From positions 156,633-220,632 of the forward strand of contig JAUXVD010000021.1 of the NCBI GenBank assembly GCA_030684575.1: DNA of 64,000 bases. The letters are read 5' to 3'. The notes under the pieces were generated by a model. That model saw only the letters and a list, made by a program, of their open reading frames with translations. It was not told where the DNA came from and searched no databases. This DNA comes from Nitrospirota bacterium (GTDB taxonomy: Bacteria; Nitrospirota; Nitrospiria; Nitrospirales; Nitrospiraceae). Of the stretch, positions 1-64,000 are shown one piece after another (positions within the stretch are counted from its first letter, which is position 1; the number at the start of each line of letters is the position of its first letter). A program made the translations under genes and the position numbers.

Positions 1-162
1 ACGAAAGAGAAGGCTGAATCCTATCGCACATACCTCTGTTCCCCTGCATGCCCGGAGCCGCTCAATGAGAAGGATCTCACCATCGAACCCTACGACCTCG
101 CTGCACATGAAGAACTGATCAACGATCATCCGCTTTACTCTGCCTGGGAAACTCCAACCTAG
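1..162 (+). CDS. C-terminal end of an unrecognised protein (partial)
   Basis: An open frame runs from the first base to a TAG at 160-162 and gives the last 53 residues of a protein whose start lies outside the window. The piece is acidic and contains CSPAC followed by CPEPL-like spacing (Cys at residues 13 and 17 of the visible part), which could be half of a metal-binding knuckle. I do not recognise the family. The stop codon is fused to the start of a palindromic repeat copy, as at several other gene ends in this window. Confidence 0.6.
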   Translation, partial: TKEKAESYRTYLCSPACPEPLNEKDLTIEPYDLAAHEELINDHPLYSAWETPT

Positions 163-284
163 CAGGCTGCCGGAGAAGTCGCCGGACAGGAAACGCCGAG
201 CGGTGAACGGAATATAATGTTCACGGCAGCGTTCAGTTGTTCGCTCGCCGAGGCCTTGCTGAAGGCCTATTGAGCATCCGCACA
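161..284. repeat. Degenerate copy of the dispersed nested-palindrome element (copy A)
   Basis: The left arm begins at the upstream stop codon (AGCAGGCTGC at 161) and the right arm ends near 284 (GGCCTTGCTGAAGGCCT then TTGAGCATCC). These match the arms of better copies at 5908-6035 and 45986-46112. The centre has diverged and the central hairpin is no longer clear. No gene is visible between 163 and 343. Confidence 0.5.
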
Positions 285-343
285 TCGTGTTGAACTCTAT
301 TCTGCTGTGGAGGACGTGGGGATGGAAGGATTCGCCGGCCTGC

Positions 344-868
344 TCAGGCGGCGGCGGCGACTTTACTGGAGGATTTACCGGGCTGATCCGGTATCTGAGC
401 CTGGACAAAAGCCAGCAGACGCTTATTCTCTTGGGCGGCTCGAAGGAACTTGAAGGCGATACCGCGAGGGCTCACAGAGCGGACCATCGCAGCCACTTCA
501 AGAGGAAGATCACCTTCGCTCAACGCCAATTGCAGATAGAAAATGTCGTCCGTATGGACCAGGGTCTCGCTTTTGATGATACAGCCGCCCATCGAGAGAT
601 CGAGCACCGTTCCCTCACCACGGACCTTGCCCCCGGAAAACGAAAGATACAGCCGCACGGGAATCCTAAGGTGTTCACGGCGATCCATCGGATGCGTGGG
701 CTGGTCCAGCCAAAGCCGAGATGCGAGAAACCGGTGACTGCACGACAGACATTTGAATGGCGCCATAAAAACAACTGCGGCGAAGTGCTCGCGGATCGAT
801 TGAGGGAGAGTCTGTAAGACAGCGTCTTTCTGACAACGCGGACAGTTCAGGATGCGGCCCATACTCAT
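344..868 (-). CDS. PilZ domain protein with N-terminal zinc ribbon
   Basis: This 174-residue protein has two CxxC pairs (Cys9/12 and Cys40/43) forming a probable zinc ribbon, then a PilZ domain with the RRxxxR motif (about 63-68) and DLSMGG (90-95). Both c-di-GMP contact motifs are intact, so it probably binds cyclic di-GMP. The ATG at 868 is preceded by GAGGA four bases upstream; ATG 862 is also possible. The frame stays open to 928 but the extra residues have no family character. The C-terminus is Ala/Lys/Ser-rich. Partners are unknown; it is probably a cytoplasmic effector of c-di-GMP signalling. Confidence 0.85.
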   Translation of the reverse strand: MSMGRILNCPRCQKDAVLQTLPQSIREHFAAVVFMAPFKCLSCSHRFLASRLWLDQPTHPMDRREHLRIPVRLYLSFSGGKVRGEGTVLDLSMGGCIIKSETLVHTDDIFYLQLALSEGDLPLEVAAMVRSVSPRGIAFKFLRAAQENKRLLAFVQAQIPDQPGKSSSKVAAAA

Positions 869-1002
869 CGATTCCTCGTTATTCCTATGACACGGACTCG
901 GCGAAAGACCGAGTCTTGCCTTGTCCACGGATAGATGATCTCCTCCCCGCTGTCAAGAAAACCTACGTTCCGTGCGAGCATGTCCTTGTGAGACAAGCCT
1001 GT

Positions 1003-2298
1003 TTATCCGCGAACCGCTCCATCTTTACGCACAGCGGCAGATGCCGCTCGTCCAGCCAGCATTCCCGTCGCCCAGGCCCATTGGAAGTTAAAGCCCCCGA
1101 TGCGGCCATCGCAGTCAAGGATCTCGCCGACGAAATAGAGTCCCGGCACCAACTTGGATTCCAACGTCCGAAAGTTGATTTCTTCGAGGGGAACCCCACC
1201 CGCCGTCACTTCGGCGTAGTTCCAGCCACGATCCCGTTCGATGGGAAAGGGAAACTTGGTCAACGATTCGAGCAAGCGGTCCCGCTCCTTCCGCGGTAGT
1301 TGGGCAATGGTCGTCGATGGCTCGCATCCGACGTGATGAATGACCGCCTCTGCGAATCGTTGGGGCAGCCGTTGCGCCAGCGTCTTGACCAGTGAACGTC
1401 GTGGATTGGCTTGCATCTGCTCCATGAACCACTGCCGCACCTGTTCCTGGGTCTGACCGGGCAGGAAGTTCCCATAGAGGGCCACGGCTTCTTTATGTTC
1501 CTGTGCCAGGCACCAGAAGCGACTCGCGTCCATGACCACCGGCCCACTGACCCCGAAGTGGGTCCAGAGCAAACTCCCCGTCCGGCAGTCGACGGTTCGT
1601 CCCTTCACCATCGTGGTGAGCTCGACCTCGTGCGAGAGACCGGAGAGTGTTGTGTGAAACATCGTATCGGCGAGCACCAGTGGCACGAGCGCCTGGGCGG
1701 TCGCCGTCACGTGATGGCCAAGTCGGCGAGCAAGGCTATACCCAAATCCGTCACTCCCCGATTTGGGAATCGATTGGCCTCCGGTCGCCAGAACGACTCT
1801 CCTGGCGTGGGTCTCTCCCTGCGAATGGTGAATGATAAACCCTGAGTCCTGGGCACCAACCTGCTCGATGTCCGTCACGCGGTGGTTCGGCAGAATCGCC
1901 ACCCCGAGGTGACGACATCGCTCAACAAGCGCGTGCAGGATGGTCCGTGATGTATCGGTGACCGGGAACAGCTTCCCCGTCTCTTCACATTTGAGTTCGA
2001 CCCCTAACGAGGCAAACCACGTCACAGTCTGTTCAACAGACAGCGCGGCCAGCACATTCTTGATGATGTTGCGATTACCGAAGAAGTCGGTGGGAGTCAC
2101 CACCTGATGCGTCACGTTGCACCGTCCACCGCCAGAGATCAGGATCTTCGCCCCGATGGTCTTCGCCCCATCGAGCACGGTGATCTTCAGGGGAGGATCA
2201 TTTTTCGTTACCGTCTCGGCTGAAAAGATCGCAGCCGCCAGTCCAGCGGCGCCTGCACCGATCACCACCACGTCATGTCTATAGTCATGTATCGACAT
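1003..2298 (-). CDS. BaiN/HI0933-family FAD-dependent oxidoreductase
   Basis: A 431-residue flavoprotein. The N-terminus carries a dinucleotide-binding motif (VVVIGAGAAGLAAAI, about residues 10-24), followed by the family signature GGGRCNVTH and the C-terminal second FAD contact (GGFNFQWAWATG). Length and motif order fit the YhiN/HI0933/BaiN family, whose members are NAD(P)/FAD oxidoreductases, mostly of unknown substrate. The start is an ATG at 2298. It stands alone between the PilZ gene and a divergent zinc-ribbon gene, so context gives no substrate. Confidence 0.88.
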   Translation of the reverse strand: MSIHDYRHDVVVIGAGAAGLAAAIFSAETVTKNDPPLKITVLDGAKTIGAKILISGGGRCNVTHQVVTPTDFFGNRNIIKNVLAALSVEQTVTWFASLGVELKCEETGKLFPVTDTSRTILHALVERCRHLGVAILPNHRVTDIEQVGAQDSGFIIHHSQGETHARRVVLATGGQSIPKSGSDGFGYSLARRLGHHVTATAQALVPLVLADTMFHTTLSGLSHEVELTTMVKGRTVDCRTGSLLWTHFGVSGPVVMDASRFWCLAQEHKEAVALYGNFLPGQTQEQVRQWFMEQMQANPRRSLVKTLAQRLPQRFAEAVIHHVGCEPSTTIAQLPRKERDRLLESLTKFPFPIERDRGWNYAEVTAGGVPLEEINFRTLESKLVPGLYFVGEILDCDGRIGGFNFQWAWATGMLAGRAASAAVRKDGAVRG

Positions 2299-2413
2299 TA
2301 GAGAGTTTTAACTGCCAGTTAACACCCTGTTAATCTTGCAATGCTAGAGTTCCGTCCGTGAATGAATGATCGATGCTTCGGAAATGGAATACATGACAGT
2401 AGGAGGTGGGCCG

Positions 2414-2584
2414 ATGACTTGTCAAAAATGCAAAGGTCTGATGGTGAAAGAATGGCGACCGGATTTCTCGCAGGAAGTGGCCGTGCTCCGCTGCATCAAT
2501 TGCGGCCTGGTCCTTGATCCCTTGATTGCGCAGAATCGTACCACTCTCGCGCGCCCGAAGCAGCGGGTCCTGGACGCTGCGTGA
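2414..2584 (+). CDS. Small zinc-ribbon protein
   Basis: A 56-residue protein with two CxxC knuckles (CQKC at residues 3-6 and CINC near 28-31), a typical small rubredoxin-like or TFIIS-like ribbon. The start is fixed by AGGAGG seven bases before the ATG at 2414; an in-frame ATG at 2366 lacks such a site. It is transcribed away from the BaiN-like gene. The precise role is unknown; proteins like this often assist transcription or metal handling, but nothing here shows which. Confidence 0.75.
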   Translation: MTCQKCKGLMVKEWRPDFSQEVAVLRCINCGLVLDPLIAQNRTTLARPKQRVLDAA

Positions 2585-2609
2585 TGGTGTGTTCGAGATC
2601 ATGAACCAG

Positions 2610-2645
2610 TTCGGTCGGTGCGGACGACTTGCCGACCCGACCGAA
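2610..2645. terminator. Stem-loop between convergent genes
   Basis: TTCGGTCGG at 2610-2618 is matched by CCGACCGAA ending at 2645, extended by CGG/CCG after two mismatches, with an eight-base loop. It lies in the 90-base gap between the convergent zinc-ribbon and exonuclease III genes. No clear T-run follows on either strand, so it is a probable but unproven bidirectional terminator. Confidence 0.45.
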
Positions 2646-2674
2646 TTGGGCAGGTGTGGACGTTGCGCTCGTGG

Positions 2675-3448
2675 TTAGACCGAAAACTCCGCCCATAAGA
2701 ATGTATGATCTGAGGGGTCTTTTGCTCGCCGCGGCTCAACGTCCACTTCTACCCTGATACAATGTTCCGCCAGCGGAGCCGTCGCCAGAATATGGTCGAT
2801 GCGCCAGCCTCTATTCGCTTCCAGCGAAGCGGGCGCTCGATAATCCCAAAACGTATATTGCTGACGGTCTGGATAGAGCTTCACGAACACATCCTGAAAC
2901 CCCCAGGCCAACGTCTTCTCATAAGCCCGCCTCGCATCCTCGTGATAACAGACATGCTTAAGATGCTTCTCGGGGCTATGCACGTCCATCGGACGCGGGG
3001 CGACGTTCATATCGCCGCACCAGATCGCCGGCTTGTCCGGGGACAGATGCTTCTCGAAATACTTCTGAAGTCGATCGTACCAACCCAGTTTGTACTGATA
3101 CTTGGGTGAATCGATCTCGAAGCCCTGGGGCACGTAGGTATTGATGATGGGAATACCCTTGATCACCACGCGCAGGAGCCGCGCATCCTCCGCATCGCCT
3201 CCATCATCGAACCCGTACGCCACCGATTCAGGTTTGTCACGGCTCAAGATCGCGACGCCGTTGTAGGACTTCATGCCCCGATAGGTGATTTCGTATCCTG
3301 ACTCCGCCAACGCCAGCAAGGGAAACTCGCTGTCCTGGACCTTGGTTTCTTGAATACAGAGCACATCGGGCTTCTGCCGAGCCAGCCAGTCGAGCACGAT
3401 GGGCAGACGCTTGCGGAGAGAGTTGGCGTTGAAAGTCGCGATTTTCAT
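2675..3448 (-). CDS. xth: Exodeoxyribonuclease III
   Basis: A 257-residue AP endonuclease / 3'-5' exonuclease of the ExoIII family, acting in base excision repair. The metal ligand Glu34 sits in IQETKVQD, the catalytic Asp/Asn pair in WCGDMNVAP, and the terminal Asp-His in SDHTFLWAEF. These motifs are complete and in order, so the enzyme should be active. The ATG at 3448 begins the conserved MKIATFNANSLR; a TTG at 3460 is an unlikely extension. Single gene. Confidence 0.93.
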   Translation of the reverse strand: MKIATFNANSLRKRLPIVLDWLARQKPDVLCIQETKVQDSEFPLLALAESGYEITYRGMKSYNGVAILSRDKPESVAYGFDDGGDAEDARLLRVVIKGIPIINTYVPQGFEIDSPKYQYKLGWYDRLQKYFEKHLSPDKPAIWCGDMNVAPRPMDVHSPEKHLKHVCYHEDARRAYEKTLAWGFQDVFVKLYPDRQQYTFWDYRAPASLEANRGWRIDHILATAPLAEHCIRVEVDVEPRRAKDPSDHTFLWAEFSV

Positions 3449-3563
3449 GCGCTGTTCCAAGGACGATAGTCAGGCGCCGCATCCTAACAAAAGGCCCACT
3501 GGGGAACAAGGCGAGAGCGCCGCGACCCTCTTCGCCTCGCGCTAAATGCCGTCCGACAAAGAA

Positions 3564-3594
3564 TGGCCCCCGGAGGAACAGCTCCCGGGGGCCA
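3564..3594 (-). terminator. Rho-independent terminator of the Lys/Met-rich protein gene
   Basis: TGGCCCCCGG (3564-3573) pairs perfectly with CCGGGGGCCA (3585-3594) around an 11-base loop. Read on the minus strand, the stem is followed by ATTCTTTG, a short T-rich tail. It lies 30 bases after the stop of the gene at 3625-4008. Confidence 0.75.
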
Positions 3595-3624
3595 TGGATA
3601 CGACAACCGACAGAGGTCTCGCGC

Positions 3625-4008
3625 TTAGTGACCGGCGGCTGGAGCCGGAGCGGCTGCGGGGGCTGGCATCGCGGCCTTCATGTCCTGGCCAGCGGCTTTC
3701 ATCTCTTGTCCCATGGATTGGCCGGCGGCTTTGACTTCTTCGCCCCTGCCCTTCACGTCTTCTTTCTTCGACTTCATCTGGTCCTTCGCTGCCTGACGCT
3801 TGGCTTTCATCTCCTCTTTGCGGGCCTTCATCTTTCCCTTCATCTCTTCCTTCTTACCCTGTACGTCGGCTTTCATCGACTCTTTCTCGGCCTTCACATC
3901 GGCCTTCATCGAATCCATCGCACCTTTCATGGCATCATCGGCCATGACCAGCGAGCCGGCTCCAACCAGGCACAACAAGGCAACGGACGCCACGATCAAC
4001 TTCTGCAT
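3625..4008 (-). CDS. Exported Lys/Met/Glu-rich repetitive protein
   Basis: A 127-residue protein with a signal peptide (positive start, then a hydrophobic run to about residue 24, ending VMADD) followed by about 80 residues built almost only of Met, Lys, Glu, Ala, Gln and Asp in repeating MKA / KKEEMK units. These would form a long charged helix or coiled coil. The tail is Ala/Pro-rich (PAPAAAPAPAAGH). No Cys follows the signal, so it is periplasmic rather than a lipoprotein. A strong AGGAGG lies before ATG 4008; longer starts lack it. It resembles colicin-like or apolipoprotein-like low-complexity periplasmic proteins, but no function can be assigned. Confidence 0.75.
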   Translation of the reverse strand: MQKLIVASVALLCLVGAGSLVMADDAMKGAMDSMKADVKAEKESMKADVQGKKEEMKGKMKARKEEMKAKRQAAKDQMKSKKEDVKGRGEEVKAAGQSMGQEMKAAGQDMKAAMPAPAAAPAPAAGH

Positions 4009-4301
4009 AGGAGAACCTCCTGGGAATAATAGTGGATAGGGCTTGCGTCTTGGCAAGGGAGTAAGCAGCCTGCACTCCTTTGTGAAACCTGTAACGGGTT
4101 CGAGCCTGTGAGCCGGTCAACTCCTGGATGTGGTCCAGTCGAAAGTCGGCCATCTTGTGTGATGCACGACGCCTCCAAGTTACTTCACCCCTATGCCCAG
4201 AGCCTCTTCTGGCCATCTTTTCAATTCACTCGTCCGTTCTGCTCAAGTTTTGGTCCTGAAACAACCGATAGGAAACGTTAGGACATAGTGGGAGAACAAA
4301 T

Positions 4302-5804
4302 ATGGCGCAAGACGGTACGTTGATCGTGGATTCTGACATTACGAACGAGGTTCGCACGCTGGTACATTCGCAACTGCGCCCGCTCTTCGATCCACAGGCC
4401 AATTCAATCCCGGCCCTACGGGCGACCTGCCAGAAAATCCTCAATATCAGCGGAGACACTTCCAGCCCCGATGCCCTTGCAGAAGTCGTCAGCCGAGACC
4501 CGGGGTTGACGTGCAAAGTCCTGCAGATTGCCAACGGAATCGCCTACAGTCCGCAACACACCATTACCTCCGTCGCGCATGCGGTCTCATGGCTCGGACT
4601 GGATACGGTCCGTACGCTCGTAGCCACCGTTCAACTGATGGAGCAATTAGAGCATCAACCGGATCGTCGACCACTCTTGGGACGCCTGATCGCCAAAGCA
4701 CTCTTTGCTGCCGCACATGCCTCTGAACTCGGCGTGGCGATGCAGTATCCTCAACCAGGTCAGCTATTCAGCGCCGCTCTCCTCTACTCCTTCGCCGATC
4801 TGGTGATCGCGTACCAAACGCCGGAATTGTTTCAAGCCCTCACCGCTGCGCGGACGCCGGAGGATGAAGCGAAGATTCTCGGCGTATCGAGAGCTCGGTT
4901 CGCCACGGCTCTGGCACAGACGTGGATCCTGCCTGCCGGCCTCATGGATCTGATCGGTGCCCCGATACCCACGGCAAAATCCCGATGGCTGACCAGTCAA
5001 CAGCTGTTTGTCGGGCTTGTGGCTGGCTCGAACCAATTGATCACCGCGATGGCCGATTCGCCTGACCCCGGCGTTGCCGATCTCTTTCGCCGCACACTTC
5101 AACGAGGCACGGCCTTGACTGAACCGGTCCTGCAGGACGCCTTCACCCGTGCGTTCGACAAAGGCAGACAGCTCTCCCGTTCGGTTGGAATCACCGAAAT
5201 CGTCATCACTCAAGCGTCGTCTCCTGTCACGGTACCGCTGGCGGTATTACCCAACAGTTCGCCGGACGGCCACACCGCTCCACCGATTCAAACTCGTCCC
5301 CTGGAAACACTGCAACAGTTCCAAACCTCCTTGCAGGCGGCCAAAGATCTCAACAACCTGTTATCGGTCCTGGTGCATACCCTGCACGACGGCGGCGGCT
5401 TCACGCGGGTGGCCCTGGCACTGTTGAATCCAGGCGACACAGATCAACTGCTCGGCCGAGTCATCGTGGGGGTCGACCCACCGGATCGCTATCTGGCTAG
5501 CTTTTCAGGATCGCTCAATGCTGAACACCCGCTGTTCTTGCATGTGCTGAAGGGACAAGACCCCTTCTTATTCTCGAAGGCTTCCTGTGACGAGGCTCGC
5601 TCTCTGAGCTCGGTGTTCAGCAAGACGTGGCGCTCTTCGTCAGCCGTTCTCGCCCCCATCCGTATCGGCATTCGACCGATCGGACTCCTCTACGGCGATC
5701 GCGGACCCGATCCCAACCACGTCTCGCCGCAAGATCTGCAATCCTTCCAATTGTTCTTGGGTCAAGCGATCCTTATCCTTAACCGGCTGGCCGGAGTACT
5801 CTGA
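4302..5804 (+). CDS. HDOD domain protein with C-terminal GAF-like domain
   Basis: A 500-residue signalling protein. Residues about 20-225 form an HDOD domain (a catalytically dead HD relative), recognisable from SRDPGLTCKVLQIAN and the VAHAVSWLGLDTVRTLV helix. After a linker of about 100 residues, the segment from about 345 to 495 looks like a GAF sensor domain (ILHRL-type helices, then IRIGIRPIGLLYGDRG). HDOD-GAF proteins usually take part in regulatory networks with c-di-GMP or chemotaxis modules, but the ligand here is unknown. ATG at 4302. The upstream 293 bases (4009-4301) hold no gene that I can see. It converges on the MscS gene across repeat copy B. Confidence 0.85.
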   Translation: MAQDGTLIVDSDITNEVRTLVHSQLRPLFDPQANSIPALRATCQKILNISGDTSSPDALAEVVSRDPGLTCKVLQIANGIAYSPQHTITSVAHAVSWLGLDTVRTLVATVQLMEQLEHQPDRRPLLGRLIAKALFAAAHASELGVAMQYPQPGQLFSAALLYSFADLVIAYQTPELFQALTAARTPEDEAKILGVSRARFATALAQTWILPAGLMDLIGAPIPTAKSRWLTSQQLFVGLVAGSNQLITAMADSPDPGVADLFRRTLQRGTALTEPVLQDAFTRAFDKGRQLSRSVGITEIVITQASSPVTVPLAVLPNSSPDGHTAPPIQTRPLETLQQFQTSLQAAKDLNNLLSVLVHTLHDGGGFTRVALALLNPGDTDQLLGRVIVGVDPPDRYLASFSGSLNAEHPLFLHVLKGQDPFLFSKASCDEARSLSSVFSKTWRSSSAVLAPIRIGIRPIGLLYGDRGPDPNHVSPQDLQSFQLFLGQAILILNRLAGVL

Positions 5805-5907
5805 CCAATCTAAAGCGTTACATGTGATGTGTGAAACGAGGGTCTGCCGAAAAAATGCAGCCCCGCGGGCGGAACGGCATGTCTTGGAACAGAAGTGAAT
5901 GCTCTCG

Positions 5908-6035
5908 CAGGCGGCTCAAACGGCCCACCAGCAAGGCCGCAGACGCTGAGCGCACCGGAGGCGTAGCCTCCTGGCTACGTTGAGGATGTGTTCGAGGCGA
6001 GAACGACGCTGGCGGGCTGTTTCAGCAGCCTGCTA
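5908..6035. repeat. Nested-palindrome element (copy B)
   Basis: The outer arms GCAGGC-GCTCAAAC (from 5908) and GTTTCAGCAGCCTGC (to 6035) pair over about 26 positions with 4 mismatches. A central hairpin CGTAGCC / GGCTACG (about 5957-5976) sits between the internal segments AGCAAGGCCGCAG and CGAGAACGACGC. The right end contains the TAG stop of the minus-strand MscS gene (6033-6035). It occupies most of the gap between two convergent genes. Confidence 0.8.
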
Positions 6036-6875
6036 GCTGGTTGGAGCGGATGCGGTGAGATACCGGCGCAGAATCGCCTGTTCAATCCTCGATCGTCCAC
6101 GGTCCGGTGCCGGGAATCGAAGCACCAGCTGGATACGCCCCGCGTCGGTGAGTTGAATGGTAATACGAGGCTCCGGCGAGGGGGCTTCGAGGAGCGTGGT
6201 CTGCTCCAGCAATTTCATATGCCGGCCAGCTTCTTCCATGAACGGAGCGCATTCTGCCTTGGCCGCGTCGAGCAAATGCCGTTCGGCATCCCGCCATTCG
6301 TCCTTGTCTTTGAGCGGCACCGTGAGAATATAGAGCCCATACTCCTGGCCGGGATTCTCTTTGACCAAGGCATTCGTAAACAGCAAGCTGTTCGGAAATA
6401 CCGTCACACGACCGGTATAGAGATGCGACACCAGGCCCGGCCCGATCTCGAGGAGCTTGGTCGTAAAGACGTCGTGATCTAAGACGACGCCCCGATGGCC
6501 GGCGATCTGAATGCGATCGCCCACCGCATAGACCTTCCCGCCTACCCGCAGCGCCGCCCCGCTCAAGCAGAGGATGAGTTCCTTCGTCGCCAACACCAGC
6601 GCGGCAGCAAGCGCCACGAGGGAGACGGCAAAGGCTTCGAGTTCGTGCGCCCAGATGACGACCAGCCCCACCAGTAACGCGAAGACCACGGTATTGCGGA
6701 CCGAGACGACGCCTCGGCGTTTCGCTTCCATCGAGAGAGTCGGGTTCCTCGAAATCGCACGAACGATCAAGGTCCGGATGATGAGAAGGGAGAGCAGCCA
6801 CAGAATGGACTTGAGCCCGTCGAGCACGACTGAACTATCGATGTGCGGTAGCCACGTCAAGATGGAGCCCCGCAC
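6033..6875 (-). CDS. MscS-family mechanosensitive channel domain protein
   Basis: A 280-residue membrane protein with hydrophobic helices at about 20-40, 60-78 and 82-110, then the MscS beta-domain (VYAVGDRIQIAG, followed by TT and a PNSLLFTNALV motif). The arrangement matches small MscS channels that release solutes on osmotic downshock. The frame begins at a GTG (6875), eight bases after the stop of the preceding lipoprotein gene, so it is the last gene of a five-gene run from 9662. Its own stop is supplied by the palindromic repeat. Confidence 0.85.
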   Translation of the reverse strand: MRGSILTWLPHIDSSVVLDGLKSILWLLSLLIIRTLIVRAISRNPTLSMEAKRRGVVSVRNTVVFALLVGLVVIWAHELEAFAVSLVALAAALVLATKELILCLSGAALRVGGKVYAVGDRIQIAGHRGVVLDHDVFTTKLLEIGPGLVSHLYTGRVTVFPNSLLFTNALVKENPGQEYGLYILTVPLKDKDEWRDAERHLLDAAKAECAPFMEEAGRHMKLLEQTTLLEAPSPEPRITIQLTDAGRIQLVLRFPAPDRGRSRIEQAILRRYLTASAPTS

Positions 6876-6882
6876 CTACCCG

Positions 6883-7308
6883 TTAATCGGCGTTGAGGAG
6901 ATCTTTGGTTCCCGGCATACATTCTTCGCGTTTCCATTGTTTCAAAATCTTCTGTTCGTTAAAGATCAGCGTGTAGCGGTAGCAATACAACATGGCTTTG
7001 GGACCATCCGGGCCGGCCTTCCCGATTAAAGCGCTCGCTTGCTGCACCGCATCGCCCAGGCCGGAAAAGCTCACCGAGGCCAACTCCTTGTCGCCGATCG
7101 GCACGCGATAGGTCCAGACCGAATCCCCTCCGAGCGCCGGATTCTTCGCCGTATGGGGTGGCCCGAATTTTTCGACGACTTCGTCTTGCGTGAGCCGATC
7201 TACGCCCTTCTTGAAATAGCCGTCGCGCCAAGGACCCCCACAGGACAACATCATCCCTGCGAGAAAAAACATCCCCACTGTGAACAAATGCCGCCGCACT
7301 AATGTCAT
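6883..7308 (-). CDS. Small lipoprotein with BamE/SmpA-like motif
   Basis: A 141-residue protein. The first 22 residues are a lipoprotein signal ending MMLSC, with Cys23 as the predicted lipidated residue. LTQDEVVEKFGPP at about 40-52 resembles the turn of BamE/OmlA (SmpA)-type domains, followed by a WTYR strand. It is therefore likely a periplasm-facing lipoprotein, not necessarily part of the Bam complex. Its ATG overlaps the stop of the upstream gene (TCAT at 7305-7308, ATGA on the minus strand), which implies translational coupling. Confidence 0.7.
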   Translation of the reverse strand: MTLVRRHLFTVGMFFLAGMMLSCGGPWRDGYFKKGVDRLTQDEVVEKFGPPHTAKNPALGGDSVWTYRVPIGDKELASVSFSGLGDAVQQASALIGKAGPDGPKAMLYCYRYTLIFNEQKILKQWKREECMPGTKDLLNAD

Positions 7309-7547
7309 GACTTAGGCTGATCCTTGAGTTCTTGCATCCGCTTCAGCGAGCAATAGAGCGCATAACCCTGAGCCAACATGCCGGTGGCGAGCAAGCCCAG
7401 CGCGGTCTGCAACCACTGTGCGCCCGTTTCTTCCAGCCCATAGATCCCGATGACGAATCCAAGTGCGATCGCCACGATCCCCACGAATCGCGCGATCATT
7501 CCGTTCATGCGCCAGTTGATAGGAGCCGGCTCGTGCTGCATGTCCAT
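7305..7547 (-). CDS. Small two-helix membrane protein
   Basis: An 80-residue protein with two hydrophobic helices (about 20-37 and 45-64) and a basic C-terminal tail. The ATG at 7547 puts the start 35 bases after the TPR lipoprotein stop; the frame is open to 7643 but that part would overlap the upstream gene and is Pro/Arg-rich without family features. No ribosome site is obvious. It is coupled by a 4-base overlap to the downstream lipoprotein gene. I do not recognise the family. Confidence 0.55.
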   Translation of the reverse strand: MDMQHEPAPINWRMNGMIARFVGIVAIALGFVIGIYGLEETGAQWLQTALGLLATGMLAQGYALYCSLKRMQELKDQPKS

Positions 7548-7581
7548 GGGGGGGTACGCTACACTGGATGGCGCAACCGGT

Positions 7582-8256
7582 TCAACTCCGTGTTGCACGA
7601 ATCGTTCTGGCGCGCACCTCCAGCAAGGCCGCCTCGTCGGCATGCCCTAACTTTCGCAGAGCATTCGCCAGGTCCTCCAGCGTCTTCGCGACCTCTGGAT
7701 GAGAAGGCCCCAGCGCCCGCTCTCGAATCGCCAAGGCTCGACGATACAGCGGTTCCGCTTGCTCCGGCTGCCCTTGAGCTACGTGCAAACGGGCAAGAAT
7801 CAAGATACTCAATGCCACGTCGGGATGGTCGAGGCCCAGGAGCTTCTCTTTGATGGCCAACGCCCTCGCCAGCAAAGGTTCCGCTTGGGCATATTGACCG
7901 TACATACGATGAAGGATCCCCAAGTTAGTGAGCGTGGTTGCGACATCAGCGTGAAATTCTCCATGCACGGCCTGATAAATTTTGAGCGCCTGCAGATACA
8001 CCGGCTCCGCCTCCACATACTTCCCTTGACCGGCATAGACTTCCGCCAGCTGTGAAAGGCTCACCGCCACGCGTCGATCTTCCAGACCGAACTCTTCTGC
8101 TTTACGCACCGCCAGGAGAAGCAGCCGTTCCGCATCGGCATAATTGCCCTGCTGGATGGCCTGCTGCCCTGCCGCCATCGTCGACTCCCAAGTCTGTTGC
8201 TGGCACCCAGACCAGGACAGGAGGAGACTGAGCGCGAGCACATAGAGCGTCTTCAT
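7582..8256 (-). CDS. TPR-repeat lipoprotein
   Basis: A 224-residue protein with a lipobox (SWSGC, Cys18) and about four 42-residue TPR units of the kinesin-light-chain type, visible as repeated HPDVALSILILARLH / QGQPEQAEPLYRRALAIRE blocks. Such proteins act as outer- or inner-membrane-anchored scaffolds. It starts at ATG 8256, overlapping the upstream oxidoreductase stop by 4 bases, and so belongs to the same transcript. Confidence 0.8.
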   Translation of the reverse strand: MKTLYVLALSLLLSWSGCQQQTWESTMAAGQQAIQQGNYADAERLLLLAVRKAEEFGLEDRRVAVSLSQLAEVYAGQGKYVEAEPVYLQALKIYQAVHGEFHADVATTLTNLGILHRMYGQYAQAEPLLARALAIKEKLLGLDHPDVALSILILARLHVAQGQPEQAEPLYRRALAIRERALGPSHPEVAKTLEDLANALRKLGHADEAALLEVRARTIRATRS

Positions 8257-9662
8257 TGTGCACCCACCCGTTCGACAATGGCTTCCGCCGGATAGGTCAC
8301 GATTTCCGCCAGCGTGGGATGGTAATGCGGCATGCGAAGAAGGTCGGCTGCGGTCCCACGGTAATACATCACCGCGATTAGTTCGTGGATCAATTCACCC
8401 GCCTCCGGACCGACGATCTGCGCGCCGAGAATCTCACCCGTCTGTGGCGCACAGAGAAGTTTCACGAACCCATGCCTGGCCCCAAGACAGAGCGCCTTCC
8501 CATGATCGGCAAAAAGATAGGAGGCGGTGAGATAGGGAATCCCTTCGGCCTTCGCACGCGACTCATTGAGTCCCAACACCGCGACCTGCGGATCGGTAAA
8601 GACCACTTCTGTATCCAGACGATGATCGATCGTCTTCGCCGGTTGATCCGCATGTGTCGCGTTGTACGCCGCAATTTCTCCTTGCTGAATGGCGAGATGC
8701 ACGATCGGGGTCAGATCGTTCACATCGCCCACGGCATAGATATGCCGTTGCGACGTCCGCATGGCGGCGTCGACCACAATTCGCCCGCCGTCGACAGTCA
8801 CGTCCGCCAGATCGAGTCGGAGCCCTTCGATGTTGGGCCGTCGGCCCAGGGCCTGGAGAATCTCTGCACCGACGTACGATTGTTCCCATCCGGCTTTCAT
8901 CACCCATACCCTTTTCCCTGCTGTGTCACTGGTCACCCGCAGCAACTGCGCGCCCGTGACGACGTCGATGCCTTCATCGATCAAGGCGGCTTCCAACGTG
9001 CGGCCTACATCCTCGTCCATTCCCGAAACCAGCGTGCGTCCCCGCTGAATGATCGTGACCTTCGTCCCTAGTCGAGCAAAGAACTGACCGAGTTCGAGAG
9101 CGACGGCCCCACCGCCCAGGACGATCAACGACTCCGGTAAGGTCCGAAGATCCAGGATCGTATCGCTCGTGAAATATCCAGCCTGGGCCAAGCCTGGAGT
9201 CGGCACCTCTCTGGGCTTCGACCCTGTGGCCAGGATCACCGAACCGGCCGACAAGACCCTGCTGCCGATGGCAATCTCGTGGGGAGACTGAAAGACCGCC
9301 TGCGTTTGATAGAGTGTGAACTTCGAATCGTGAAGCTGCTCAATGCGATAGTCCGCAAACTCCCTGACCAGACGATCCTTCCGATCCACGATCGCCGAGA
9401 GATCCGCCCGAACCGAAACCGGGGAAAGACCGAACTCTTTCGCCCTCCCCAACAGGGCCGCCACGTCAGCAGACCGCAGGATGGCTTTGGTCGGCATACA
9501 GCCACGCAGAATACAGAGCCCTCCGAGCGGACCCTGATCGACAATCGCCACGTCGGCGCCGGCATCGCGTGCCGTTCGTGCCGCGGCATAACCAGCCGAC
9601 CCGCCGCCGATAACGACGACATCATGTGCCTTGCGCATGGAAACCGGACTCTGTGAATTCAT
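8253..9662 (-). CDS. Dihydrolipoamide dehydrogenase / mercuric-reductase-like flavoprotein
   Basis: A 469-residue pyridine nucleotide-disulfide oxidoreductase. The N-terminal FAD motif (GGGSAGYAAARTARDAG, about 19-35) is followed by the redox-active disulfide Cys50/Cys55 in GGLCILRGCMPTKA, an NAD(P)-binding motif (GGGAVALELGQFFA), and the C-terminal dimer-interface HPTLAE with the catalytic His. The full motif set suggests activity. A mercuric reductase is less likely because there is no N-terminal HMA domain and no C-terminal Cys pair; the Cys pair lies within a CX4C of the Lpd type. It heads the five-gene coupled run to 6033. Substrate is uncertain because no 2-oxoacid dehydrogenase is nearby. 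Confidence 0.85.
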   Translation of the reverse strand: MNSQSPVSMRKAHDVVVIGGGSAGYAAARTARDAGADVAIVDQGPLGGLCILRGCMPTKAILRSADVAALLGRAKEFGLSPVSVRADLSAIVDRKDRLVREFADYRIEQLHDSKFTLYQTQAVFQSPHEIAIGSRVLSAGSVILATGSKPREVPTPGLAQAGYFTSDTILDLRTLPESLIVLGGGAVALELGQFFARLGTKVTIIQRGRTLVSGMDEDVGRTLEAALIDEGIDVVTGAQLLRVTSDTAGKRVWVMKAGWEQSYVGAEILQALGRRPNIEGLRLDLADVTVDGGRIVVDAAMRTSQRHIYAVGDVNDLTPIVHLAIQQGEIAAYNATHADQPAKTIDHRLDTEVVFTDPQVAVLGLNESRAKAEGIPYLTASYLFADHGKALCLGARHGFVKLLCAPQTGEILGAQIVGPEAGELIHELIAVMYYRGTAADLLRMPHYHPTLAEIVTYPAEAIVERVGAQ

Positions 9663-9711
9663 GGTATCTTCCCGCTATATATAGTAGTACGTCAGGAAGG
9701 AAGGATACACG

Positions 9712-9924
9712 ATGGTGCAGCCTGGTCGCTATCGGCACTATAAGGGCCCAGAATATGAAGTGCTGGGGGTCGCGCGACATTCCGAAACAGAAGAGGAATT
9801 TGTCGTCTATCGTGCGCTCTACGGCGAAGGCGGTCTCTGGATTAGACCGGCAACCATGTTTCTGGAGACGGTGACCGTTGACGGTCAACCTTGCCCGCGG
9901 TTCGAGCTCATTTCTCCCATCTAG
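9712..9924 (+). CDS. DUF1653 family protein
   Basis: A 70-residue protein matching the DUF1653 pattern: GRYRHYKGPEYEVLGVA, then VVYRALYG and LWIRPATMF. This short beta-rich domain is often called a YkvR-like or DUF1653 protein; its function is unknown. A GGAAGGAAGG site precedes ATG 9712. It is divergent from the flavoprotein gene with only 49 bases between them, which include an AT-rich palindrome (CTATATATAG near 9675) that could serve promoters on both strands. Confidence 0.8.
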   Translation: MVQPGRYRHYKGPEYEVLGVARHSETEEEFVVYRALYGEGGLWIRPATMFLETVTVDGQPCPRFELISPI

Positions 9925-9993
9925 CAGGATGCTGAGCTGTCCGAGCTTAAGTACTTACCGCTAGCCTCCGATAAAGACGTTACGAGGTCAGCT

Positions 9994-10617
9994 ATGGCTA
10001 TCATTCCAGCGGTCAGTGGCATCGCCAGTATACATTCTACGCTACCGGTATCCTCACGCCCACCGGCCACTCAGGCGAGCACGGCCGATCGCGAGCATCG
10101 CTCAACGGAGCAGGAGGGCCAGAACGCCGACCATTCGTCACGCCTAGCTCAGCAGGCCTATCAGCAACAGGCCCATCAAAGCTCTCTCCCTAAACCGGCG
10201 CTCCTGGCTCAGGACTTGATGACCTCGCCCGTCACATGGCTCCCGTCCGACAGCGCCCTGCTAGAGGCATGGACGGTCATGAAACGCAAAGGCATCCACC
10301 ACCTTCCCGTGACGTCGATACATGGCACCCTGGTCGGATTGGTATCGGACCGCGATCTGCTGCCCTACGCACATGAGTTGGAATCTTCCGGCTCGCCGGG
10401 GTCCTCTGCCGGGCAGACACTCGCACAGGTCATGAGCAATCAGGTGCTGTCCGCCACCCCCACCACAGAGCTCCAAGAAATTGCCCGTATCATGCTCAGT
10501 GAACATGTGACCGCAATTCCCATCGTCGACAACTTACGCCACCCGGTCGGTATCCTGACCACCAGCGACATTCTCCGCGCCATCGTCCATCGAAGCCCGA
10601 TCGAACTCTGGACCTAG
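9994..10617 (+). CDS. CBS domain pair protein with disordered N-terminus
   Basis: A 207-residue protein. Residues 1-65 are low-complexity, Ser/Thr/Gln/His-rich and probably disordered. Two CBS repeats follow (about 70-130 and 145-200), with DLMTSPVTWLPSDSALLEAWTVM-type starts, HHLPVTSIHGTLVGLVSDRDLL, and AIPIVDNLRHPVGILTTSDIL. CBS pairs bind adenosyl ligands such as AMP, ATP or SAM. It is a stand-alone module with no fused enzyme. The target is unknown. Confidence 0.8.
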   Translation: MAIIPAVSGIASIHSTLPVSSRPPATQASTADREHRSTEQEGQNADHSSRLAQQAYQQQAHQSSLPKPALLAQDLMTSPVTWLPSDSALLEAWTVMKRKGIHHLPVTSIHGTLVGLVSDRDLLPYAHELESSGSPGSSAGQTLAQVMSNQVLSATPTTELQEIARIMLSEHVTAIPIVDNLRHPVGILTTSDILRAIVHRSPIELWT

Positions 10618-10714
10618 CCGACCCTCAACAGCCTGACTCCTCTCCACAGACGCTCAAATCTCCACATACGCGCTGTTGCAAGCCCTGAGGCAGCAGTGAT
10701 AGAGAAGTGGGCGC

Positions 10715-13000
10715 ATGAATTGGGTCAATCAGTTCTACAGCCTACCCGTCACAATCCTGTTATCCCTTGTATCTCTATTCGTGATCAGCCTGCTGGTTTG
10801 GCGCAATGCCGGGCGCGGAGTCATCCTCGGTCTCTCATTGTTCCTCTACCTACGCTATATGGTGTGGCGTGGGATCTACACCATTCCTGACGAGACCCTC
10901 ACCGCGATGGTTGTCGGCTGGACGGTATTTCTGGCTGAGCTCTACGGACTCTTTCAATATGGCTTCTTTGCCTATCAGGTGTGGTCCCCTCTCGACCGCA
11001 CGGCTCCTCCTCTGACGACCATTCCCACCGTCGATATGATGGTGACGGTGGTCCATGAGCCCCTCGACATTCTCAAGCGGACGCTGGTGGGCTGTACCCA
11101 TCAGGAATATCCGAAGGACCGATTCAAAGTCTATGTGCTCGACGACGGCCATCGCGATGAAGTGCGCGAGCTGGCCGCATCGCTAGGCTGTGCCTACCTC
11201 CGGCGCCCAGACCGGCCGCTCCATGCCAAGGCCGGCAATATCAATCATGCCCTCACGCAATCCAACGGTGAATTGGTCGCGATGTTCGATGTCGACCACG
11301 TCCCGTCGACGTCGTTCCTCAAGGAAACGGTCGGGTTCTTCCAGGACTCGAAGGTCGCCTTCGTCCAGACGCCGCATCATTTCTACAACCCGGATATTTT
11401 TCAACGGAACCTCCGCCTTGAGCAGGAGCTCAAAAACGAACAGGCCCTGTTCTTCCGCATGGTGCAAGCCGGACGCGATCGTCATAACAGCGCGTTTTTT
11501 GCAGGCAGTAGCGGCATTTTCCGGCGAGCCCCGCTCGAAGAAATCGGAGGTTTCCAGACCCAAACTATCTCCGAGGATCTCCACACCAGTCTCATTCTCC
11601 ATTCCCGCGGCTATCAGTCCCGGTACTTAAATAAGGTCTTGTCGGTCGGGCTGATGCCGGAAACGCTCGAGGGTTACCTGAAACAACGAACCCGCTGGGC
11701 CATCGGCTCCATGCAAGTGCTCCTGCGCGATAATCCTCTCACGATACGCGGGCTCACCATCGCGCAACGGATCGACTACTTCGGGTCGATCTTCTATTTT
11801 TTCTTCGGCATCCCGCGCGTCATTTGTCTGTTGGCCCCGCTGGCGATGTTATTATTCAACGTCCCCCCGTTGAACGCCGATCTGTGGCCCATGGCCGTCA
11901 TGTTCTTTTCCTTCTTCGTCGCCTCGATCGTGGCGATGCGCACCGTCAGCCGCGGCTCGCGCAACGCCTTTTGGTCCGACATCTACGAGATGACGATGTG
12001 CTTTGCTCTCAGCGAGGCGGTGCTCAAGACCTTGCTCTTCCCTTGGAAGGCACAGCCCTTTATCGTCACGCCGAAAGGACAGCAGGTAGCAAAGAGTGCG
12101 CGTCGCGAACTCGCCCTGGTCTGGCCGCACCTACTTATTTTTGGATTGCTCGTGATGGGTATCACGCTAGGGGCGCATCATTGGTGGCAAGCCGGATCGA
12201 CGTCGGGACTCGGCATCAGTCTCTTCTGGGGCTGCGCAAACCTGTTCCTGTTGACCATCGCGTTGTTGGTCGCCAGTGAACAATCGCAAGTGCGGCGCAT
12301 GTTCAGGATTCCCCGCACCTTTACCAGTGAACTGCAGGCCGGCAATCAACTCATCCCTGCCACGACCATCGACATCAACGAGACAGGGGTGGCATTACGG
12401 GTTCGTCATCCCTTGTTCACCCAACTAGATTCCGCATCCGTCCTTTTCACGACTCATTCCGGCGAGCGGCTTCAGCTGAAAGGCCGGATCGTGCGACAAG
12501 AGCCCACCGTAACAGGTGACGTGGTCGTCGGAATTCAGTTCATGAGCATGGATGATCATGCGATGCAGGCCTTACTGGTCACCATCTTCAGCGAATCCTC
12601 CCATTGGAATATGGCCACCCTGTTCAAGCCGAGCGCGTCACACAGCTTGCACTCTCTGATTAAGGCGTTGGCGGTGATGTGGAGCCCGCTCGTCTCCAGA
12701 CGGCGGCAAATTCCGCGCGTCTCGTTCCGCACTCCCTGCCGGGTGGATACCATTCGCAATTCGTTCGAGGGGACCACTCGCGATGTTTCCTACCAGGGCC
12801 TTTCCGTCGAATTTCCCCCGTCTCTCCAGGAGTCGCTTGTCGGCGCAATCCTGCACCTCCAGGGCGTGACGCTGAAAGTTTTTCCGGTTGAAACAATCGC
12901 CAGACCCGGTCACACCTTTGTTCGATTCCGTATCGACCATATCGAGGTTGGTGAGGAACGGTGGCGTGACTTGCACACGGCATCATGGCAACGCTCATAA
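10715..13000 (+). CDS. Cellulose synthase-like family 2 glycosyltransferase with two PilZ domains
   Basis: A 761-residue membrane glycosyltransferase. N-terminal helices at about 12-30, 33-52 and 62-84 precede a GT2 domain with VLDDG (141-145), the metal site FDVDH (Asp192/194), SED (286-288, in place of TED) and QRTRW (324-328). More helices follow (about 355-380, 388-408, 470-488 and 500-520). Two PilZ modules sit at the C-terminus: one from about 525 (RRMFRIPR, then DINETG at 553-558), the other from about 660 (SRRRQIPR, then DVSYQG at 690-695). The arrangement is BcsA-like, so c-di-GMP-regulated glucan synthesis is plausible. No BcsB, BcsC or BcsZ gene follows within the window. The ATG is at 10715. 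Confidence 0.88.
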   Translation: MNWVNQFYSLPVTILLSLVSLFVISLLVWRNAGRGVILGLSLFLYLRYMVWRGIYTIPDETLTAMVVGWTVFLAELYGLFQYGFFAYQVWSPLDRTAPPLTTIPTVDMMVTVVHEPLDILKRTLVGCTHQEYPKDRFKVYVLDDGHRDEVRELAASLGCAYLRRPDRPLHAKAGNINHALTQSNGELVAMFDVDHVPSTSFLKETVGFFQDSKVAFVQTPHHFYNPDIFQRNLRLEQELKNEQALFFRMVQAGRDRHNSAFFAGSSGIFRRAPLEEIGGFQTQTISEDLHTSLILHSRGYQSRYLNKVLSVGLMPETLEGYLKQRTRWAIGSMQVLLRDNPLTIRGLTIAQRIDYFGSIFYFFFGIPRVICLLAPLAMLLFNVPPLNADLWPMAVMFFSFFVASIVAMRTVSRGSRNAFWSDIYEMTMCFALSEAVLKTLLFPWKAQPFIVTPKGQQVAKSARRELALVWPHLLIFGLLVMGITLGAHHWWQAGSTSGLGISLFWGCANLFLLTIALLVASEQSQVRRMFRIPRTFTSELQAGNQLIPATTIDINETGVALRVRHPLFTQLDSASVLFTTHSGERLQLKGRIVRQEPTVTGDVVVGIQFMSMDDHAMQALLVTIFSESSHWNMATLFKPSASHSLHSLIKALAVMWSPLVSRRRQIPRVSFRTPCRVDTIRNSFEGTTRDVSYQGLSVEFPPSLQESLVGAILHLQGVTLKVFPVETIARPGHTFVRFRIDHIEVGEERWRDLHTASWQRS

Positions 13001-13163
13001 TTTTCTGCACACATGACGTTCTGCATGCCTATCGTGCAGTTCCAGATTGCGCATACCAAGCCCCACGAGAAACGATGGCATAACTTGCCCCATGCACACC
13101 GGTGCGCGACATACGCCTGACATCTCGCGGATCTTTAACGTTGGGCCTCAAGGAGGAACAAGA

Positions 13164-13868
13164 ATGTTGGTGCGTCTGACACGACTCGTATTGGCGGCCT
13201 GGATCCTGGTCAGTCTCCCCTTGGCAAGTGAGGCGGGAGACACCTTTACGGGATTTCAGATCGATAATAAGAGTCAGTACTTTGGCTATCTCGGCGTCAG
13301 GACGCCACTCGTGAAAACCCCGGGAGGCCCAGACCTGTTCGTCCAAGTCATGACCGCGGGGCTAGGCTACCGCATCAAAAACAACGGGCAACTCCTCGAC
13401 GCCAACGTACAATTCGTCGTCCCATCTCTCGGGATCAGCAACACCATCGGCAGGTGGACCGTCTCGGCGCTGGCAGGTCCCCAACTGCGCCGGATTGAAG
13501 AGTCACGACCGAACACGAATGCCTCTATCGATCATCAGATCGGCGCCTACGGACAAGTGGAAGCTCTGTATTGGCATGAGAAGGGAACCTTCCACGCCAT
13601 CGGGTCCTATGCCGACCTCGACAACTTCTTCTGGGGTCGCCTGCGGGGGAAGCTTCTGGCCCATGAATCTGCGACAGCTTGTTGTTCGACCTACGTCGGG
13701 TGGGATCTAGCCGGGATGGGCACTGTGGGTTTCCGGTCCCTGCAGACGGGCCCTCTGGTCGAAGTTCCCGTCGGGAAGGTATTCTTGCTCGTCAAGGGCG
13801 GCTATCAGCACAGCACACCCTTCAACAGCGGCGCCTATGGAGGGGTCGAGGTCTACTTCCCGTTCTAG
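13164..13868 (+). CDS. Predicted outer-membrane beta-barrel protein, possibly BcsS-like
   Basis: A 234-residue protein with a signal peptide (about residues 1-24), then a Gly/aromatic-rich sequence of alternating strands ending in VYFPF, the typical C-terminal Phe of outer-membrane barrels. It follows the BcsA-like gene by 163 bases on the same strand. Small cellulose-associated barrels called BcsS occupy such positions, but the similarity here is only in size and general pattern. AGGAGG precedes ATG 13164; the frame is open farther upstream but without a site. Export of the polymer is an inference from context. Confidence 0.65.
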   Translation: MLVRLTRLVLAAWILVSLPLASEAGDTFTGFQIDNKSQYFGYLGVRTPLVKTPGGPDLFVQVMTAGLGYRIKNNGQLLDANVQFVVPSLGISNTIGRWTVSALAGPQLRRIEESRPNTNASIDHQIGAYGQVEALYWHEKGTFHAIGSYADLDNFFWGRLRGKLLAHESATACCSTYVGWDLAGMGTVGFRSLQTGPLVEVPVGKVFLLVKGGYQHSTPFNSGAYGGVEVYFPF

Positions 13869-13875
13869 CCGGCCT

Positions 13876-14442
13876 TCAGGACAGTGGGGTCCAGCGCGAA
13901 AATGTTGCGGCTTGCCCGATTCGCGTTCCCTGCTCGTCGAGCACGTTCCATACAATCGCCTCTTCCACGAGGAATCGACGGCCCGTGGCTGAAATCCTGA
14001 CGCCGCGGTACTGATCGTTGTAGCCCTGCTCCTCCACCACGCGTAGCATCCTGGCCCGCTCCTCTCGATTCACCGGCTCAGCCGTCTGCCTCGACGGGGT
14101 GCGGGTCAATTGCTCCCAGGTCATCTCCCAGAGATCGAGCGCCGCATGATTGCCATAGTTCAAGATCGGGTCCGCTTCCATCCCATGCGAGACCACGACA
14201 AAAGGCGCGGAGAATACGCGCTGAGCCTGTTCTGAGAGGGTCCCCTCGCGAGCGAGGAGTTCCTGGCCGATCCAATGATGGAAACTGTCGAGAAGCCGTT
14301 GCGACCAGGTGATGATCGAGCCGCGTGCCCAGATTGGATCAACCACGATGTATCCTACGCTCCCCGATGAACAGACGGAACCTGCCGCCTCACCGCCGTC
14401 CCAATACCACCTCTCCGAGGTGGTTGCAAGACAGAGGGTCAT
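13876..14442 (-). CDS. MEKHLA domain protein
   Basis: A protein of up to 188 residues covering the MEKHLA domain, a PAS-like fold: LLDSFHHWIGQELL, VVSHGMEADPILNYGNHAALDLWEM, and a later GVRISATGRRFLVEEAIVW. The domain is found in bacteria and in plant homeodomain proteins and may sense light or redox, but its ligand is unknown. ATG 14442 overlaps the stop of a small upstream frame by 4 bases. A GTG at 14346 with AGGAT before it would give 156 residues, nearer the bacterial family size, and is equally possible. Confidence 0.75.
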   Translation of the reverse strand: MTLCLATTSERWYWDGGEAAGSVCSSGSVGYIVVDPIWARGSIITWSQRLLDSFHHWIGQELLAREGTLSEQAQRVFSAPFVVVSHGMEADPILNYGNHAALDLWEMTWEQLTRTPSRQTAEPVNREERARMLRVVEEQGYNDQYRGVRISATGRRFLVEEAIVWNVLDEQGTRIGQAATFSRWTPLS

Positions 14443-14651
14443 CGCTGGCGAGAGTTGGCTTTACCAATGGCCGGTCGGGGCAGAAGACGATGTTCGACAA
14501 GGCGGCAACTGCAGAAGGCCATCTGGCTGGTACTGGTCCTCACCCAGACGATAGGAGAGTGGCACAACGCGCAATCGAGAGACTGCGGATCTCGCTTGAT
14601 AGTCCAGCGAGGGATGGTAATGGATTCGGGGTTGATCGTCGGTTCATCCAT
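14439..14651 (-). CDS. Small Cys-rich hypothetical protein
   Basis: A 70-residue frame from ATG 14651. It holds CALC and FCSC, four Cys spaced like a small zinc ribbon, followed by a basic tail. AGGAAGG lies two bases before the ATG, which is rather close. Its TGA overlaps the ATG at 14442 of the MEKHLA gene (ATGA), a sign of coupling. No known family is recognised and the composition is otherwise ordinary, so this is a candidate only. Confidence 0.35.
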
Positions 14652-14737
14652 CACCTTCCTATCGGCGGAACGATCAGAAACCTGAAGCCTATGCCCGACT
14701 GACAATTCTGTCCCTGGTATGCTGCCAAACGCCTATG

Positions 14738-14743
14738 TATAAT
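14738..14743 (+). promoter_or_regulatory. Candidate -10 element for leuC
   Basis: A perfect TATAAT at 14738-14743 lies 48 bases before the leuC ATG at 14792. No convincing -35 stands 16-18 bases upstream. It would put the start of transcription near 14750. The rest of 14652-14791 holds nothing else I can identify. Confidence 0.35.
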
Positions 14744-14791
14744 GGTCTTCTTTCCGAAATTTGGTCCAGGCAGCATGACGAGGAGTATGTG

Positions 14792-16195
14792 ATGGCCGCT
14801 ACAACATTATTCGACAAAATTTGGGAGTCCCACATCGTCCGCGCAGAGCCGGACGGGACCACCCTGCTCTATATCGATCGTCAACTCGTCCACGAAGTGA
14901 CCTCGCCGCAGGCGTTCGAGGGACTCAAGATCTCAGGCCGCAAGCCTCGACGTCCCGGTGCCACATTGGCCGTTCCGGACCATAACGTCCCGACGACCGA
15001 CCGGAGCGTGGGGATTGCCGATCCCCTCAGCGCGATACAGATCAGGACCTTGGAGGAAAATTGCCGTGACTTCGGCATCACCCTCTTCGGCATGAACGAC
15101 ATCCGCCAGGGCGTGGTACACGTGATCGGACCAGAACAGGGCTTTACCCTTCCAGGGACGACTATCGTGTGCGGCGATTCCCATACCTCGACGCATGGCG
15201 CGTTCGGCGCCTTGGCCTTCGGCATCGGCACCAGCGAAGTGGAACATGTGCTGGCCACCCAATGTCTGGTACAGAAACGACCCAAGACCATGGAGGTCCG
15301 CGTCGACGGCACGTTGTCGGAACTCTGTTCGGCCAAGGATGTCATTCTTGCCATCATCGGCAAGATCGGCACAGCCGGCGGAACCGGCTATGTCATCGAA
15401 TACACCGGTTCGACAATCCGCGCCCTCAGCATGGAAGGGCGCATGACGCTCTGCAAGATGTCGATCGAGGCCGTAGCACGGGCCGGCATGGTTGCGCCGG
15501 ACGAGAAGACCGTCGCGTATATCCAAGACCGTCCATTGGCTCCGAAGAGCATGCTGTTCGACCGGGCGGTACAAGCCTGGCAACACTTCAAGACCGATGC
15601 GGGCGCAGCATACGATGTGACCGTCACGATGAACGCCGAGGACATCGCGCCGCAAGTCAGCTGGGGCACCAGCCCCGGGATGGTCACCGGCATCGATCAA
15701 CGGGTACCAGACCCACGGACGATCACCGATATCAACCAGCGTCAGTCGACTGAGCGGGCGTTGGAATACATGGGCCTCATCCCGAACATGCCCATTACCG
15801 ACATCAAGATCGATACCGTCTTCATCGGGTCCTGCACCAACTCGCGCATCGAAGACCTCCGCCTTGCGGCCCAATTGGCCAGAGGCAAGAGCGTCGCCAC
15901 GGGAGTCCGGGCAATGGTCGTGCCTGGCTCGGGCCTCGTGAAGCAGCAGGCCGAACAGGAAGGACTCGACCGCCTGTTCAAGGACGCAGGCTTCGAGTGG
16001 CGGGAAGCCGGCTGCAGTATGTGCCTGGCGATGAATGCCGACGTGCTTCAGCCGGGAGAGCGCTGCGCTTCGACCAGCAATCGAAATTTCGAAGGACGCC
16101 AGGGAGCTGGCGGTCGCACCCATCTCGTTTCTCCGGCCATGGCCGTCGCGGCCGCCGTCGAGGGACATTTCGTTGATATCAGAACCTGGAAATAG
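14792..16195 (+). CDS. leuC: 3-isopropylmalate dehydratase large subunit
   Basis: A 467-residue aconitase-family protein that isomerises 2-isopropylmalate to 3-isopropylmalate in leucine synthesis, with LeuD. The [4Fe-4S] ligands are Cys348 ([12 protein letters not shown]) and Cys408/Cys411 (GCSMCLAMN), the positions seen in known LeuC. HTS ([13 protein letters not shown]) marks the substrate site. GAGGAG precedes ATG 14792; the open frame before it lacks a site. leuD follows after 7 bases, so the two form one operon. Confidence 0.96.
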
Positions 16196-16202
16196 AGGAC
16201 CT

Positions 16203-16826
16203 ATGCAAGCCTTTACCACCCTGACCGGTCTGGTCGCACCGCTGGACCGCGTCAATGTCGATACCGATCAAATCATCCCGAAGCAGTTTCTGAAGACGAT
16301 CAAGCGGACCGGGCTCCGCGAAGGCCTCTTCTACGATTGGCGGAAGCGGAAGGACGGGTCGCAGGATCCCGCATTCTTTTTGAATCAGCCGCGCTTCCAG
16401 GGCGCCACGATCCTCCTCACGCGCGATAATTTCGGCTGCGGGTCGTCGCGTGAACATGCCCCCTGGGCGCTCCTCGATCAGGGATTCCGTTGCGTCATCG
16501 CTTCGAGCTTTGCCGACATCTTCTACAATAACTGCTTCCAGAACGGCATTCTGCCCATCGAGTTGAAAGCCGACGAGGTCCTCGCCATGATGAAGGACGT
16601 CCTCTCGACGCCGGGGTACCAACTGACGGTGGACCTGGGAAATCAGACGGTCACGACCCCGAACGGCACCAGCTGCCGCTTCGACATCGATCCGTTCAGA
16701 AAAGATTGCCTGTATCGCGGCCTCGACGCCATCGGCTTGACCTTGCAGCATGAACCGGCTATCGCTGCCTACGAAGCTCGACGGAAGACCGAGGCGCCCT
16801 GGTTATTCGCCGACCTTCGTTCGTGA
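16203..16826 (+). CDS. leuD: 3-isopropylmalate dehydratase small subunit
   Basis: A 207-residue partner of LeuC. It has the family N-terminus [20 protein letters not shown] with [11 protein letters not shown], and [15 protein letters not shown], which holds the substrate-binding residues. The C-terminal acidic/aromatic tail is typical. ATG 16203, 7 bases after the leuC stop, is preceded by GAGGA; it forms a heterodimer with LeuC in the cytoplasm. Confidence 0.96.
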
Positions 16827-16843
16827 ACTGAGAAGATTGCCAC

Positions 16844-17200
16844 ATGAATCTCTGGCGCCCGAAACTCATACTGATGATGTTCCTGTTTCTGGGGGCGGCC
16901 TATCTGCTCGCGGCCTTCAACTACAGCTATTCCGACGGGAACCGAGCCGGCTACATTCAGAAATTTTCCCACAAGGGCTGGGTCTGCAAGACCCATGAAG
17001 GGGAGTTGGCCATGACCACGGTGCCTGGCGTGGCCCCGATATTGTGGAACTTTTCAGTCTGGGATGAGAAGGTGGCGGCACAACTCGCGCAGATGATGGG
17101 AAAACGATTGATCCTGCACTACAAAGAATATCGCTACATCCCCACGACCTGCTTCGGCGAAACCGCCTATTTCGTCGATCGCGTGGAGCTGCAAGAGTAA
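16844..17200 (+). CDS. Conserved membrane-anchored protein of unknown function
   Basis: A 118-residue protein with one N-terminal helix (about 8-25) followed by a soluble part with YSDGNRAGYIQKFSHKGW and CKTHEGELAM, strongly reminiscent of a small conserved family sometimes annotated as 6-phosphogluconate dehydrogenase without reason. It starts 17 bases after leuD and may be co-transcribed, but nothing links it to leucine synthesis. It converges on corA. Confidence 0.7.
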   Translation: MNLWRPKLILMMFLFLGAAYLLAAFNYSYSDGNRAGYIQKFSHKGWVCKTHEGELAMTTVPGVAPILWNFSVWDEKVAAQLAQMMGKRLILHYKEYRYIPTTCFGETAYFVDRVELQE

Positions 17201-17216
17201 CGTTTGTTCGCACGCC

Positions 17217-18272
17217 TCATATCCATCGCTTCTTTCTGAAGGCCACCAGCATGCCCACCCCCACCAGAGCCATGACGCCCAATACGGCTGGATAGCCCCA
17301 CTCCGACCTCAATTCCGGCATATGCTCGAAATTCATGCCGTAGATACTGGCGATAAAACTCAAGGGCATGAAGATGGTCGTGATGACCGTGAGCACACGC
17401 ATCACGGCATTCAACCGATAGCTGACGCTGGAGAGATAGATGTCCAGACTCGCGGAGACCATTTCGCGAAGTGTTTCGATCGTATCGATAATCTGCACGA
17501 CATGGTCATACACGTCCCGTATGAAGACCTTGGTGCCCTGCTCCAGAAACGGGCATTCCGACCGGGAGAGATTATTCATGACATCGCGGAGCGGCCATAC
17601 GGCGCGGCGGAGAAAGAGCAGTTGCCGTTTCAACGCATGGATTTCCCGCAACGTTTCCGGTGTTGGGTCCGTCACGACGATGTGCTGTAAGGACTCGATC
17701 TTCTCACCGACCGCTTCCAGCACCGCAAAATACTGGTCGACGATGGCGTCGATGAGCGCGTAGAGCAAATAGTCCGCCCCCGCCTGCCGGAGCCGCCCCT
17801 TGCCGGCACGGAGCCGTTCCCTGACCGAGTGAAAGACATCGGGTCCGCTTTCCTGGAAGGACAGCACAAAATTTCGGCCCAGCACGAGACTCACTTGCTC
17901 GACCAGCACATCCTGACGATCATTGAGCGACAACATCTTCAGCACCACGAAAAAGTGCTGGTCGTAGTCATCGAATTTCGGCCGTTGATCGGTATTGGCA
18001 ATATCTTCGAGAAGCAAGGAATGGAGCTGAAACTGTTTCCCGAACGATTCCAGGATCTCCATCTTGTGGACGCCCACGACATCCACCCAGGTGACGGACG
18101 CATCGGTCGGCGGCGCAAGCCCGTCGAGCGGCGGGTCTTGGCGTTCGTCACAGCGAGTACCGGCGTAATTGAAGGTCGCAATCGTGACCTTGCCTGTCTT
18201 GTTCTCGCCGATATGGACAAGGGTGCCAGGGGGAAGCCCCGTCTTTCTGGATCGTTTTGTCACTAACTTCAT
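17217..18272 (-). CDS. corA: CorA-family magnesium/cobalt transporter
   Basis: A 351-residue CorA-type channel: a long soluble N-terminal funnel (about 1-285), then two helices near the end. GMN at 312-314 (in IYGMNFEHMPEL) is the selectivity motif at the end of the first helix. Mg2+ or Co2+ uptake is the usual role. ATG 18272 is preceded by GGGAGG. It is single and divergent from the phosphatase gene at 18424. Confidence 0.93.
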   Translation of the reverse strand: MKLVTKRSRKTGLPPGTLVHIGENKTGKVTIATFNYAGTRCDERQDPPLDGLAPPTDASVTWVDVVGVHKMEILESFGKQFQLHSLLLEDIANTDQRPKFDDYDQHFFVVLKMLSLNDRQDVLVEQVSLVLGRNFVLSFQESGPDVFHSVRERLRAGKGRLRQAGADYLLYALIDAIVDQYFAVLEAVGEKIESLQHIVVTDPTPETLREIHALKRQLLFLRRAVWPLRDVMNNLSRSECPFLEQGTKVFIRDVYDHVVQIIDTIETLREMVSASLDIYLSSVSYRLNAVMRVLTVITTIFMPLSFIASIYGMNFEHMPELRSEWGYPAVLGVMALVGVGMLVAFRKKRWI

Positions 18273-18423
18273 CGAGAGAGACCTCCCAAGACCCTCTGCT
18301 TGTACGATGGTTCGCTCTACGGGTCAAGGGGAGGGTCGGACGGGGCTCCGCGGACGGTCTTTCCCCTTTGCCGCTGCCGTGAGAACTGTTACTCTTTCCG
18401 CTCAACGTTACGAGGCCTGGAAC

Positions 18424-19239
18424 ATGGAACAAGAATTAGCCCTATTGGTCGAAGCGGTCCGGAAAGCCGGCGCGAAAGTCCGTGAATTGGTTAAGGATGG
18501 ATTCGAGGTCCAAACGAAGCCGGACCGTTCGCCGGTTACGACGGTAGACCATGAGGTCAACCGCATCCTGCACGAAATGCAACGCCGTGAGTTTCCACAG
18601 GATGGATGGCTCTCGGAAGAATCCCCCGACGATCCGGCACGCCTCACGCATCAACGCGTCTGGATTGTGGACCCCATCGACGGCACCAAAGCGCTGATCA
18701 ATCGGCTGCCGGAGTTTACCATTTCTGCCGCGCTGATCGAACGCGGCATCCCGATCGTCGGCGTGATCTTGAATCCCTCGACCGACGAGCTCTTCACCGC
18801 GGTGCGCGGGGGCGGTCTGTATCTGAACGGCTCACGCGTCACCCTCTCGCCTCCTCGTGATTTCAATGCGGTCATCATGATCAGCGGGAAAGATTTCGGG
18901 ACCGACCGATGGTCGGCACTCGGCGACACGACTCGATGCCGTCCTATCTACTCCATCGCCAATGCCATGGCCTTAGTGGCGGCCGGTCGCGTGCGGGCCG
19001 CGTTTACGGTCGAGCCCATGAACGAATGGGACCTCGCGGCCGGAGTCCTGCTGATTGAAGAGAGCGGCGGCACCGTCAGCGATGCGGCAGGAAATCCTTT
19101 GATGTTCAATCAGCCAAAACCAACCCTTCGTGGCGTCATCGCTGTAACGGCTGCGGCCGATGAGGGTCTGCGCGCCATGCTCCAAACCCAGGCTGACCAG
19201 GCCCGGTCTCAACCTGAGAATAAGCGAACCGCTCCATGA
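18424..19239 (+). CDS. Inositol-monophosphatase-family phosphatase (CysQ-like)
   Basis: A 271-residue metal-dependent phosphatase. The lithium-sensitive phosphatase motifs are present: SEE (64-66), DPIDGT (83-88) and a later WDLAAGVLLIEE. The length and the motif TKALINR after DPIDGT fit 3'(2'),5'-bisphosphate nucleotidase CysQ, which removes PAP from sulfate assimilation, but inositol phosphatase or histidinol phosphatase cannot be excluded. The ATG at 18424 is preceded by GAGG; the open frame upstream to 18169 is not family-like. The stop overlaps the next gene by 4 bases. Confidence 0.85.
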   Translation: MEQELALLVEAVRKAGAKVRELVKDGFEVQTKPDRSPVTTVDHEVNRILHEMQRREFPQDGWLSEESPDDPARLTHQRVWIVDPIDGTKALINRLPEFTISAALIERGIPIVGVILNPSTDELFTAVRGGGLYLNGSRVTLSPPRDFNAVIMISGKDFGTDRWSALGDTTRCRPIYSIANAMALVAAGRVRAAFTVEPMNEWDLAAGVLLIEESGGTVSDAAGNPLMFNQPKPTLRGVIAVTAAADEGLRAMLQTQADQARSQPENKRTAP

Positions 19240-20099
19240 CCATCGCTCTGCTGGGAACCGGACTATTAGGTCGAGCCATCGCCGAACGACTCCAGTCCGT
19301 CGGCCATTCCGTCACGGTCTACAATCGAACCGAAAGCAAAGCGCGCCCTCTCCAGGACTGCGGCATCACCGTGGTCACGAGACCAGAACAGGCCGTCTCC
19401 CAAGCCGACTCTGTCATTCTCATGCTGGCCGATATGGCGGCAATCCGTGCCGTCCTCCTGACACCAGCCTCATTGGCAGCACTCCGCGGCAAAACCGTCA
19501 TCCAGATGGGAACCATTGCGCAGGAAGAAAGCTTGATCGTGCAGGCCGAGGTCGAACAAGCCGGCGGATGGTATTGCGAAGCGCCGGTGCTGGGAAGTCT
19601 TACCGAGGCGAAATCCGGAACGCTCTTCGTGATGGTCGGCGGAACCGAAGATCAGTTTGCCCAATGGCTTCCGCTGTTTCGTGATCTGAGTCGAGAGCCT
19701 CGCTTGGTCGGCCCTGTCGGGCAGGCCGCAACCCTGAAGCTCGCGCTCAATCAGTTGATCGCGGCGGAAATAGCGGCCTTCGCCCTGAGCCTTGGACTCG
19801 TCCAACGGGCCGGTATTCCCGTGGACACCTTCATGGCGATCTTGCGGGAGAGCGCCCTGTTCGCTCCAACCTTCGAGAAGAAACTACCACGACTCCTGTC
19901 GCGGGACTATCAGCACCCAAACTTTTCCACGCGCCATCTCATGAAGGATGTGGAACTCTTCCTGAAGGAAGCCGCTGGTTACGGTTTAATCACGAGTGGT
20001 GCGGAAGGAATCAAGCCGGTGCTGGAGCAGACGATTGCGCTGGGACTAGGCGAAGCCGATTACGCATCGATCTATGAAACGGTCAACCCAAAAACATAG
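19236..20099 (+). CDS. Beta-hydroxyacid dehydrogenase (3-hydroxyisobutyrate dehydrogenase family)
   Basis: A 287-residue NAD(P)-dependent dehydrogenase. GTGLLGRAIAERL at residues 7-19 is the dinucleotide-binding motif; QMGTIAQEES and GSLTEAKSGTLFVMVGG match the substrate site; the catalytic Lys lies in GPVGQAATLKLALNQ. This fits the HIBADH/GLYR1 family. It is coupled by an ATGA overlap to the CysQ-like gene. A metabolic link between the two is not evident. The stop is fused to a remnant palindromic arm. Confidence 0.88.
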   Translation: MTIALLGTGLLGRAIAERLQSVGHSVTVYNRTESKARPLQDCGITVVTRPEQAVSQADSVILMLADMAAIRAVLLTPASLAALRGKTVIQMGTIAQEESLIVQAEVEQAGGWYCEAPVLGSLTEAKSGTLFVMVGGTEDQFAQWLPLFRDLSREPRLVGPVGQAATLKLALNQLIAAEIAAFALSLGLVQRAGIPVDTFMAILRESALFAPTFEKKLPRLLSRDYQHPNFSTRHLMKDVELFLKEAAGYGLITSGAEGIKPVLEQTIALGLGEADYASIYETVNPKT

Positions 20100-20130
20100 C
20101 AGGAGGCTGAAGCAGTCCGCCTACGGCCTT
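20098..20130. repeat. Remnant arm of the nested-palindrome element
   Basis: TAGCAGGAGGCTGAAGCAG at the dehydrogenase stop matches one outer arm of the better copies. The rest is not preserved. Similar short remnants lie at 9922-9945 and 22551-22567. Confidence 0.4.
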
Positions 20131-20166
20131 CCTCTTACTGGTGAGGTGAGGAGTCTCGATGTTTTC

Positions 20167-20637
20167 TTACGGTGCCGGTGGCGTATCGCTCAGGCTTGCC
20201 TGCGAGTCCTTTTTGGTGAGATGGAACGTCCCGCCCTTTTGAGTCGGCGCACGATCTGTGCCGATTCGGCTATACCACCAGTTGCCCTCGCCTTCTGAAA
20301 AATCAGGCGAAAACTCCACGGTAAATCCACCATCCCGGTCATTCTCCTTCTGAAACCACATGCCATGCCAGGTATGACCGACGAGCGTCAGGGTCTCGAA
20401 TCGCCCATCCTTCCAGTCATAGCGACCATTGCCCTGCTCATCCAATATCAACCGGACAATCGCTCCGTCGACATATTCCCATTCACCGGCAAGGACCTGG
20501 CGGTCTTCGGACTGATCGGACGTCGATGGAGAAAGAAAATCCGACACAACAGCCCGATGCACCATCGGCTTGTCACATCCAGACGCGAGTAATGTGCAGG
20601 CGAGCAAGAGAGGGGCTGCGATGTATCGCGAAAGCAT
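20167..20637 (-). CDS. Hypothetical lipoprotein
   Basis: A 156-residue protein with a lipobox (LLASGC, Cys21). Beyond it lie two beta-rich segments with many aromatic residues (GEWEYVDGAIV, and GMWFQKENDRDG), suggesting a small lipocalin- or OB-like barrel, and a Pro-rich tail. I do not recognise a family. It lies between the remnant repeat and the aminotransferase gene, on the same strand as the latter. Confidence 0.7.
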   Translation of the reverse strand: MLSRYIAAPLLLACTLLASGCDKPMVHRAVVSDFLSPSTSDQSEDRQVLAGEWEYVDGAIVRLILDEQGNGRYDWKDGRFETLTLVGHTWHGMWFQKENDRDGGFTVEFSPDFSEGEGNWWYSRIGTDRAPTQKGGTFHLTKKDSQASLSDTPPAP

Positions 20638-20742
20638 ATGGTCCTTTCAATGAATGAGGCCTGTTCCTACTTACCACTTGAGGACGAGACAGACAAGCCG
20701 TCAGGCAAAATGGGTGCGCAGGAACAATCCTGAAGGCTGTTC

Positions 20743-21903
20743 CTATCCGAGTTGCGCGAGCCGCCTGCACGCGTCATCAATATCGGCATCGATTTTTGCA
20801 TAGCTGAATCGAATAAACCGACTCCCTTCAGTTCCTGAAAAGAAGGCTTCTCCTGGCACACCAGCCAGGCCGATCCTGTCCAACAGATGCATCGCCCGGT
20901 CCTTACCGGTGTTACCTGGCAGACGAGACGCATCGGCCAACACATAGTACGCGCCCTGCGGAATTGAGGGCGTCAGACCGGCCTTGGCCAAGGCTTGGCA
21001 GAAACGATCTCGTTTTCGTTGATAGTCGCGTGCCTGATCGCGATAGAACGAGTCAGGAAGTTCCTGGATGCCGACCGCAACTCCCGCCTGCAACGGTGTC
21101 GGGGCGCAGACGTATAACAAATCGTTCATGGCTCCGATGGCCTGAGCCCATCGCGCTGCCGCGACGCTGTACCCAATGCGCCAGCCGGTGATGCTGAACG
21201 TTTTGGAGTATCCGCCAATGGTAATCGTCCGGTCGGCCATGCCCGGTAATGTGGCAAGGCTCACATGGGCACGATCGTCATACAAAAAGTACTCGTAGAT
21301 TTCGTCGGTGAACACGAACAGGTCGTGCTGTTGAACAATCGCGGCAATGTTCTCCATTTCTTGCCGGCTGAACACTTTGCCGGAAGGATTGCCGGGCGAG
21401 TTCACGATGATCGCTTTGGTGCGGGGCGTGATCGCACGCTCGACCTCAGCTACGGAAAACGTCCAGTCGGGCGCTTGCATCTTGACCAGCACTGGAACGG
21501 CCTCAACCGCCAGCAACGCACTGATATGATACTGATAGTAGGGTTCGAACAGGACGACTTCGTCGCCTGGGTTGAGCAACGCCAAGCAGGCAGAATGAAA
21601 CGCCCCTGTGGCTCCCGCGCTGACCGTAATGTCCGTTTCCGGATCGGCTACGATGCCGTTGTACTGCGCCAGCTTCCTGGCGAGCGCCTGTCGCAATTCG
21701 GGCAAACCGTCGAATCGCGAATACACATTCTTCCCTCGTTCCAGGGCCTGCGCTGCAGCTCGAATCACCACCGGTGGAGCCGGCGTGTCGCAGACTCCCT
21801 GTGCCATATTCAGACCTTTTGCCTGCACGCAGGCTTGGGTCATCGCTCGAATTTCTGAATGGGCTAATATTGCCATCCGCTGGTTGATCTGCCGTCTCAT
21901 CAT
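20743..21903 (-). CDS. Class I/II PLP-dependent aminotransferase
   Basis: A 386-residue fold-type I enzyme. The PLP-binding Lys is K234 in GGYSKTFSITGWRIGY; NSPGNPSG (about 168-175) and FVFTDEIYE (about 196-204) are the other cofactor contacts. Aspartate, methionine or aromatic aminotransferase activity is possible. GAGGAG stands seven bases before ATG 21903. There is no operon partner that would reveal the substrate. Confidence 0.88.
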   Translation of the reverse strand: MMRRQINQRMAILAHSEIRAMTQACVQAKGLNMAQGVCDTPAPPVVIRAAAQALERGKNVYSRFDGLPELRQALARKLAQYNGIVADPETDITVSAGATGAFHSACLALLNPGDEVVLFEPYYQYHISALLAVEAVPVLVKMQAPDWTFSVAEVERAITPRTKAIIVNSPGNPSGKVFSRQEMENIAAIVQQHDLFVFTDEIYEYFLYDDRAHVSLATLPGMADRTITIGGYSKTFSITGWRIGYSVAAARWAQAIGAMNDLLYVCAPTPLQAGVAVGIQELPDSFYRDQARDYQRKRDRFCQALAKAGLTPSIPQGAYYVLADASRLPGNTGKDRAMHLLDRIGLAGVPGEAFFSGTEGSRFIRFSYAKIDADIDDACRRLAQLG

Positions 21904-22182
21904 GGCATTGCTCCTCGTTCAAAGAATCTCACTTGTCGCAGAGCGGTTCCAGGCAGGTCAAGCGCCTTTTCTTTGCAGCAGGCAAAATAGCCGAGACGGG
22001 GATACGACCGAAAATCGAATGTATCGGGTACTCATGGCAGCAATGGGATATCCTACGTTCATGGTGCGGCCCCCCTTCCGAGTTACTCCACTTGAGGAAT
22101 GCAGGTCGACAACGAATCCGGTAGAGTTGTTTCATCGTCGAAGCAACAAAGTTACCACTGATCGAAAGAAAGGAGGTGTTCC

Positions 22183-22551
22183 GTGGCCACGCAAGACCCC
22201 AGATCTGGACGAGCGGTACTCTCCGATCACGAAGCCGCAATGGCGGAACGCCGAGGCCGCCGTCTTAACCTGAGTTGCCGCCTGTTCTTTTTCGGAGAAG
22301 ATGACTTTGAAGGGGAAGCGACGATCCTCGATCTCTCCACCGGAGGCTGCCAGGCGACCTCACTGACCGAAGTGCAGGTTGGCACGACGCTCCGCCTGTC
22401 CCTCTTCCTGCAAGATCAGGAATGGCCTGTGCGCATCGATGAAGCCCTGGTCCGGTGGGTAAAGGGGACGGCCTTCGGTCTCGAATTTACAGAAATCCGA
22501 TCGGCCCAACGAGAGCGCATCCGTGCCTTGATCATGAAAGCCAAGCTCTAA
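22183..22551 (+). CDS. Single-domain PilZ protein
   Basis: A 122-residue protein that is mostly one PilZ domain: RRGRRLNLSCRL and LDLSTGG are both c-di-GMP contact motifs. It begins at a GTG (22183) after a strong AAAGGAGG. It resembles YcgR-type receptor halves without the N-terminal YcgR domain. The upstream 279 bases (21904-22182) hold no gene. The stop is followed by a repeat remnant. Confidence 0.85.
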   Translation: MATQDPRSGRAVLSDHEAAMAERRGRRLNLSCRLFFFGEDDFEGEATILDLSTGGCQATSLTEVQVGTTLRLSLFLQDQEWPVRIDEALVRWVKGTAFGLEFTEIRSAQRERIRALIMKAKL

Positions 22552-22745
22552 CAGGCCGCTAGCCCAGGGCATCTATCTGCAGTAACGACCCCCTCTTTCC
22601 TCGCCGTAATCAGGACGCCTCCCCCTTACCTTATCGCTCTTCGTCACAACCTCATCATTGCGCACAAGATCCGTGACTCCTGAATCGCCGGTCACGCAGA
22701 ACGACCAATGAGAAAATGCACGTTCGACCGGGTTCGAGTTCTCCC

Positions 22746-23306
22746 TTATTTCTTTTCATTCTTGGGAGGAGGCGACGGGTGAGACCGGAACATCTCGTAG
22801 TAACGCAGCACCTTCCTCACATAGGTACGGGTTTCTCGAATGCGAGGAATTTTGCGTTCTTTCACGCGATGAACCCCGGCGTTATAGGCCGCCAAGGCCA
22901 GTGGAAGATCGCCCTGGTAGAGATTCAGCAGATGCCGCAATTGTTTCGCGCCTCCGCGGATGTTCTGCAACGAGTCATAACGATCGCTCACACGTAACGT
23001 GACTGCGGTGTCCGGAGTCAGCTGCATCAAACCGACCGCGCCTTTGCGAGACACGGCATGCTGATTAAAATCGGATTCGGTCTTGATCACCGCGCGCAGC
23101 AGAGCCGGATCGAGACGATATTTCTTGGCGTACCATGCGATAGCCCGGCTGATTTCTTGCTTTGAATATCGCTGGTGGGCGCTGTCGTAGTCCGGTCGCG
23201 TCGGGGCGGGAACCGCAACGATCAGCAGACACAGCAGCGTCAGCGTGCAGAAGGCACGTAGCAGGTGTGAACAGAGCCGTCCGCTCCTGGTTCGAGTGAT
23301 CGCCAT
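22746..23306 (-). CDS. Lytic transglycosylase (SLT domain)
   Basis: A protein of about 186 residues: a signal anchor near the start, then an SLT/lysozyme-like domain with the catalytic Glu in KTESDFNQHAVSRKGAVGLM and the downstream YNAGVHRVKE. It cleaves peptidoglycan with formation of 1,6-anhydro ends. Starts at 23372 and 23345 are also possible; I chose ATG 23306 because it gives the best signal peptide. The final Lys-rich tail may help bind the wall. Confidence 0.82.
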   Translation of the reverse strand: MAITRTRSGRLCSHLLRAFCTLTLLCLLIVAVPAPTRPDYDSAHQRYSKQEISRAIAWYAKKYRLDPALLRAVIKTESDFNQHAVSRKGAVGLMQLTPDTAVTLRVSDRYDSLQNIRGGAKQLRHLLNLYQGDLPLALAAYNAGVHRVKERKIPRIRETRTYVRKVLRYYEMFRSHPSPPPKNEKK

Positions 23307-23562
23307 AGCGTGGAATGATATTCCTATGCACAAAATAGCCTTCATCACGGTCAGGAAGGTCTCAAGATCCATGCCTCAGCCGCCCTTCACTAACCTATGG
23401 ATCGCACAGGGGAATCGATGGCTATGCCGCCATACGCACGATGCCGTGAAGTGCACAGAATGGACGTTTGAGAACTGTTGGCTCAGCCCCAAGTTGGCAC
23501 AGTTCTTCAACAGAGAAGATTACTTGGGAAATTGTGTCGGGAGAATCAGAAAGAATTACGAG

Positions 23563-23706
23563 GGATGCTCAAAAAGTTCGTCTGGCAAGGCTGCAGCGAG
23601 TGAGCGACTGAACAATGCGCGGAGACGTGACTATCGCTTTTCGTTCACTGTTCATCACTCATCGTTTAGCGGTTCCTGCCCAGTGGCCTGTTTCAGCGCC
23701 CAGCTA
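23563..23706. repeat. Nested-palindrome element, disrupted (copy E)
   Basis: GATGCTCAAAAAG and GGCAAGGCTGCAGCGAGTGA form one side; CCTGTTTCAGCGCCCAGCTAG forms the other and contains the CTA of the next gene's stop (23704-23706). The middle (about 23625-23690) has extra Ser-like repeats of TTCACTGTTCATCACTC. It fills much of the 331-base gap 23373-23703, in which I see no gene. Confidence 0.55.
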
Positions 23707-24222
23707 GAGGAGCTCGCCGATCAGCCTTACCGCCTCTTCCGGCGAGGCAGCGGCATGAACGAGATCGGGCGAGAGACTCTTGAACAGGCTCACGCCAGCC
23801 TTATCTGCACCTAACAGAATCACTATCTTCTTAGCCTTCAGCGCCAATGCCACTTCCGAAACCGTACCAGTCCCACCGAGTCCGCAGGCCACAATGATGT
23901 CGCTGGACATCACATTCACGTTGTTGCGCGCCTGGCCCAGATCCGTGACAATGGCCACGTCCACATATCGGGACACCGACGCCTTGTCGTCCGGAAGAAT
24001 TCCGATCGTCAAACTGCCGGGCACCGACTTGGCGCCCTCGCTCGCCGCGTCCATCACGCCGCTTGCGCGCCCCCCGGTCAGCACGACCCATCCTTGACGG
24101 GCAATCAGCTCACCCAAACTTTTCGCATCGGCTAGCGCTCTGGAACCGGCCTTGGCCGGACCCATCACACCGACCACTGGCTTTCTCGTCGATCGTCGAA
24201 TCGGACGTTTCACGAACCGCAC
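23704..24222 (-). CDS. Rossmann-like SLOG family protein (TIGR00725-type)
   Basis: A 172-residue protein with the SLOG/LOG fold: VVGVMGPAKAG, GGRASGVMDAASEGA (the phosphate-binding GGxxxGxM region) and MSSDIIVACGLGGTGTVSEV. Relatives include TIGR00725 proteins and lysine decarboxylase-like LOG, which cleave nucleotide 5'-monophosphates. The exact substrate is unknown. The frame starts at a GTG at 24222. The stop is fused to the palindromic repeat. Confidence 0.75.
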   Translation of the reverse strand: MRFVKRPIRRSTRKPVVGVMGPAKAGSRALADAKSLGELIARQGWVVLTGGRASGVMDAASEGAKSVPGSLTIGILPDDKASVSRYVDVAIVTDLGQARNNVNVMSSDIIVACGLGGTGTVSEVALALKAKKIVILLGADKAGVSLFKSLSPDLVHAAASPEEAVRLIGELL

Positions 24223-24358
24223 CTCACGGGTAATGGTACTGGCACAGGTTGCCGAAATGAAAAATATACACCGGTGGGGCAGGATTTGTCGCGCGACACT
24301 CGTGAAGGGTCAGGACGATACGATGAACCGGACGTGAAGCTCTGTACCTCGACTCACG

Positions 24359-24979
24359 TTATGGTTTCCCCCACAATTCCTCGAGCCGCTGGGCACGACC
24401 ACAACTGTATTTATAGAATTTGTAGCGAACGGGGTTTTTCTTGTAGAAGTCCTGATGGTATTCCTCGGCGGCATAAAATGGAGCGGCAGGCACGATTTGC
24501 GTGACGATCGCTTCTTTGAACCGTTTCGATTGCTCGATGGCTTGTTTGGAGTTGTCTGCCACGCGCTTTTCTTCGTCGGTCTGATAGAAAATAATCGCAC
24601 GATATTGTGAGCCATGGTCACAGAACTGCGCGTTCGCGGCGAAAGGGTCGACGTTGCGCCAGAATGCCTCCAGCAGCTTCTGATAGCTCACCTTCGCCGG
24701 GTCATAGAGCACCTCGACCGATTCCGCATGTCCCGTTCGTCCAGCGGACACGTCTTCATAACTCGGATTGGCGACGGTCCCTCCCATATATCCAGACGCC
24801 GCAGAGAGCACGCCATCAACCTTTTCAAAGGCTTCTTCCATGCACCAGAAACAGCCGCCGGCAAAGTAGGCCTTGCCAAGTGGCGCATCCGCTACGGCCT
24901 GGCCTGTCGGCTGCAGGGTCCAGGCTCCGATGAAAAGAATGACGACAGTCAGAAACGATACCGCAGTATGTTTGTTCAT
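24359..24979 (-). CDS. msrA: Peptide-methionine (S)-S-oxide reductase, exported
   Basis: A 206-residue MsrA. The N-terminal 30 residues are a signal peptide, so it repairs methionine sulfoxide outside the cytoplasm. The catalytic Cys is Cys43 in GGCFWCMEEAF, with the CxxC partner Cys46; GYMGG, YEDVSAGRTGHAE and the FYAAEEYHQDFYKKNP stretch are conserved. GGAGGA precedes ATG 24979. It follows the TPR gene on the same strand after 154 bases that contain a long inverted repeat. Confidence 0.95.
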   Translation of the reverse strand: MNKHTAVSFLTVVILFIGAWTLQPTGQAVADAPLGKAYFAGGCFWCMEEAFEKVDGVLSAASGYMGGTVANPSYEDVSAGRTGHAESVEVLYDPAKVSYQKLLEAFWRNVDPFAANAQFCDHGSQYRAIIFYQTDEEKRVADNSKQAIEQSKRFKEAIVTQIVPAAPFYAAEEYHQDFYKKNPVRYKFYKYSCGRAQRLEELWGKP

Positions 24980-25045
24980 AAGACAGTCCTCCCTACAGAG
25001 TCAGTCGACTAGCTGTATGAATCCTTACACCCTCGTGCGAGTCTC

Positions 25046-25126
25046 GCGAGACAAGCGGGACAGATGACGGTTTGAGGTTTTCTGAACTTCGGATCGCGCC
25101 AATCGCTCACTTCTTGCTTGTCTCGC
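25046..25126. repeat. Long-loop inverted repeat between the TPR gene and msrA
   Basis: GCGAGACAAGC (25046-25056) and GCTTGTCTCGC (25116-25126) are exact complements separated by 59 bases. The first arm also overlaps a 12-base palindrome GTCTCGCGAGAC (25041-25052). It could be a weak terminator or processing signal, or chance. Confidence 0.35.
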
Positions 25127-25133
25127 TGACCCT

Positions 25134-26771
25134 TCACATCCGAGATGCAGCCGGCATAAAGTCGGCATGGGCCCAAGCCTTCTTGAAGCGTTCTTCCGTC
25201 TCAGCCGCCTGATCGCCTTTATGTTGGGCCTTGAGGCTCTGGATCAATCCGATCAGCGCCCACCCGTTGTCCGGATGTCGCAGAAGATCTGCACGATACA
25301 CCGCTTCGGCTTCGGCCGGGCGGGCGGCGCGCAACAATACCGTTCCAAGATAATGCCGCACGGGCAATGGCCAAATCGACGGCTCCGAGTAGGGAAGCGC
25401 CTCCTCCATTTTGATGGCATCTTCGAACAGCCGGATCGCGTCCCCATAATGTTGGCGGTGCGCCGCAAGCTCACCCGCTAGCACTCGTTCGGCAATCTTG
25501 AGCAGCGTCTGCTCGGTCCTGCCTTCTACCGTGCGATCCCGACGCATCTGCTTCGTGAGACCGGCGAGCGCAACATGTGTGCCCTCAGCCCCGGGGATCC
25601 TGCCGGTCGCGACATGGGCGAGCCCTCTTCCCAGCCGCCACATCCCTTCCATCAATCGTAATCCCTTGGGTGGCGGAGGTTCCCTGAGCAACTCCTCCCA
25701 CCGGCCGAACCGGATCATCGAGAAGATCGGTGTGGGAAGGTAGAGCTCCTTCCACCGGTCTTTGCGCGCTTCCTCCGCTGTGATCGTAGCCGTCAATTCT
25801 CTGGCAATTTTCATGGCTTCGGCATTCCGCCCCTCCATGGCCAAGGAAGCCCAGAGAAAATGGAGATTGTGGGTGTAATACCCGTCCGCATAGTCGCCGC
25901 TCAGATGCTGGCTCGCCAAGTACTGTTGATCGATGTGGGCGGCCTGCCGATTCTGTTCCGCTGCTTCGTGATATTTCCCAACCCGCATGTAAATATGGGC
26001 GGGCATATGCACGAGATGGCCGGCTCCAGGCATCAGACCGGGCAGCCGCTCCGCACAAGGCAAGGCTCGTTCCGGTTGCAACGAGGCCTCAACCGCATGC
26101 AGGTAATAGTGACAGGCCCCCGGATGCTCGGGGTTCCGTGCAAGTACGGACTCGAGTGTCGAGACGATCTCGTCGGTGTCAGGCTGCGGTCGCCCATCCT
26201 GCTTCCACAAGTCCCAGGGCCGCAAATCCATCAAGGCTTCGGCGAACAACGTCGCCGCATCGGCATCTTCGGGGAATCGCAGCGACATCGATCGCATCGC
26301 CTTCGCATAGGCTTCGTCGAGGCCCTTGCGCTTGATCCCTTTTCGTCCGACATACCGCGTGACCAAGGCCTCGATGTAGGCCCGCTCCCCTGGAGTGGCG
26401 CGATCCGCCAGCCGTTGAGCCTTCTGGACCATCTCGATAGCCCAATGTTCGTCCTTCTTCTCCATCGCACCATTGATGTTGGGCCCGAGCGCCAGCGCGA
26501 TGCCCCAATAGGCCATGGCCGCCTGCGGATCGAGCCGGGCCGCGGCTTCAAACGACCGGATCGCCTCTTCATGGTTGAAGGCATAGACGAGCCGGAGCCC
26601 CTGATCGAAATACCGCTGGGCCTGTTCCGAGGTGGTGGTGATGGGATGGTGGAGGGAACCCAGATTGTCGAAGAGCGGCACCGCGGCGGTCTGACCGGCA
26701 AGAACCGATTCCACTGGCACACAGAGCGCCAACCACAACGTCATTCCGACCATCACGCGTGTCGCCACCAT
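25134..26771 (-). CDS. Exported TPR-repeat protein
   Basis: A 545-residue protein with a signal peptide (about 1-24) and scattered TPR units: YFDQGLRLVYAFNHEEAIRS, ARLDPQAAMAYWGIALALGP, and later motifs to about residue 530. Between them lie ACHYYLHAVE and AHIYMRVGKYHEAA. Such long TPR proteins are widespread in bacteria with unknown partners. GGGGAGG precedes ATG 26771; the open frame to 26816 lacks it. It follows a small lipoprotein gene, 67 bases upstream on the same strand. Confidence 0.8.
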   Translation of the reverse strand: MVATRVMVGMTLWLALCVPVESVLAGQTAAVPLFDNLGSLHHPITTTSEQAQRYFDQGLRLVYAFNHEEAIRSFEAAARLDPQAAMAYWGIALALGPNINGAMEKKDEHWAIEMVQKAQRLADRATPGERAYIEALVTRYVGRKGIKRKGLDEAYAKAMRSMSLRFPEDADAATLFAEALMDLRPWDLWKQDGRPQPDTDEIVSTLESVLARNPEHPGACHYYLHAVEASLQPERALPCAERLPGLMPGAGHLVHMPAHIYMRVGKYHEAAEQNRQAAHIDQQYLASQHLSGDYADGYYTHNLHFLWASLAMEGRNAEAMKIARELTATITAEEARKDRWKELYLPTPIFSMIRFGRWEELLREPPPPKGLRLMEGMWRLGRGLAHVATGRIPGAEGTHVALAGLTKQMRRDRTVEGRTEQTLLKIAERVLAGELAAHRQHYGDAIRLFEDAIKMEEALPYSEPSIWPLPVRHYLGTVLLRAARPAEAEAVYRADLLRHPDNGWALIGLIQSLKAQHKGDQAAETEERFKKAWAHADFMPAASRM

Positions 26772-26838
26772 CCGACCTCCCCATAAACACCTGATCGCCC
26801 GTTGCTCAATCCACATCCCCTATCGACTTGGTCTCCTG

Positions 26839-27213
26839 TCATCGTTCATCGTGATCTCTATTTCGAATGAGGACCGCACGTCCTCCTTCATCCACGAAGG
26901 CTTCGACTCGATCCCCGACATGGGCCGGTCGATCGATGCGCGTATTCTCGTCATGCGCGAGACGGAGTTCAGTCCCGCCGACCTCCTGAAGCACATAGGC
27001 CCCACCCTCGATCTTCGTCACCTGCCCTTTGAGAGAAGAGGCATTTTCAGGAATGGCAGTCCGCATCTCACTCCCCGGTTGGACTCCCAGCGTGCCCTGC
27101 ACGATCCCTCGTCCAAGATCCTCTTGCTTCGAGGGTCCCGCGATGTCGCAGCCGGCCCCGAGCAGGCTCGCTCCCAGCACCGTGATGAAGCACCACCTTG
27201 TGATACACATCAT
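26839..27213 (-). CDS. Small lipoprotein, OB-like C-terminus
   Basis: A 124-residue protein with a lipobox (LLGAGC, Cys22). After a linker, residues about 60-120 form a small beta barrel-like stretch (GQVTKIEGGAYVLQEVGG, then HVGDRVEAFVDEGGRAVLI) resembling OB or PRC-type domains. AGGAGGAGGAC stands before a double ATG (27213/27210). Function is unknown; it lies between tldE and the TPR gene, all on the same strand. Confidence 0.7.
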   Translation of the reverse strand: MMCITRWCFITVLGASLLGAGCDIAGPSKQEDLGRGIVQGTLGVQPGSEMRTAIPENASSLKGQVTKIEGGAYVLQEVGGTELRLAHDENTRIDRPAHVGDRVEAFVDEGGRAVLIRNRDHDER

Positions 27214-27296
27214 GTCCTCCTCCTCTGTTGTTGCCCTTGCTCCCCCGCTTGTTCAAGGTATCTTCGACCAGTTGCCCCCATAACGGCGGACGTACG

Positions 27297-28640
27297 TCAG
27301 AATCGGGTGACGCTGGAAAAGTTGAAATCTCGAAGCCTCATCGACGGCACCAGGAGTTTGCCGGTTTCTGACGTGATCGCTTCAGCCGGGTTGGTAAAGG
27401 CCTCAACTCGATTGAACACGTGCAGCGGGCTCTCATGAAATCGAAAGTTCTTCACGGCCGACAGGATCTGGCCATTTTCAACGAGGAACGTGCCGTCCCT
27501 CGTCATACCGGTCAGGGTGAGATCGGTCGGGTTGACCATCCTGATGTACCAGAAGTTGGTCACGAGGATGGCGCGCTCCGTCTGCTTGATCAATTCTTGT
27601 AACGTCGGCAAGGACGATCCAGCTCCGGAGAGGCAGGGCGCATCAAGCGTCGGGATTGAATCGATGCCTCGCGCCTTCGCCGTGAAACGATCGTACGACA
27701 ACTGTGTCAGCACCCCCTCCGTCATCCAGTCGGATGCCACTGTCGGCAACCCGTCCGAGGTGAACCCGATGCCCAGGAGATCCTCATGATCCGAAAGATT
27801 GCGGAGCGATAGTCTCAGGTCGACGATCGGTTGGCCCAGTTTTCCCGACAAGGCGCTCGTGCCTTTTTCGTAGGCCTTCGCATTGAGCGTCCAGAAGAGC
27901 GCGGACCAGAGCCCCGCGACGGCCGCCGGCTCCAGAATCACGGGGTAGCGCCCTGGCGGCAACTCACGCACCTCCAGGCCTCGTTTGGCTTTATTGATCG
28001 CGGTGAGGGTCCGCTCCTGTACTTTCAGATGATCGATGGATCGATGGGCCGCGGCGCCCCAGCCGGTGGCCTCACCGGCCTGAACGGTGAGGCTGAATCG
28101 AGCGTCGGTCCGTTCTTCATGAGCGAAGAGACCCGTACTGGCGGCCACGCCGACCGTCGCCATCGACGAGGACAGGGTCCCGGCTGCGCCGAGACTTTCC
28201 ATCCGGCATTGCCCGATCGCCTCATTGGTATATTCCATCCGCCGTGCCGGACCGGCCAACGCTGTTTCGACACGCGTCGTCGGGGGCGTCGAATATTGCT
28301 GTGGCTCCACCGGCGGGAGGTATTCCGGATCTTCCGGCGACAGTTGCGCAATCTCCGTAGCCCTGGTCACGACCTCTTGCACCGAACCAGCCGTAAAGTC
28401 CGTCGTGCTGGCGGTGCCGTGCCGCCGCCCGAATGCCACCGTCACGCTCAACGACCCGCGCCTCGTATCGACGTTCTGGACGATCTGATTATTCGCGAAC
28501 CGCGTCGTCCCGCTCTGCTGATCGTGCAACGACACCAACGTGTGGTCGCCGGTTGAATGTTGTAAGACCAGCTCCGAGAGAAACCGGAACTCGCTCCGGC
28601 TCGTCAGCTTCGGCCAAGCCTTGTGGTCTGTCGTACTCAT
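27297..28640 (-). CDS. tldE: TldE/PmbA-family protein
   Basis: A 447-residue member of the TldD/PmbA family that forms a heteromeric protease with TldD, used to process peptides such as microcins or antitoxins. It lacks the HExxxH metal site, as expected for the TldE partner; SLHDQQSGTTRFANNQIVQ and the C-terminal GMTRDGTFLVENGQI are characteristic. Its ATG 28640 overlaps the tldD stop (ATGA). The open frame farther upstream is antisense noise. The metal-bearing partner is directly upstream. Confidence 0.9.
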   Translation of the reverse strand: MSTTDHKAWPKLTSRSEFRFLSELVLQHSTGDHTLVSLHDQQSGTTRFANNQIVQNVDTRRGSLSVTVAFGRRHGTASTTDFTAGSVQEVVTRATEIAQLSPEDPEYLPPVEPQQYSTPPTTRVETALAGPARRMEYTNEAIGQCRMESLGAAGTLSSSMATVGVAASTGLFAHEERTDARFSLTVQAGEATGWGAAAHRSIDHLKVQERTLTAINKAKRGLEVRELPPGRYPVILEPAAVAGLWSALFWTLNAKAYEKGTSALSGKLGQPIVDLRLSLRNLSDHEDLLGIGFTSDGLPTVASDWMTEGVLTQLSYDRFTAKARGIDSIPTLDAPCLSGAGSSLPTLQELIKQTERAILVTNFWYIRMVNPTDLTLTGMTRDGTFLVENGQILSAVKNFRFHESPLHVFNRVEAFTNPAEAITSETGKLLVPSMRLRDFNFSSVTRF

Positions 28641-30094
28641 GATCCCGCTTGCCCTCCGATGACCTGCACGTTGCGGAATCGTGCGTGAGAGGCCGGATGG
28701 CTCATCCAGCCGGACTGGCCGGGCTGACCCTTGCCACACGTGATGAACCCGTACCGCCGGCGGTGCGACCGGTCGGCGACCCCGTCGCAACTGCCCCAGA
28801 ACTCCGGCGTGATCCCATGGTAAATGACATCGCGAACCATATGAGTCCGCTTCCCGTTTTCAATCAGCCAAAAGGCATCGCCGCCGAATTGGAAATTATA
28901 GCGTCGTTGATCGATGCTGAAGGATCCGTGGCCTTCGATATAGATACCCCTTTTCACATCGGCCAGCAGCTCATCGAGGGTGGCATCGCCTGGCTCCAGG
29001 CCGATGTTGGCGATGCGAACGATCGGCACGCTGCCCCAACTGTCCGCCCGATTGGACCCGCGCGAGCGCGTCTCGCCGATCATCGGCGCCACTTCGCGGT
29101 TCGTGCAGTAGCCGACGAAAATGCCGTTGCGCACAATGTCCCATTGCTGGCAGGCCACACCATCGTCGTCGTACCCGGTCGCGGCAAGGGTCTCCGGTTC
29201 GCAGTTATCGGCCACAAGATTCACGGGCGGAGAACCGTATCGAAAGGTTCCTCGCTTCTCGGTCGTGAGAAAGCTGGTGCCGGCATAGTTGGCCTCGTAG
29301 CCGAGCGCACGGTCGAGCTCGCTCGGATGACCACAGGATTCATGCATGGTGAGCGAGAGGTGCTCAGGATCAAGGACGAGATCGTAGAGGCCCGGCTCGG
29401 TGGTAGGCGCCTTTACTTTTTCGACGGCTTGAGACGCGATGCGCGGAGCCTCGGCGAGGAAATTGGCGTCTTCGATCAATTCATAACCCATCCGAAGATG
29501 CGGCGTATTGAAACTCCGCGATGCGAACCGCCCGTCATGAATCGCCGTCGCATCGTACTCGCCGCTCACGGCCAGGAGGTCGAACTCCAGACGCGAGCCT
29601 TCGGTCGAGACAAAGAGCTTGCGGTCCCGGCGAGCCCACAGACTCGCGCTGCTCCGTACGACACCGGCCTGCCGATGGACATATTCCATCGTCTCGAGCA
29701 GCAATGCAGTTTTCTGTTCAAGCGAGACGGCAAAGGGATCGATCCGCCTGGCCGTCACAATACGGTCTCGATGGACCGGCTCATCGGCAAGCGTCACCTT
29801 GTCGATCGCCATCGACGCAGAGCCTTTGGCGATCTCGATCGCCAGATCAGCCACACGAGGGGCTTCTTCCAGCGACAGGACCGAACTGGCCGCAAAGCCC
29901 CAGGCCCCGTGATAGAGGACGCGGATCCCGAACCCTCTATCCTGCATATCCCGAATGGAGTCGATGCGCCGGTCTTCGCCACGAATGGTCTGGGTTGTGC
30001 TGTCGAGGATGCGAATATCGCCGTACTCGGCTCCGGAAGCCACCACGCGTTTAAGTACCAGTTCGGCGAGTTCGTCTTGATGAAGCATGGGCAT
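28637..30094 (-). CDS. tldD: TldD-family metalloprotease
   Basis: A 485-residue protein with the HExxxH zinc motif HESCGH at 251-256 and a later conserved Cys region (FITCGKGQPGQ), the TldD metal site. With TldE it cleaves small unfolded peptides. The frame starts at ATG 30094 (30088 possible). It is coupled to tldE by a 4-base overlap, so both should be made in equal amounts. What peptide it matures here is not shown. Confidence 0.92.
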   Translation of the reverse strand: MPMLHQDELAELVLKRVVASGAEYGDIRILDSTTQTIRGEDRRIDSIRDMQDRGFGIRVLYHGAWGFAASSVLSLEEAPRVADLAIEIAKGSASMAIDKVTLADEPVHRDRIVTARRIDPFAVSLEQKTALLLETMEYVHRQAGVVRSSASLWARRDRKLFVSTEGSRLEFDLLAVSGEYDATAIHDGRFASRSFNTPHLRMGYELIEDANFLAEAPRIASQAVEKVKAPTTEPGLYDLVLDPEHLSLTMHESCGHPSELDRALGYEANYAGTSFLTTEKRGTFRYGSPPVNLVADNCEPETLAATGYDDDGVACQQWDIVRNGIFVGYCTNREVAPMIGETRSRGSNRADSWGSVPIVRIANIGLEPGDATLDELLADVKRGIYIEGHGSFSIDQRRYNFQFGGDAFWLIENGKRTHMVRDVIYHGITPEFWGSCDGVADRSHRRRYGFITCGKGQPGQSGWMSHPASHARFRNVQVIGGQAGS

Positions 30095-30187
30095 GGCAGC
30101 TGTATCCTGACAGAGGCACCGGAGCCGTTCAACTCAGGGCGCCACCGGGCTTGGCTTTCACGATGTCATCCCCTACGATGTCGCCTC

Positions 30188-30490
30188 ATGATCTCTCCCG
30201 GGCAGACGCCACGACAGCGCATCATCGAACTGATCACCGGTACCAGACTGTCATCATACCAGCTGGCCCAGATGCTGGGCATCCCGGAACGCCAAATCGA
30301 GGAACATCTCCCTCACGTCGTGAAAACGGTGGCTCGAGATCCGTCGCGCCGATTCATCCTCGAACCCTCCGTCTGCCCCGATTGCGAGTTCATCTTTCGC
30401 GATCGACGAAAACTGAACAGGCCGAGCCGTTGCCCTACATGCCGCAGCGAAGGCATTACCGCTCCTCGATATGGGATTGAGCCGATCTAG
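30188..30490 (+). CDS. Small HTH plus zinc-ribbon regulator (COG3357-like)
   Basis: A 100-residue protein: a helix-turn-helix stretch at about 10-45 (RIIELITGTRLSSYQLAQML) and then a four-Cys ribbon, CPDC (about 66-69) and CPTC (about 85-88). This pairing matches a family described as predicted transcriptional regulators with an HTH fused to a zinc ribbon. It is divergent from tldD. Only the last 100 residues of a much longer open frame are real; the rest lies antisense to tldD. Confidence 0.7.
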   Translation: MISPGQTPRQRIIELITGTRLSSYQLAQMLGIPERQIEEHLPHVVKTVARDPSRRFILEPSVCPDCEFIFRDRRKLNRPSRCPTCRSEGITAPRYGIEPI

Positions 30491-30767
30491 GCTGTTCGCA
30501 TAGCCCTGTCGCTTCTCACATTTCCTGGATGCCTTGCCCTCCTCATCTAGAATGGTCTGATTCACTTAGCGCCCACTACCATTCTCTTCCCTCCGTCATC
30601 TCGACCATGCCTGTCTGAATCTCTTCGAGTTCTGGGAAAAACGCCACGAGGCGACAGGTGGGCAGGTGCAGCTGGATTGGAACAAGTTGTACGGGATCTC
30701 GTATCATGTAGAAAAGGACCGCGGAACGCCCCTGGTGGCAGAAGCGGTTGGAGTAACCGGAGGTCCT

Positions 30768-30992
30768 ATGACACGATCCCTCGCCATGCTACTGTTCGCC
30801 TGCCTGCTGGCCGTCTCTGCCTGTAACGGGGACAAGCCCAAGGAATTGCTCGAGACCGCAGAGTTTGAGGAGCGGCAGATGAACCTGCCCCACGCGAAGC
30901 AATTGTACGAAGATGTGATTCGGCTCTACCCGACCAGCAAAGAAGCCGACCAGGCCCGGGCGCGCCTAGCCACTCTTACCCCCGCTCAATAG
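30768..30992 (+). CDS. Small TPR-type lipoprotein
   Basis: A 74-residue protein with a lipobox (LLAVSAC, Cys19) and one TPR-like hairpin (AEFEERQMNLPHAKQLYEDV) of the BamD/YfiO type. GGAGGTCCT precedes ATG 30768. It overlaps the convergent DUF1295 gene by 17 bases. Bases 30491-30767 hold no other gene that I can see. Confidence 0.75.
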   Translation: MTRSLAMLLFACLLAVSACNGDKPKELLETAEFEERQMNLPHAKQLYEDVIRLYPTSKEADQARARLATLTPAQ

Positions 30993-31782
30993 GCTGGCGT
31001 TTTGGCCACCAGGGAATGAAAGCATTCGTCGTTTGCTGATAGATGCGATAGTCCTCGCCACGGCTTGCCAGCGCCTGCGCTTCCGCCAGAGGAATTCCCG
31101 TCACTTTGACTAACGCCCATCCCATCGCGATCGGGCCAATCCAAGTGAGCAGCCAGCCCGGTGTCCCGATGGCCATGACGACGTAGGCCCACCAATGGAG
31201 CCATTCGAAAAAATAATTTGGATGGCGCGAGTAATACCACAGTCCGTCGCGACAGACGCGATCGCGATTCCAAGATTTGGAACGAAACTGCGCAAGTTGC
31301 CAATCGGCCATCGCTTCACCGGCGATCGCGACCATCCAGATCAGCAATCCAGCCAGTTCGATCAGCGCGAACGGAGGCCGTGGGTTTTGGATCAGCACCA
31401 GAAAGGGGAGAGAAAGGCCCGCCACGGCCAGCGCTTGCAGGTGAAAGTAGCCGAACATCTTGAGCCGCTCGAACGAGCCCCATTGTTCGCGCAGACGGCG
31501 ATACCGAGCATCCTCCTGTTTGCCGATCACACGGTTGAGGAGGATGTAGAATCCCAGCCGGCCCGCATAGAGCAGGACCAACATGGCCACGAGGACTTTC
31601 CGCTCGGTCTCGCCGGTGGCCTGGGTCGCATACCAGAGGACGGTGGCGATCAGGCCTGCACAGAATCCCACGTCTGCAATCGAGGCATTGCATATCCAGA
31701 GCTGAAGCAGCCACAGCCCTGCCATGATGACGCCCATAGCCACATACGCCGTGACGACAAGGGACAGAGGGTCCGATCCCAT
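30976..31782 (-). CDS. DUF1295 membrane protein (steroid 5-alpha reductase C-terminal fold)
   Basis: A 268-residue integral membrane protein with about six helices. The C-terminal domain carries LWYYSRHPNYFFEWLHWW, the DUF1295/ICMT-like signature with the conserved RHPNYF. These proteins resemble isoprenylcysteine methyltransferases and steroid 5-alpha reductases, but the substrate in bacteria is unknown. It starts at ATG 31782. It converges on the small lipoprotein gene. Confidence 0.88.
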   Translation of the reverse strand: MGSDPLSLVVTAYVAMGVIMAGLWLLQLWICNASIADVGFCAGLIATVLWYATQATGETERKVLVAMLVLLYAGRLGFYILLNRVIGKQEDARYRRLREQWGSFERLKMFGYFHLQALAVAGLSLPFLVLIQNPRPPFALIELAGLLIWMVAIAGEAMADWQLAQFRSKSWNRDRVCRDGLWYYSRHPNYFFEWLHWWAYVVMAIGTPGWLLTWIGPIAMGWALVKVTGIPLAEAQALASRGEDYRIYQQTTNAFIPWWPKRQPIERG

Positions 31783-31836
31783 TATCGCATCCTCCCATAT
31801 TCCCGATATTGCGCGGCACGTTTCACGTTGTACGCC

Positions 31837-32718
31837 TCACGAAGTTTGATCGGGATAGTCCCACAGATCCGCGCCCATAGTGGTCCGTCCCGCAAGCCAG
31901 GCGCGAAAGCCGGACAAGGGGAACGAAAGACGCCCTTGAAGCTTGCCACAGTTCATCGACAAATCGGGAGGCCTTGGTGCGCCAACATAGTCCCTCACGG
32001 AGCCAGGCCTGATCAGACCAGCCAGCTCCGGATACCAGGGAATGAGCGCTTGCCCGATCTCCCAGCGCGACAGCCGTTCCGCTCCTCCAAGGTGATAGAG
32101 GCCCGGCCGATCCTGGCCGATCAACTCCCACAGGGCTCGCGCCGTCATACCAGCCGGTAGCGGACAACGGAACTCATCGGTGAATAGAGTGAGTGATGTT
32201 CCCGCCCTCACCGCGTTCCGCATATCCTCGACAAAACTACGATCGCCGGTCGGCGACGTGCCGGCGTTCAGCCCCACACGAATCACACTATGCCGTGGGT
32301 TCTGCAGCACGAGGCGTTCGGCTTCTGCTTTGGTCTCTCCATACACGTTGAGCGGATTCACCGGATCCGTTTCGACGTACCAGTCCTTGGCGCCATCGAA
32401 GACTTGATCGCTGGAGAAGAAGAGAAAAGGAATCCCGGCCGCAAGTTCGGCAAGGAGCGACGTGGCCTCCACGTTGATGCGTCGAGCCTGAGATGGGTTC
32501 TGCTGGCAAGGTCCGGTCCGGCTCTGCGCCGCACAATGGATGACGACATGGGGATGGAGGTCGCGCCAGAGACGGCGTAGGACCCCCGCATCGGTCAGAT
32601 CGACGTCCTGTCTGGTGAGACCCCGCACCTCCCACTGCGGCGCCCAGCGAGGCGCCGTCGTGAGGAGATAGTGGCCAATGAGCCCTGCCGCACCGGTAAT
32701 GAGGGCGAGCGGTGCCAT
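31837..32718 (-). CDS. NAD-dependent sugar nucleotide reductase (RfbD-like SDR)
   Basis: A 293-residue extended SDR. The N-terminus has ITGAAGLIGHYLL; FFSSDQVFDGAK and the active-site Tyr-Lys in NVYGETKAEAERLVL match dTDP-4-dehydrorhamnose reductase. It may serve sugar nucleotide conversion for a glycan, or be one of the related S-adenosylmethionine-synthase beta-like proteins. No other rhamnose genes lie near, so RfbD function is only possible. It lies 15 bases after ettA's stop, same strand. Confidence 0.8.
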   Translation of the reverse strand: MAPLALITGAAGLIGHYLLTTAPRWAPQWEVRGLTRQDVDLTDAGVLRRLWRDLHPHVVIHCAAQSRTGPCQQNPSQARRINVEATSLLAELAAGIPFLFFSSDQVFDGAKDWYVETDPVNPLNVYGETKAEAERLVLQNPRHSVIRVGLNAGTSPTGDRSFVEDMRNAVRAGTSLTLFTDEFRCPLPAGMTARALWELIGQDRPGLYHLGGAERLSRWEIGQALIPWYPELAGLIRPGSVRDYVGAPRPPDLSMNCGKLQGRLSFPLSGFRAWLAGRTTMGADLWDYPDQTS

Positions 32719-32733
32719 AAGGAAATATGCTGG

Positions 32734-34416
<1,683 letters not shown>

Positions 34417-34498
34417 GCATTCCCCTACCTAGTAATGAACTGGTGAGTTGAAAAGAACCATCGTGCGGGATGCTCACAGGAACCTGTGCCAGCACCGA

Positions 34499-35305
34499 CT
34501 ACAGCGAATGCAAGACTTGGTGCCCTGCCTGTGCTTGAACGGCCAAGCCGGCAAGACCGGCCCTGACCTCCGACGCGTTGCGTACGGGGTTGGCAAAGGC
34601 CACCCGCCCACCCTGCATGCGGCCTGGCGTGGTGAGCCGAAGGTGAAAGCCCAACCGGTCCAATGCCGTCACTGTCGCCTGCTGCGCCTCGGCATTGCCG
34701 AATACGCGGGCCAGGAGCAGTAACGTCTCCGCCTGCTCGGTGTTAAATTCACGAATGAGGCTCGAGGCCTCATCCGCGAGCGGGTCCACGGCCGCTCCCG
34801 CGTAATCGTCCGGCATGACCCAACCCATCGATCCAAAGCCGCCGACGAAATAGATATCCGCCAATGCCATGCGGAAAAAACTAAAGTCCTCGAAGTCTAC
34901 CCAGTAGGAGGCATTGGTATGGCGTGCCAGGTAGAGCTCGCGAACCTTAACCGCTTCCTCTCTCGGCACCCTGGTCGCCGACCCCATCAAGGTCACCCTG
35001 GCCGCACCCTGCGGATCGCTGCGGCTCTCTGGCGGTGTCACGAGCAGGCTGGCCCGTGGATCGCCCAACAGATTTTGCGTATGCATCGCCATCGTGCTGA
35101 TCAAAAAGACCGGTTGCCCCTTGTCGTCCAACCCGTAGGGCATCACCGATCCGAAGGGCCAGCCAGGCTGCTTGCGCGAGAGCGTCGAGAGACTACCCGA
35201 TGACTGTAAGTACACCAGCGTCTTGGCCCGCTCGGCATGGGACGGTTCAGGAACCTCAGGACCCTCTGAATCAGGCCCGCTGCTATGTTGTCGTGATGAA
35301 GACAT
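34499..35305 (-). CDS. HugZ-like pyridoxamine-oxidase-fold protein with DUF2470
   Basis: A 268-residue protein. Residues about 20-180 form a split-barrel FMN- or haem-binding fold (GWPFGSVMPYGLDD, STMAMHTQNLLGDPRASLLV, and YWVDFEDFSFFRMALADIYF). The C-terminal 80 residues resemble DUF2470, which pairs with this fold in haem-utilisation HugZ proteins. It may bind haem or act as a haem-degradation protein. Single gene, 82 bases upstream of ettA. Confidence 0.8.
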   Translation of the reverse strand: MSSSRQHSSGPDSEGPEVPEPSHAERAKTLVYLQSSGSLSTLSRKQPGWPFGSVMPYGLDDKGQPVFLISTMAMHTQNLLGDPRASLLVTPPESRSDPQGAARVTLMGSATRVPREEAVKVRELYLARHTNASYWVDFEDFSFFRMALADIYFVGGFGSMGWVMPDDYAGAAVDPLADEASSLIREFNTEQAETLLLLARVFGNAEAQQATVTALDRLGFHLRLTTPGRMQGGRVAFANPVRNASEVRAGLAGLAVQAQAGHQVLHSL

Positions 35306-35522
35306 GTCTAATCTCTTACTCCCTGCAATGGACCGGGTGACACCTTACCCTGGATCTGTCGAACATTTCCACTGAGGACGGGGTGTGCCGGAGGGGTCAG
35401 CTGGACGTAGACCGACAGGCTCGACACCGGCGTCGAGGAAGGCGAAGAACTGATCCGAAGGCCATTCATGCCTACGAGCTGCCGCGACTCTCTCAGTCAT
35501 CGTCAGCCATATTTGAGAGCGG

Positions 35523-35690
35523 CTACATTCCAATTTCTTGCGAGACACGGACTTCCGTTTCGTCGTCGATTTCCTCCAGACAACTGAAGCAGGTAAAGGG
35601 AAACCTGTCGACAGGGATCGCACAGGATTCGCCGATGGACGAATCGTCTATCGCCTGTCCACCGCATTCTCGATGAATTAAGACAAGCAT
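35523..35690 (-). CDS. Tiny Cys-containing protein, zinc-ribbon-like
   Basis: A 55-residue frame with AAGGGAG five to six bases before ATG 35690. It contains HRECGG and FTCFSC, so three Cys and one His that could form a small metal site, followed by an acidic helix (LEEIDDETEV). The compact layout is typical of short zinc-ribbon proteins common in this kind of genome. It follows the hydrolase gene's strand and is separated by only 15 bases. The function is unknown. The 217 bases from 35306 to 35522 hold nothing I recognise. Confidence 0.65.
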   Translation of the reverse strand: MLVLIHRECGGQAIDDSSIGESCAIPVDRFPFTCFSCLEEIDDETEVRVSQEIGM

Positions 35691-35705
35691 ATGGCTCCCT
35701 TCACG

Positions 35706-36461
35706 CTATGTTGCACCCACGACAAGACGTCGAAACAGATCCAGATGCTCCGGACTACTCAAGCGATGGTCGCCCGGAACGAGATGGAGGTCGATCGGAA
35801 ACGAAGGAGCGAGGCCTCGTAACTGCTCGGCGAACTGACTGCTGCCTTGCGGCAGAATCACATGGTCTTGCTGGCCATGGAGAATGGCCGTACTCACTGG
35901 CCGCAGCCGGTCGAAACTCCTGCCCCAATAGGCCTTGCTCTCTTCCACCCACTTCCAGGCGAGAGGATAGTCCCGATGGGCCGGCTCGTCGTCCCAAGGC
36001 ATCCAACCGGCGGTATGCCAGTCATGGCATCGCTCTGGTGCAATCGATTGCGCCCGCAGGCCCATCATGTTGAACGCCGGTGCGATGAGCAACAACCGCT
36101 CGATGCCAGCACATTCCTGCGCCATGAGCCAGGCGATCCAGCCTCCGAGTGAATTGCCAACGATGGTGATCGGCGGTCCGCCCTTGAGCATATTCAGAAC
36201 GAGCCGCGCATCGGCGATCCAGTCCGAGAGCGTGTAGTCGATGAACCGTCCTTCCGAATCGCCAAAGCCTCGCACATCGTAGCAACAGAACCCCCAGCCT
36301 TGTTCTGCACACCATTGCGCGAGTGCTTTGCTCTTATTGCCCCACCGTTTCGAGAGGAAGCCGGTGATGAACAGAATCTGGCGATCCTTCCCCATCGAGC
36401 GATCCCCTCGGATCAACTTGCCATCGGCGCCTGCGAGTTCGAACGAAAGCAGGCTACTCAT
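35706..36461 (-). CDS. Alpha/beta hydrolase
   Basis: A 251-residue serine hydrolase. The nucleophile is Ser104 in the elbow GNSLGG; an Asp in HGQQDHVI and a His in PGDHRLS complete the triad. GFGDSEGRF and ARLVLNMLKG fit ABHD10/monoacylglycerol-lipase-like enzymes. Its ATG 36461 overlaps the stop of the upstream esterase gene (ATGA), so the two are likely coupled. Substrate unknown. Confidence 0.82.
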   Translation of the reverse strand: MSSLLSFELAGADGKLIRGDRSMGKDRQILFITGFLSKRWGNKSKALAQWCAEQGWGFCCYDVRGFGDSEGRFIDYTLSDWIADARLVLNMLKGGPPITIVGNSLGGWIAWLMAQECAGIERLLLIAPAFNMMGLRAQSIAPERCHDWHTAGWMPWDDEPAHRDYPLAWKWVEESKAYWGRSFDRLRPVSTAILHGQQDHVILPQGSSQFAEQLRGLAPSFPIDLHLVPGDHRLSSPEHLDLFRRLVVGAT

Positions 36462-37177
36462 GGATGAGTAACCGCCTTCGTAATGAACGTCCCTAGTCGC
36501 TGCAGGACCGCTCTCGGAATCTCGTGCCCACCGCGGAAACTATGCCAGTCAACCGCAAGCCCCCCGTGAGTCAATGCGTCCCGCAGTTTTTCTGCCCCCG
36601 CGTAGGGCAGGATCTCATCCTGCGTCCCGTGGCTTTGAAAGACCGGCAGGCCTTTACGCTTGTGGAGTAAGAGGCCCCATTCCTGTGCGGCGAGGAGCGT
36701 ACCGGACATTTGAATCAACCCGGCATAGGGCTGCGTGGTCCTAAGCATCAGATCGCAGGCCAACATGGCGCCCTGGGAGAATCCCCCCAGGATGGTCTTG
36801 CCCGGCTCCGCGCCGAATTTCTGTTCGATTTCTTTCAGGAAGGTCAGCATCGTCTCGCGCACCGTGGCCAGGCCCTTGGGAATGTCTTGCGAGAGGTCGC
36901 GTACCCGGCCGGCCGCACGATCCTGCGCAATACGCGCCATATCGATCAGCCACCAGGCCCGCGCATCGTTCGGCCCAAAACTTAACGAGAGCGGACCTTC
37001 GGGAAAGAGGAACCTCGTGCCGGCCGGCACGCTCAAGACATCGGCCAGCGAGACGAGATCGTCCCCCGGCGCGCCGAAGCCATGCAGGAGCAGGACGAGC
37101 GGACCGCGCCCCCCGCCCTTGCCATCTATGCCGCCCGTGATCCGTGTCCGCAACCCGCCGATTTGTTCTTCGCGCAT
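36458..37177 (-). CDS. Carboxylesterase / phospholipase-family hydrolase
   Basis: A 239-residue hydrolase of the YpfH / acyl-protein thioesterase type. LLHGFGAPGDD forms the oxyanion side, Ser134 in GGFSQGAML is the nucleophile, Asp is in HGTQDEILP and His in GGHEIPR. Short acyl esters are the usual substrates. It precedes the other hydrolase with a 4-base overlap and lies 10 bases after the large membrane protein's stop, so the three genes likely share a transcript. Confidence 0.85.
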   Translation of the reverse strand: MREEQIGGLRTRITGGIDGKGGGRGPLVLLLHGFGAPGDDLVSLADVLSVPAGTRFLFPEGPLSLSFGPNDARAWWLIDMARIAQDRAAGRVRDLSQDIPKGLATVRETMLTFLKEIEQKFGAEPGKTILGGFSQGAMLACDLMLRTTQPYAGLIQMSGTLLAAQEWGLLLHKRKGLPVFQSHGTQDEILPYAGAEKLRDALTHGGLAVDWHSFRGGHEIPRAVLQRLGTFITKAVTHP

Positions 37178-37187
37178 AAATATCCCG

Positions 37188-40100
37188 TTATTTCATGTAC
37201 AAATATTGCAGCAAGGCGACGATGCCATAGAGCGACGACTCGATCACCGGCTGTTGATAGAGGGGTACGAAGGCCCCCTGTTCGTTCTCTTCCACTTCGT
37301 CGATCACATACTGGATCTGCTTCACGCGAACATCGTGATCTTTGCCGGATCCCAACGCCTGGACCATCTGGCGGCTGAGCCCTGCCAGCATGGCGGCTTT
37401 CGCCTTGCTGGCCGACTGGTACAGCAAGTAGGCACCCATCAGCGCCAGCACGACGTTCAAGGACCAGGACAGGATCAACAGGAGAGGATAGTTCCAGATA
37501 TCGAAGTAGTCGTTCCGCGCGGCGATCATGACCAACAAGGCGATAAACGGATAACGAATCATGCGGTTGACCACTGCGGTCCGCTGCGCGATCAGATCGA
37601 CGACGGCCAAGTATTTTAGCTTTTCAAATTCGGCTTTCTGGGTCTGGCCCAGACCATATTCCCGGAGATATTCTTCTTGGACCTGATCGGACCAGCCGCC
37701 GGTCGAGGCGGTTACCCAACCGATCCACCGCCGGCACAGCATGACCGCATCGAACACCGCCAGATTGAGCAACACGACGAAACCGGCGCTGCTCAGCGCC
37801 ATGATCCAATCGATGCCGCAACTCAGCCGGCCGCGGCAGGGATGAATCATTTCCTCGCTCAAGACCCAATGCTGCAAGGGCCACATGACCGAGAGATACA
37901 CCAGAAACAGGAGGATGGTCCGCAGCACTCGCTGCGACGGGATGCCGGCCTCGCGATACCAGGACCAGGCTTGATCCACCGTCGTCGCCGTCCTGGTCGC
38001 AGCCGGATGGTAGACCCGCTGCAAGTTGGTCCAGAAGGTCCGGGGTGACAATCGGCAGCGGCCCGACTCATCCTGAAATAAAAAATCCTCGCTGATCGCG
38101 TCGCTGTTCTTGTCTAGATCGCGGAGACCCTTCCCCAGCATGACCAGACAGAGGAGCACGACGAAGAGGCGGAGGAATTCGCTCGGCCAGACGCTGACCC
38201 CGGCGGTCCAGGAGAAGGGCTCTCCTTCGTCATGATTGGCTAACAGCGCTTCGGCCCCGCCGAAGGCGACGAAGGCCGAGAACGACGCCACCGCGACGAG
38301 GGCCGTGGCCGTCAGCAGACGAGGATGCCGTACGACCCACAGCCAGAGCCGTTCATTGCTCCAGGCGATGACCATGGCGACCAACAACGCCACGACCAAC
38401 GCCGCCGCAACCGCGGTGTTATCGAATCCGACTCCCTGCTTCAAGGCTCCCAGTTCGTCTGTATGAGCCAGATCCTGCCTGAGAGGGTGGATTGTCCTGA
38501 TCCCCTCCCGATCTACCGGGCTTATGTCCACCGCCCCGCCGCGACTCACTTCAAAGATCCTGGGGTGAGATCCTGCATCGTAGATGCGGTCGTCCGGCGT
38601 CAAGTCGACATGGTACCCCGTCGTGCAGGGTGCGGTCGTGGACGGCTGATGGCCGGCCGGTGCACAAGCGACAAACTGCACCGCTTGCAGGGCGGCCAGG
38701 TAGGCCGATGTTTGATAGCTGCTCCGGAACGGAGGCACGTCGCGTTGGAATCCTCCCTCCAATTGCAACCCGAACGGAGAGGCGATCACCATATTGCGTG
38801 TCGATTTGTATTCGCTCGAATGGAGGTGGCGCGCATCGAGATCGACGGTAAAAAAGATCGCATGGGGGAACGAGGGCCTGAGGGCCTTGATGATGAGCAG
38901 GGCGTCGTAGGGGTCCGTGCCCAGGATGCCGATGGCGCGCGCGCCTTCCCCCTCCTCGTAAATACGCGCGACCAGGGCCCGCACGTAGTCGAGCTGGCTC
39001 GTTCCTTCCGGACGGTCCCGCTGATCGTCTTTCAAAACCGTCTTGTCCGCGCGAGCGATTTTCCCCTTCTCTTCGCCCGGCACTTCCCCATCGAGGCCGC
39101 CGAGGTAGCTATACCGAAAGACGTTGAGCGTGAGCGACTCGTAGTCGGCGGGACGTTGAATCTGCAAATCGATGGCCTGCGACAGGGTCTGACACCATTT
39201 CTTGATGTCCACCGGAACCTGAATCTGTCTCAAATCGGCTTCCGGAAACGTCGCCACCTTCGCACAGGCTGCGGCGCGGAACTCGATGGGCAGAGTCCGC
39301 CCGTAAAACGAATCCCATTCCCCGATGAGGATCACCGCGTCCCAGCCGAGCCTTACTTGACGCCGCTCCAATTCCTCAACCAGCGCGCCGAATAGCTGAT
39401 CGTCCGAGCCGACATCGTAGACGAGGCGAACGTTGGCAAGCGCCAGTCGGCGGTGAAACTCCTGCTCGCACACCTCATAAGTCTTACACGCGGTGCCTTG
39501 GCCGCCTTCTGTCTTGAGTCCGTAGGCGAGTAGGCCCTTCATCGCGCTCGTCCAAGGCGAATAGAGCTCGATCGCGCCGTCGACATTCGGCCAGACGCCG
39601 ATTCCCTCGTGCGGTTCGCCATACAGGTCCCCGGCTTCCTGCAAGAAGCTGCGAAATTCCGACGAACTGCGCGGGCCCATGATTTTGAACGTGACCGCCT
39701 GTTGTACCGCCGGATTCAGACGGACTAATTGTCTCTTGTCGTCGGTCAGGAGACAGTCATGTTTCTGTTTCGCCTCTTGGCAGACCAGGGCTTGGGACAG
39801 AGAGGTCAGGGTCGCCAAGAATCCACGATTGATAGCCTCTTCCGGCAACCAGACGACCAGAACTGCGGAGGCACGCGAGGCCTCTTCTCCGCAGACGCGT
39901 GTCTTCCTTAGGCGATACCATTCATAGGGCAGAGCCGGCGCGGCTCCTTGCGGCTCCCATTCCACGAAGGAGAGATGGCCCTCGTCCTCCGGCACATAAC
40001 AACCGACGCCCAGTGCGGTGCCGATGGCATAACGATCGCGGATGCGCGACTCGGTGCCTTCGACGTAGGGCCCCCCGCTCGTGGTGACCAGGAGCACGGT

Positions 40101-40418
40101 AATGCGCTGCCCGTTCCTGGTCCGTTCGGCAATTGTCTGTCTCAGCGCGCCAAGCCGTTGCGAGAGGGTGGATTCCGTTCCGGCCGACTTGCCGGTCGGT
40201 CCCGTTCCGCGCAGGCCCCGTTGCACGGCTGCCACCGGATCTTCCCACAAACGCGCACGGACCAACTGTTCACCGGTCGTCGGGTTCATCTCCAGCCCCG
40301 TACCGACCGGCCGCGAGCTGCGCAGAGGCTCTTTCACCAGCAACACCCCGGCAATGGCCAGCACGAGCGTGAGGGCTCCCGCCACCGCTAGTTTCGAATC
40401 GCCACGCCCTTTAGCCAT
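37188..40418 (-). CDS. Large receptor-like membrane protein of unknown function
   Basis: A 1076-residue protein. A single helix near the start (about 12-28) is followed by about 600 soluble residues, likely outside the cytoplasm. Two parts look like periplasmic-binding-protein (type I, branched-chain amino-acid) modules: ALGVGCYVPEDEGHLSF near the start, and IGILGTDPYDALLIIKALRP with FFTVDLDARHLHSSEYKSTR in the middle. Seven or so helices lie near 671-688, 706-726, 750-768, 836-855, 875-895, 957-970 and 980-1002. The short C-terminal tail has a charged helix. The true start is ATG 40418; a TTG six bases upstream is spurious. Sensor or conflict-system role is a guess; no family is known to me. 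Confidence 0.75.
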   Translation of the reverse strand: MAKGRGDSKLAVAGALTLVLAIAGVLLVKEPLRSSRPVGTGLEMNPTTGEQLVRARLWEDPVAAVQRGLRGTGPTGKSAGTESTLSQRLGALRQTIAERTRNGQRITVLLVTTSGGPYVEGTESRIRDRYAIGTALGVGCYVPEDEGHLSFVEWEPQGAAPALPYEWYRLRKTRVCGEEASRASAVLVVWLPEEAINRGFLATLTSLSQALVCQEAKQKHDCLLTDDKRQLVRLNPAVQQAVTFKIMGPRSSSEFRSFLQEAGDLYGEPHEGIGVWPNVDGAIELYSPWTSAMKGLLAYGLKTEGGQGTACKTYEVCEQEFHRRLALANVRLVYDVGSDDQLFGALVEELERRQVRLGWDAVILIGEWDSFYGRTLPIEFRAAACAKVATFPEADLRQIQVPVDIKKWCQTLSQAIDLQIQRPADYESLTLNVFRYSYLGGLDGEVPGEEKGKIARADKTVLKDDQRDRPEGTSQLDYVRALVARIYEEGEGARAIGILGTDPYDALLIIKALRPSFPHAIFFTVDLDARHLHSSEYKSTRNMVIASPFGLQLEGGFQRDVPPFRSSYQTSAYLAALQAVQFVACAPAGHQPSTTAPCTTGYHVDLTPDDRIYDAGSHPRIFEVSRGGAVDISPVDREGIRTIHPLRQDLAHTDELGALKQGVGFDNTAVAAALVVALLVAMVIAWSNERLWLWVVRHPRLLTATALVAVASFSAFVAFGGAEALLANHDEGEPFSWTAGVSVWPSEFLRLFVVLLCLVMLGKGLRDLDKNSDAISEDFLFQDESGRCRLSPRTFWTNLQRVYHPAATRTATTVDQAWSWYREAGIPSQRVLRTILLFLVYLSVMWPLQHWVLSEEMIHPCRGRLSCGIDWIMALSSAGFVVLLNLAVFDAVMLCRRWIGWVTASTGGWSDQVQEEYLREYGLGQTQKAEFEKLKYLAVVDLIAQRTAVVNRMIRYPFIALLVMIAARNDYFDIWNYPLLLILSWSLNVVLALMGAYLLYQSASKAKAAMLAGLSRQMVQALGSGKDHDVRVKQIQYVIDEVEENEQGAFVPLYQQPVIESSLYGIVALLQYLYMK

Positions 40419-40483
40419 ACACAAGTCCGTTGTCTGTGATGCGCTGCGTGAAAGAGCAGCCTATACAATTTCGCGAGACGGTC

Positions 40484-42172
40484 CTACGAACTACAACTCA
40501 CCGAGAGATGTTTGCCCCAATTGGGAGGCGCCGCCGCGTAGGCCTCCATGCCAGGCTGATCATGATAGGGATTCTGCAACAGGATGAGCAGCCGGTCGAT
40601 TTCAGAAAAGTCCTTCTGCTGCGCCTTCTCGATAGCGGTCTGGGCCAGATAGTTGCGGAGTATGTACTTGGGATTGACGCGGTGCATCCGGACGAGACGA
40701 TCCTCGTCCCGACTCCCCTCTTCACGCAACCGGTCCTTGTACCGACTCGCCCATTGGTCGAAGGCGGCTCGATCCAGAAAGAAGTCACGAAGCGGCTCGT
40801 TCAACGAGGCGACTCCGCTCTGAAAGGAACCCAGCGTTCGAAACACGTTTGTGTAATCGACATGGTGCAGGTGCATGAGGGCCAGGAGGTCCTGGATCAA
40901 CGAGGCATCCTCTTCCTTCGTCTCGATGAGCCCGAACTTGGCTCGCATCAGCTCCATGTAGCGGCCTTCGCAGAGAGGAGTATACCGATCCAGCGACGCT
41001 TTCAGGTCTTCCTTCTCCGCCAACGGGAGGAGCGCCTGCGCCAGACAACTCAGATTCCAGAGCCCGATATAGGGCTGTTGATTGAAGGCGTAGCGGCCGT
41101 TGTGGTCGGAATGGTTGCAGATGAAACCGGGGTCGTAGTCGTCGAGAAAGCCGAAGGGGCCATAGTCGAGCGTGAGACCCAGGATCGACATGTTGTCCGT
41201 ATTCATGACCCCATGCGCCCAACCGACGGCCTGCCATTGCGCGATCAGCCTCGCCGTGCGCTCCACCAGTTCGGCAAAGAAACGGGCATACTTGTCGGTC
41301 GCCGCCGCGAGATGCGGATAATGCGTCGCGATCACATAGTCGGCCAGCAGCCTGAGCTGTTCATGTTGCTTTCGATAGTAGAGGATCTCGAACGAGCCGA
41401 ATCGCACATGCGAAGGCGCCATACGAAGGACGATCGCGCCGGTCTCGACCTGTTCACGGTAGACCTTGTGGTCGCTGCCCACGATGCACAGCGCCCTCGT
41501 CGTGGGAATCCCCAAGCCATGCATCGCTTCGCTGCAGAGATATTCGCGGATGGTGGATCGCAACACGGCGCGCCCGTCGCCGTCGCGTGAAAAGGGCGTG
41601 GGGCCTGCGCCTTTGAGCTGCAAGTCCCATCGTTCACCTCGCCCGTTCTGAACCTCGCCCAGAAGAATGGCGCGCCCGTCGCCGAGCTGCGGCACATAGA
41701 CTCCGAATTGATGGCCGGAATAGAGCATCGCTAACGGTTCCATCCCCGGAACCAGCATGCTCCCGCCAAACACGCCGGCAAATTCAGGCCGCTTCGCTTG
41801 CTCCGGGTCGAGATCGATCAACTCAGCCGCCGCTCGATTAAAACTGATGAGGTACGGCGGTTCCGAAAACGGCGTGGGGTTCAGCTTGGCGTAAAATGCC
41901 TCGGGCAGGCGGGCATAGGTATTATCGAACGACAATGTTTCCAACTGGTGTCTGATCATGGGTGGAGCATGGCAGGACTCGCTCGATATTTTCAAGCGAG
42001 GATAGGTCTCATCCAACAGAGAGGCGAATTGCTCGGAGTCGACGTCGAAGATCGACGCCTCGCCGGGATCGGTCTGTGTCAGGAGAGTGGAATCGACTCG
42101 CGAATCGGAGCCGGTGATAAATGGCGCGCGAGGAGCCTGGTTTTCAGACAGCCTGGTGACGAGTTGTTCCAT
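40484..42172 (-). CDS. selO: Protein adenylyltransferase SelO (YdiU family)
   Basis: A 562-residue SelO pseudokinase that transfers AMP onto proteins. Conserved blocks include LSFDNTYARLP, YSGHQFGVYVPQLGDGRA, LKGAGPTPFSRDGDGRAVLR, and the later MNTDNMSILGLTLDYGPFGF (active-site Asn/Asp) and NHSDHNGRYAFNQQP. About 70 residues precede the usual N-terminus (ISFDNTYARLP begins near 77); ATG 41959 is the alternative, but the long form starts 12 bases after the upstream stop. It acts in redox homeostasis in known systems. Confidence 0.92.
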   Translation of the reverse strand: MEQLVTRLSENQAPRAPFITGSDSRVDSTLLTQTDPGEASIFDVDSEQFASLLDETYPRLKISSESCHAPPMIRHQLETLSFDNTYARLPEAFYAKLNPTPFSEPPYLISFNRAAAELIDLDPEQAKRPEFAGVFGGSMLVPGMEPLAMLYSGHQFGVYVPQLGDGRAILLGEVQNGRGERWDLQLKGAGPTPFSRDGDGRAVLRSTIREYLCSEAMHGLGIPTTRALCIVGSDHKVYREQVETGAIVLRMAPSHVRFGSFEILYYRKQHEQLRLLADYVIATHYPHLAAATDKYARFFAELVERTARLIAQWQAVGWAHGVMNTDNMSILGLTLDYGPFGFLDDYDPGFICNHSDHNGRYAFNQQPYIGLWNLSCLAQALLPLAEKEDLKASLDRYTPLCEGRYMELMRAKFGLIETKEEDASLIQDLLALMHLHHVDYTNVFRTLGSFQSGVASLNEPLRDFFLDRAAFDQWASRYKDRLREEGSRDEDRLVRMHRVNPKYILRNYLAQTAIEKAQQKDFSEIDRLLILLQNPYHDQPGMEAYAAAPPNWGKHLSVSCSS

Positions 42173-42184
42173 CGTGCGGAACCC

Positions 42185-42529
42185 CTATCGATGGCCGTTC
42201 TGGACCTCGCGATCCACCGTAAACACAAAGACCCGTTCACTCAGCTGCACGTCGATGTCGGTAAAGAGCGCGAGTGTGTTGGCGCCGATGATCTCGCTCA
42301 CTTGCTCACAGAGTTTGTCGCGGCCCTGCGCGACTAAATTCTCCCGCAATCGCCTCACCATATCGATGCCTTCCACCGTCTTGGCCAACTGCCGTTCGGC
42401 CGGCGTCAGCACCCCCTTGAGCCGGACCACGACCAGATCCCGCACGATGAATGCGCGCACCTCATCGGGGCCGCGTCCCATGAACTCCTGCTCGAACTGG
42501 ATAACGGCGTTGCGAATCGCGTTTTCCAC
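42185..42529 (-). CDS. MpsC-like (DUF2294) protein
   Basis: A 114-residue protein almost identical in pattern to its neighbour at 42576-42947: FEQEFMGRGPDEVRAF, LKGVLTPAERQLAKT and FTDIDVQLSERVFVFTVD. The family is PF10057, associated with the Na+-translocating membrane-potential system MpsC. Only this soluble component is present here. It starts at a GTG (42529) after GAGGG. It lies directly ahead of selO, 12 bases away. Confidence 0.8.
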   Translation of the reverse strand: MENAIRNAVIQFEQEFMGRGPDEVRAFIVRDLVVVRLKGVLTPAERQLAKTVEGIDMVRRLRENLVAQGRDKLCEQVSEIIGANTLALFTDIDVQLSERVFVFTVDREVQNGHR

Positions 42530-42575
42530 GTCATGCCCTCTTCTGATTCACGCTAGGGTCGCCCCTCGACGGTAT

Positions 42576-42947
42576 TTACCGGCCGAGATGTTCCAAGTCC
42601 CGATCCACCGTGAACACGAAGACTTTCTCGCCGAGCTGGGCATCGATATCGGTAAAGATGGCCAGCACCTTGGCCCCCACTATTTTGCCCACCTGTTCGA
42701 GGAGCTGATCGCGGCCCTGGGCAATGAGGGCCTGTCGGATTCGTTTGACCATCTCCACGCCTTCGGCGGTCTTGGCCAATTGTCGCTCAGCCGGTGTCAG
42801 GACGCCTTTGAGTCGAACGGCGACGAGATCCCTCACGACGAACGCCTTCACTTCCTCCGGACCCCGCCCCATAAACTCTTGTTCAAATTTGATAATCGCC
42901 GTGCGAATCGCCGATTCGATTTCGCCTTTGGTCAGTCCTCTGTTCAT
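42576..42947 (-). CDS. MpsC-like (DUF2294) protein, tandem paralogue
   Basis: A 123-residue protein; its sequence follows the other copy position by position (FEQEFMGRGPEEVKAF, VGAKVLAIFTDIDAQLG), with nine extra residues at the start. A tandem duplication is evident: the two share most residues but have drifted. ATG 42947. The pair may form a heterodimer, or one may be redundant. Order: this copy, the second copy, selO, all on the minus strand. Confidence 0.8.
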   Translation of the reverse strand: MNRGLTKGEIESAIRTAIIKFEQEFMGRGPEEVKAFVVRDLVAVRLKGVLTPAERQLAKTAEGVEMVKRIRQALIAQGRDQLLEQVGKIVGAKVLAIFTDIDAQLGEKVFVFTVDRDLEHLGR

Positions 42948-43223
42948 CGCACGCCCCTTCCAACCAGATCCTAGATTGTAGCAGCCAAGTATAGAAGTCC
43001 CCCTTCAAAGGTCACAAGGGTAAAGCTGCGCCTCGTTGAGCCAACAGACATGATGCGTGGGTTCGAAGGCCTAAGCCGCTCAAGGAACATACCCGACAGC
43101 TTCACTTCTCCGAAACAGATCCTTGACATAGTGATTCGGTCTTCACTTCATCTGATGGCCTGCCCTGTCCGCCTCGCTCACAAAACAGGCAGGAAAAACA
43201 GACTCGGCCGGTCAGCGCCGCCC

Positions 43224-43252
43224 TTGTCTTCCGGAACCTGTTTGTCTAAAAT
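43224..43252 (+). promoter_or_regulatory. Candidate sigma70 promoter of the gene at 43286
   Basis: TTGTCT (43224-43229), a 17-base spacer, and TAAAAT (43247-43252), 34 bases before the ATG. It is the only clear signal in the 338-base gap 42948-43285, which otherwise contains no gene that I can support. Confidence 0.5.
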
Positions 43253-43285
43253 GAGCCCCCTCACGCCGGTGAAGAGGAGTATAGG

Positions 43286-43555
43286 ATGAAGGGTTTACGG
43301 TTCGAGCGTATCGGGACAAATCGTTACTATAATGTGGTGTTCCACATGGGGAGCAGCTACGTCCCCGTCAGTGACGAGACCGTGGAAGAGCTCAAGGCCC
43401 AGAGCCTCCTCCCCGTTGAACGGTTCCTCGACATCTTGGTCGACCGCGTGGGCTACTCCTCCTACCTCAAACATCAAATCCGCGCAGAGCTCAAATCGTC
43501 CGGCGATCCGGTGACGCAGATTACGGTTCTTCAAGGCGCCATCCGCGAATTGTAA
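43286..43555 (+). CDS. Conserved hypothetical protein
   Basis: An 89-residue protein, soluble, with a strand-rich first half (LRFERIGTNRYYNVVF) and a helical second half (VERFLDILVDRVGYSSYLKH). GAGGAG precedes ATG 43286. I do not recognise the family. It converges on the minus-strand lipoprotein gene across repeat copy C, which starts just after its stop. Confidence 0.65.
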   Translation: MKGLRFERIGTNRYYNVVFHMGSSYVPVSDETVEELKAQSLLPVERFLDILVDRVGYSSYLKHQIRAELKSSGDPVTQITVLQGAIREL

Positions 43556-43557
43556 TC

Positions 43558-43677
43558 GGTTGCTGAAACAGGCGCCCAACTTCGTTCTCGTCTCGAAAAA
43601 TCCTCAACGTACCCCTGAGGGTACGTCTCCGGTATTTTCTCGCCTGCGGCCTCGTTGACCACCTGTTTGAGCAACCG
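43558..43677. repeat. Nested-palindrome element (copy C)
   Basis: Outer arms GGTTGCTGAAACAGG (43558) and CCTGTTTGAGCAACC (to 43677) pair almost perfectly, with one conserved mismatch. The central hairpin ACGTACCC / GGGTACGT (about 43610-43630) is intact. It lies between convergent genes. This copy is in the opposite orientation to B and D, judged from the internal segments. Confidence 0.85.
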
Positions 43678-43787
43678 CACACTAACCGATAGTTCTTTGC
43701 GGCCTTGTTGGTGGAAATTTTGAGCCGCCGAACAAATCTCCGAAAGAGACGCCCGCCTTAGCTCAGATAGAGGCAGACCAACCAGAC

Positions 43788-44033
43788 TTATTTCGGATTA
43801 TTGATGTAGGTGTAGCCTAGCCGTTGCATGCAGTTCTTTTCGATGATCGGTCCCTTGAAGGGCTCATCGCTCTTGTTGCGTTGTGAGTCCAAATAGGCGG
43901 TTTTCTCGCAATGGGCAAAATCGTCCTGGGTTTCCAGATCCGTTCGCCCGGCCTGCTCCCAATGGCCCGAAGGGGCCGTGGCACAACCTGACAACATTCC
44001 AATCAGCATCGCGACATACATTGTCTTCATCAT
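43788..44033 (-). CDS. Small lipoprotein
   Basis: An 81-residue protein with a lipobox (MLSGC, Cys17). The rest contains two more Cys (HCEKTAYLDSQ, NCMQRLGYTYI) that may form a disulfide. GGAGG stands just before the ATG. No family is recognised, and it may be a short outer-membrane lipoprotein. Confidence 0.7.
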   Translation of the reverse strand: MMKTMYVAMLIGMLSGCATAPSGHWEQAGRTDLETQDDFAHCEKTAYLDSQRNKSDEPFKGPIIEKNCMQRLGYTYINNPK

Positions 44034-44196
44034 GCCTCCTCTTGTTGCGTTGTTATGACCAATGGGAGCCTCTGGGAATCATGCGCACTACTCTATCCCC
44101 ACTAGGGATAGGGCGCAACTCCCGGCACCTGCATACCTTGATGCCAAGATGCGAACAGGGCATGATACGCGCCGGTGAGTGAACCGGGAGCTGACG

Positions 44197-45147
44197 ATGA
44201 AACATCCTCTATTTTTGGTGTTGTTGCTGGTGGGATTGCTGGGGCCGTTCACCTCGGCATTCGGCGGCCCGCTTCGTGACCGGATCGAGGAACGACTTGA
44301 AAGCCGGCGCGCGGCTGCACAGGCCGAGGATACCAGAGAGCTAGACCTTGGCGAGCAATCGGCGACCGGCATGCGCCTCCCGGCTGACGCGCGGATCGAG
44401 CGCGACCTGCCCTATGGCACCGATCCGCAACAACGTCTGGATCTGTATATTCCCGCCCAGGCCAAGGCTGCGCCGATCATCTTCATGGTGCATGGCGGTG
44501 CCTGGATGATCGGCGACAAAGCAACGTCTGGCTTCGTCTCGAACAAGGTCGCGCATTGGCTGCCCAAGGGCTACATCCTCGTATCGTCGAACTACCGCAT
44601 GTCCAAACGGCCCAACCCCCTCGAACAGGCTGACGACATCGCCCAAGCCCTGGCCTTCGTGCAGACCAAGGCCCCCTCCTGGGGAGGCGACCCAGCCAGG
44701 GTATTGTTATTGGGACATTCCGCCGGAGCGCATCTGGTCTCCCTGCTGGCTGCAGACCCTCGCATCGTGACCAGTAAAGGCGGCATACCCTGGCTCGGCA
44801 CCATCGCACTCGACAGTGCCGCCTTCGACCTCGTCGAGCTCATGCAGCGAAAGCATCATGGATTTTATGATCGTGTGTTCGGCAAGGATAAAGCGTTTTG
44901 GACTGAGACATCACCCTACCACCGGCTGACTGTGGCCCCTGCGCCGATGTTGCTGGTCTGCTCGACCAAACGCAGCGATGCCTGTCCGCCAGCTCAAACA
45001 TTTGCATCCAAAGCGACCGAACTAGGCGGGAAGATCACCGTGCTGCCGGTGGATATGAAACACGGCGAGCTGAATAAAGAGCTGGGTCTGCCCAGCGACT
45101 ACACCAGAACTATCGAAAGTTTCATGCGTACACTCGACCTACCTTGA
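44197..45147 (+). CDS. Exported alpha/beta hydrolase (BD-FAE-like esterase)
   Basis: A 316-residue enzyme with a signal peptide (about 1-23). The oxyanion motif HGGAW is at 99-103, the nucleophile Ser175 in GHSAG, and later Asp and His in MLLVCSTKRSDACPP and KHGELNKE. This fits hormone-sensitive-lipase- or feruloyl-esterase-like enzymes. ATG 44197 (GGGAG upstream) is preferred to the GTG at 44179. It probably works in the periplasm on a small ester. Confidence 0.82.
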   Translation: MKHPLFLVLLLVGLLGPFTSAFGGPLRDRIEERLESRRAAAQAEDTRELDLGEQSATGMRLPADARIERDLPYGTDPQQRLDLYIPAQAKAAPIIFMVHGGAWMIGDKATSGFVSNKVAHWLPKGYILVSSNYRMSKRPNPLEQADDIAQALAFVQTKAPSWGGDPARVLLLGHSAGAHLVSLLAADPRIVTSKGGIPWLGTIALDSAAFDLVELMQRKHHGFYDRVFGKDKAFWTETSPYHRLTVAPAPMLLVCSTKRSDACPPAQTFASKATELGGKITVLPVDMKHGELNKELGLPSDYTRTIESFMRTLDLP

Positions 45148-45209
45148 TCAGCTGCCGAAAATTCACCATTCCCACCCTCCCAACCCCAGCGCGCCAAGAC
45201 GCACTACTT

Positions 45210-45914
45210 CTATACCTCACTACCTTTACCCCTATTGCACTCATCGCAGAGTGTTCGGAGATTGTCGAGCAGTGTCTTGCCGCCCTGAAAAAACGGATTT
45301 ATGTGGTCGATGTGCAATGAAATACCGACATGAGTAGCAGGACTTCGCCCACACAGAACACATTTATACCTGTCTCGGGTTAGAACACGATACCGAAGTT
45401 TCATCGGTATGTTTCGTTTTTCTTCGACTTGAATCTCGGACATGACTTTGGGCTTATGGGGTCTGTCTGCCTGTGTTTCTGACTCAGGTTTCATCCCTTC
45501 ATTCTGGCGCGACACATTTTCGATGAATGCAGCGCAAGCATTAACCCAACCATTGAATCTTGTTTTATACGTCGTGTATGAATGTTTGGCCTCAACATTC
45601 TCCCACTCATCCTTGGATGGGCGATGTCCAAGTAGCCGCCAGACTCGGCCCAATTCTTCGAAGAGCTGCTCATTTGAAATTTGGGAACGGTCTTTCTTTA
45701 TTTTCTTTAGGTTGAGACCAGCTGCATCAAGCGCCGCTTGCCACGCTCCAAAACGAGATATAACTACGCTGCCTTTACATTCGGTTGCCTTTTCATCGAA
45801 CTCTCGCCGAGAAAAATGTCTATTGCCGTAAAGGTTGGCAACCCGACGTAGCTCGGTGATGATTTTCTCCGTCGGGTATTGATTGGCTCGGGGCCTTTCA
45901 AGCGTGTATCGCAT
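45210..45914 (-). CDS. HNH endonuclease with HNH-associated repeats
   Basis: A 234-residue protein with two HNH-associated repeat modules (about 10-65 and 70-125; SRFGAWQAALDAAGLNLKK and TRFNGWVNACAAFI) and a C-terminal HNH nuclease: Cys185/188, HIDH at 201-204, and CDEC at 223-226. The base composition is visibly more AT-rich than its neighbours, so it was probably acquired. ATG 45914; an upstream TTG at 45998 lies inside the palindromic repeat and is unlikely. It could be an invasive selfish nuclease or a defence protein. It has no visible partner methylase. Confidence 0.8.
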   Translation of the reverse strand: MRYTLERPRANQYPTEKIITELRRVANLYGNRHFSRREFDEKATECKGSVVISRFGAWQAALDAAGLNLKKIKKDRSQISNEQLFEELGRVWRLLGHRPSKDEWENVEAKHSYTTYKTRFNGWVNACAAFIENVSRQNEGMKPESETQADRPHKPKVMSEIQVEEKRNIPMKLRYRVLTRDRYKCVLCGRSPATHVGISLHIDHINPFFQGGKTLLDNLRTLCDECNRGKGSEV

Positions 45915-45985
45915 TTCTCTTGTAGGCACAAAGGGCCTGAAGCTCCTTCTTCGACTGCGAGCATGGGGAAATGCTGCTCGGTCCC

Positions 45986-46112
45986 GCAGGCTGCTCAAAA
46001 AGGCCGTTCAGCAAGGCCGCAGCGAGTGAAGACCGGAGGCGTACCCATTAGGGTACGTTGAGGATCTGAACGACGCGAGAACGATGCTGACGGACTTTTT
46101 CAGCAGCCTGCT
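45986..46112. repeat. Nested-palindrome element (copy D)
   Basis: Outer arms GCAGGCTGCTCAAAAAGGCCG (from 45986; shown in part) and CTTTTTCAGCAGCCTGC (to 46112) pair over 25 or more bases. The centre GTACCC / GGGTAC (about 46026-46042) forms the nested hairpin. The right end lies two bases from the CTA stop of the TPR gene at 46114. Confidence 0.85.
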
Positions 46113-46113
46113 G

Positions 46114-47151
46114 CTAGTCGGCCATTTGGCCTTCCTGGAACAGCTGATTGAGAATCGCGTTTTTTCGTTCGGGATCTTTGTAGAATTTGAGCGCCTTGGC
46201 GAAATTGTCCAGCGCGCTCTCGCGCTTGCCCTTTTGGGAATAATATTCGGCGATGCCGTGGTAGGCCCGGGGGTCTTGGTCGTTGGCCTTGAGGGCGCGA
46301 TTGAAGGCTTCGTAGGCGGCCTGCATATGTTGTCTGCCCAGCGCCATCCAGCCGATTGCCGCATGGGCCGGACCGAAGTTCGGATCGGCGACGAGGGCCG
46401 CGTCGTATTCTTTGAGTGCCAGATCCAGACGGCCCTTCGTTTCGTAATGGTTGCCCAGCGCGAAATGCACGGCTGCGTCATTGGGGTTCAGACGCAAGGC
46501 TTCTTTGTAGGACTGCAAGGCCGGCTCAAACTTGCCCTGCTCGGCGAGCGCGCAGGCGAGGTTGGCATGGGCCACCGCGTCGTTGGGATGGAGCTTGATC
46601 ACTTCGCGATATTGAGGGATCGCCATCTCCAACCGGCCCTGTTCTTGATAGGCCACGCCCAGGTTGGTGCGCGCCGGCACATAGGAAGGATCCAGCCGCA
46701 CGGCTTCGCGATATTCTTTGATAGCCATTTCGAGGTGGTCGGCCCGCTCATGAATCTGCGCGACAAAATAATGGGGATAGGCGGACTGTGGCGCGAGCTT
46801 GATCGATTCCTTATACGACGCGATCGACTGTTCGGATTGGCCTGACTGGGCCAGAAACAAACCCATCACGAGATGGGCGTTGGCCTGTTCCGACTGGCGC
46901 GCGACAAATCCTTCGATCCAGGCTTTGACCAGGGCGATGTCTTCCGGTTCTTGTAGGCATTTCTGGTGCGTTTCCCAGGCTTCGGCAAACTCCCCACGCA
47001 ATAAATAGATCACGTTCAAGGCGAAATGGGGTCGCGGATCGCGCGTTGTGGCGGTGGCGGAATGGCGGGCCCAGGCCAATGCGGCGGACAGGGCCTGATC
47101 CCATTGGCCTTCGAGCAGGGTCGTTTCACATGATGTTTGGTAGTCGGTCAT
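46114..47151 (-). CDS. TPR-repeat protein
   Basis: A 345-residue protein built of tandem 34-residue TPR units, for example MAIKEYREAVRLDPSYVPAR and LALKEYDAALVADPNFGPAH, covering most of residues 60-340. There is no signal peptide or Cys lipobox, so it should be cytoplasmic. It is a scaffold by analogy; partner unknown. It follows thyX by 17 bases on the same strand. Confidence 0.85.
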   Translation of the reverse strand: MTDYQTSCETTLLEGQWDQALSAALAWARHSATATTRDPRPHFALNVIYLLRGEFAEAWETHQKCLQEPEDIALVKAWIEGFVARQSEQANAHLVMGLFLAQSGQSEQSIASYKESIKLAPQSAYPHYFVAQIHERADHLEMAIKEYREAVRLDPSYVPARTNLGVAYQEQGRLEMAIPQYREVIKLHPNDAVAHANLACALAEQGKFEPALQSYKEALRLNPNDAAVHFALGNHYETKGRLDLALKEYDAALVADPNFGPAHAAIGWMALGRQHMQAAYEAFNRALKANDQDPRAYHGIAEYYSQKGKRESALDNFAKALKFYKDPERKNAILNQLFQEGQMAD

Positions 47152-47168
47152 CAGGGTGATCGTCTGCC

Positions 47169-48653
47169 TTATCTGGTGAGGGTATCTTCAATATCCGGCG
47201 AGGTGGCCTGGATGCGATCCCCGAGTGCAGGATACCGCGCCGCGATTTTTTGTTTCATCAGCCAGGCGATGGTCCGGTACGACCAATGGCCCTTCACGCC
47301 GGATCGGAGCTTCGCGATATATTCGGCTTCAGCATAGTCCATCTTGAACAGGCACCGCACCTTGAAGCCGAACGGGGTGGCGTAGAGCGATCCCTCTGCG
47401 CTGGTCTTCTTGAGCTGCTCGATGTCCGAACGGACCGCATCCATCGCCTGGCGATATTCGTGATCCAATCCTGCCTGCACGAGCGGCGGCGGAACTTCAT
47501 ACCCATGCATGGTCGTGAAGTTCTGTTGGATCTGCTGGCAGCGCCGGTGCCGGTGCATGTCGCGCCAGCCGCCGATGTCCATCAGCACGTCGAACGTGAA
47601 GGCGTAACCGCTGCGGAATTCTTTGATGAGTTCGTCGTAGGGTCCTCGTGCACTCATCGCCACGTCGATCGTTTCCTGTTTCTGCTTCTCGGTCCAGCTA
47701 CGGACGACCGCCAGGATGCTCCGATAGGGGGCATGCGACACACGGTAGAGCAAGGTGGTGACGATTTCGTCCAGGGGATCGTGGGACTCCACGAGTTCGA
47801 CCGGCTCCTGCGCGCCCCAGGTCGATGGTTGATCCAATCCGGTCCCTTGGAGTGCCTCTTTCGCATAGCGGGCAAGGTCGAGGTAGACGGAGGCTTGATA
47901 GTCGTTCGGCTTGGCATGACGCGCCAGCGTCGGCGCCAGTGGTTCCTGTGCACCGGTCTGGCCGGACAACTCGCCCCACACATTCACGGGGGACCGCTGG
48001 CAGGCATCCTTGAGTTCGTCACCGATCGAACGCAATTCCGGCAGTTGCGACGACAAGAGTCTGGTGATTTGTTTTTCCAACGTTCTGATGCTGACGACTT
48101 GCCCGACGTTCGTCTTGGCCGCGAGGGGCAGGAGATACCGGGTCACGTCGAATGCGCGCGCGGCAATGGTCCGTTGGTAATCGGCTGGCTTCATCGACTC
48201 GGGGCGCGGCTCGCGCTCCGAAATAAATTGGGTCAAGGGTTGATGCAGGAGCCGATAGATCTCGGCGAGGCTACGGAGAATGCCATGGTAGGTGCCCTCC
48301 GTCTCGGACCCTCGGATGGAATCCGGCACGTACCATCCGCCGGACGCAAAGTTCTGATAGCGGCTCGATTTCGCCTGGCCGTCCCACAGAGGCTCGTCTT
48401 CGAGCCGGATCGCGGCGAGTTCGGAGATGTCCTCGAAGCAGATGATGACATGGCCCAAATCGGCGATCGAGGCATGGCCATAGTCGAAATAGAACTGGTC
48501 CCAGAATTTCTCAGAGGAATGGCCATGCACCCAACGGAGGCTGTCCTCGATGGTGTCGGACGAACGGCTATAACGGGCCAGCGCATAGGCGGACTTCTCC
48601 GGCGGCATGGGCGCCAGCGCGATGACTCGACGGGTCGGTTGATCGATGCTCAT
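47169..48653 (-). CDS. thyX: Double-length ThyX flavin-dependent thymidylate synthase
   Basis: A 494-residue protein, about twice normal ThyX length (220-250). The N-half (about 20-140) has FDYGHASIADLGHV and AKSSRYQNF; the C-half (about 280-420) has FEFDVL-type helices and RHRRCQQIQQNFT, a divergent form of the RHRxxSxNExSxRY motif. The two halves look like a tandem duplication and fusion. It should convert dUMP to dTMP with folate and FADH2. It is likely functional because the fold elements are retained in both halves, but the catalytic Ser is changed in the second half. Confidence 0.82.
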   Translation of the reverse strand: MSIDQPTRRVIALAPMPPEKSAYALARYSRSSDTIEDSLRWVHGHSSEKFWDQFYFDYGHASIADLGHVIICFEDISELAAIRLEDEPLWDGQAKSSRYQNFASGGWYVPDSIRGSETEGTYHGILRSLAEIYRLLHQPLTQFISEREPRPESMKPADYQRTIAARAFDVTRYLLPLAAKTNVGQVVSIRTLEKQITRLLSSQLPELRSIGDELKDACQRSPVNVWGELSGQTGAQEPLAPTLARHAKPNDYQASVYLDLARYAKEALQGTGLDQPSTWGAQEPVELVESHDPLDEIVTTLLYRVSHAPYRSILAVVRSWTEKQKQETIDVAMSARGPYDELIKEFRSGYAFTFDVLMDIGGWRDMHRHRRCQQIQQNFTTMHGYEVPPPLVQAGLDHEYRQAMDAVRSDIEQLKKTSAEGSLYATPFGFKVRCLFKMDYAEAEYIAKLRSGVKGHWSYRTIAWLMKQKIAARYPALGDRIQATSPDIEDTLTR

Positions 48654-48831
48654 GAGACGTTCCCTGACACAAACATAGGCCGCGAACTATACGCCCGTGC
48701 GGCAGTCGGTGCAAGAAGGCGCGACGTCATTCGTGAAGCGTCTTTCGAGGTAAATCGTTTGCGCGGTCGATGGTCGCCGATTCAGACTCGGTTGACGCAT
48801 GACGATTGACGTTTGATGCGCGCCCGGCTCG

Positions 48832-48860
48832 TTGACATGCCTAGAACCCGCCGTTATAGT
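48832..48860 (+). promoter_or_regulatory. Sigma70 promoter of hisS
   Basis: TTGACA at 48832-48837, exactly 17 bases, then TATAGT at 48855-48860. Transcription would start near 48867, leaving about 22 bases before the ATG at 48889. This is the best promoter match in the window and marks the strand-polarity switch. Confidence 0.8.
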
Positions 48861-48888
48861 CCCAAATCTTTCACGATAGTTGCTATCT

Positions 48889-50154
48889 ATGGACACGATC
48901 AAGGGTATTAAGGGCGTCAAAGATATCCTTCCCGAGGAGACCCCCCGGTGGCGTTTCATCGAAGATGCCGCGCGGCGCTGGGCGCTGGCCTATGGATATC
49001 AAGAGATCCGGATCCCCATCTTCGAACTCACGGCGCTCTTCGCCCGCAGTATTGGCGCGGCCACGGACATCGTCGAAAAAGAGATGTATACCTTTCCTGA
49101 CCGGGACGGGACGTCGCTAACATTGCGTCCGGAAGGCACAGCCGGAACGGTCCGCGCCTTCATCGAACATAATCGGGCGGCCGAGCCGCTTCCGCAAAAG
49201 TATTTTTATATCGGTCCGATGTTCCGCCATGAGCGACCCCAGGCAGGACGTCTCCGGCAGTTCCATCAATTCGGGGTGGAGTCGTTCGGCACAGCGGATC
49301 CTCGCGCCGATGTCGAGGCGATTGCGCTACTCTGGCGTTTGCTCTCGGATCTCGGCCTGCCGGACCTGACGTTGGAAATCAATAGTCTGGGAGGTACCGG
49401 CGACCGCGCCGCATACAAACCGATCTTGCTCGCCTTTCTCTCGCAGCACGAAGCCAGACTCTGTGCCAACTGCCGGCGCCGGATGGAGACAAACCCGTTA
49501 CGCGTATTGGATTGCAAGATCCCGGACTGTCGAGCGGCGACTGAATCTGCGCCCAAGCTCACCGAACATCTTTCTCCAGAGGCCCGAGCCCATTTCGACC
49601 AGGTCCTGGCCGGTCTCACCGCCATCGGTGTGCCCTATCAATTGAATCCTCGTCTGGTACGGGGACTCGACTACTATTGTTTGACGAGTTTTGAAATTAC
49701 TTCGACCCACTTAGGCGCTCAGAACGCGGTGGGTGCCGGAGGCCGCTACGATGGATTAGTGGAGACGTTAGGCGGTCCCTCTGTTCCCGCTATTGGGTTT
49801 GCGGTCGGGCTTGAGCGCGTATCGTTGATGCTTCCGGAGACTGCCTCGTCCTCGTTACATGAACTACTCTATTATGTCGCGGCTTTCGGTGAAGCGGGAA
49901 CGAAGCTTGGCCTGGTGCTCCTGGACGAACTCCGTCGAATCGGACTGTCTGCTCAATGTGACTATCGTGCCGCTACCCTCAAAGCTCACCTTCGCCAAGC
50001 AGATCGATCGAAGTGCCGATATGCGATTCTCCTGGGCGACGATGAAGCCAGCCGCGGCGCGGTCATTCTCCGTAACCTTGAGACGAAGGCGCAAGAAGAA
50101 CTTCCTCTCGCAGGCCTCGCCTCGCTCCTCCAATCCCGCAATCTTGCCGGATAG
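48889..50154 (+). CDS. hisS: Histidyl-tRNA synthetase
   Basis: A 421-residue class II synthetase. Motif 1 (IKGVKDILPEETPRW and the following helix), motif 2 (YIGPMFRHERPQAGRLRQFHQFG) and motif 3 (GFAVGLERV) are present, with the HisA loop GLDYYCLTSFEI. It charges tRNA-His. ATG 48889 is preferred to a TTG at 48880. The ribosome site is weak, consistent with a short leader. The DsrE-family genes follow. Confidence 0.96.
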   Translation: MDTIKGIKGVKDILPEETPRWRFIEDAARRWALAYGYQEIRIPIFELTALFARSIGAATDIVEKEMYTFPDRDGTSLTLRPEGTAGTVRAFIEHNRAAEPLPQKYFYIGPMFRHERPQAGRLRQFHQFGVESFGTADPRADVEAIALLWRLLSDLGLPDLTLEINSLGGTGDRAAYKPILLAFLSQHEARLCANCRRRMETNPLRVLDCKIPDCRAATESAPKLTEHLSPEARAHFDQVLAGLTAIGVPYQLNPRLVRGLDYYCLTSFEITSTHLGAQNAVGAGGRYDGLVETLGGPSVPAIGFAVGLERVSLMLPETASSSLHELLYYVAAFGEAGTKLGLVLLDELRRIGLSAQCDYRAATLKAHLRQADRSKCRYAILLGDDEASRGAVILRNLETKAQEELPLAGLASLLQSRNLAG

Positions 50155-50172
50155 ATATCCACATTTTCAGCC

Positions 50173-50201
50173 TTGACTTTGTGTGGAAAAACTCGTAGTC
50201 T
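50173..50201 (+). promoter_or_regulatory. Candidate promoter of the DsrE-family genes
   Basis: TTGACT (50173-50178), 17 bases, TAGTCT (50196-50201), 57 bases before the ATG at 50258. A near-perfect DnaA box (ATATCCACA, 50155-50163) lies just upstream, so DnaA could influence it. Confidence 0.4.
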
Positions 50202-50257
50202 CGCCCAGACGTTCATTCATAAGCAATTGATTGTATTGACCTCTTTAGTGGATTGCC

Positions 50258-50578
50258 ATGGCGGATCGCAAACTGGGTCTCTTGTTATCCACAGCCCCTT
50301 CTCATCCTAGCGTTGAGACCGTCGTCCAACTGGCTCAGGCAGCTTTACGCCGGGGGGTCGAGGTCTATCTCTATCTCATCGATGAAGGGGTGAAGAGCGC
50401 GATCGATCCTCGTTATATCGGCTTGATCAATGCCGGGGTGAAGATGTCCGTCTGCGCCTATGGTTGCCAGCAACATGGCGTTCCCACGGCCTCGGTCGAT
50501 TCGAGGGTCTCACTATCCGGGTTAGTCGTGTTGTCCGGAATTATCGATGGGTGCGATCGCTTTCTCGCATTTACGTAG
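50258..50578 (+). CDS. DsrE/TusD-like protein
   Basis: A 106-residue DsrE-family protein. The Cys pair SVCAYGCQQHGV (Cys66/70) sits where the sulfur-carrying Cys of TusD/DsrE is found. It would relay sulfur from a persulfide donor, in tRNA thiouridine or sulfur-oxidation pathways. The first of three related genes. A perfect DnaA box lies inside it (50285-50293). Confidence 0.75.
   Translation: MADRKLGLLLSTAPSHPSVETVVQLAQAALRRGVEVYLYLIDEGVKSAIDPRYIGLINAGVKMSVCAYGCQQHGVPTASVDSRVSLSGLVVLSGIIDGCDRFLAFT
50285..50293 (+). other. DnaA box within the DsrE-like gene
   Basis: A perfect TTATCCACA on the plus strand, 1.2 kb before dnaA. It may act as a distal site of the origin or be a chance match in coding sequence. 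Confidence 0.5.
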
Positions 50579-50607
50579 CGGGTGTTTCTCACTGCCGTTG
50601 ATGTTCT

Positions 50608-50949
50608 ATGTCTAAACGAATCGCTGTCGTCATTTCAGAAGATCCTTGTGTGACCGCTCGTCCTGTTGAGGCCCTTCGTATTGCGTTGGGACTCTGTGCC
50701 GGAGATCATGAGACGACCGTCGTGCTCCTTGGGCAGGCTCCCAAGCTTCTGAGAGAGGATACAGATGAGATCATCGATGTCGATATCCTTGAAAAGTATC
50801 TTCCTTCGTTTAAACATCTCGCTGTCCCCTTTATCGTCGAGGCAGGGACGGCAATGGATACCTGGTCTGATAGTTTCTCCGTCACGACTCGTACAGCAGA
50901 TGAAATTAGGCAGTTGATTCAAACCGTTGATAGAAGTCTCATTTTTTAG
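50608..50949 (+). CDS. DsrF/TusC-like protein
   Basis: A 113-residue protein of the same fold (RIAVVISEDPCVTARPVEAL, then ETTVVLLGQAPKLL). TusC/DsrF normally has no catalytic Cys and is structural in the hexameric complex. Adjacent to the TusD-like gene by 29 bases. With the next gene it forms a complete DsrEFH or TusBCD set. Confidence 0.7.
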   Translation: MSKRIAVVISEDPCVTARPVEALRIALGLCAGDHETTVVLLGQAPKLLREDTDEIIDVDILEKYLPSFKHLAVPFIVEAGTAMDTWSDSFSVTTRTADEIRQLIQTVDRSLIF

Positions 50950-50965
50950 AGAATGTTGGTGTGTT

Positions 50966-51208
50966 ATGGGTACGGCGCTCTATCTTCTTCGACAACAGCC
51001 AGCTGGTATCTCTGTATCGCTCTTTCACCCCAGCGATGCAGACATGGATATCCTGTTTGTCGAGCAGGCAATAACGACAGCCCCTTCTTCCGTGAAGGGA
51101 TTGGCGGTATCAGTTGAGAAAGATGTTGTCGGCTCTTCATGTCCGACAATCACTTACGACGATCTTGTTGAGCGCATCTTCACATCGGAACATGTCATTG
51201 TGGTCTAG
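50966..51208 (+). CDS. DsrH/TusB-like protein
   Basis: An 80-residue protein. The end (TITYDDLVERIF) matches the TusB/DsrH pattern. ATG 50966; an in-frame start at 50927 would overlap the preceding gene. It completes the trio; no TusA or DsrC gene is visible in the window. Confidence 0.65.
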   Translation: MGTALYLLRQQPAGISVSLFHPSDADMDILFVEQAITTAPSSVKGLAVSVEKDVVGSSCPTITYDDLVERIFTSEHVIVV

Positions 51209-51520
51209 GTGGTGGTGCATTCTTCTCCGATGTTATGTGTGTCGTAATAAGAGTTCGTCGTAGGAGTAGGAGTAAGAGTAGGCTCTGTGGATATTGTGGA
51301 CGGCGAGCAAGTTGTTGATTCGGTAGATTTTCTTGCGCGCGCTCTTTGTGGAGAGACTTGGGGATTGACTCTGAGTAACCCCTGCATGCACAGTCAGCAA
51401 CCTGTGTCGACTTGAGTGCTCGCCTTTGGCTGGAATCGTCCGCGGGATGGAAAAATTCGAAACCTCGCAAGAAAACACTGCGAAGAACCAGGTTATCCAC
51501 AGGTGTGAATAAGTCTGTGT
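51209..51520. other. Probable chromosomal origin of replication (oriC)
   Basis: The 312-base gap before dnaA. It contains TGTGGATAT (51286-51294), TTATCCACA (51493-51501, perfect) and TGTGAATAA (51504-51512), a partial TGTGGAGAG (51347-51355), and the trio run described next. Gene orientation flips about 2.5 kb upstream, and dnaA lies directly downstream. Together these support oriC. Confidence 0.8.
51261..51294 (-). other. Origin unwinding element: DnaA box, GC spacer and DnaA-trio
   Basis: On the minus strand the order is ATATCCACA (51294-51286), a four-base spacer GAGC, then triplets CTA CTC TTA CTC CTA CTC CTA (51281-51261), followed by a mildly AT-rich stretch. This matches the known basal unwinding layout of Bacillus subtilis, in which DnaA moves from the box onto a strand of repeating CTA-type triplets. 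The seven triplets keep the central T (A on the plus strand) in every one. Confidence 0.7.
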
Positions 51521-52885
51521 ATGAAGAATGATACAGAAACGATGACTCTGGTGAATGTATGGCAAGACGCCTTGGCTTGTATTCAAGGGAAAGTGCCAAA
51601 ACAGGTCTACGATACCTGGTTTACGCCGATTCACCTCGAGCACATTGAAGACTCAACTGCGCAACTTGGCGTTCCCAATAAGTTTTTTGGTGATTGGCTG
51701 AGCCAGCACTATGGACCACTCCTGGCTGAGGCACTCTCGGCTGCCCGAGGCGGGGAAGAAACGGCGATCACCTTCTCCATCTTTCACAAACAGGTGGCAA
51801 AGCTGCCTGAAAATGGAACTACGCCGGCACCCACTCGTCAAAGTACCGCGACCAGGCCAAAGCGGGGGATCCAGCTTAACCCAAAATATACATTTAATAG
51901 TTTCGTCGTGGGTGCCGGGAACCAGTTTGCCCATGCCGCTTGTATGGCCGTCGCCGAACAGCCGGCCAAAGCCTACAATCCCTTGTTTATCTACGGCGAT
52001 ACCGGGCTGGGGAAAACCCACCTGTTGAATGCCATTGGAAACTATGTGGCGGAGCGGACCGATCTTCGCATTGCCTATTTGACGACCGAGCAGTTTACCA
52101 ACGAGGTCATTAACTCCATTCGATACGACAAGATGATGGATCTGCGGAAGCGGTATCGTCACATCGATATGTTGATGATCGACGACATTCAATTCCTGGC
52201 GGGCAAGGAACGGACGCAGGAGGAATTCTTCCATACGTTCAATGCCCTCTACGAAGCGCACAAACAACTAGTTCTCTCAAGCGATCGTTTTCCGAAAGAC
52301 ATGCCAGATATCGAAGAACGGCTGCGGTCGCGCTTTGAATGGGGCCTGATCGCGGATCTTCAGCCGCCGGACGTGGAGACGCGTATTGCCATCTTGCGGA
52401 AGAAATCCGAGGACGATGGCGTGTCGTTGCCGGAAGATGTCGTACAGTTTCTCGCGACCACGATGAAGAGCAATATTCGTGAGCTGGAAGGTTCGCTGGT
52501 GCGCCTCGGCGCCTATGCGTCGCTCACCGGCCAAACGATTACGCTGGAGATGGCAAAGACCGTGCTCCGGGATCTGATCGGCACCAAGAAAAAGATCGTG
52601 TCGATGGACGATATTCAGGAAACAGTGGGCGCGCGCTTCCATGTGAAGATCTCCGACTTGAAGTCCCGTCGCCGGAGTAAAACGCTGGTCCATCCCAGGC
52701 AGATCGCCATGTATCTCTGTCGGGAACTCACGGACTCCTCCTATCCCGAGATCGGGCGGCAGTTCGGCGGCAAAGACCATACGACGATCATTCATGCCTG
52801 CAAACAGATCATTAAAGCCAAAGACCTCGACAGTACATTGAGCGCCACGTTGGACAGCTTGAAGGAACAGATTCTACGAGCATGA
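51521..52885 (+). CDS. dnaA: Chromosomal replication initiator DnaA
   Basis: A 454-residue DnaA. Domain I (about 10-80), a short linker, domain III with Walker A GDTGLGKT (159-166) and Walker B LMIDD (218-222), and domain IV with SYPEIGRQFGGKDHTTIIHA for box binding. ATG 51521; no strong ribosome site precedes it. A perfect box upstream may allow autoregulation. It opens the replication cluster and is followed by dnaN after 25 bases. Confidence 0.97.
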   Translation: MKNDTETMTLVNVWQDALACIQGKVPKQVYDTWFTPIHLEHIEDSTAQLGVPNKFFGDWLSQHYGPLLAEALSAARGGEETAITFSIFHKQVAKLPENGTTPAPTRQSTATRPKRGIQLNPKYTFNSFVVGAGNQFAHAACMAVAEQPAKAYNPLFIYGDTGLGKTHLLNAIGNYVAERTDLRIAYLTTEQFTNEVINSIRYDKMMDLRKRYRHIDMLMIDDIQFLAGKERTQEEFFHTFNALYEAHKQLVLSSDRFPKDMPDIEERLRSRFEWGLIADLQPPDVETRIAILRKKSEDDGVSLPEDVVQFLATTMKSNIRELEGSLVRLGAYASLTGQTITLEMAKTVLRDLIGTKKKIVSMDDIQETVGARFHVKISDLKSRRRSKTLVHPRQIAMYLCRELTDSSYPEIGRQFGGKDHTTIIHACKQIIKAKDLDSTLSATLDSLKEQILRA

Positions 52886-52910
52886 GCGGTTGGGTGAGGG
52901 AGAAGAGATT

Positions 52911-54038
52911 ATGAAACTACGTATGGGACGAGTGGAACTCTTGACGGGCCTCCAGCGGGTTCAAGGTGTTGTCGAAAAGCGCAACACGATGCCGATCCTC
53001 TCGAACATTTTGATCGAGGCGAAGCAGGAGGGGGTGGAGATCGTCGCCACCGACCTCGAGATCGGCATGCGCGGGCTCTATAAAGCCACCGTCGAGAAGC
53101 CCGGAGGGGTCACGGTCTCCGCCCGGAAGCTCTATGAGATCATCAAGGAACTGAACGTCAACGATATCGATATCACCTCCGGTGACAATAACTGGACGAC
53201 GATTCAGGCCGGCAAGAGCCAATTTAAGATTGTTGGTCTTCCCAGCACCGACTATCCCGCGTTGCCCACGATCGAACGGGAAGGGCTCATTCCCCTCGCC
53301 GGGGCCGGTTTCTTAGAGCTGATTCGCAAGACCCTCTTCGCGGCCGGCGACAATGACGCGCGGTACATCCTGAACGGGCTGTTGGTGACCCTCATCACGT
53401 CGGAGAAGAAAACGATCTTGCGTCTGGTCGGCACCGATGGACATCGGTTGGCGGTCGCCGAACAGGAAGTTGGCATGCCGGGGGCCAAGGGCGCTCCGCA
53501 AGAGATCAAAGCCATCATTCCGAAGAAAGCCGCGCATGAGATGCAGCGTCTTCTGGAAGAAGGCGGCGAAGGCGAGCCTTTGATCGGGTTCACCAAAAAC
53601 CTCATGATCTTCCGGAAGAGCGGACTGCTGCTGACCTCGCGGCTGATGGAGGGGAATTACCCGAACTATCAGCAAGTGGTCCCAAAAGAGAGCGGCAGGA
53701 AGATCGGGGTCAACCGCAACGAGTTGGAAAGTGCGCTCCGGCGCGTCTCCGTCTTGTCGCGCGATAAGGCGAATGCGGTGAAGGTCTCGTTTGTCACCGG
53801 ACAGATGACGCTGTTCTCCAGTAATCCAGATTTTGGAGAAGCGACCGAAGAGCTGGCGGCACAGTATGAGGGGGAAGCGTTGAACACGGGGTTCAATGCC
53901 CGCTACTTGTTGGATGTGCTCGGAGTCATGGACGGAGAGACGATTTCTCTGCAAATGGACAATCCGCTGAGCCCCTGTTTGATCCAGGAGTCAGACAGTC
54001 CCGGCTTCAAGTGCGTCGTGATGCCAATTAAAATTTGA
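52911..54038 (+). CDS. dnaN: DNA polymerase III beta clamp
   Basis: A 375-residue sliding clamp: three repeated domains (begins MKLRMGRVELLTGLQRV; later NTMPILSNILIEAK, RYLLDVLGVMDG). It tethers polymerase III to DNA. ATG 52911 is preferred to 52890. It is 25 bases after dnaA, on the same strand, and so co-transcribed. The usual recF gene is not found after it; gyrB follows after 94 bases containing a repeat. Confidence 0.96.
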   Translation: MKLRMGRVELLTGLQRVQGVVEKRNTMPILSNILIEAKQEGVEIVATDLEIGMRGLYKATVEKPGGVTVSARKLYEIIKELNVNDIDITSGDNNWTTIQAGKSQFKIVGLPSTDYPALPTIEREGLIPLAGAGFLELIRKTLFAAGDNDARYILNGLLVTLITSEKKTILRLVGTDGHRLAVAEQEVGMPGAKGAPQEIKAIIPKKAAHEMQRLLEEGGEGEPLIGFTKNLMIFRKSGLLLTSRLMEGNYPNYQQVVPKESGRKIGVNRNELESALRRVSVLSRDKANAVKVSFVTGQMTLFSSNPDFGEATEELAAQYEGEALNTGFNARYLLDVLGVMDGETISLQMDNPLSPCLIQESDSPGFKCVVMPIKI

Positions 54039-56604
<2,566 letters not shown>

Positions 56605-56610
56605 ATTGGC

Positions 56611-56684
56611 TTGAGGCCAGCGGCAAGGGGCGAGAGATAGGGATCTGACCTCTCGCCTCGCACCACGCGCCTCTTGCCTTACAA
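56611..56684. repeat. GC-rich palindrome of the second family, weaker copy
   Basis: TTGAGGCCAGCGGCAAGGGG (56611) is partly complementary to CGCGCCTCTTGCCTTACAA (to 56684), with inner CGAGAG / CTCTCG pairs. It lies between gyrB and gyrA in the same place as the copy after dnaN. Confidence 0.5.
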
Positions 56685-56694
56685 CGGAGTTGAG

Positions 56695-59157
56695 ATGCCC
56701 CCTGATGAACGGTTAGGACAGATCGCCATTGAAGACGAGATGCGCTCGTCGTACCTGAGTTATGCGATGAGCGTCATCGTGGGCCGGGCGCTCCCCGACG
56801 TGCGCGACGGGCTCAAGCCGGTCCATCGCCGCATTCTCCATGGCATGAACGAAATGGGCCTGGCGTCGAACCGGGCCTATCGTAAGTCTGCCAAGATCGT
56901 CGGCGAAATCATGGGGAACTACCATCCCCACGGGGACAGTGCGATCTACGACACCCTCGTTCGCATGGCGCAACCCTTCAACATGCGGTACATGCTCGTG
57001 GACGGGCAGGGTAACTTTGGGTCGGTCGACGGCGATCCGCCGGCGGCCATGCGGTATACCGAAGCCCGCCTGACCAAGGTGGCCGAAGACATGCTCGCCG
57101 ACATCGACAAGGATACGGTCGATTTCGGACCGAACTACGACGAGTCGCTGGTTGAACCGCTGGTCCTTCCTTCGAAAATCCCGAATCTTCTCGTCAACGG
57201 CGCCGGCGGCATTGCGGTGGGTTATTCCACCAACATTCCGACCCACAATGTCGGTGAAGTGATCGAAGCGCTGCTGCTGTTCTTGGAGAATCCTGAGATC
57301 ACGATTCCTCAGCTCATGAAGAAGATTCCCGGTCCGGACTTCCCGACGGCCGGGTTTATCTACGGCACGGCCGGCATCAAGTCCGCCTACGAAAGCGGTC
57401 GGGGTCTGTTGACGCTGCGCGCAAAAGTGAAGGTCGAGACGGATGAACGCACGGATCGTGAACGGCTGATCGTCACGGAACTGCCCTATCAGGTCAATAA
57501 ATCCAAGCTGATCGAAAAGATTGCCGAGTTGATCCGCGACGAACGGATCAAAGGGATTTCCGATCTGCGCGACGAGTCCGACCGGGACGGCATCCGCGTG
57601 GTCATCGAACTCAAGCGCGGAGAGATTCCGCTCATCACGTTGAACAATCTGTACAAGCTGACGCAACTTCAGACGACCTTCGGGGTCATCATGCTCGCGT
57701 TGGTCAATAACCGGCCCGAGGTCTTGAATCTCAAGCAGATCCTGCATCATTTCATCGAGCACCGGCGTGAAGTGGTGGTGCGTCGGACGGCCTTCGAGCT
57801 ACGCAAGGCGGAAGAGCGGGCCCATATCCTCGAGGGCCTCAAGATTGCGCTCGACAACCTGGATGCGGTGATTGCCTTGATCCGACGGGCGTCATCGCCC
57901 GATGAAGCCCGCGTGGGCTTGATGCGTGAATTTACGCTGACCGAAATCCAGTCGAATGCAATCCTAGAGATGCGGCTCCAGCGTCTCACGCAATTGGAAC
58001 GCAACAAGCTCATCGAAGAATATAAAGAAGTCTTGAAGCAGATCGAGCGACTCAAGTCGATCTTGAGCAGCGAAACGCTGGTGCGGACGATCATCAAGGA
58101 TGAGCTCATCGAAGTGCGGGAAGCCTATAAGGACGAGCGCCGCACCCAGATCGTGAAAGAAGAAGCGGAGATCACCCTGGAAGACATGATCGCGAACGAA
58201 GAGGTGGTCGTCACGATCTCACATGCCGGCTATATCAAGCGTAATCCGGTCACCCTCTATCGTGCACAGCGGCGCGGCGGCAAGGGCAAAATCGGGATGG
58301 GGGTCAAGGAAGAGGACTTTGTCGTCACCCTGTTCACGGCCTCCACGCATGAGTCGCTCCTGTTCTTCACGGATGCCGGGAAGGTCTATTGGCTGAAAGT
58401 GCATGAGATTCCGGATGCAGGGCGGGCCGCGAAGGGCAAAGCCCTCGTGAACCTCTTGGCGCTGACCGGCGATGAGAAGGTGACGGCGACGGTGCCGGTC
58501 AAGGAGTTCCGCGACGACCGGTTCGTCGTCATGGCGACCAAGCAGGGCATCATCAAGAAGACGGAACTGGCGGCCTACGGGAATCCCCGCCTGGGTGGCA
58601 TCATCGCGCTGTCGTTGGATAAGGGAGATCGCCTCATCAGTGTGCATGTCACCGACGGCCAACGGGAGATCTTGTTGGGTACGAAGAAGGGCATCACGAT
58701 TCGATTCAAAGAAGACGACGTCCGTCCGATGGGACGCACGGCGCATGGCGTGCGCGGCATTGCGCTGGAGGAAGGCAACGAAGTCATCGGCATGGAAACC
58801 ATCACGCCGGACTCCACCACCCAGATCCTCACGGTCACGGAGGGCGGTTACGGGAAGCGTACACCGGTGAATGAGTATCGCATCCAGGGACGCGGGGGGA
58901 AGGGCATCATCAGCGTAAAGACCAATGAGCGCAACGGACTGGCCGTCGGGTTCCTGCAAGTCCGGGATGGCGATGAAATCATGCTGATGGCCGCTCACGG
59001 CAAGGTGCTCCGGTGCAAGGTGGATGAGTTCCGCGAGATCGGCCGGAATACGCAGGGCGTTCGAATCCTCGATCTCGATGGTGAGGGCGACCGGGTTGTG
59101 GCGGTCGCGCGATTGGCGGAAGCGGTCGAAGTGCTGCCTGAAGAGGGTGGCGCGTAA
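56695..59157 (+). CDS. gyrA: DNA gyrase subunit A
   Basis: An 820-residue DNA-breaking subunit. The catalytic Tyr is Y121 (AMRYTEARL). Quinolone-contact residues appear wild-type: Ser82 and Asp86 in GDSAIYD. The C-terminal domain has the GyrA box QRRGGKG. It forms an A2B2 gyrase with GyrB. ATG 56695 is preceded by GGAG. No terminator is evident before the next gene, 28 bases away. Confidence 0.97.
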
Positions 59158-59185
59158 AAGGTCGCGCGGCGATATCTTCTTTGTT

Positions 59186-59794
59186 ATGCACGAACAGGAT
59201 GTTTCTTCAACGACCCCTTCCGGACCTCAGCCGAAGAAGCCACTGGATACGGTCGTCAAGATGGCCCTGGGTGTGTTCGTCGGGTCGTTTGTCCTGATCT
59301 GGGGCGGGATGTATCTGAGCCGTCCCGATCGTTCGATCCCTCCTTTTAGCATCGGGTCGCAAGAAGAGACGTCCGTTGCGATTCATGTCCCCTCGTGGAC
59401 GAGCGATCAGGAAATTGAAACGCTGATCGAGCGCTTCCGCAAAGTCGGCCGCGAATCGAGAAATTTCGGGTCACTCAAAGTGAGACCGACGACGCCGGAC
59501 GATCCGACCAACCGCTACCGCCGACTCACCCTCTATGTGTTTTCCCTCGATGCCTGGGCTGATCCGATGATGCTGCACAAGTTTTTGACCGGTGAAGATC
59601 GTGATGTGCGTGACGGGTTTCGAAAATCCTTACGGGGGCTGTACCAGATTACTGAGTCGGACGAAGAAGGGCGGATCGGTCCCATGCTGGATGGTCCTGA
59701 GACTCCGGCGACGAAGGTCTATGCCCACCAGCTTTTCAAAGGTCCGCTCACCGTGCCGTTGGTCCAGGCGGTCGAGCCAGTGCCTGCGCCATGA
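59186..59794 (+). CDS. Membrane-anchored hypothetical protein
   Basis: A 202-residue protein with one helix at about 27-46 (VVKMALGVFVGSFVLIWGGM) after a Pro/Lys start, and a soluble remainder with IETLIERFRKVG and RRLTLYVFSL. It follows gyrA by 28 bases on the same strand. No family is recognised. Its last 47 bases overlap the convergent DciA-like gene. Confidence 0.65.
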   Translation: MHEQDVSSTTPSGPQPKKPLDTVVKMALGVFVGSFVLIWGGMYLSRPDRSIPPFSIGSQEETSVAIHVPSWTSDQEIETLIERFRKVGRESRNFGSLKVRPTTPDDPTNRYRRLTLYVFSLDAWADPMMLHKFLTGEDRDVRDGFRKSLRGLYQITESDEEGRIGPMLDGPETPATKVYAHQLFKGPLTVPLVQAVEPVPAP

Positions 59795-60236
59795 GTTGTG
59801 CCAGGTGATTGCGGAGCTCCGGGTCTTGAATCGTGGTCACATGTTCCGAGATCTCTGCGAGTAACGCGTCACTCGGGGGGAGGGCCGGCGCGAGATGCAC
59901 CTCGGGCAACGCAGCAGCACGGTTGGCTTTCGGCAACGATCCTACCCGCAAGACAATGTCCGTAATGAGTTCAGAACCAACGACTCTGTTAAGCTTTTCG
60001 ATGAGCGTCGGTTTCAGGAACGTAAGTTGGTGCAGCCAGACGCTGTTGTGGACTAAGAGGTAGAGTTTCTTGTATCGAATCTGATCGGGCCAGGTATTCG
60101 AGGCCATGGGTTCCCCGACGATCGAGACCCAATTCCGCCGTAAGCGGCTTTCGAGCAGCATGGCGTCGAATCCAAGACGGCGAGCCAGTGCTTCGAGGAC
60201 GCTGAATACTGAATCGTTGGAGCTGAGTCCGCCCAT
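59748..60236 (-). CDS. dciA: DciA-like (DUF721) protein
   Basis: A 162-residue protein with the DUF721 core: RNWVSIVGEPMASNTWPD, then KLYLLVHNSVWLHQLTFLKPTLIEKLN. DciA is the ancestral helicase loader that helps DnaB onto the origin in bacteria lacking DnaC. Its place beside the origin cluster fits that task. It converges with the 59186 gene, overlapping by 47 bases. ATG 60236. Confidence 0.8.
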   Translation of the reverse strand: MGGLSSNDSVFSVLEALARRLGFDAMLLESRLRRNWVSIVGEPMASNTWPDQIRYKKLYLLVHNSVWLHQLTFLKPTLIEKLNRVVGSELITDIVLRVGSLPKANRAAALPEVHLAPALPPSDALLAEISEHVTTIQDPELRNHLAQLMAQALARPPGPTAR

Positions 60237-60367
60237 GGAGCCATCATAGCAAAATCGGTTGGGGCAATCAGTAGCCGGCTCCCGGTTATATTCGGATGGT
60301 CCTTTCCTGGTATTCTAGAGCGAATGTTGTCCGCACGTATATTGTGGCCATGAAAGTCTGACGACTG

Positions 60368-60847
60368 ATGGGGAAAGAGAGAGAGAGCTTCGAACGGCCG
60401 GTGGTCACGAACCGTAAGGCGTACCACGACTACTTCATTGAAGAGAAGTTCGAGGCGGGTATCATGCTCCAGGGCACGGAGGTCAAGTCTCTCCGTGAGG
60501 GGCGCGTGAACCTGTCAGATAGTTATGCCAGCGTGAAAGAAGGACAGATCTTTCTTCACCATTGCCACATCAGTCCGTACAGCCACGGCAACCTTTCGAA
60601 TCATGAACCGCTCCGTACCAGGAAACTCCTGCTCCATCGCAAGGAGATCAATAAACTCCTCGTCAAGACGCAGCAGCAGGGGCTGACGATCATCCCGCTC
60701 CGCATCTATTTCTCTAAGCGTGGCCTGGCCAAAGTCGAACTCGGCTTGGCGAAAGGCAAAAAACAGCATGACCGCCGGGAGTCCGACAAGACGCGTGAAG
60801 CCAGCCGTGAAGTGGAGCGGGCGATGAAAGGGTCGCGGCACGATTAA
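60368..60847 (+). CDS. smpB: tmRNA-binding protein SmpB
   Basis: A 159-residue SmpB: VTNRKAYHDYFIEEKFEAGI, LQGTEVKSLREGRVNLSDSY, and a basic C-terminal tail KGKKQHDRRESDKTR that mimics a tRNA arm. It brings tmRNA to stalled ribosomes. Starts at ATG 60368. No ssrA gene is evident in the following 187 bases, which instead hold a promoter for the doxX operon. Confidence 0.95.
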   Translation: MGKERESFERPVVTNRKAYHDYFIEEKFEAGIMLQGTEVKSLREGRVNLSDSYASVKEGQIFLHHCHISPYSHGNLSNHEPLRTRKLLLHRKEINKLLVKTQQQGLTIIPLRIYFSKRGLAKVELGLAKGKKQHDRRESDKTREASREVERAMKGSRHD

Positions 60848-60936
60848 TTCGCACCGGTCCGTTTCCTGCCATCTCGTCCGAACCGATTGATCCCACTCAC
60901 ATTTTTGCAAATAAACCAGGGAGTGAATTTTCTCTC

Positions 60937-60967
60937 TTGACATTGTCCTAGTTAGGACTAATATAAT
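60937..60967 (+). promoter_or_regulatory. Promoter with palindrome in a 19-base spacer, ahead of the doxX operon
   Basis: TTGACA (60937-60942) and TATAAT (60962-60967) are perfect but 19 bases apart. The perfect palindrome GTCCTA-GT-TAGGAC (60945-60958) fills the spacer. Such spacing is typical of MerR-family activation (e.g. SoxR, MerR), but Rrf2/MarR/HxlR repression by steric block is also possible. It would control the gene run to 63898. Confidence 0.7.
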
Positions 60968-61034
60968 CGACATGTCGGACGGTGCAATGTTCGGCGATGG
61001 GACGGAGCGGTGAGGCCATTCAAGGGGGTGCGTG

Positions 61035-61478
61035 ATGCGGCAATTATTTTACACAGACAATAACTGGGTAGGTCTTATTCTCCGTGTGACGCTCGGACTG
61101 GTGATATTCCCGCACGGAGCCCAGAAGTTGTTGGGTTGGTATGGCGGGTTCGGATTCGCCGGAACCATGGGATTCTTCACGGAGACCATGCATTTGCCCT
61201 GGATCGTTGCTTTTTTGGTGATCGTGGGAGAGTCCTTCGGCAGTATCGCTCTGTTGCTCGGGCTGTTGACGCGCTTCACGGCGGCAAGTTTCATCGTGAT
61301 CATGCTTGGCGCCATCACCACCTCGCATCTCCCGAACGGCTTCTTCATGAATTGGTTCGGGAAACAGGCCGGCGAAGGATACGAGTACCATCTTCTGGTC
61401 ATTGGGATCGCGGCGGCATTGCTGGTCACAGGCGCAGGCCGGTGGTCTGCGGACCGTATCATGACTGAGAAGTTATAA
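61035..61478 (+). CDS. DoxX family membrane protein
   Basis: A 147-residue protein with four helices (about 12-30, 50-72, 78-98, 118-138). LRVTLGLVIFPHGAQKLLGWYGG is the DoxX signature. DoxX proteins are linked with thiol and quinone stress responses. It starts at ATG 61035 after AAGGGGG; a GTG three bases before is less likely. First gene of a four-gene operon. Confidence 0.85.
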   Translation: MRQLFYTDNNWVGLILRVTLGLVIFPHGAQKLLGWYGGFGFAGTMGFFTETMHLPWIVAFLVIVGESFGSIALLLGLLTRFTAASFIVIMLGAITTSHLPNGFFMNWFGKQAGEGYEYHLLVIGIAAALLVTGAGRWSADRIMTEKL

Positions 61479-61505
61479 CGGTTGCCGGGTAAAGGAGGCT
61501 CCACC

Positions 61506-62363
61506 ATGTTCGTTGTTGTCGGTGCCACCGGGAATACGGGATCAGCGGTTGTCGAGACCTTGCTCAATCGGAAGCAGCCGGTACGAATCGTGGTGCGCTC
61601 GCCTGAGAAGGCTGTGTCTTGGAGCGCGAAGGGGGTGGAGGTTGCGGTCGCCTCGTTGGAGGATGTGCCGGCGATGACGAAAGCCTTGGAAGGCGCGTCG
61701 GGTCTCTATCTGCTGGTTCCTCCAAACTATGGGGCAACGGCCTGGCTCTCTGAGCAACGGCAACGTATGGATCAGGCCGCACAAGCTGTGAAGGCCAGCG
61801 GGATCACGCACGTCGTCTTCTTGTCGTCAATCGGCGCCCACATGGCGAAAGGCACGGGGCCCATCCAGGCCGTTCGTTATGGCGAGCAGGCGCTCGGGGC
61901 TGTGACCAAGCATCTGACGACCCTGCGTCCCTGCTCTTTCATGGTGAACTGGGCACCGGGAATCGGCATGGCCAAGGGTCAAGGTATCCTGCCCACCTTT
62001 ATTGCGCCGACGGCGAAGGTGCCGATGGTCTCGACCAAAGACATCGGTCGTGTGGGCGCGGAGCAGTTGATGGCAGGGGGAAAGGGCCGGCAGGTCATCG
62101 AACTGGCGGGGCCGGAAGAGTACAGCCCCAATGATGTAGCCGTCGCACTGGGGAAGATTCTTGGGAAACCAGTCTCGGTTCAGCATGCGCCGCTTAGCGC
62201 AGTGGTGCCGACGTTCACGTCGTTCGGCTTCTCCACGGAAGCGGCAACCTTATTCGAAGAGATGTACGCAGGATTCGCCAAGGGTGCGATCGGGTACGAA
62301 CACCCTGAGCAGTTTGTGCGGGGCATGGTGACCCTTGCCGAAGCGTTGCGAGGGATGGCGTAA
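61506..62363 (+). CDS. NmrA-like NAD(P)-binding protein
   Basis: A 285-residue atypical SDR. It begins MFVVVGATGNTGSAVVETLL (GxxGxxG) and continues with VVFLSSIGAHM, which lacks the usual Tyr-Lys dyad. NmrA-type proteins sense NADP or reduce quinones. A strong AAAGGAGG precedes ATG 61506. Follows doxX after 27 bases, and so belongs to the same operon. Confidence 0.85.
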   Translation: MFVVVGATGNTGSAVVETLLNRKQPVRIVVRSPEKAVSWSAKGVEVAVASLEDVPAMTKALEGASGLYLLVPPNYGATAWLSEQRQRMDQAAQAVKASGITHVVFLSSIGAHMAKGTGPIQAVRYGEQALGAVTKHLTTLRPCSFMVNWAPGIGMAKGQGILPTFIAPTAKVPMVSTKDIGRVGAEQLMAGGKGRQVIELAGPEEYSPNDVAVALGKILGKPVSVQHAPLSAVVPTFTSFGFSTEAATLFEEMYAGFAKGAIGYEHPEQFVRGMVTLAEALRGMA

Positions 62364-62378
62364 GATAAGGAGGATATT

Positions 62379-63263
62379 ATGACCACAGATACGACAACTG
62401 CCAAAAATGTGCTCGGCGTCTATCAGTCCGGATCAGCGCATATGGTCGGTGACGGCTTTCCGGTGCGTAATATGATTCCAGGCATGGGTACAGATGAGCA
62501 ATTTTCTCCGTTCTTGCTCCTGGACTACATGGGGCCGAAGCAGTTTCCTCCGACCGACCGGCTACTCGGTGTGGGGGAACATCCACACCGGGGATTTGAG
62601 ACGGTCACGATCATGTATCACGGCAAGGTTGCACATCGTGACTCGACCGGGAGCGGAGGGGTCATTGGCCCTGGCGATGTCCAATGGATGACCGCCGCCT
62701 CCGGCATCGTGCATGAGGAACTGCACGAGCAAGGCTTTGCCGCACAGGGAGGGATGCTGGAAGGTATTCAGCTATGGGTCAATTTGCCGAAGGCACACAA
62801 GATGTCGACGCCGCGGTATCAGACGCTGGTGAAGGATGACATTCCGACGGTGGAGCTTGGTGGAGGAGCGGGCCGGCTTCGCGTCATCGCCGGGGAGTTT
62901 CGCGGCGTCAAGGGTCCGGCCAGGACCTTCAGCCCTGTCTATCTGTACGATCTTCGTCTGACGGCAGGACACCACACCGAGCTCACGCTGCCAGAGGGAT
63001 TCAACACGTCGGTGTTCGTGCTCAGCGGGCAAATCGTGATCAACGGGTCGCACAGGGCCAAGGATGCGGAGATTGCCCTGTTCGGAGACAGAGGCGAGCG
63101 AGTGGTGCTTGAAGCGACGGAGGATGCCACCTTGCTTGTGCTTAGCGGAGAGCCGATCCGGGAGCCGATCGCGCGCTATGGTCCGTTCGTCATGAATACT
63201 CAGGACGAGCTGGTCCAGGCTATGAACGATTACAAGGCCGGGAGGATGGGACATCTATCATGA
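62379..63263 (+). CDS. Pirin family protein
   Basis: A 294-residue bicupin. Metal ligands appear as His68, His70, His112 and Glu114 (EHPHRGFETVT and GIVHEEL), matching the iron site in known pirins. Bacterial pirins can act as quercetin dioxygenases or redox sensors. AGGAGG before ATG 62379. The last bases overlap the next gene by 4. Confidence 0.92.
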   Translation: MTTDTTTAKNVLGVYQSGSAHMVGDGFPVRNMIPGMGTDEQFSPFLLLDYMGPKQFPPTDRLLGVGEHPHRGFETVTIMYHGKVAHRDSTGSGGVIGPGDVQWMTAASGIVHEELHEQGFAAQGGMLEGIQLWVNLPKAHKMSTPRYQTLVKDDIPTVELGGGAGRLRVIAGEFRGVKGPARTFSPVYLYDLRLTAGHHTELTLPEGFNTSVFVLSGQIVINGSHRAKDAEIALFGDRGERVVLEATEDATLLVLSGEPIREPIARYGPFVMNTQDELVQAMNDYKAGRMGHLS

Positions 63264-63898
63264 CCGATCGGGCGCTCACGATCGACATTTACTCCGACGT
63301 CGTCTGTCCCTGGTGTTTCATCGGGAAACGGCGGCTTGAACGGGCGTTGGATCAACTGAATGGCGCCGCACCGGCGAACATCACCTGGCGGCCCTTTCAG
63401 TTGAATCCGACGATGCCGGAGGGGGGTCTCGAACGCAGAGCCTATCTCGAAGCAAAGTTCGGTAGCTTGGATGCGTTTCGGCAGATGGAAGAGCATGTCC
63501 TCGCGGCAGGCGCTGAGGAGCATATTGCCTTTGCGTTCGAAAACATTGCGCGGACGCCCAATACCTTTCTGGCTCATCGGCTGATTTGGTATGCCGGGCA
63601 GCAGGGCCGACAGGACGCCGTAGTCGAATCGCTCTTCCGAGGCTATTTTGAGGAGGGTGCTGATATCGGCTCTATCCCTGTGCTCGTGGAATTGGGGGAG
63701 CGAGTGGGACTGGATGCGGGAAGCTTTCTCCGAAGTGATGAGGGAGTCTCGAAGGTGAAAGAGGAAGCAGCAGCGGGTCACAGACTCGGGATTCGCGCGG
63801 TCCCCTATTTCCTGCTGAACGGGACCTATGCGCTATCCGGCGCGCAGCCGACTGAGACGTTTGTGTCGGCGCTCAAAGCGGCTGGATCAGGAGCCTGA
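63260..63898 (+). CDS. DsbA-family oxidoreductase (FrnE-like)
   Basis: A 212-residue thioredoxin-like protein with CPWC (Cys16/19) near the start, inside SDVVCPWCFIGKRRLERA, and the later GIRAVPYFLLNGTYALSGAQ. FrnE proteins are cytoplasmic disulfide isomerases. It is coupled to pirin by ATGA (63260). The four genes together look like a response to electrophile or disulfide stress. Confidence 0.9.
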   Translation: MTDRALTIDIYSDVVCPWCFIGKRRLERALDQLNGAAPANITWRPFQLNPTMPEGGLERRAYLEAKFGSLDAFRQMEEHVLAAGAEEHIAFAFENIARTPNTFLAHRLIWYAGQQGRQDAVVESLFRGYFEEGADIGSIPVLVELGERVGLDAGSFLRSDEGVSKVKEEAAAGHRLGIRAVPYFLLNGTYALSGAQPTETFVSALKAAGSGA

Positions 63899-63899
63899 C

Positions 63900-64000
63900 A
63901 TGCAGAGATGGCACCCTCACCTGGTCGTAGTGCTGAGCCTGCTTATCGGCGCCACGACGATGTACGGCCAACCCATGAATAAGCAGGATACTCAGGAATT
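63900..64000 (+). CDS. Start of an exported protein (partial)
   Basis: ATG 63900 is preceded by AGGAG and starts a frame of 33 residues to the end of the window. It opens MQRWHPHLVVVLSLLIGATT, a signal peptide. It may be the fifth gene of the doxX operon, one base after the FrnE stop. Function unknown. Confidence 0.6.
   Translation, partial: MQRWHPHLVVVLSLLIGATTMYGQPMNKQDTQE

Follow-up and report, generated by a model that had tools for sequence, protein, structure and literature searches.

A DnaA-trio array with mixed adenine and cytosine centres ahead of dnaA, the predicted unwinding core of a Nitrospira origin

The closest described counterpart of the locus reported here is the basal unwinding system (BUS) of Bacillus subtilis, in which DnaA-boxes #6/#7, a GC spacer and DnaA-trios follow one another between dnaA and dnaN. 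BUS elements have been predicted across 2070 bacterial origins (Pelliciari 2021, PMC8287927). As laid out in the main text of that study, the rule allows up to 2 mismatches in the box and up to 4 in a tandem partner, which is optional, and asks for a spacer of at most 16 bp (13 being the commonest) and at least three consecutive N-A-N trios, 3'-GAT-5' being favoured beside the box; its authors already suspected deviant trios. Nitrospirota do not occur by name in this main text, and the supplementary table may list a few Nitrospira. For B. subtilis it was reported that, of the three bases of a trio, DnaA captures the first two, and that the central one counts through its amine: an A at this place can be replaced by C in vitro as well as in vivo, whereas G and T are poor substitutes (PMC10721633). 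In the eTrio of Thermotoga maritima, TAG repeats serve as the ssDNA target of a DnaA that is recruited from a five-box cluster (PMC10316083). In the open-access literature no study, and no binding, footprint or opening data, were found for any Nitrospira origin.

In the window, that is the whole stretch of 64,000 nucleotides analysed here, a small gene belonging to a DsrE-like cluster ends with its stop at 51208 and dnaA starts at 51521, which leaves a gap of 312 bp; dnaN, gyrB and gyrA, the last one named from its translation, follow dnaA downstream. The original prediction placed in this gap, on the minus strand, a box with one mismatch, the letters GAGC and seven CTA/CTC/TTA triplets, and this description proved exact to the nucleotide. 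Two parts had been absent from it, namely the weaker abutting box CCGTCCACA and the in-frame CGA-CGA triplets. From 51303 to 51261 the complete minus-strand string reads CCGTCCACA-ATATCCACA-GAGC-CTA-CTC-TTA-CTC-CTA-CTC-CTA. The features are collected in the table.

Features of the predicted origin region, in coordinates of the window
Feature	Coordinates	Strand	Basis or remark
Flank past the trios, proposed extension zone of opening	51225..51254		stability profile: weakly AT-rich here
Two extra central-C trios, 5'-TCG-TCG-3'	51255..51260	+	box strand CGA-CGA; in frame with the array
Seven central-A DnaA-trios, 5'-TAG-GAG-TAG-GAG-TAA-GAG-TAG-3'	51261..51281	+	box strand CTA-CTC-TTA-CTC-CTA-CTC-CTA
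Spacer GAGC, box to trios	51282..51285	-	sequence
Proximal DnaA box, ATATCCACA, 1 mismatch to TTATCCACA	51286..51294	-	sequence
Distal DnaA box of the tandem pair, CCGTCCACA, 3 mismatches	51295..51303	-	abuts the proximal box, zero gap
Consensus DnaA box TTATCCACA beside the dnaA start	51493..51501	+	box at the same place in 27/28 genus loci
DnaA box TTATTCACA, 1 mismatch, facing the box at 51493..51501	51504..51512	-	box at the same place in 26/28 genus loci
dnaA, initiator	51521..52885	+	TIGR00362, E 3e-170

On the trio strand the CTA/CTC/TTA triplets read 3'-GAT/GAG/AAT-5'. The locus agrees with the published BUS pattern in its boxes, ATATCCACA with one mismatch and the abutting CCGTCCACA with three, in its spacer, which measures 4 bp from the proximal and 13 bp from the distal box, and in its seven consecutive N-A-N trios, the first of which is 3'-GAT-5'. 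The element order, the tandem boxes, the short spacer, the box-proximal 3'-GAT-5' and the dinucleotide-capture residues are all shared with B. subtilis, and the suggested likeness to the B. subtilis BUS was borne out for the box pair, the spacer length, the triplet type and the DnaA residues. However, the B. subtilis BUS lies between dnaA and dnaN, whereas the Nitrospira element is found upstream of dnaA and is predicted to open away from it. It differs further in the T/G-alternating third base of trios 1-4, in the central C of the distal trios, in an Asn196 to Asp replacement in DnaA, and in that, according to the stability profile, the trio array itself is not especially AT-rich. The flank past the trios is 60-70% AT in relatives by the same profile. 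Judged by its sequence, place and conservation, the element appears to be a genuine BUS, and its mixed A- and C-centred trios, together with the substitution signature described below, would be new relative to the known ones.

The DnaA encoded in the window aligns nearly over its full length to the B. subtilis protein from PDB 8BTG. The equivalents of B. subtilis Glu183, Asn187, Ile190, Ile193, Arg202, Lys222, Glu228 and Arg264 are the same residues in this protein and do not vary among the loci of the order that were read, only loci with a cleanly read protein being counted. Among the residues of oligomer formation and dinucleotide capture the exception is the equivalent of Asn196, which is residue 203 (window 52127-52129) and is Asp in all Nitrospiraceae read. 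B. subtilis Asn196 contacts the third, uncaptured base of the trio; the Asp at residue 203 may accompany the T/G freedom of this base.

The placement at a replication origin was also upheld by the GC skew, whose sign switches at dnaA in the contig of the window and in one complete relative; on the basis of this switch the element lies at the origin. In the contig the skew is mostly negative leftward and positive rightward, and the cumulative minimum of the window falls at 45,808, 5.5 kb from the element. In the complete chromosome of the same-family relative (4.08 Mb, DnaA 84% identical), for which the skew was taken from 30 sampled stretches, the sign flips at 920-950 kb, where dnaA is found at 939 kb, and flips back at 2.92-3.2 Mb, approximately half a chromosome from dnaA. 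In two complete chromosomes of the family, those of N. defluvii and N. moscoviensis, the array immediately precedes the numbered start, with dnaA following.

We assign a probability of about 0.88 to the reading that the element is the DNA-opening core of oriC in this Nitrospira genome and works by a DnaA filament on the trios. If its function as a BUS follows the B. subtilis system, DnaA-ATP would bind the abutting boxes (51286-51303) on double-stranded DNA and would polymerise leftward over nine trios of the plus strand, each protomer taking up one trinucleotide. In each trio the protein would capture two bases, the first and the second (3'-GA-5' or 3'-GC-5'), and the extraction of bases would stretch the plus strand and open the duplex toward 51225. 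Helicase loading on the opened duplex is expected to follow, DciA, encoded 8 kb away, being the likely helicase operator. The degenerate boxes of several sister genera, the unremarkable AT content of the array and the Asp in place of Asn196 count against this reading. The original prediction had offered a strand and a start point for opening. Its reading of the element on the minus strand stands, but the strand predicted for DnaA assembly is the plus strand (5'-TAG/GAG/TAA-3'), with opening leftward, away from dnaA. For Nitrospira, a group of central importance in nitrification, this supplies a predicted strand, start point and direction of chromosome opening.

The triplet run is conserved in relatives with the same dnaA neighbourhood, a point on which the proposal had been staked beforehand. 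The position, approximately 200-260 bp before dnaA and on the same strand, is kept in the genus, the family and the order, and more weakly in the phylum. A dnaA start could be read in 27 genus loci, and 25 of them carry, on the minus strand and 226-229 bp before dnaA, a box with at most two mismatches and triplets starting with CTA (TTA in one); in the remaining two (L013 and L017) the array can be aligned and the box or a triplet is broken. The distal box is close to nnATCCACA in most genus-mates, the tandem pair was recovered in 54 distinct loci of the family, and the spacer, in genus and family, is conserved in its length of 3-4 bp and variable in its letters. In the sister genera of the family the triplet array stays and the boxes drift; several of these genera have array-adjacent boxes with 3-5 mismatches, which suggests that the box part of the element is weaker than the trio part. 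Most of the sister-genus arrays escaped a strict box-first scan and were recovered by a triplet-first one. A significant minus-strand array was present at about -195 to -245 in 12/12 genomes of the second family of the order. The minus strand outperformed the plus strand in the order, class and phylum sets (Wilcoxon p 2e-4, 0.01 and 0.005, respectively), the signal in the rest of the class and phylum being weaker and consisting mostly of CTA/TTA repeats.

E. coli-type ssDUEs combine 13-mer AT-rich repeats containing TTATT with a remote box cluster. In an informal look at the intergenic sequence no 13-mers were noticed, and remote boxes near the dnaA start are present. The triplets could be ssDNA targets of DnaA molecules looped in from the distant pair at 51493-51512, by recruitment of the E. 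coli or Thermotoga kind, and not the track of a continuous filament from the adjacent boxes. The dnaA-proximal boxes, near-consensus and almost invariant next to array-adjacent ones that are degenerate in some genera, speak for such looping, and the Thermotoga TAG repeats work in this way (PMC10316083). However, the tandem box pair with its 3-4 bp spacer stays beside the trios family-wide, in the orientation that B. subtilis requires (PMC6669920), and we consider looping unlikely. The Thermotoga system, alike in its TAG repeats, differs from Nitrospira in that its DnaA comes from the five-box cluster, whereas here the box pair directly abuts the trios (PMC10316083).

Past the central-A trios the array goes on as CGA triplets, which are 3'-GCT-5' on the trio strand. 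CGA-CGA (51260-51255) was counted in the array because relatives have TAG trios in place of such triplets at corresponding positions. The trio frame was set on positions 1 and 3 only and the centre was left free, which avoids a frame-choice bias; the centre was A or C in 95% of the trios in the genus, 90% in the rest of the family and 91% in the second family. At least one C centre occurred in every distinct genus array, in 58/63 of the other family arrays and in 6/6 scored arrays of the second family. In this lineage A fills most of the box-proximal positions 1-4, where C is rare, and C centres are common in trios 5-9. A B. subtilis origin that was engineered to carry C in place of A at the centre of trios 1-3 shares the tolerated, amine-bearing cytosine centre (PMC10721633); the C centres of Nitrospira, by contrast, are natural and lie mostly in trios 5-9. 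In 18/21 genus arrays and 31/63 other family arrays the third bases of trios 1-4 alternate, giving T-G-T-G when read on the trio strand and ACAC on the box strand, and avoidance of pure-repeat slippage is one possible cause.

The clustering of the C-centred triplets at the far end, positions 5-9, would also be expected if only the A-centred triplets were trios and the CGA triplets formed a separate adjoining site, bound by a protein other than DnaA or recognised on the opposite strand. A helicase-loader site of the type of the DnaD recognition element would be one example, and the T/G toggling would then reflect keto-base recognition on the box strand. B. subtilis has a protein site, that of DnaD, opposite its trios (PMC13220808). 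Such a separate element is improbable to about the same degree as looping, since, from one sister species to another, CTA is replaced by CGA and vice versa at a given in-frame position, trio 3 included, and the replacement obeys the amine rule measured for DnaA.

The substitution spectrum was determined in 47 independent sister pairs, each locus being used once. The 48 centre differences comprised 34 A/C, 10 A/G, 0 A/T and 4 others, while outside the array the counts were 115 A/C, 324 A/G and 150 A/T (A/C vs A/G, array centres vs outside: Fisher p 3e-11). Transitions are normally the commonest change; at the base predicted to be captured they are avoided, and the one amine-keeping transversion is favoured. 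Trio position 1 showed chiefly G/A exchange (25/35, p 0.003). Position 3 was near background (p 0.05 for any A/C excess), as expected because the third base is not captured. T/G swaps at positions 1 and 3 were dropped as a control, T being rare there. A mutation bias or context effect, acting without selection on base capture, might be invoked since CTA to CGA creates a CpG and the GC content of the genome is high. However, the A/C excess is missing at outside sites matched for neighbouring bases (odds ratio 6.2, p 3e-7) and at dnaA coding sites (odds ratio 4.8, p 5e-6), and with these controls a mutation bias behind the swaps was rejected as very improbable.

The trio centre swaps A for C, as the structure-based model of DnaA binding would predict, and across many species the captured centre changes mostly between the two bases that work in B. 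subtilis. The base-capture model of DnaA thereby gains natural evolutionary evidence; as far as could be found, the sister-pair signature would be the first such evidence for the amine rule. We think it rather likely that natural DnaA-trios follow the code N-[A or C]-N and not N-A-N, and that in the long mixed arrays of Nitrospirales A-centred trios nucleate beside the boxes and C-centred ones extend, kept by selection for an amine-bearing captured base; origins reported to be without trios may include such arrays. A rule restricted to central A, as given in the main text of PMC8287927, would stop at the first C-centred trio and count 2-3 trios in some Nitrospira. Demanding at least three N-A-N trios would reject 4/63 of the other family arrays and shorten most others. 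Because of the A/C centres in these arrays, the published N-A-N rule therefore undercounts arrays and would miss a few. Since the centre changes are mostly A/C, the results suggest that the search rule can be relaxed to N[A/C]N, which could be applied to the 15% of origins for which no trios were reported.

A box with at most 2 mismatches, followed after 2-6 bp by at least three YTN triplets, occurs once in the 64 kb window. In 120 dinucleotide-shuffled 64 kb windows the same box pattern was found 0.59 times per window with at least three triplets, 0.04 times with at least four and 0.008 times with at least five, and runs of at least seven triplets were found 0 times. The stricter pattern TATCCACNNNNNCTACTCYTACTC has one occurrence across the 3.79 Mb assembly. 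A chance origin of the element was ruled out by the shuffles, the single copy and the conservation. That the triplet run, repetitive and intergenic as it is, might be a simple-sequence or regulatory repeat unrelated to replication has a practically negligible likelihood and was rejected by the shuffles, the uniqueness and the conservation, its strand, distance and box adjacency being fixed over the whole order.

Several other features were observed around the origin. Between the trio region and dnaA, the plus-strand block GGGGATTGACTCTGAGTAACCCCTGCATGCACAGTC (51355-51400) is strongly conserved in the genus and contains an inverted repeat, which in many relatives reads GACTCTG...CAGAGTC; the block may serve a regulator or belong to the dnaA promoter. 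DciA is the ancestral helicase operator, and its gene (PF05258, E 2e-17) is located near the origin at 59748-60236 on the minus strand. Three more DnaA boxes with 0-1 mismatch lie 1 kb upstream within 50155-50293 (at 50155, at 50182 on the minus strand, and a perfect one at 50285), around the junction of hisS and the DsrE gene, and could form a second box cluster. The region 50258-51208 between hisS and dnaA holds three small genes, two of them with DsrE/DsrF-like domains, possibly a sulfur-relay cluster.
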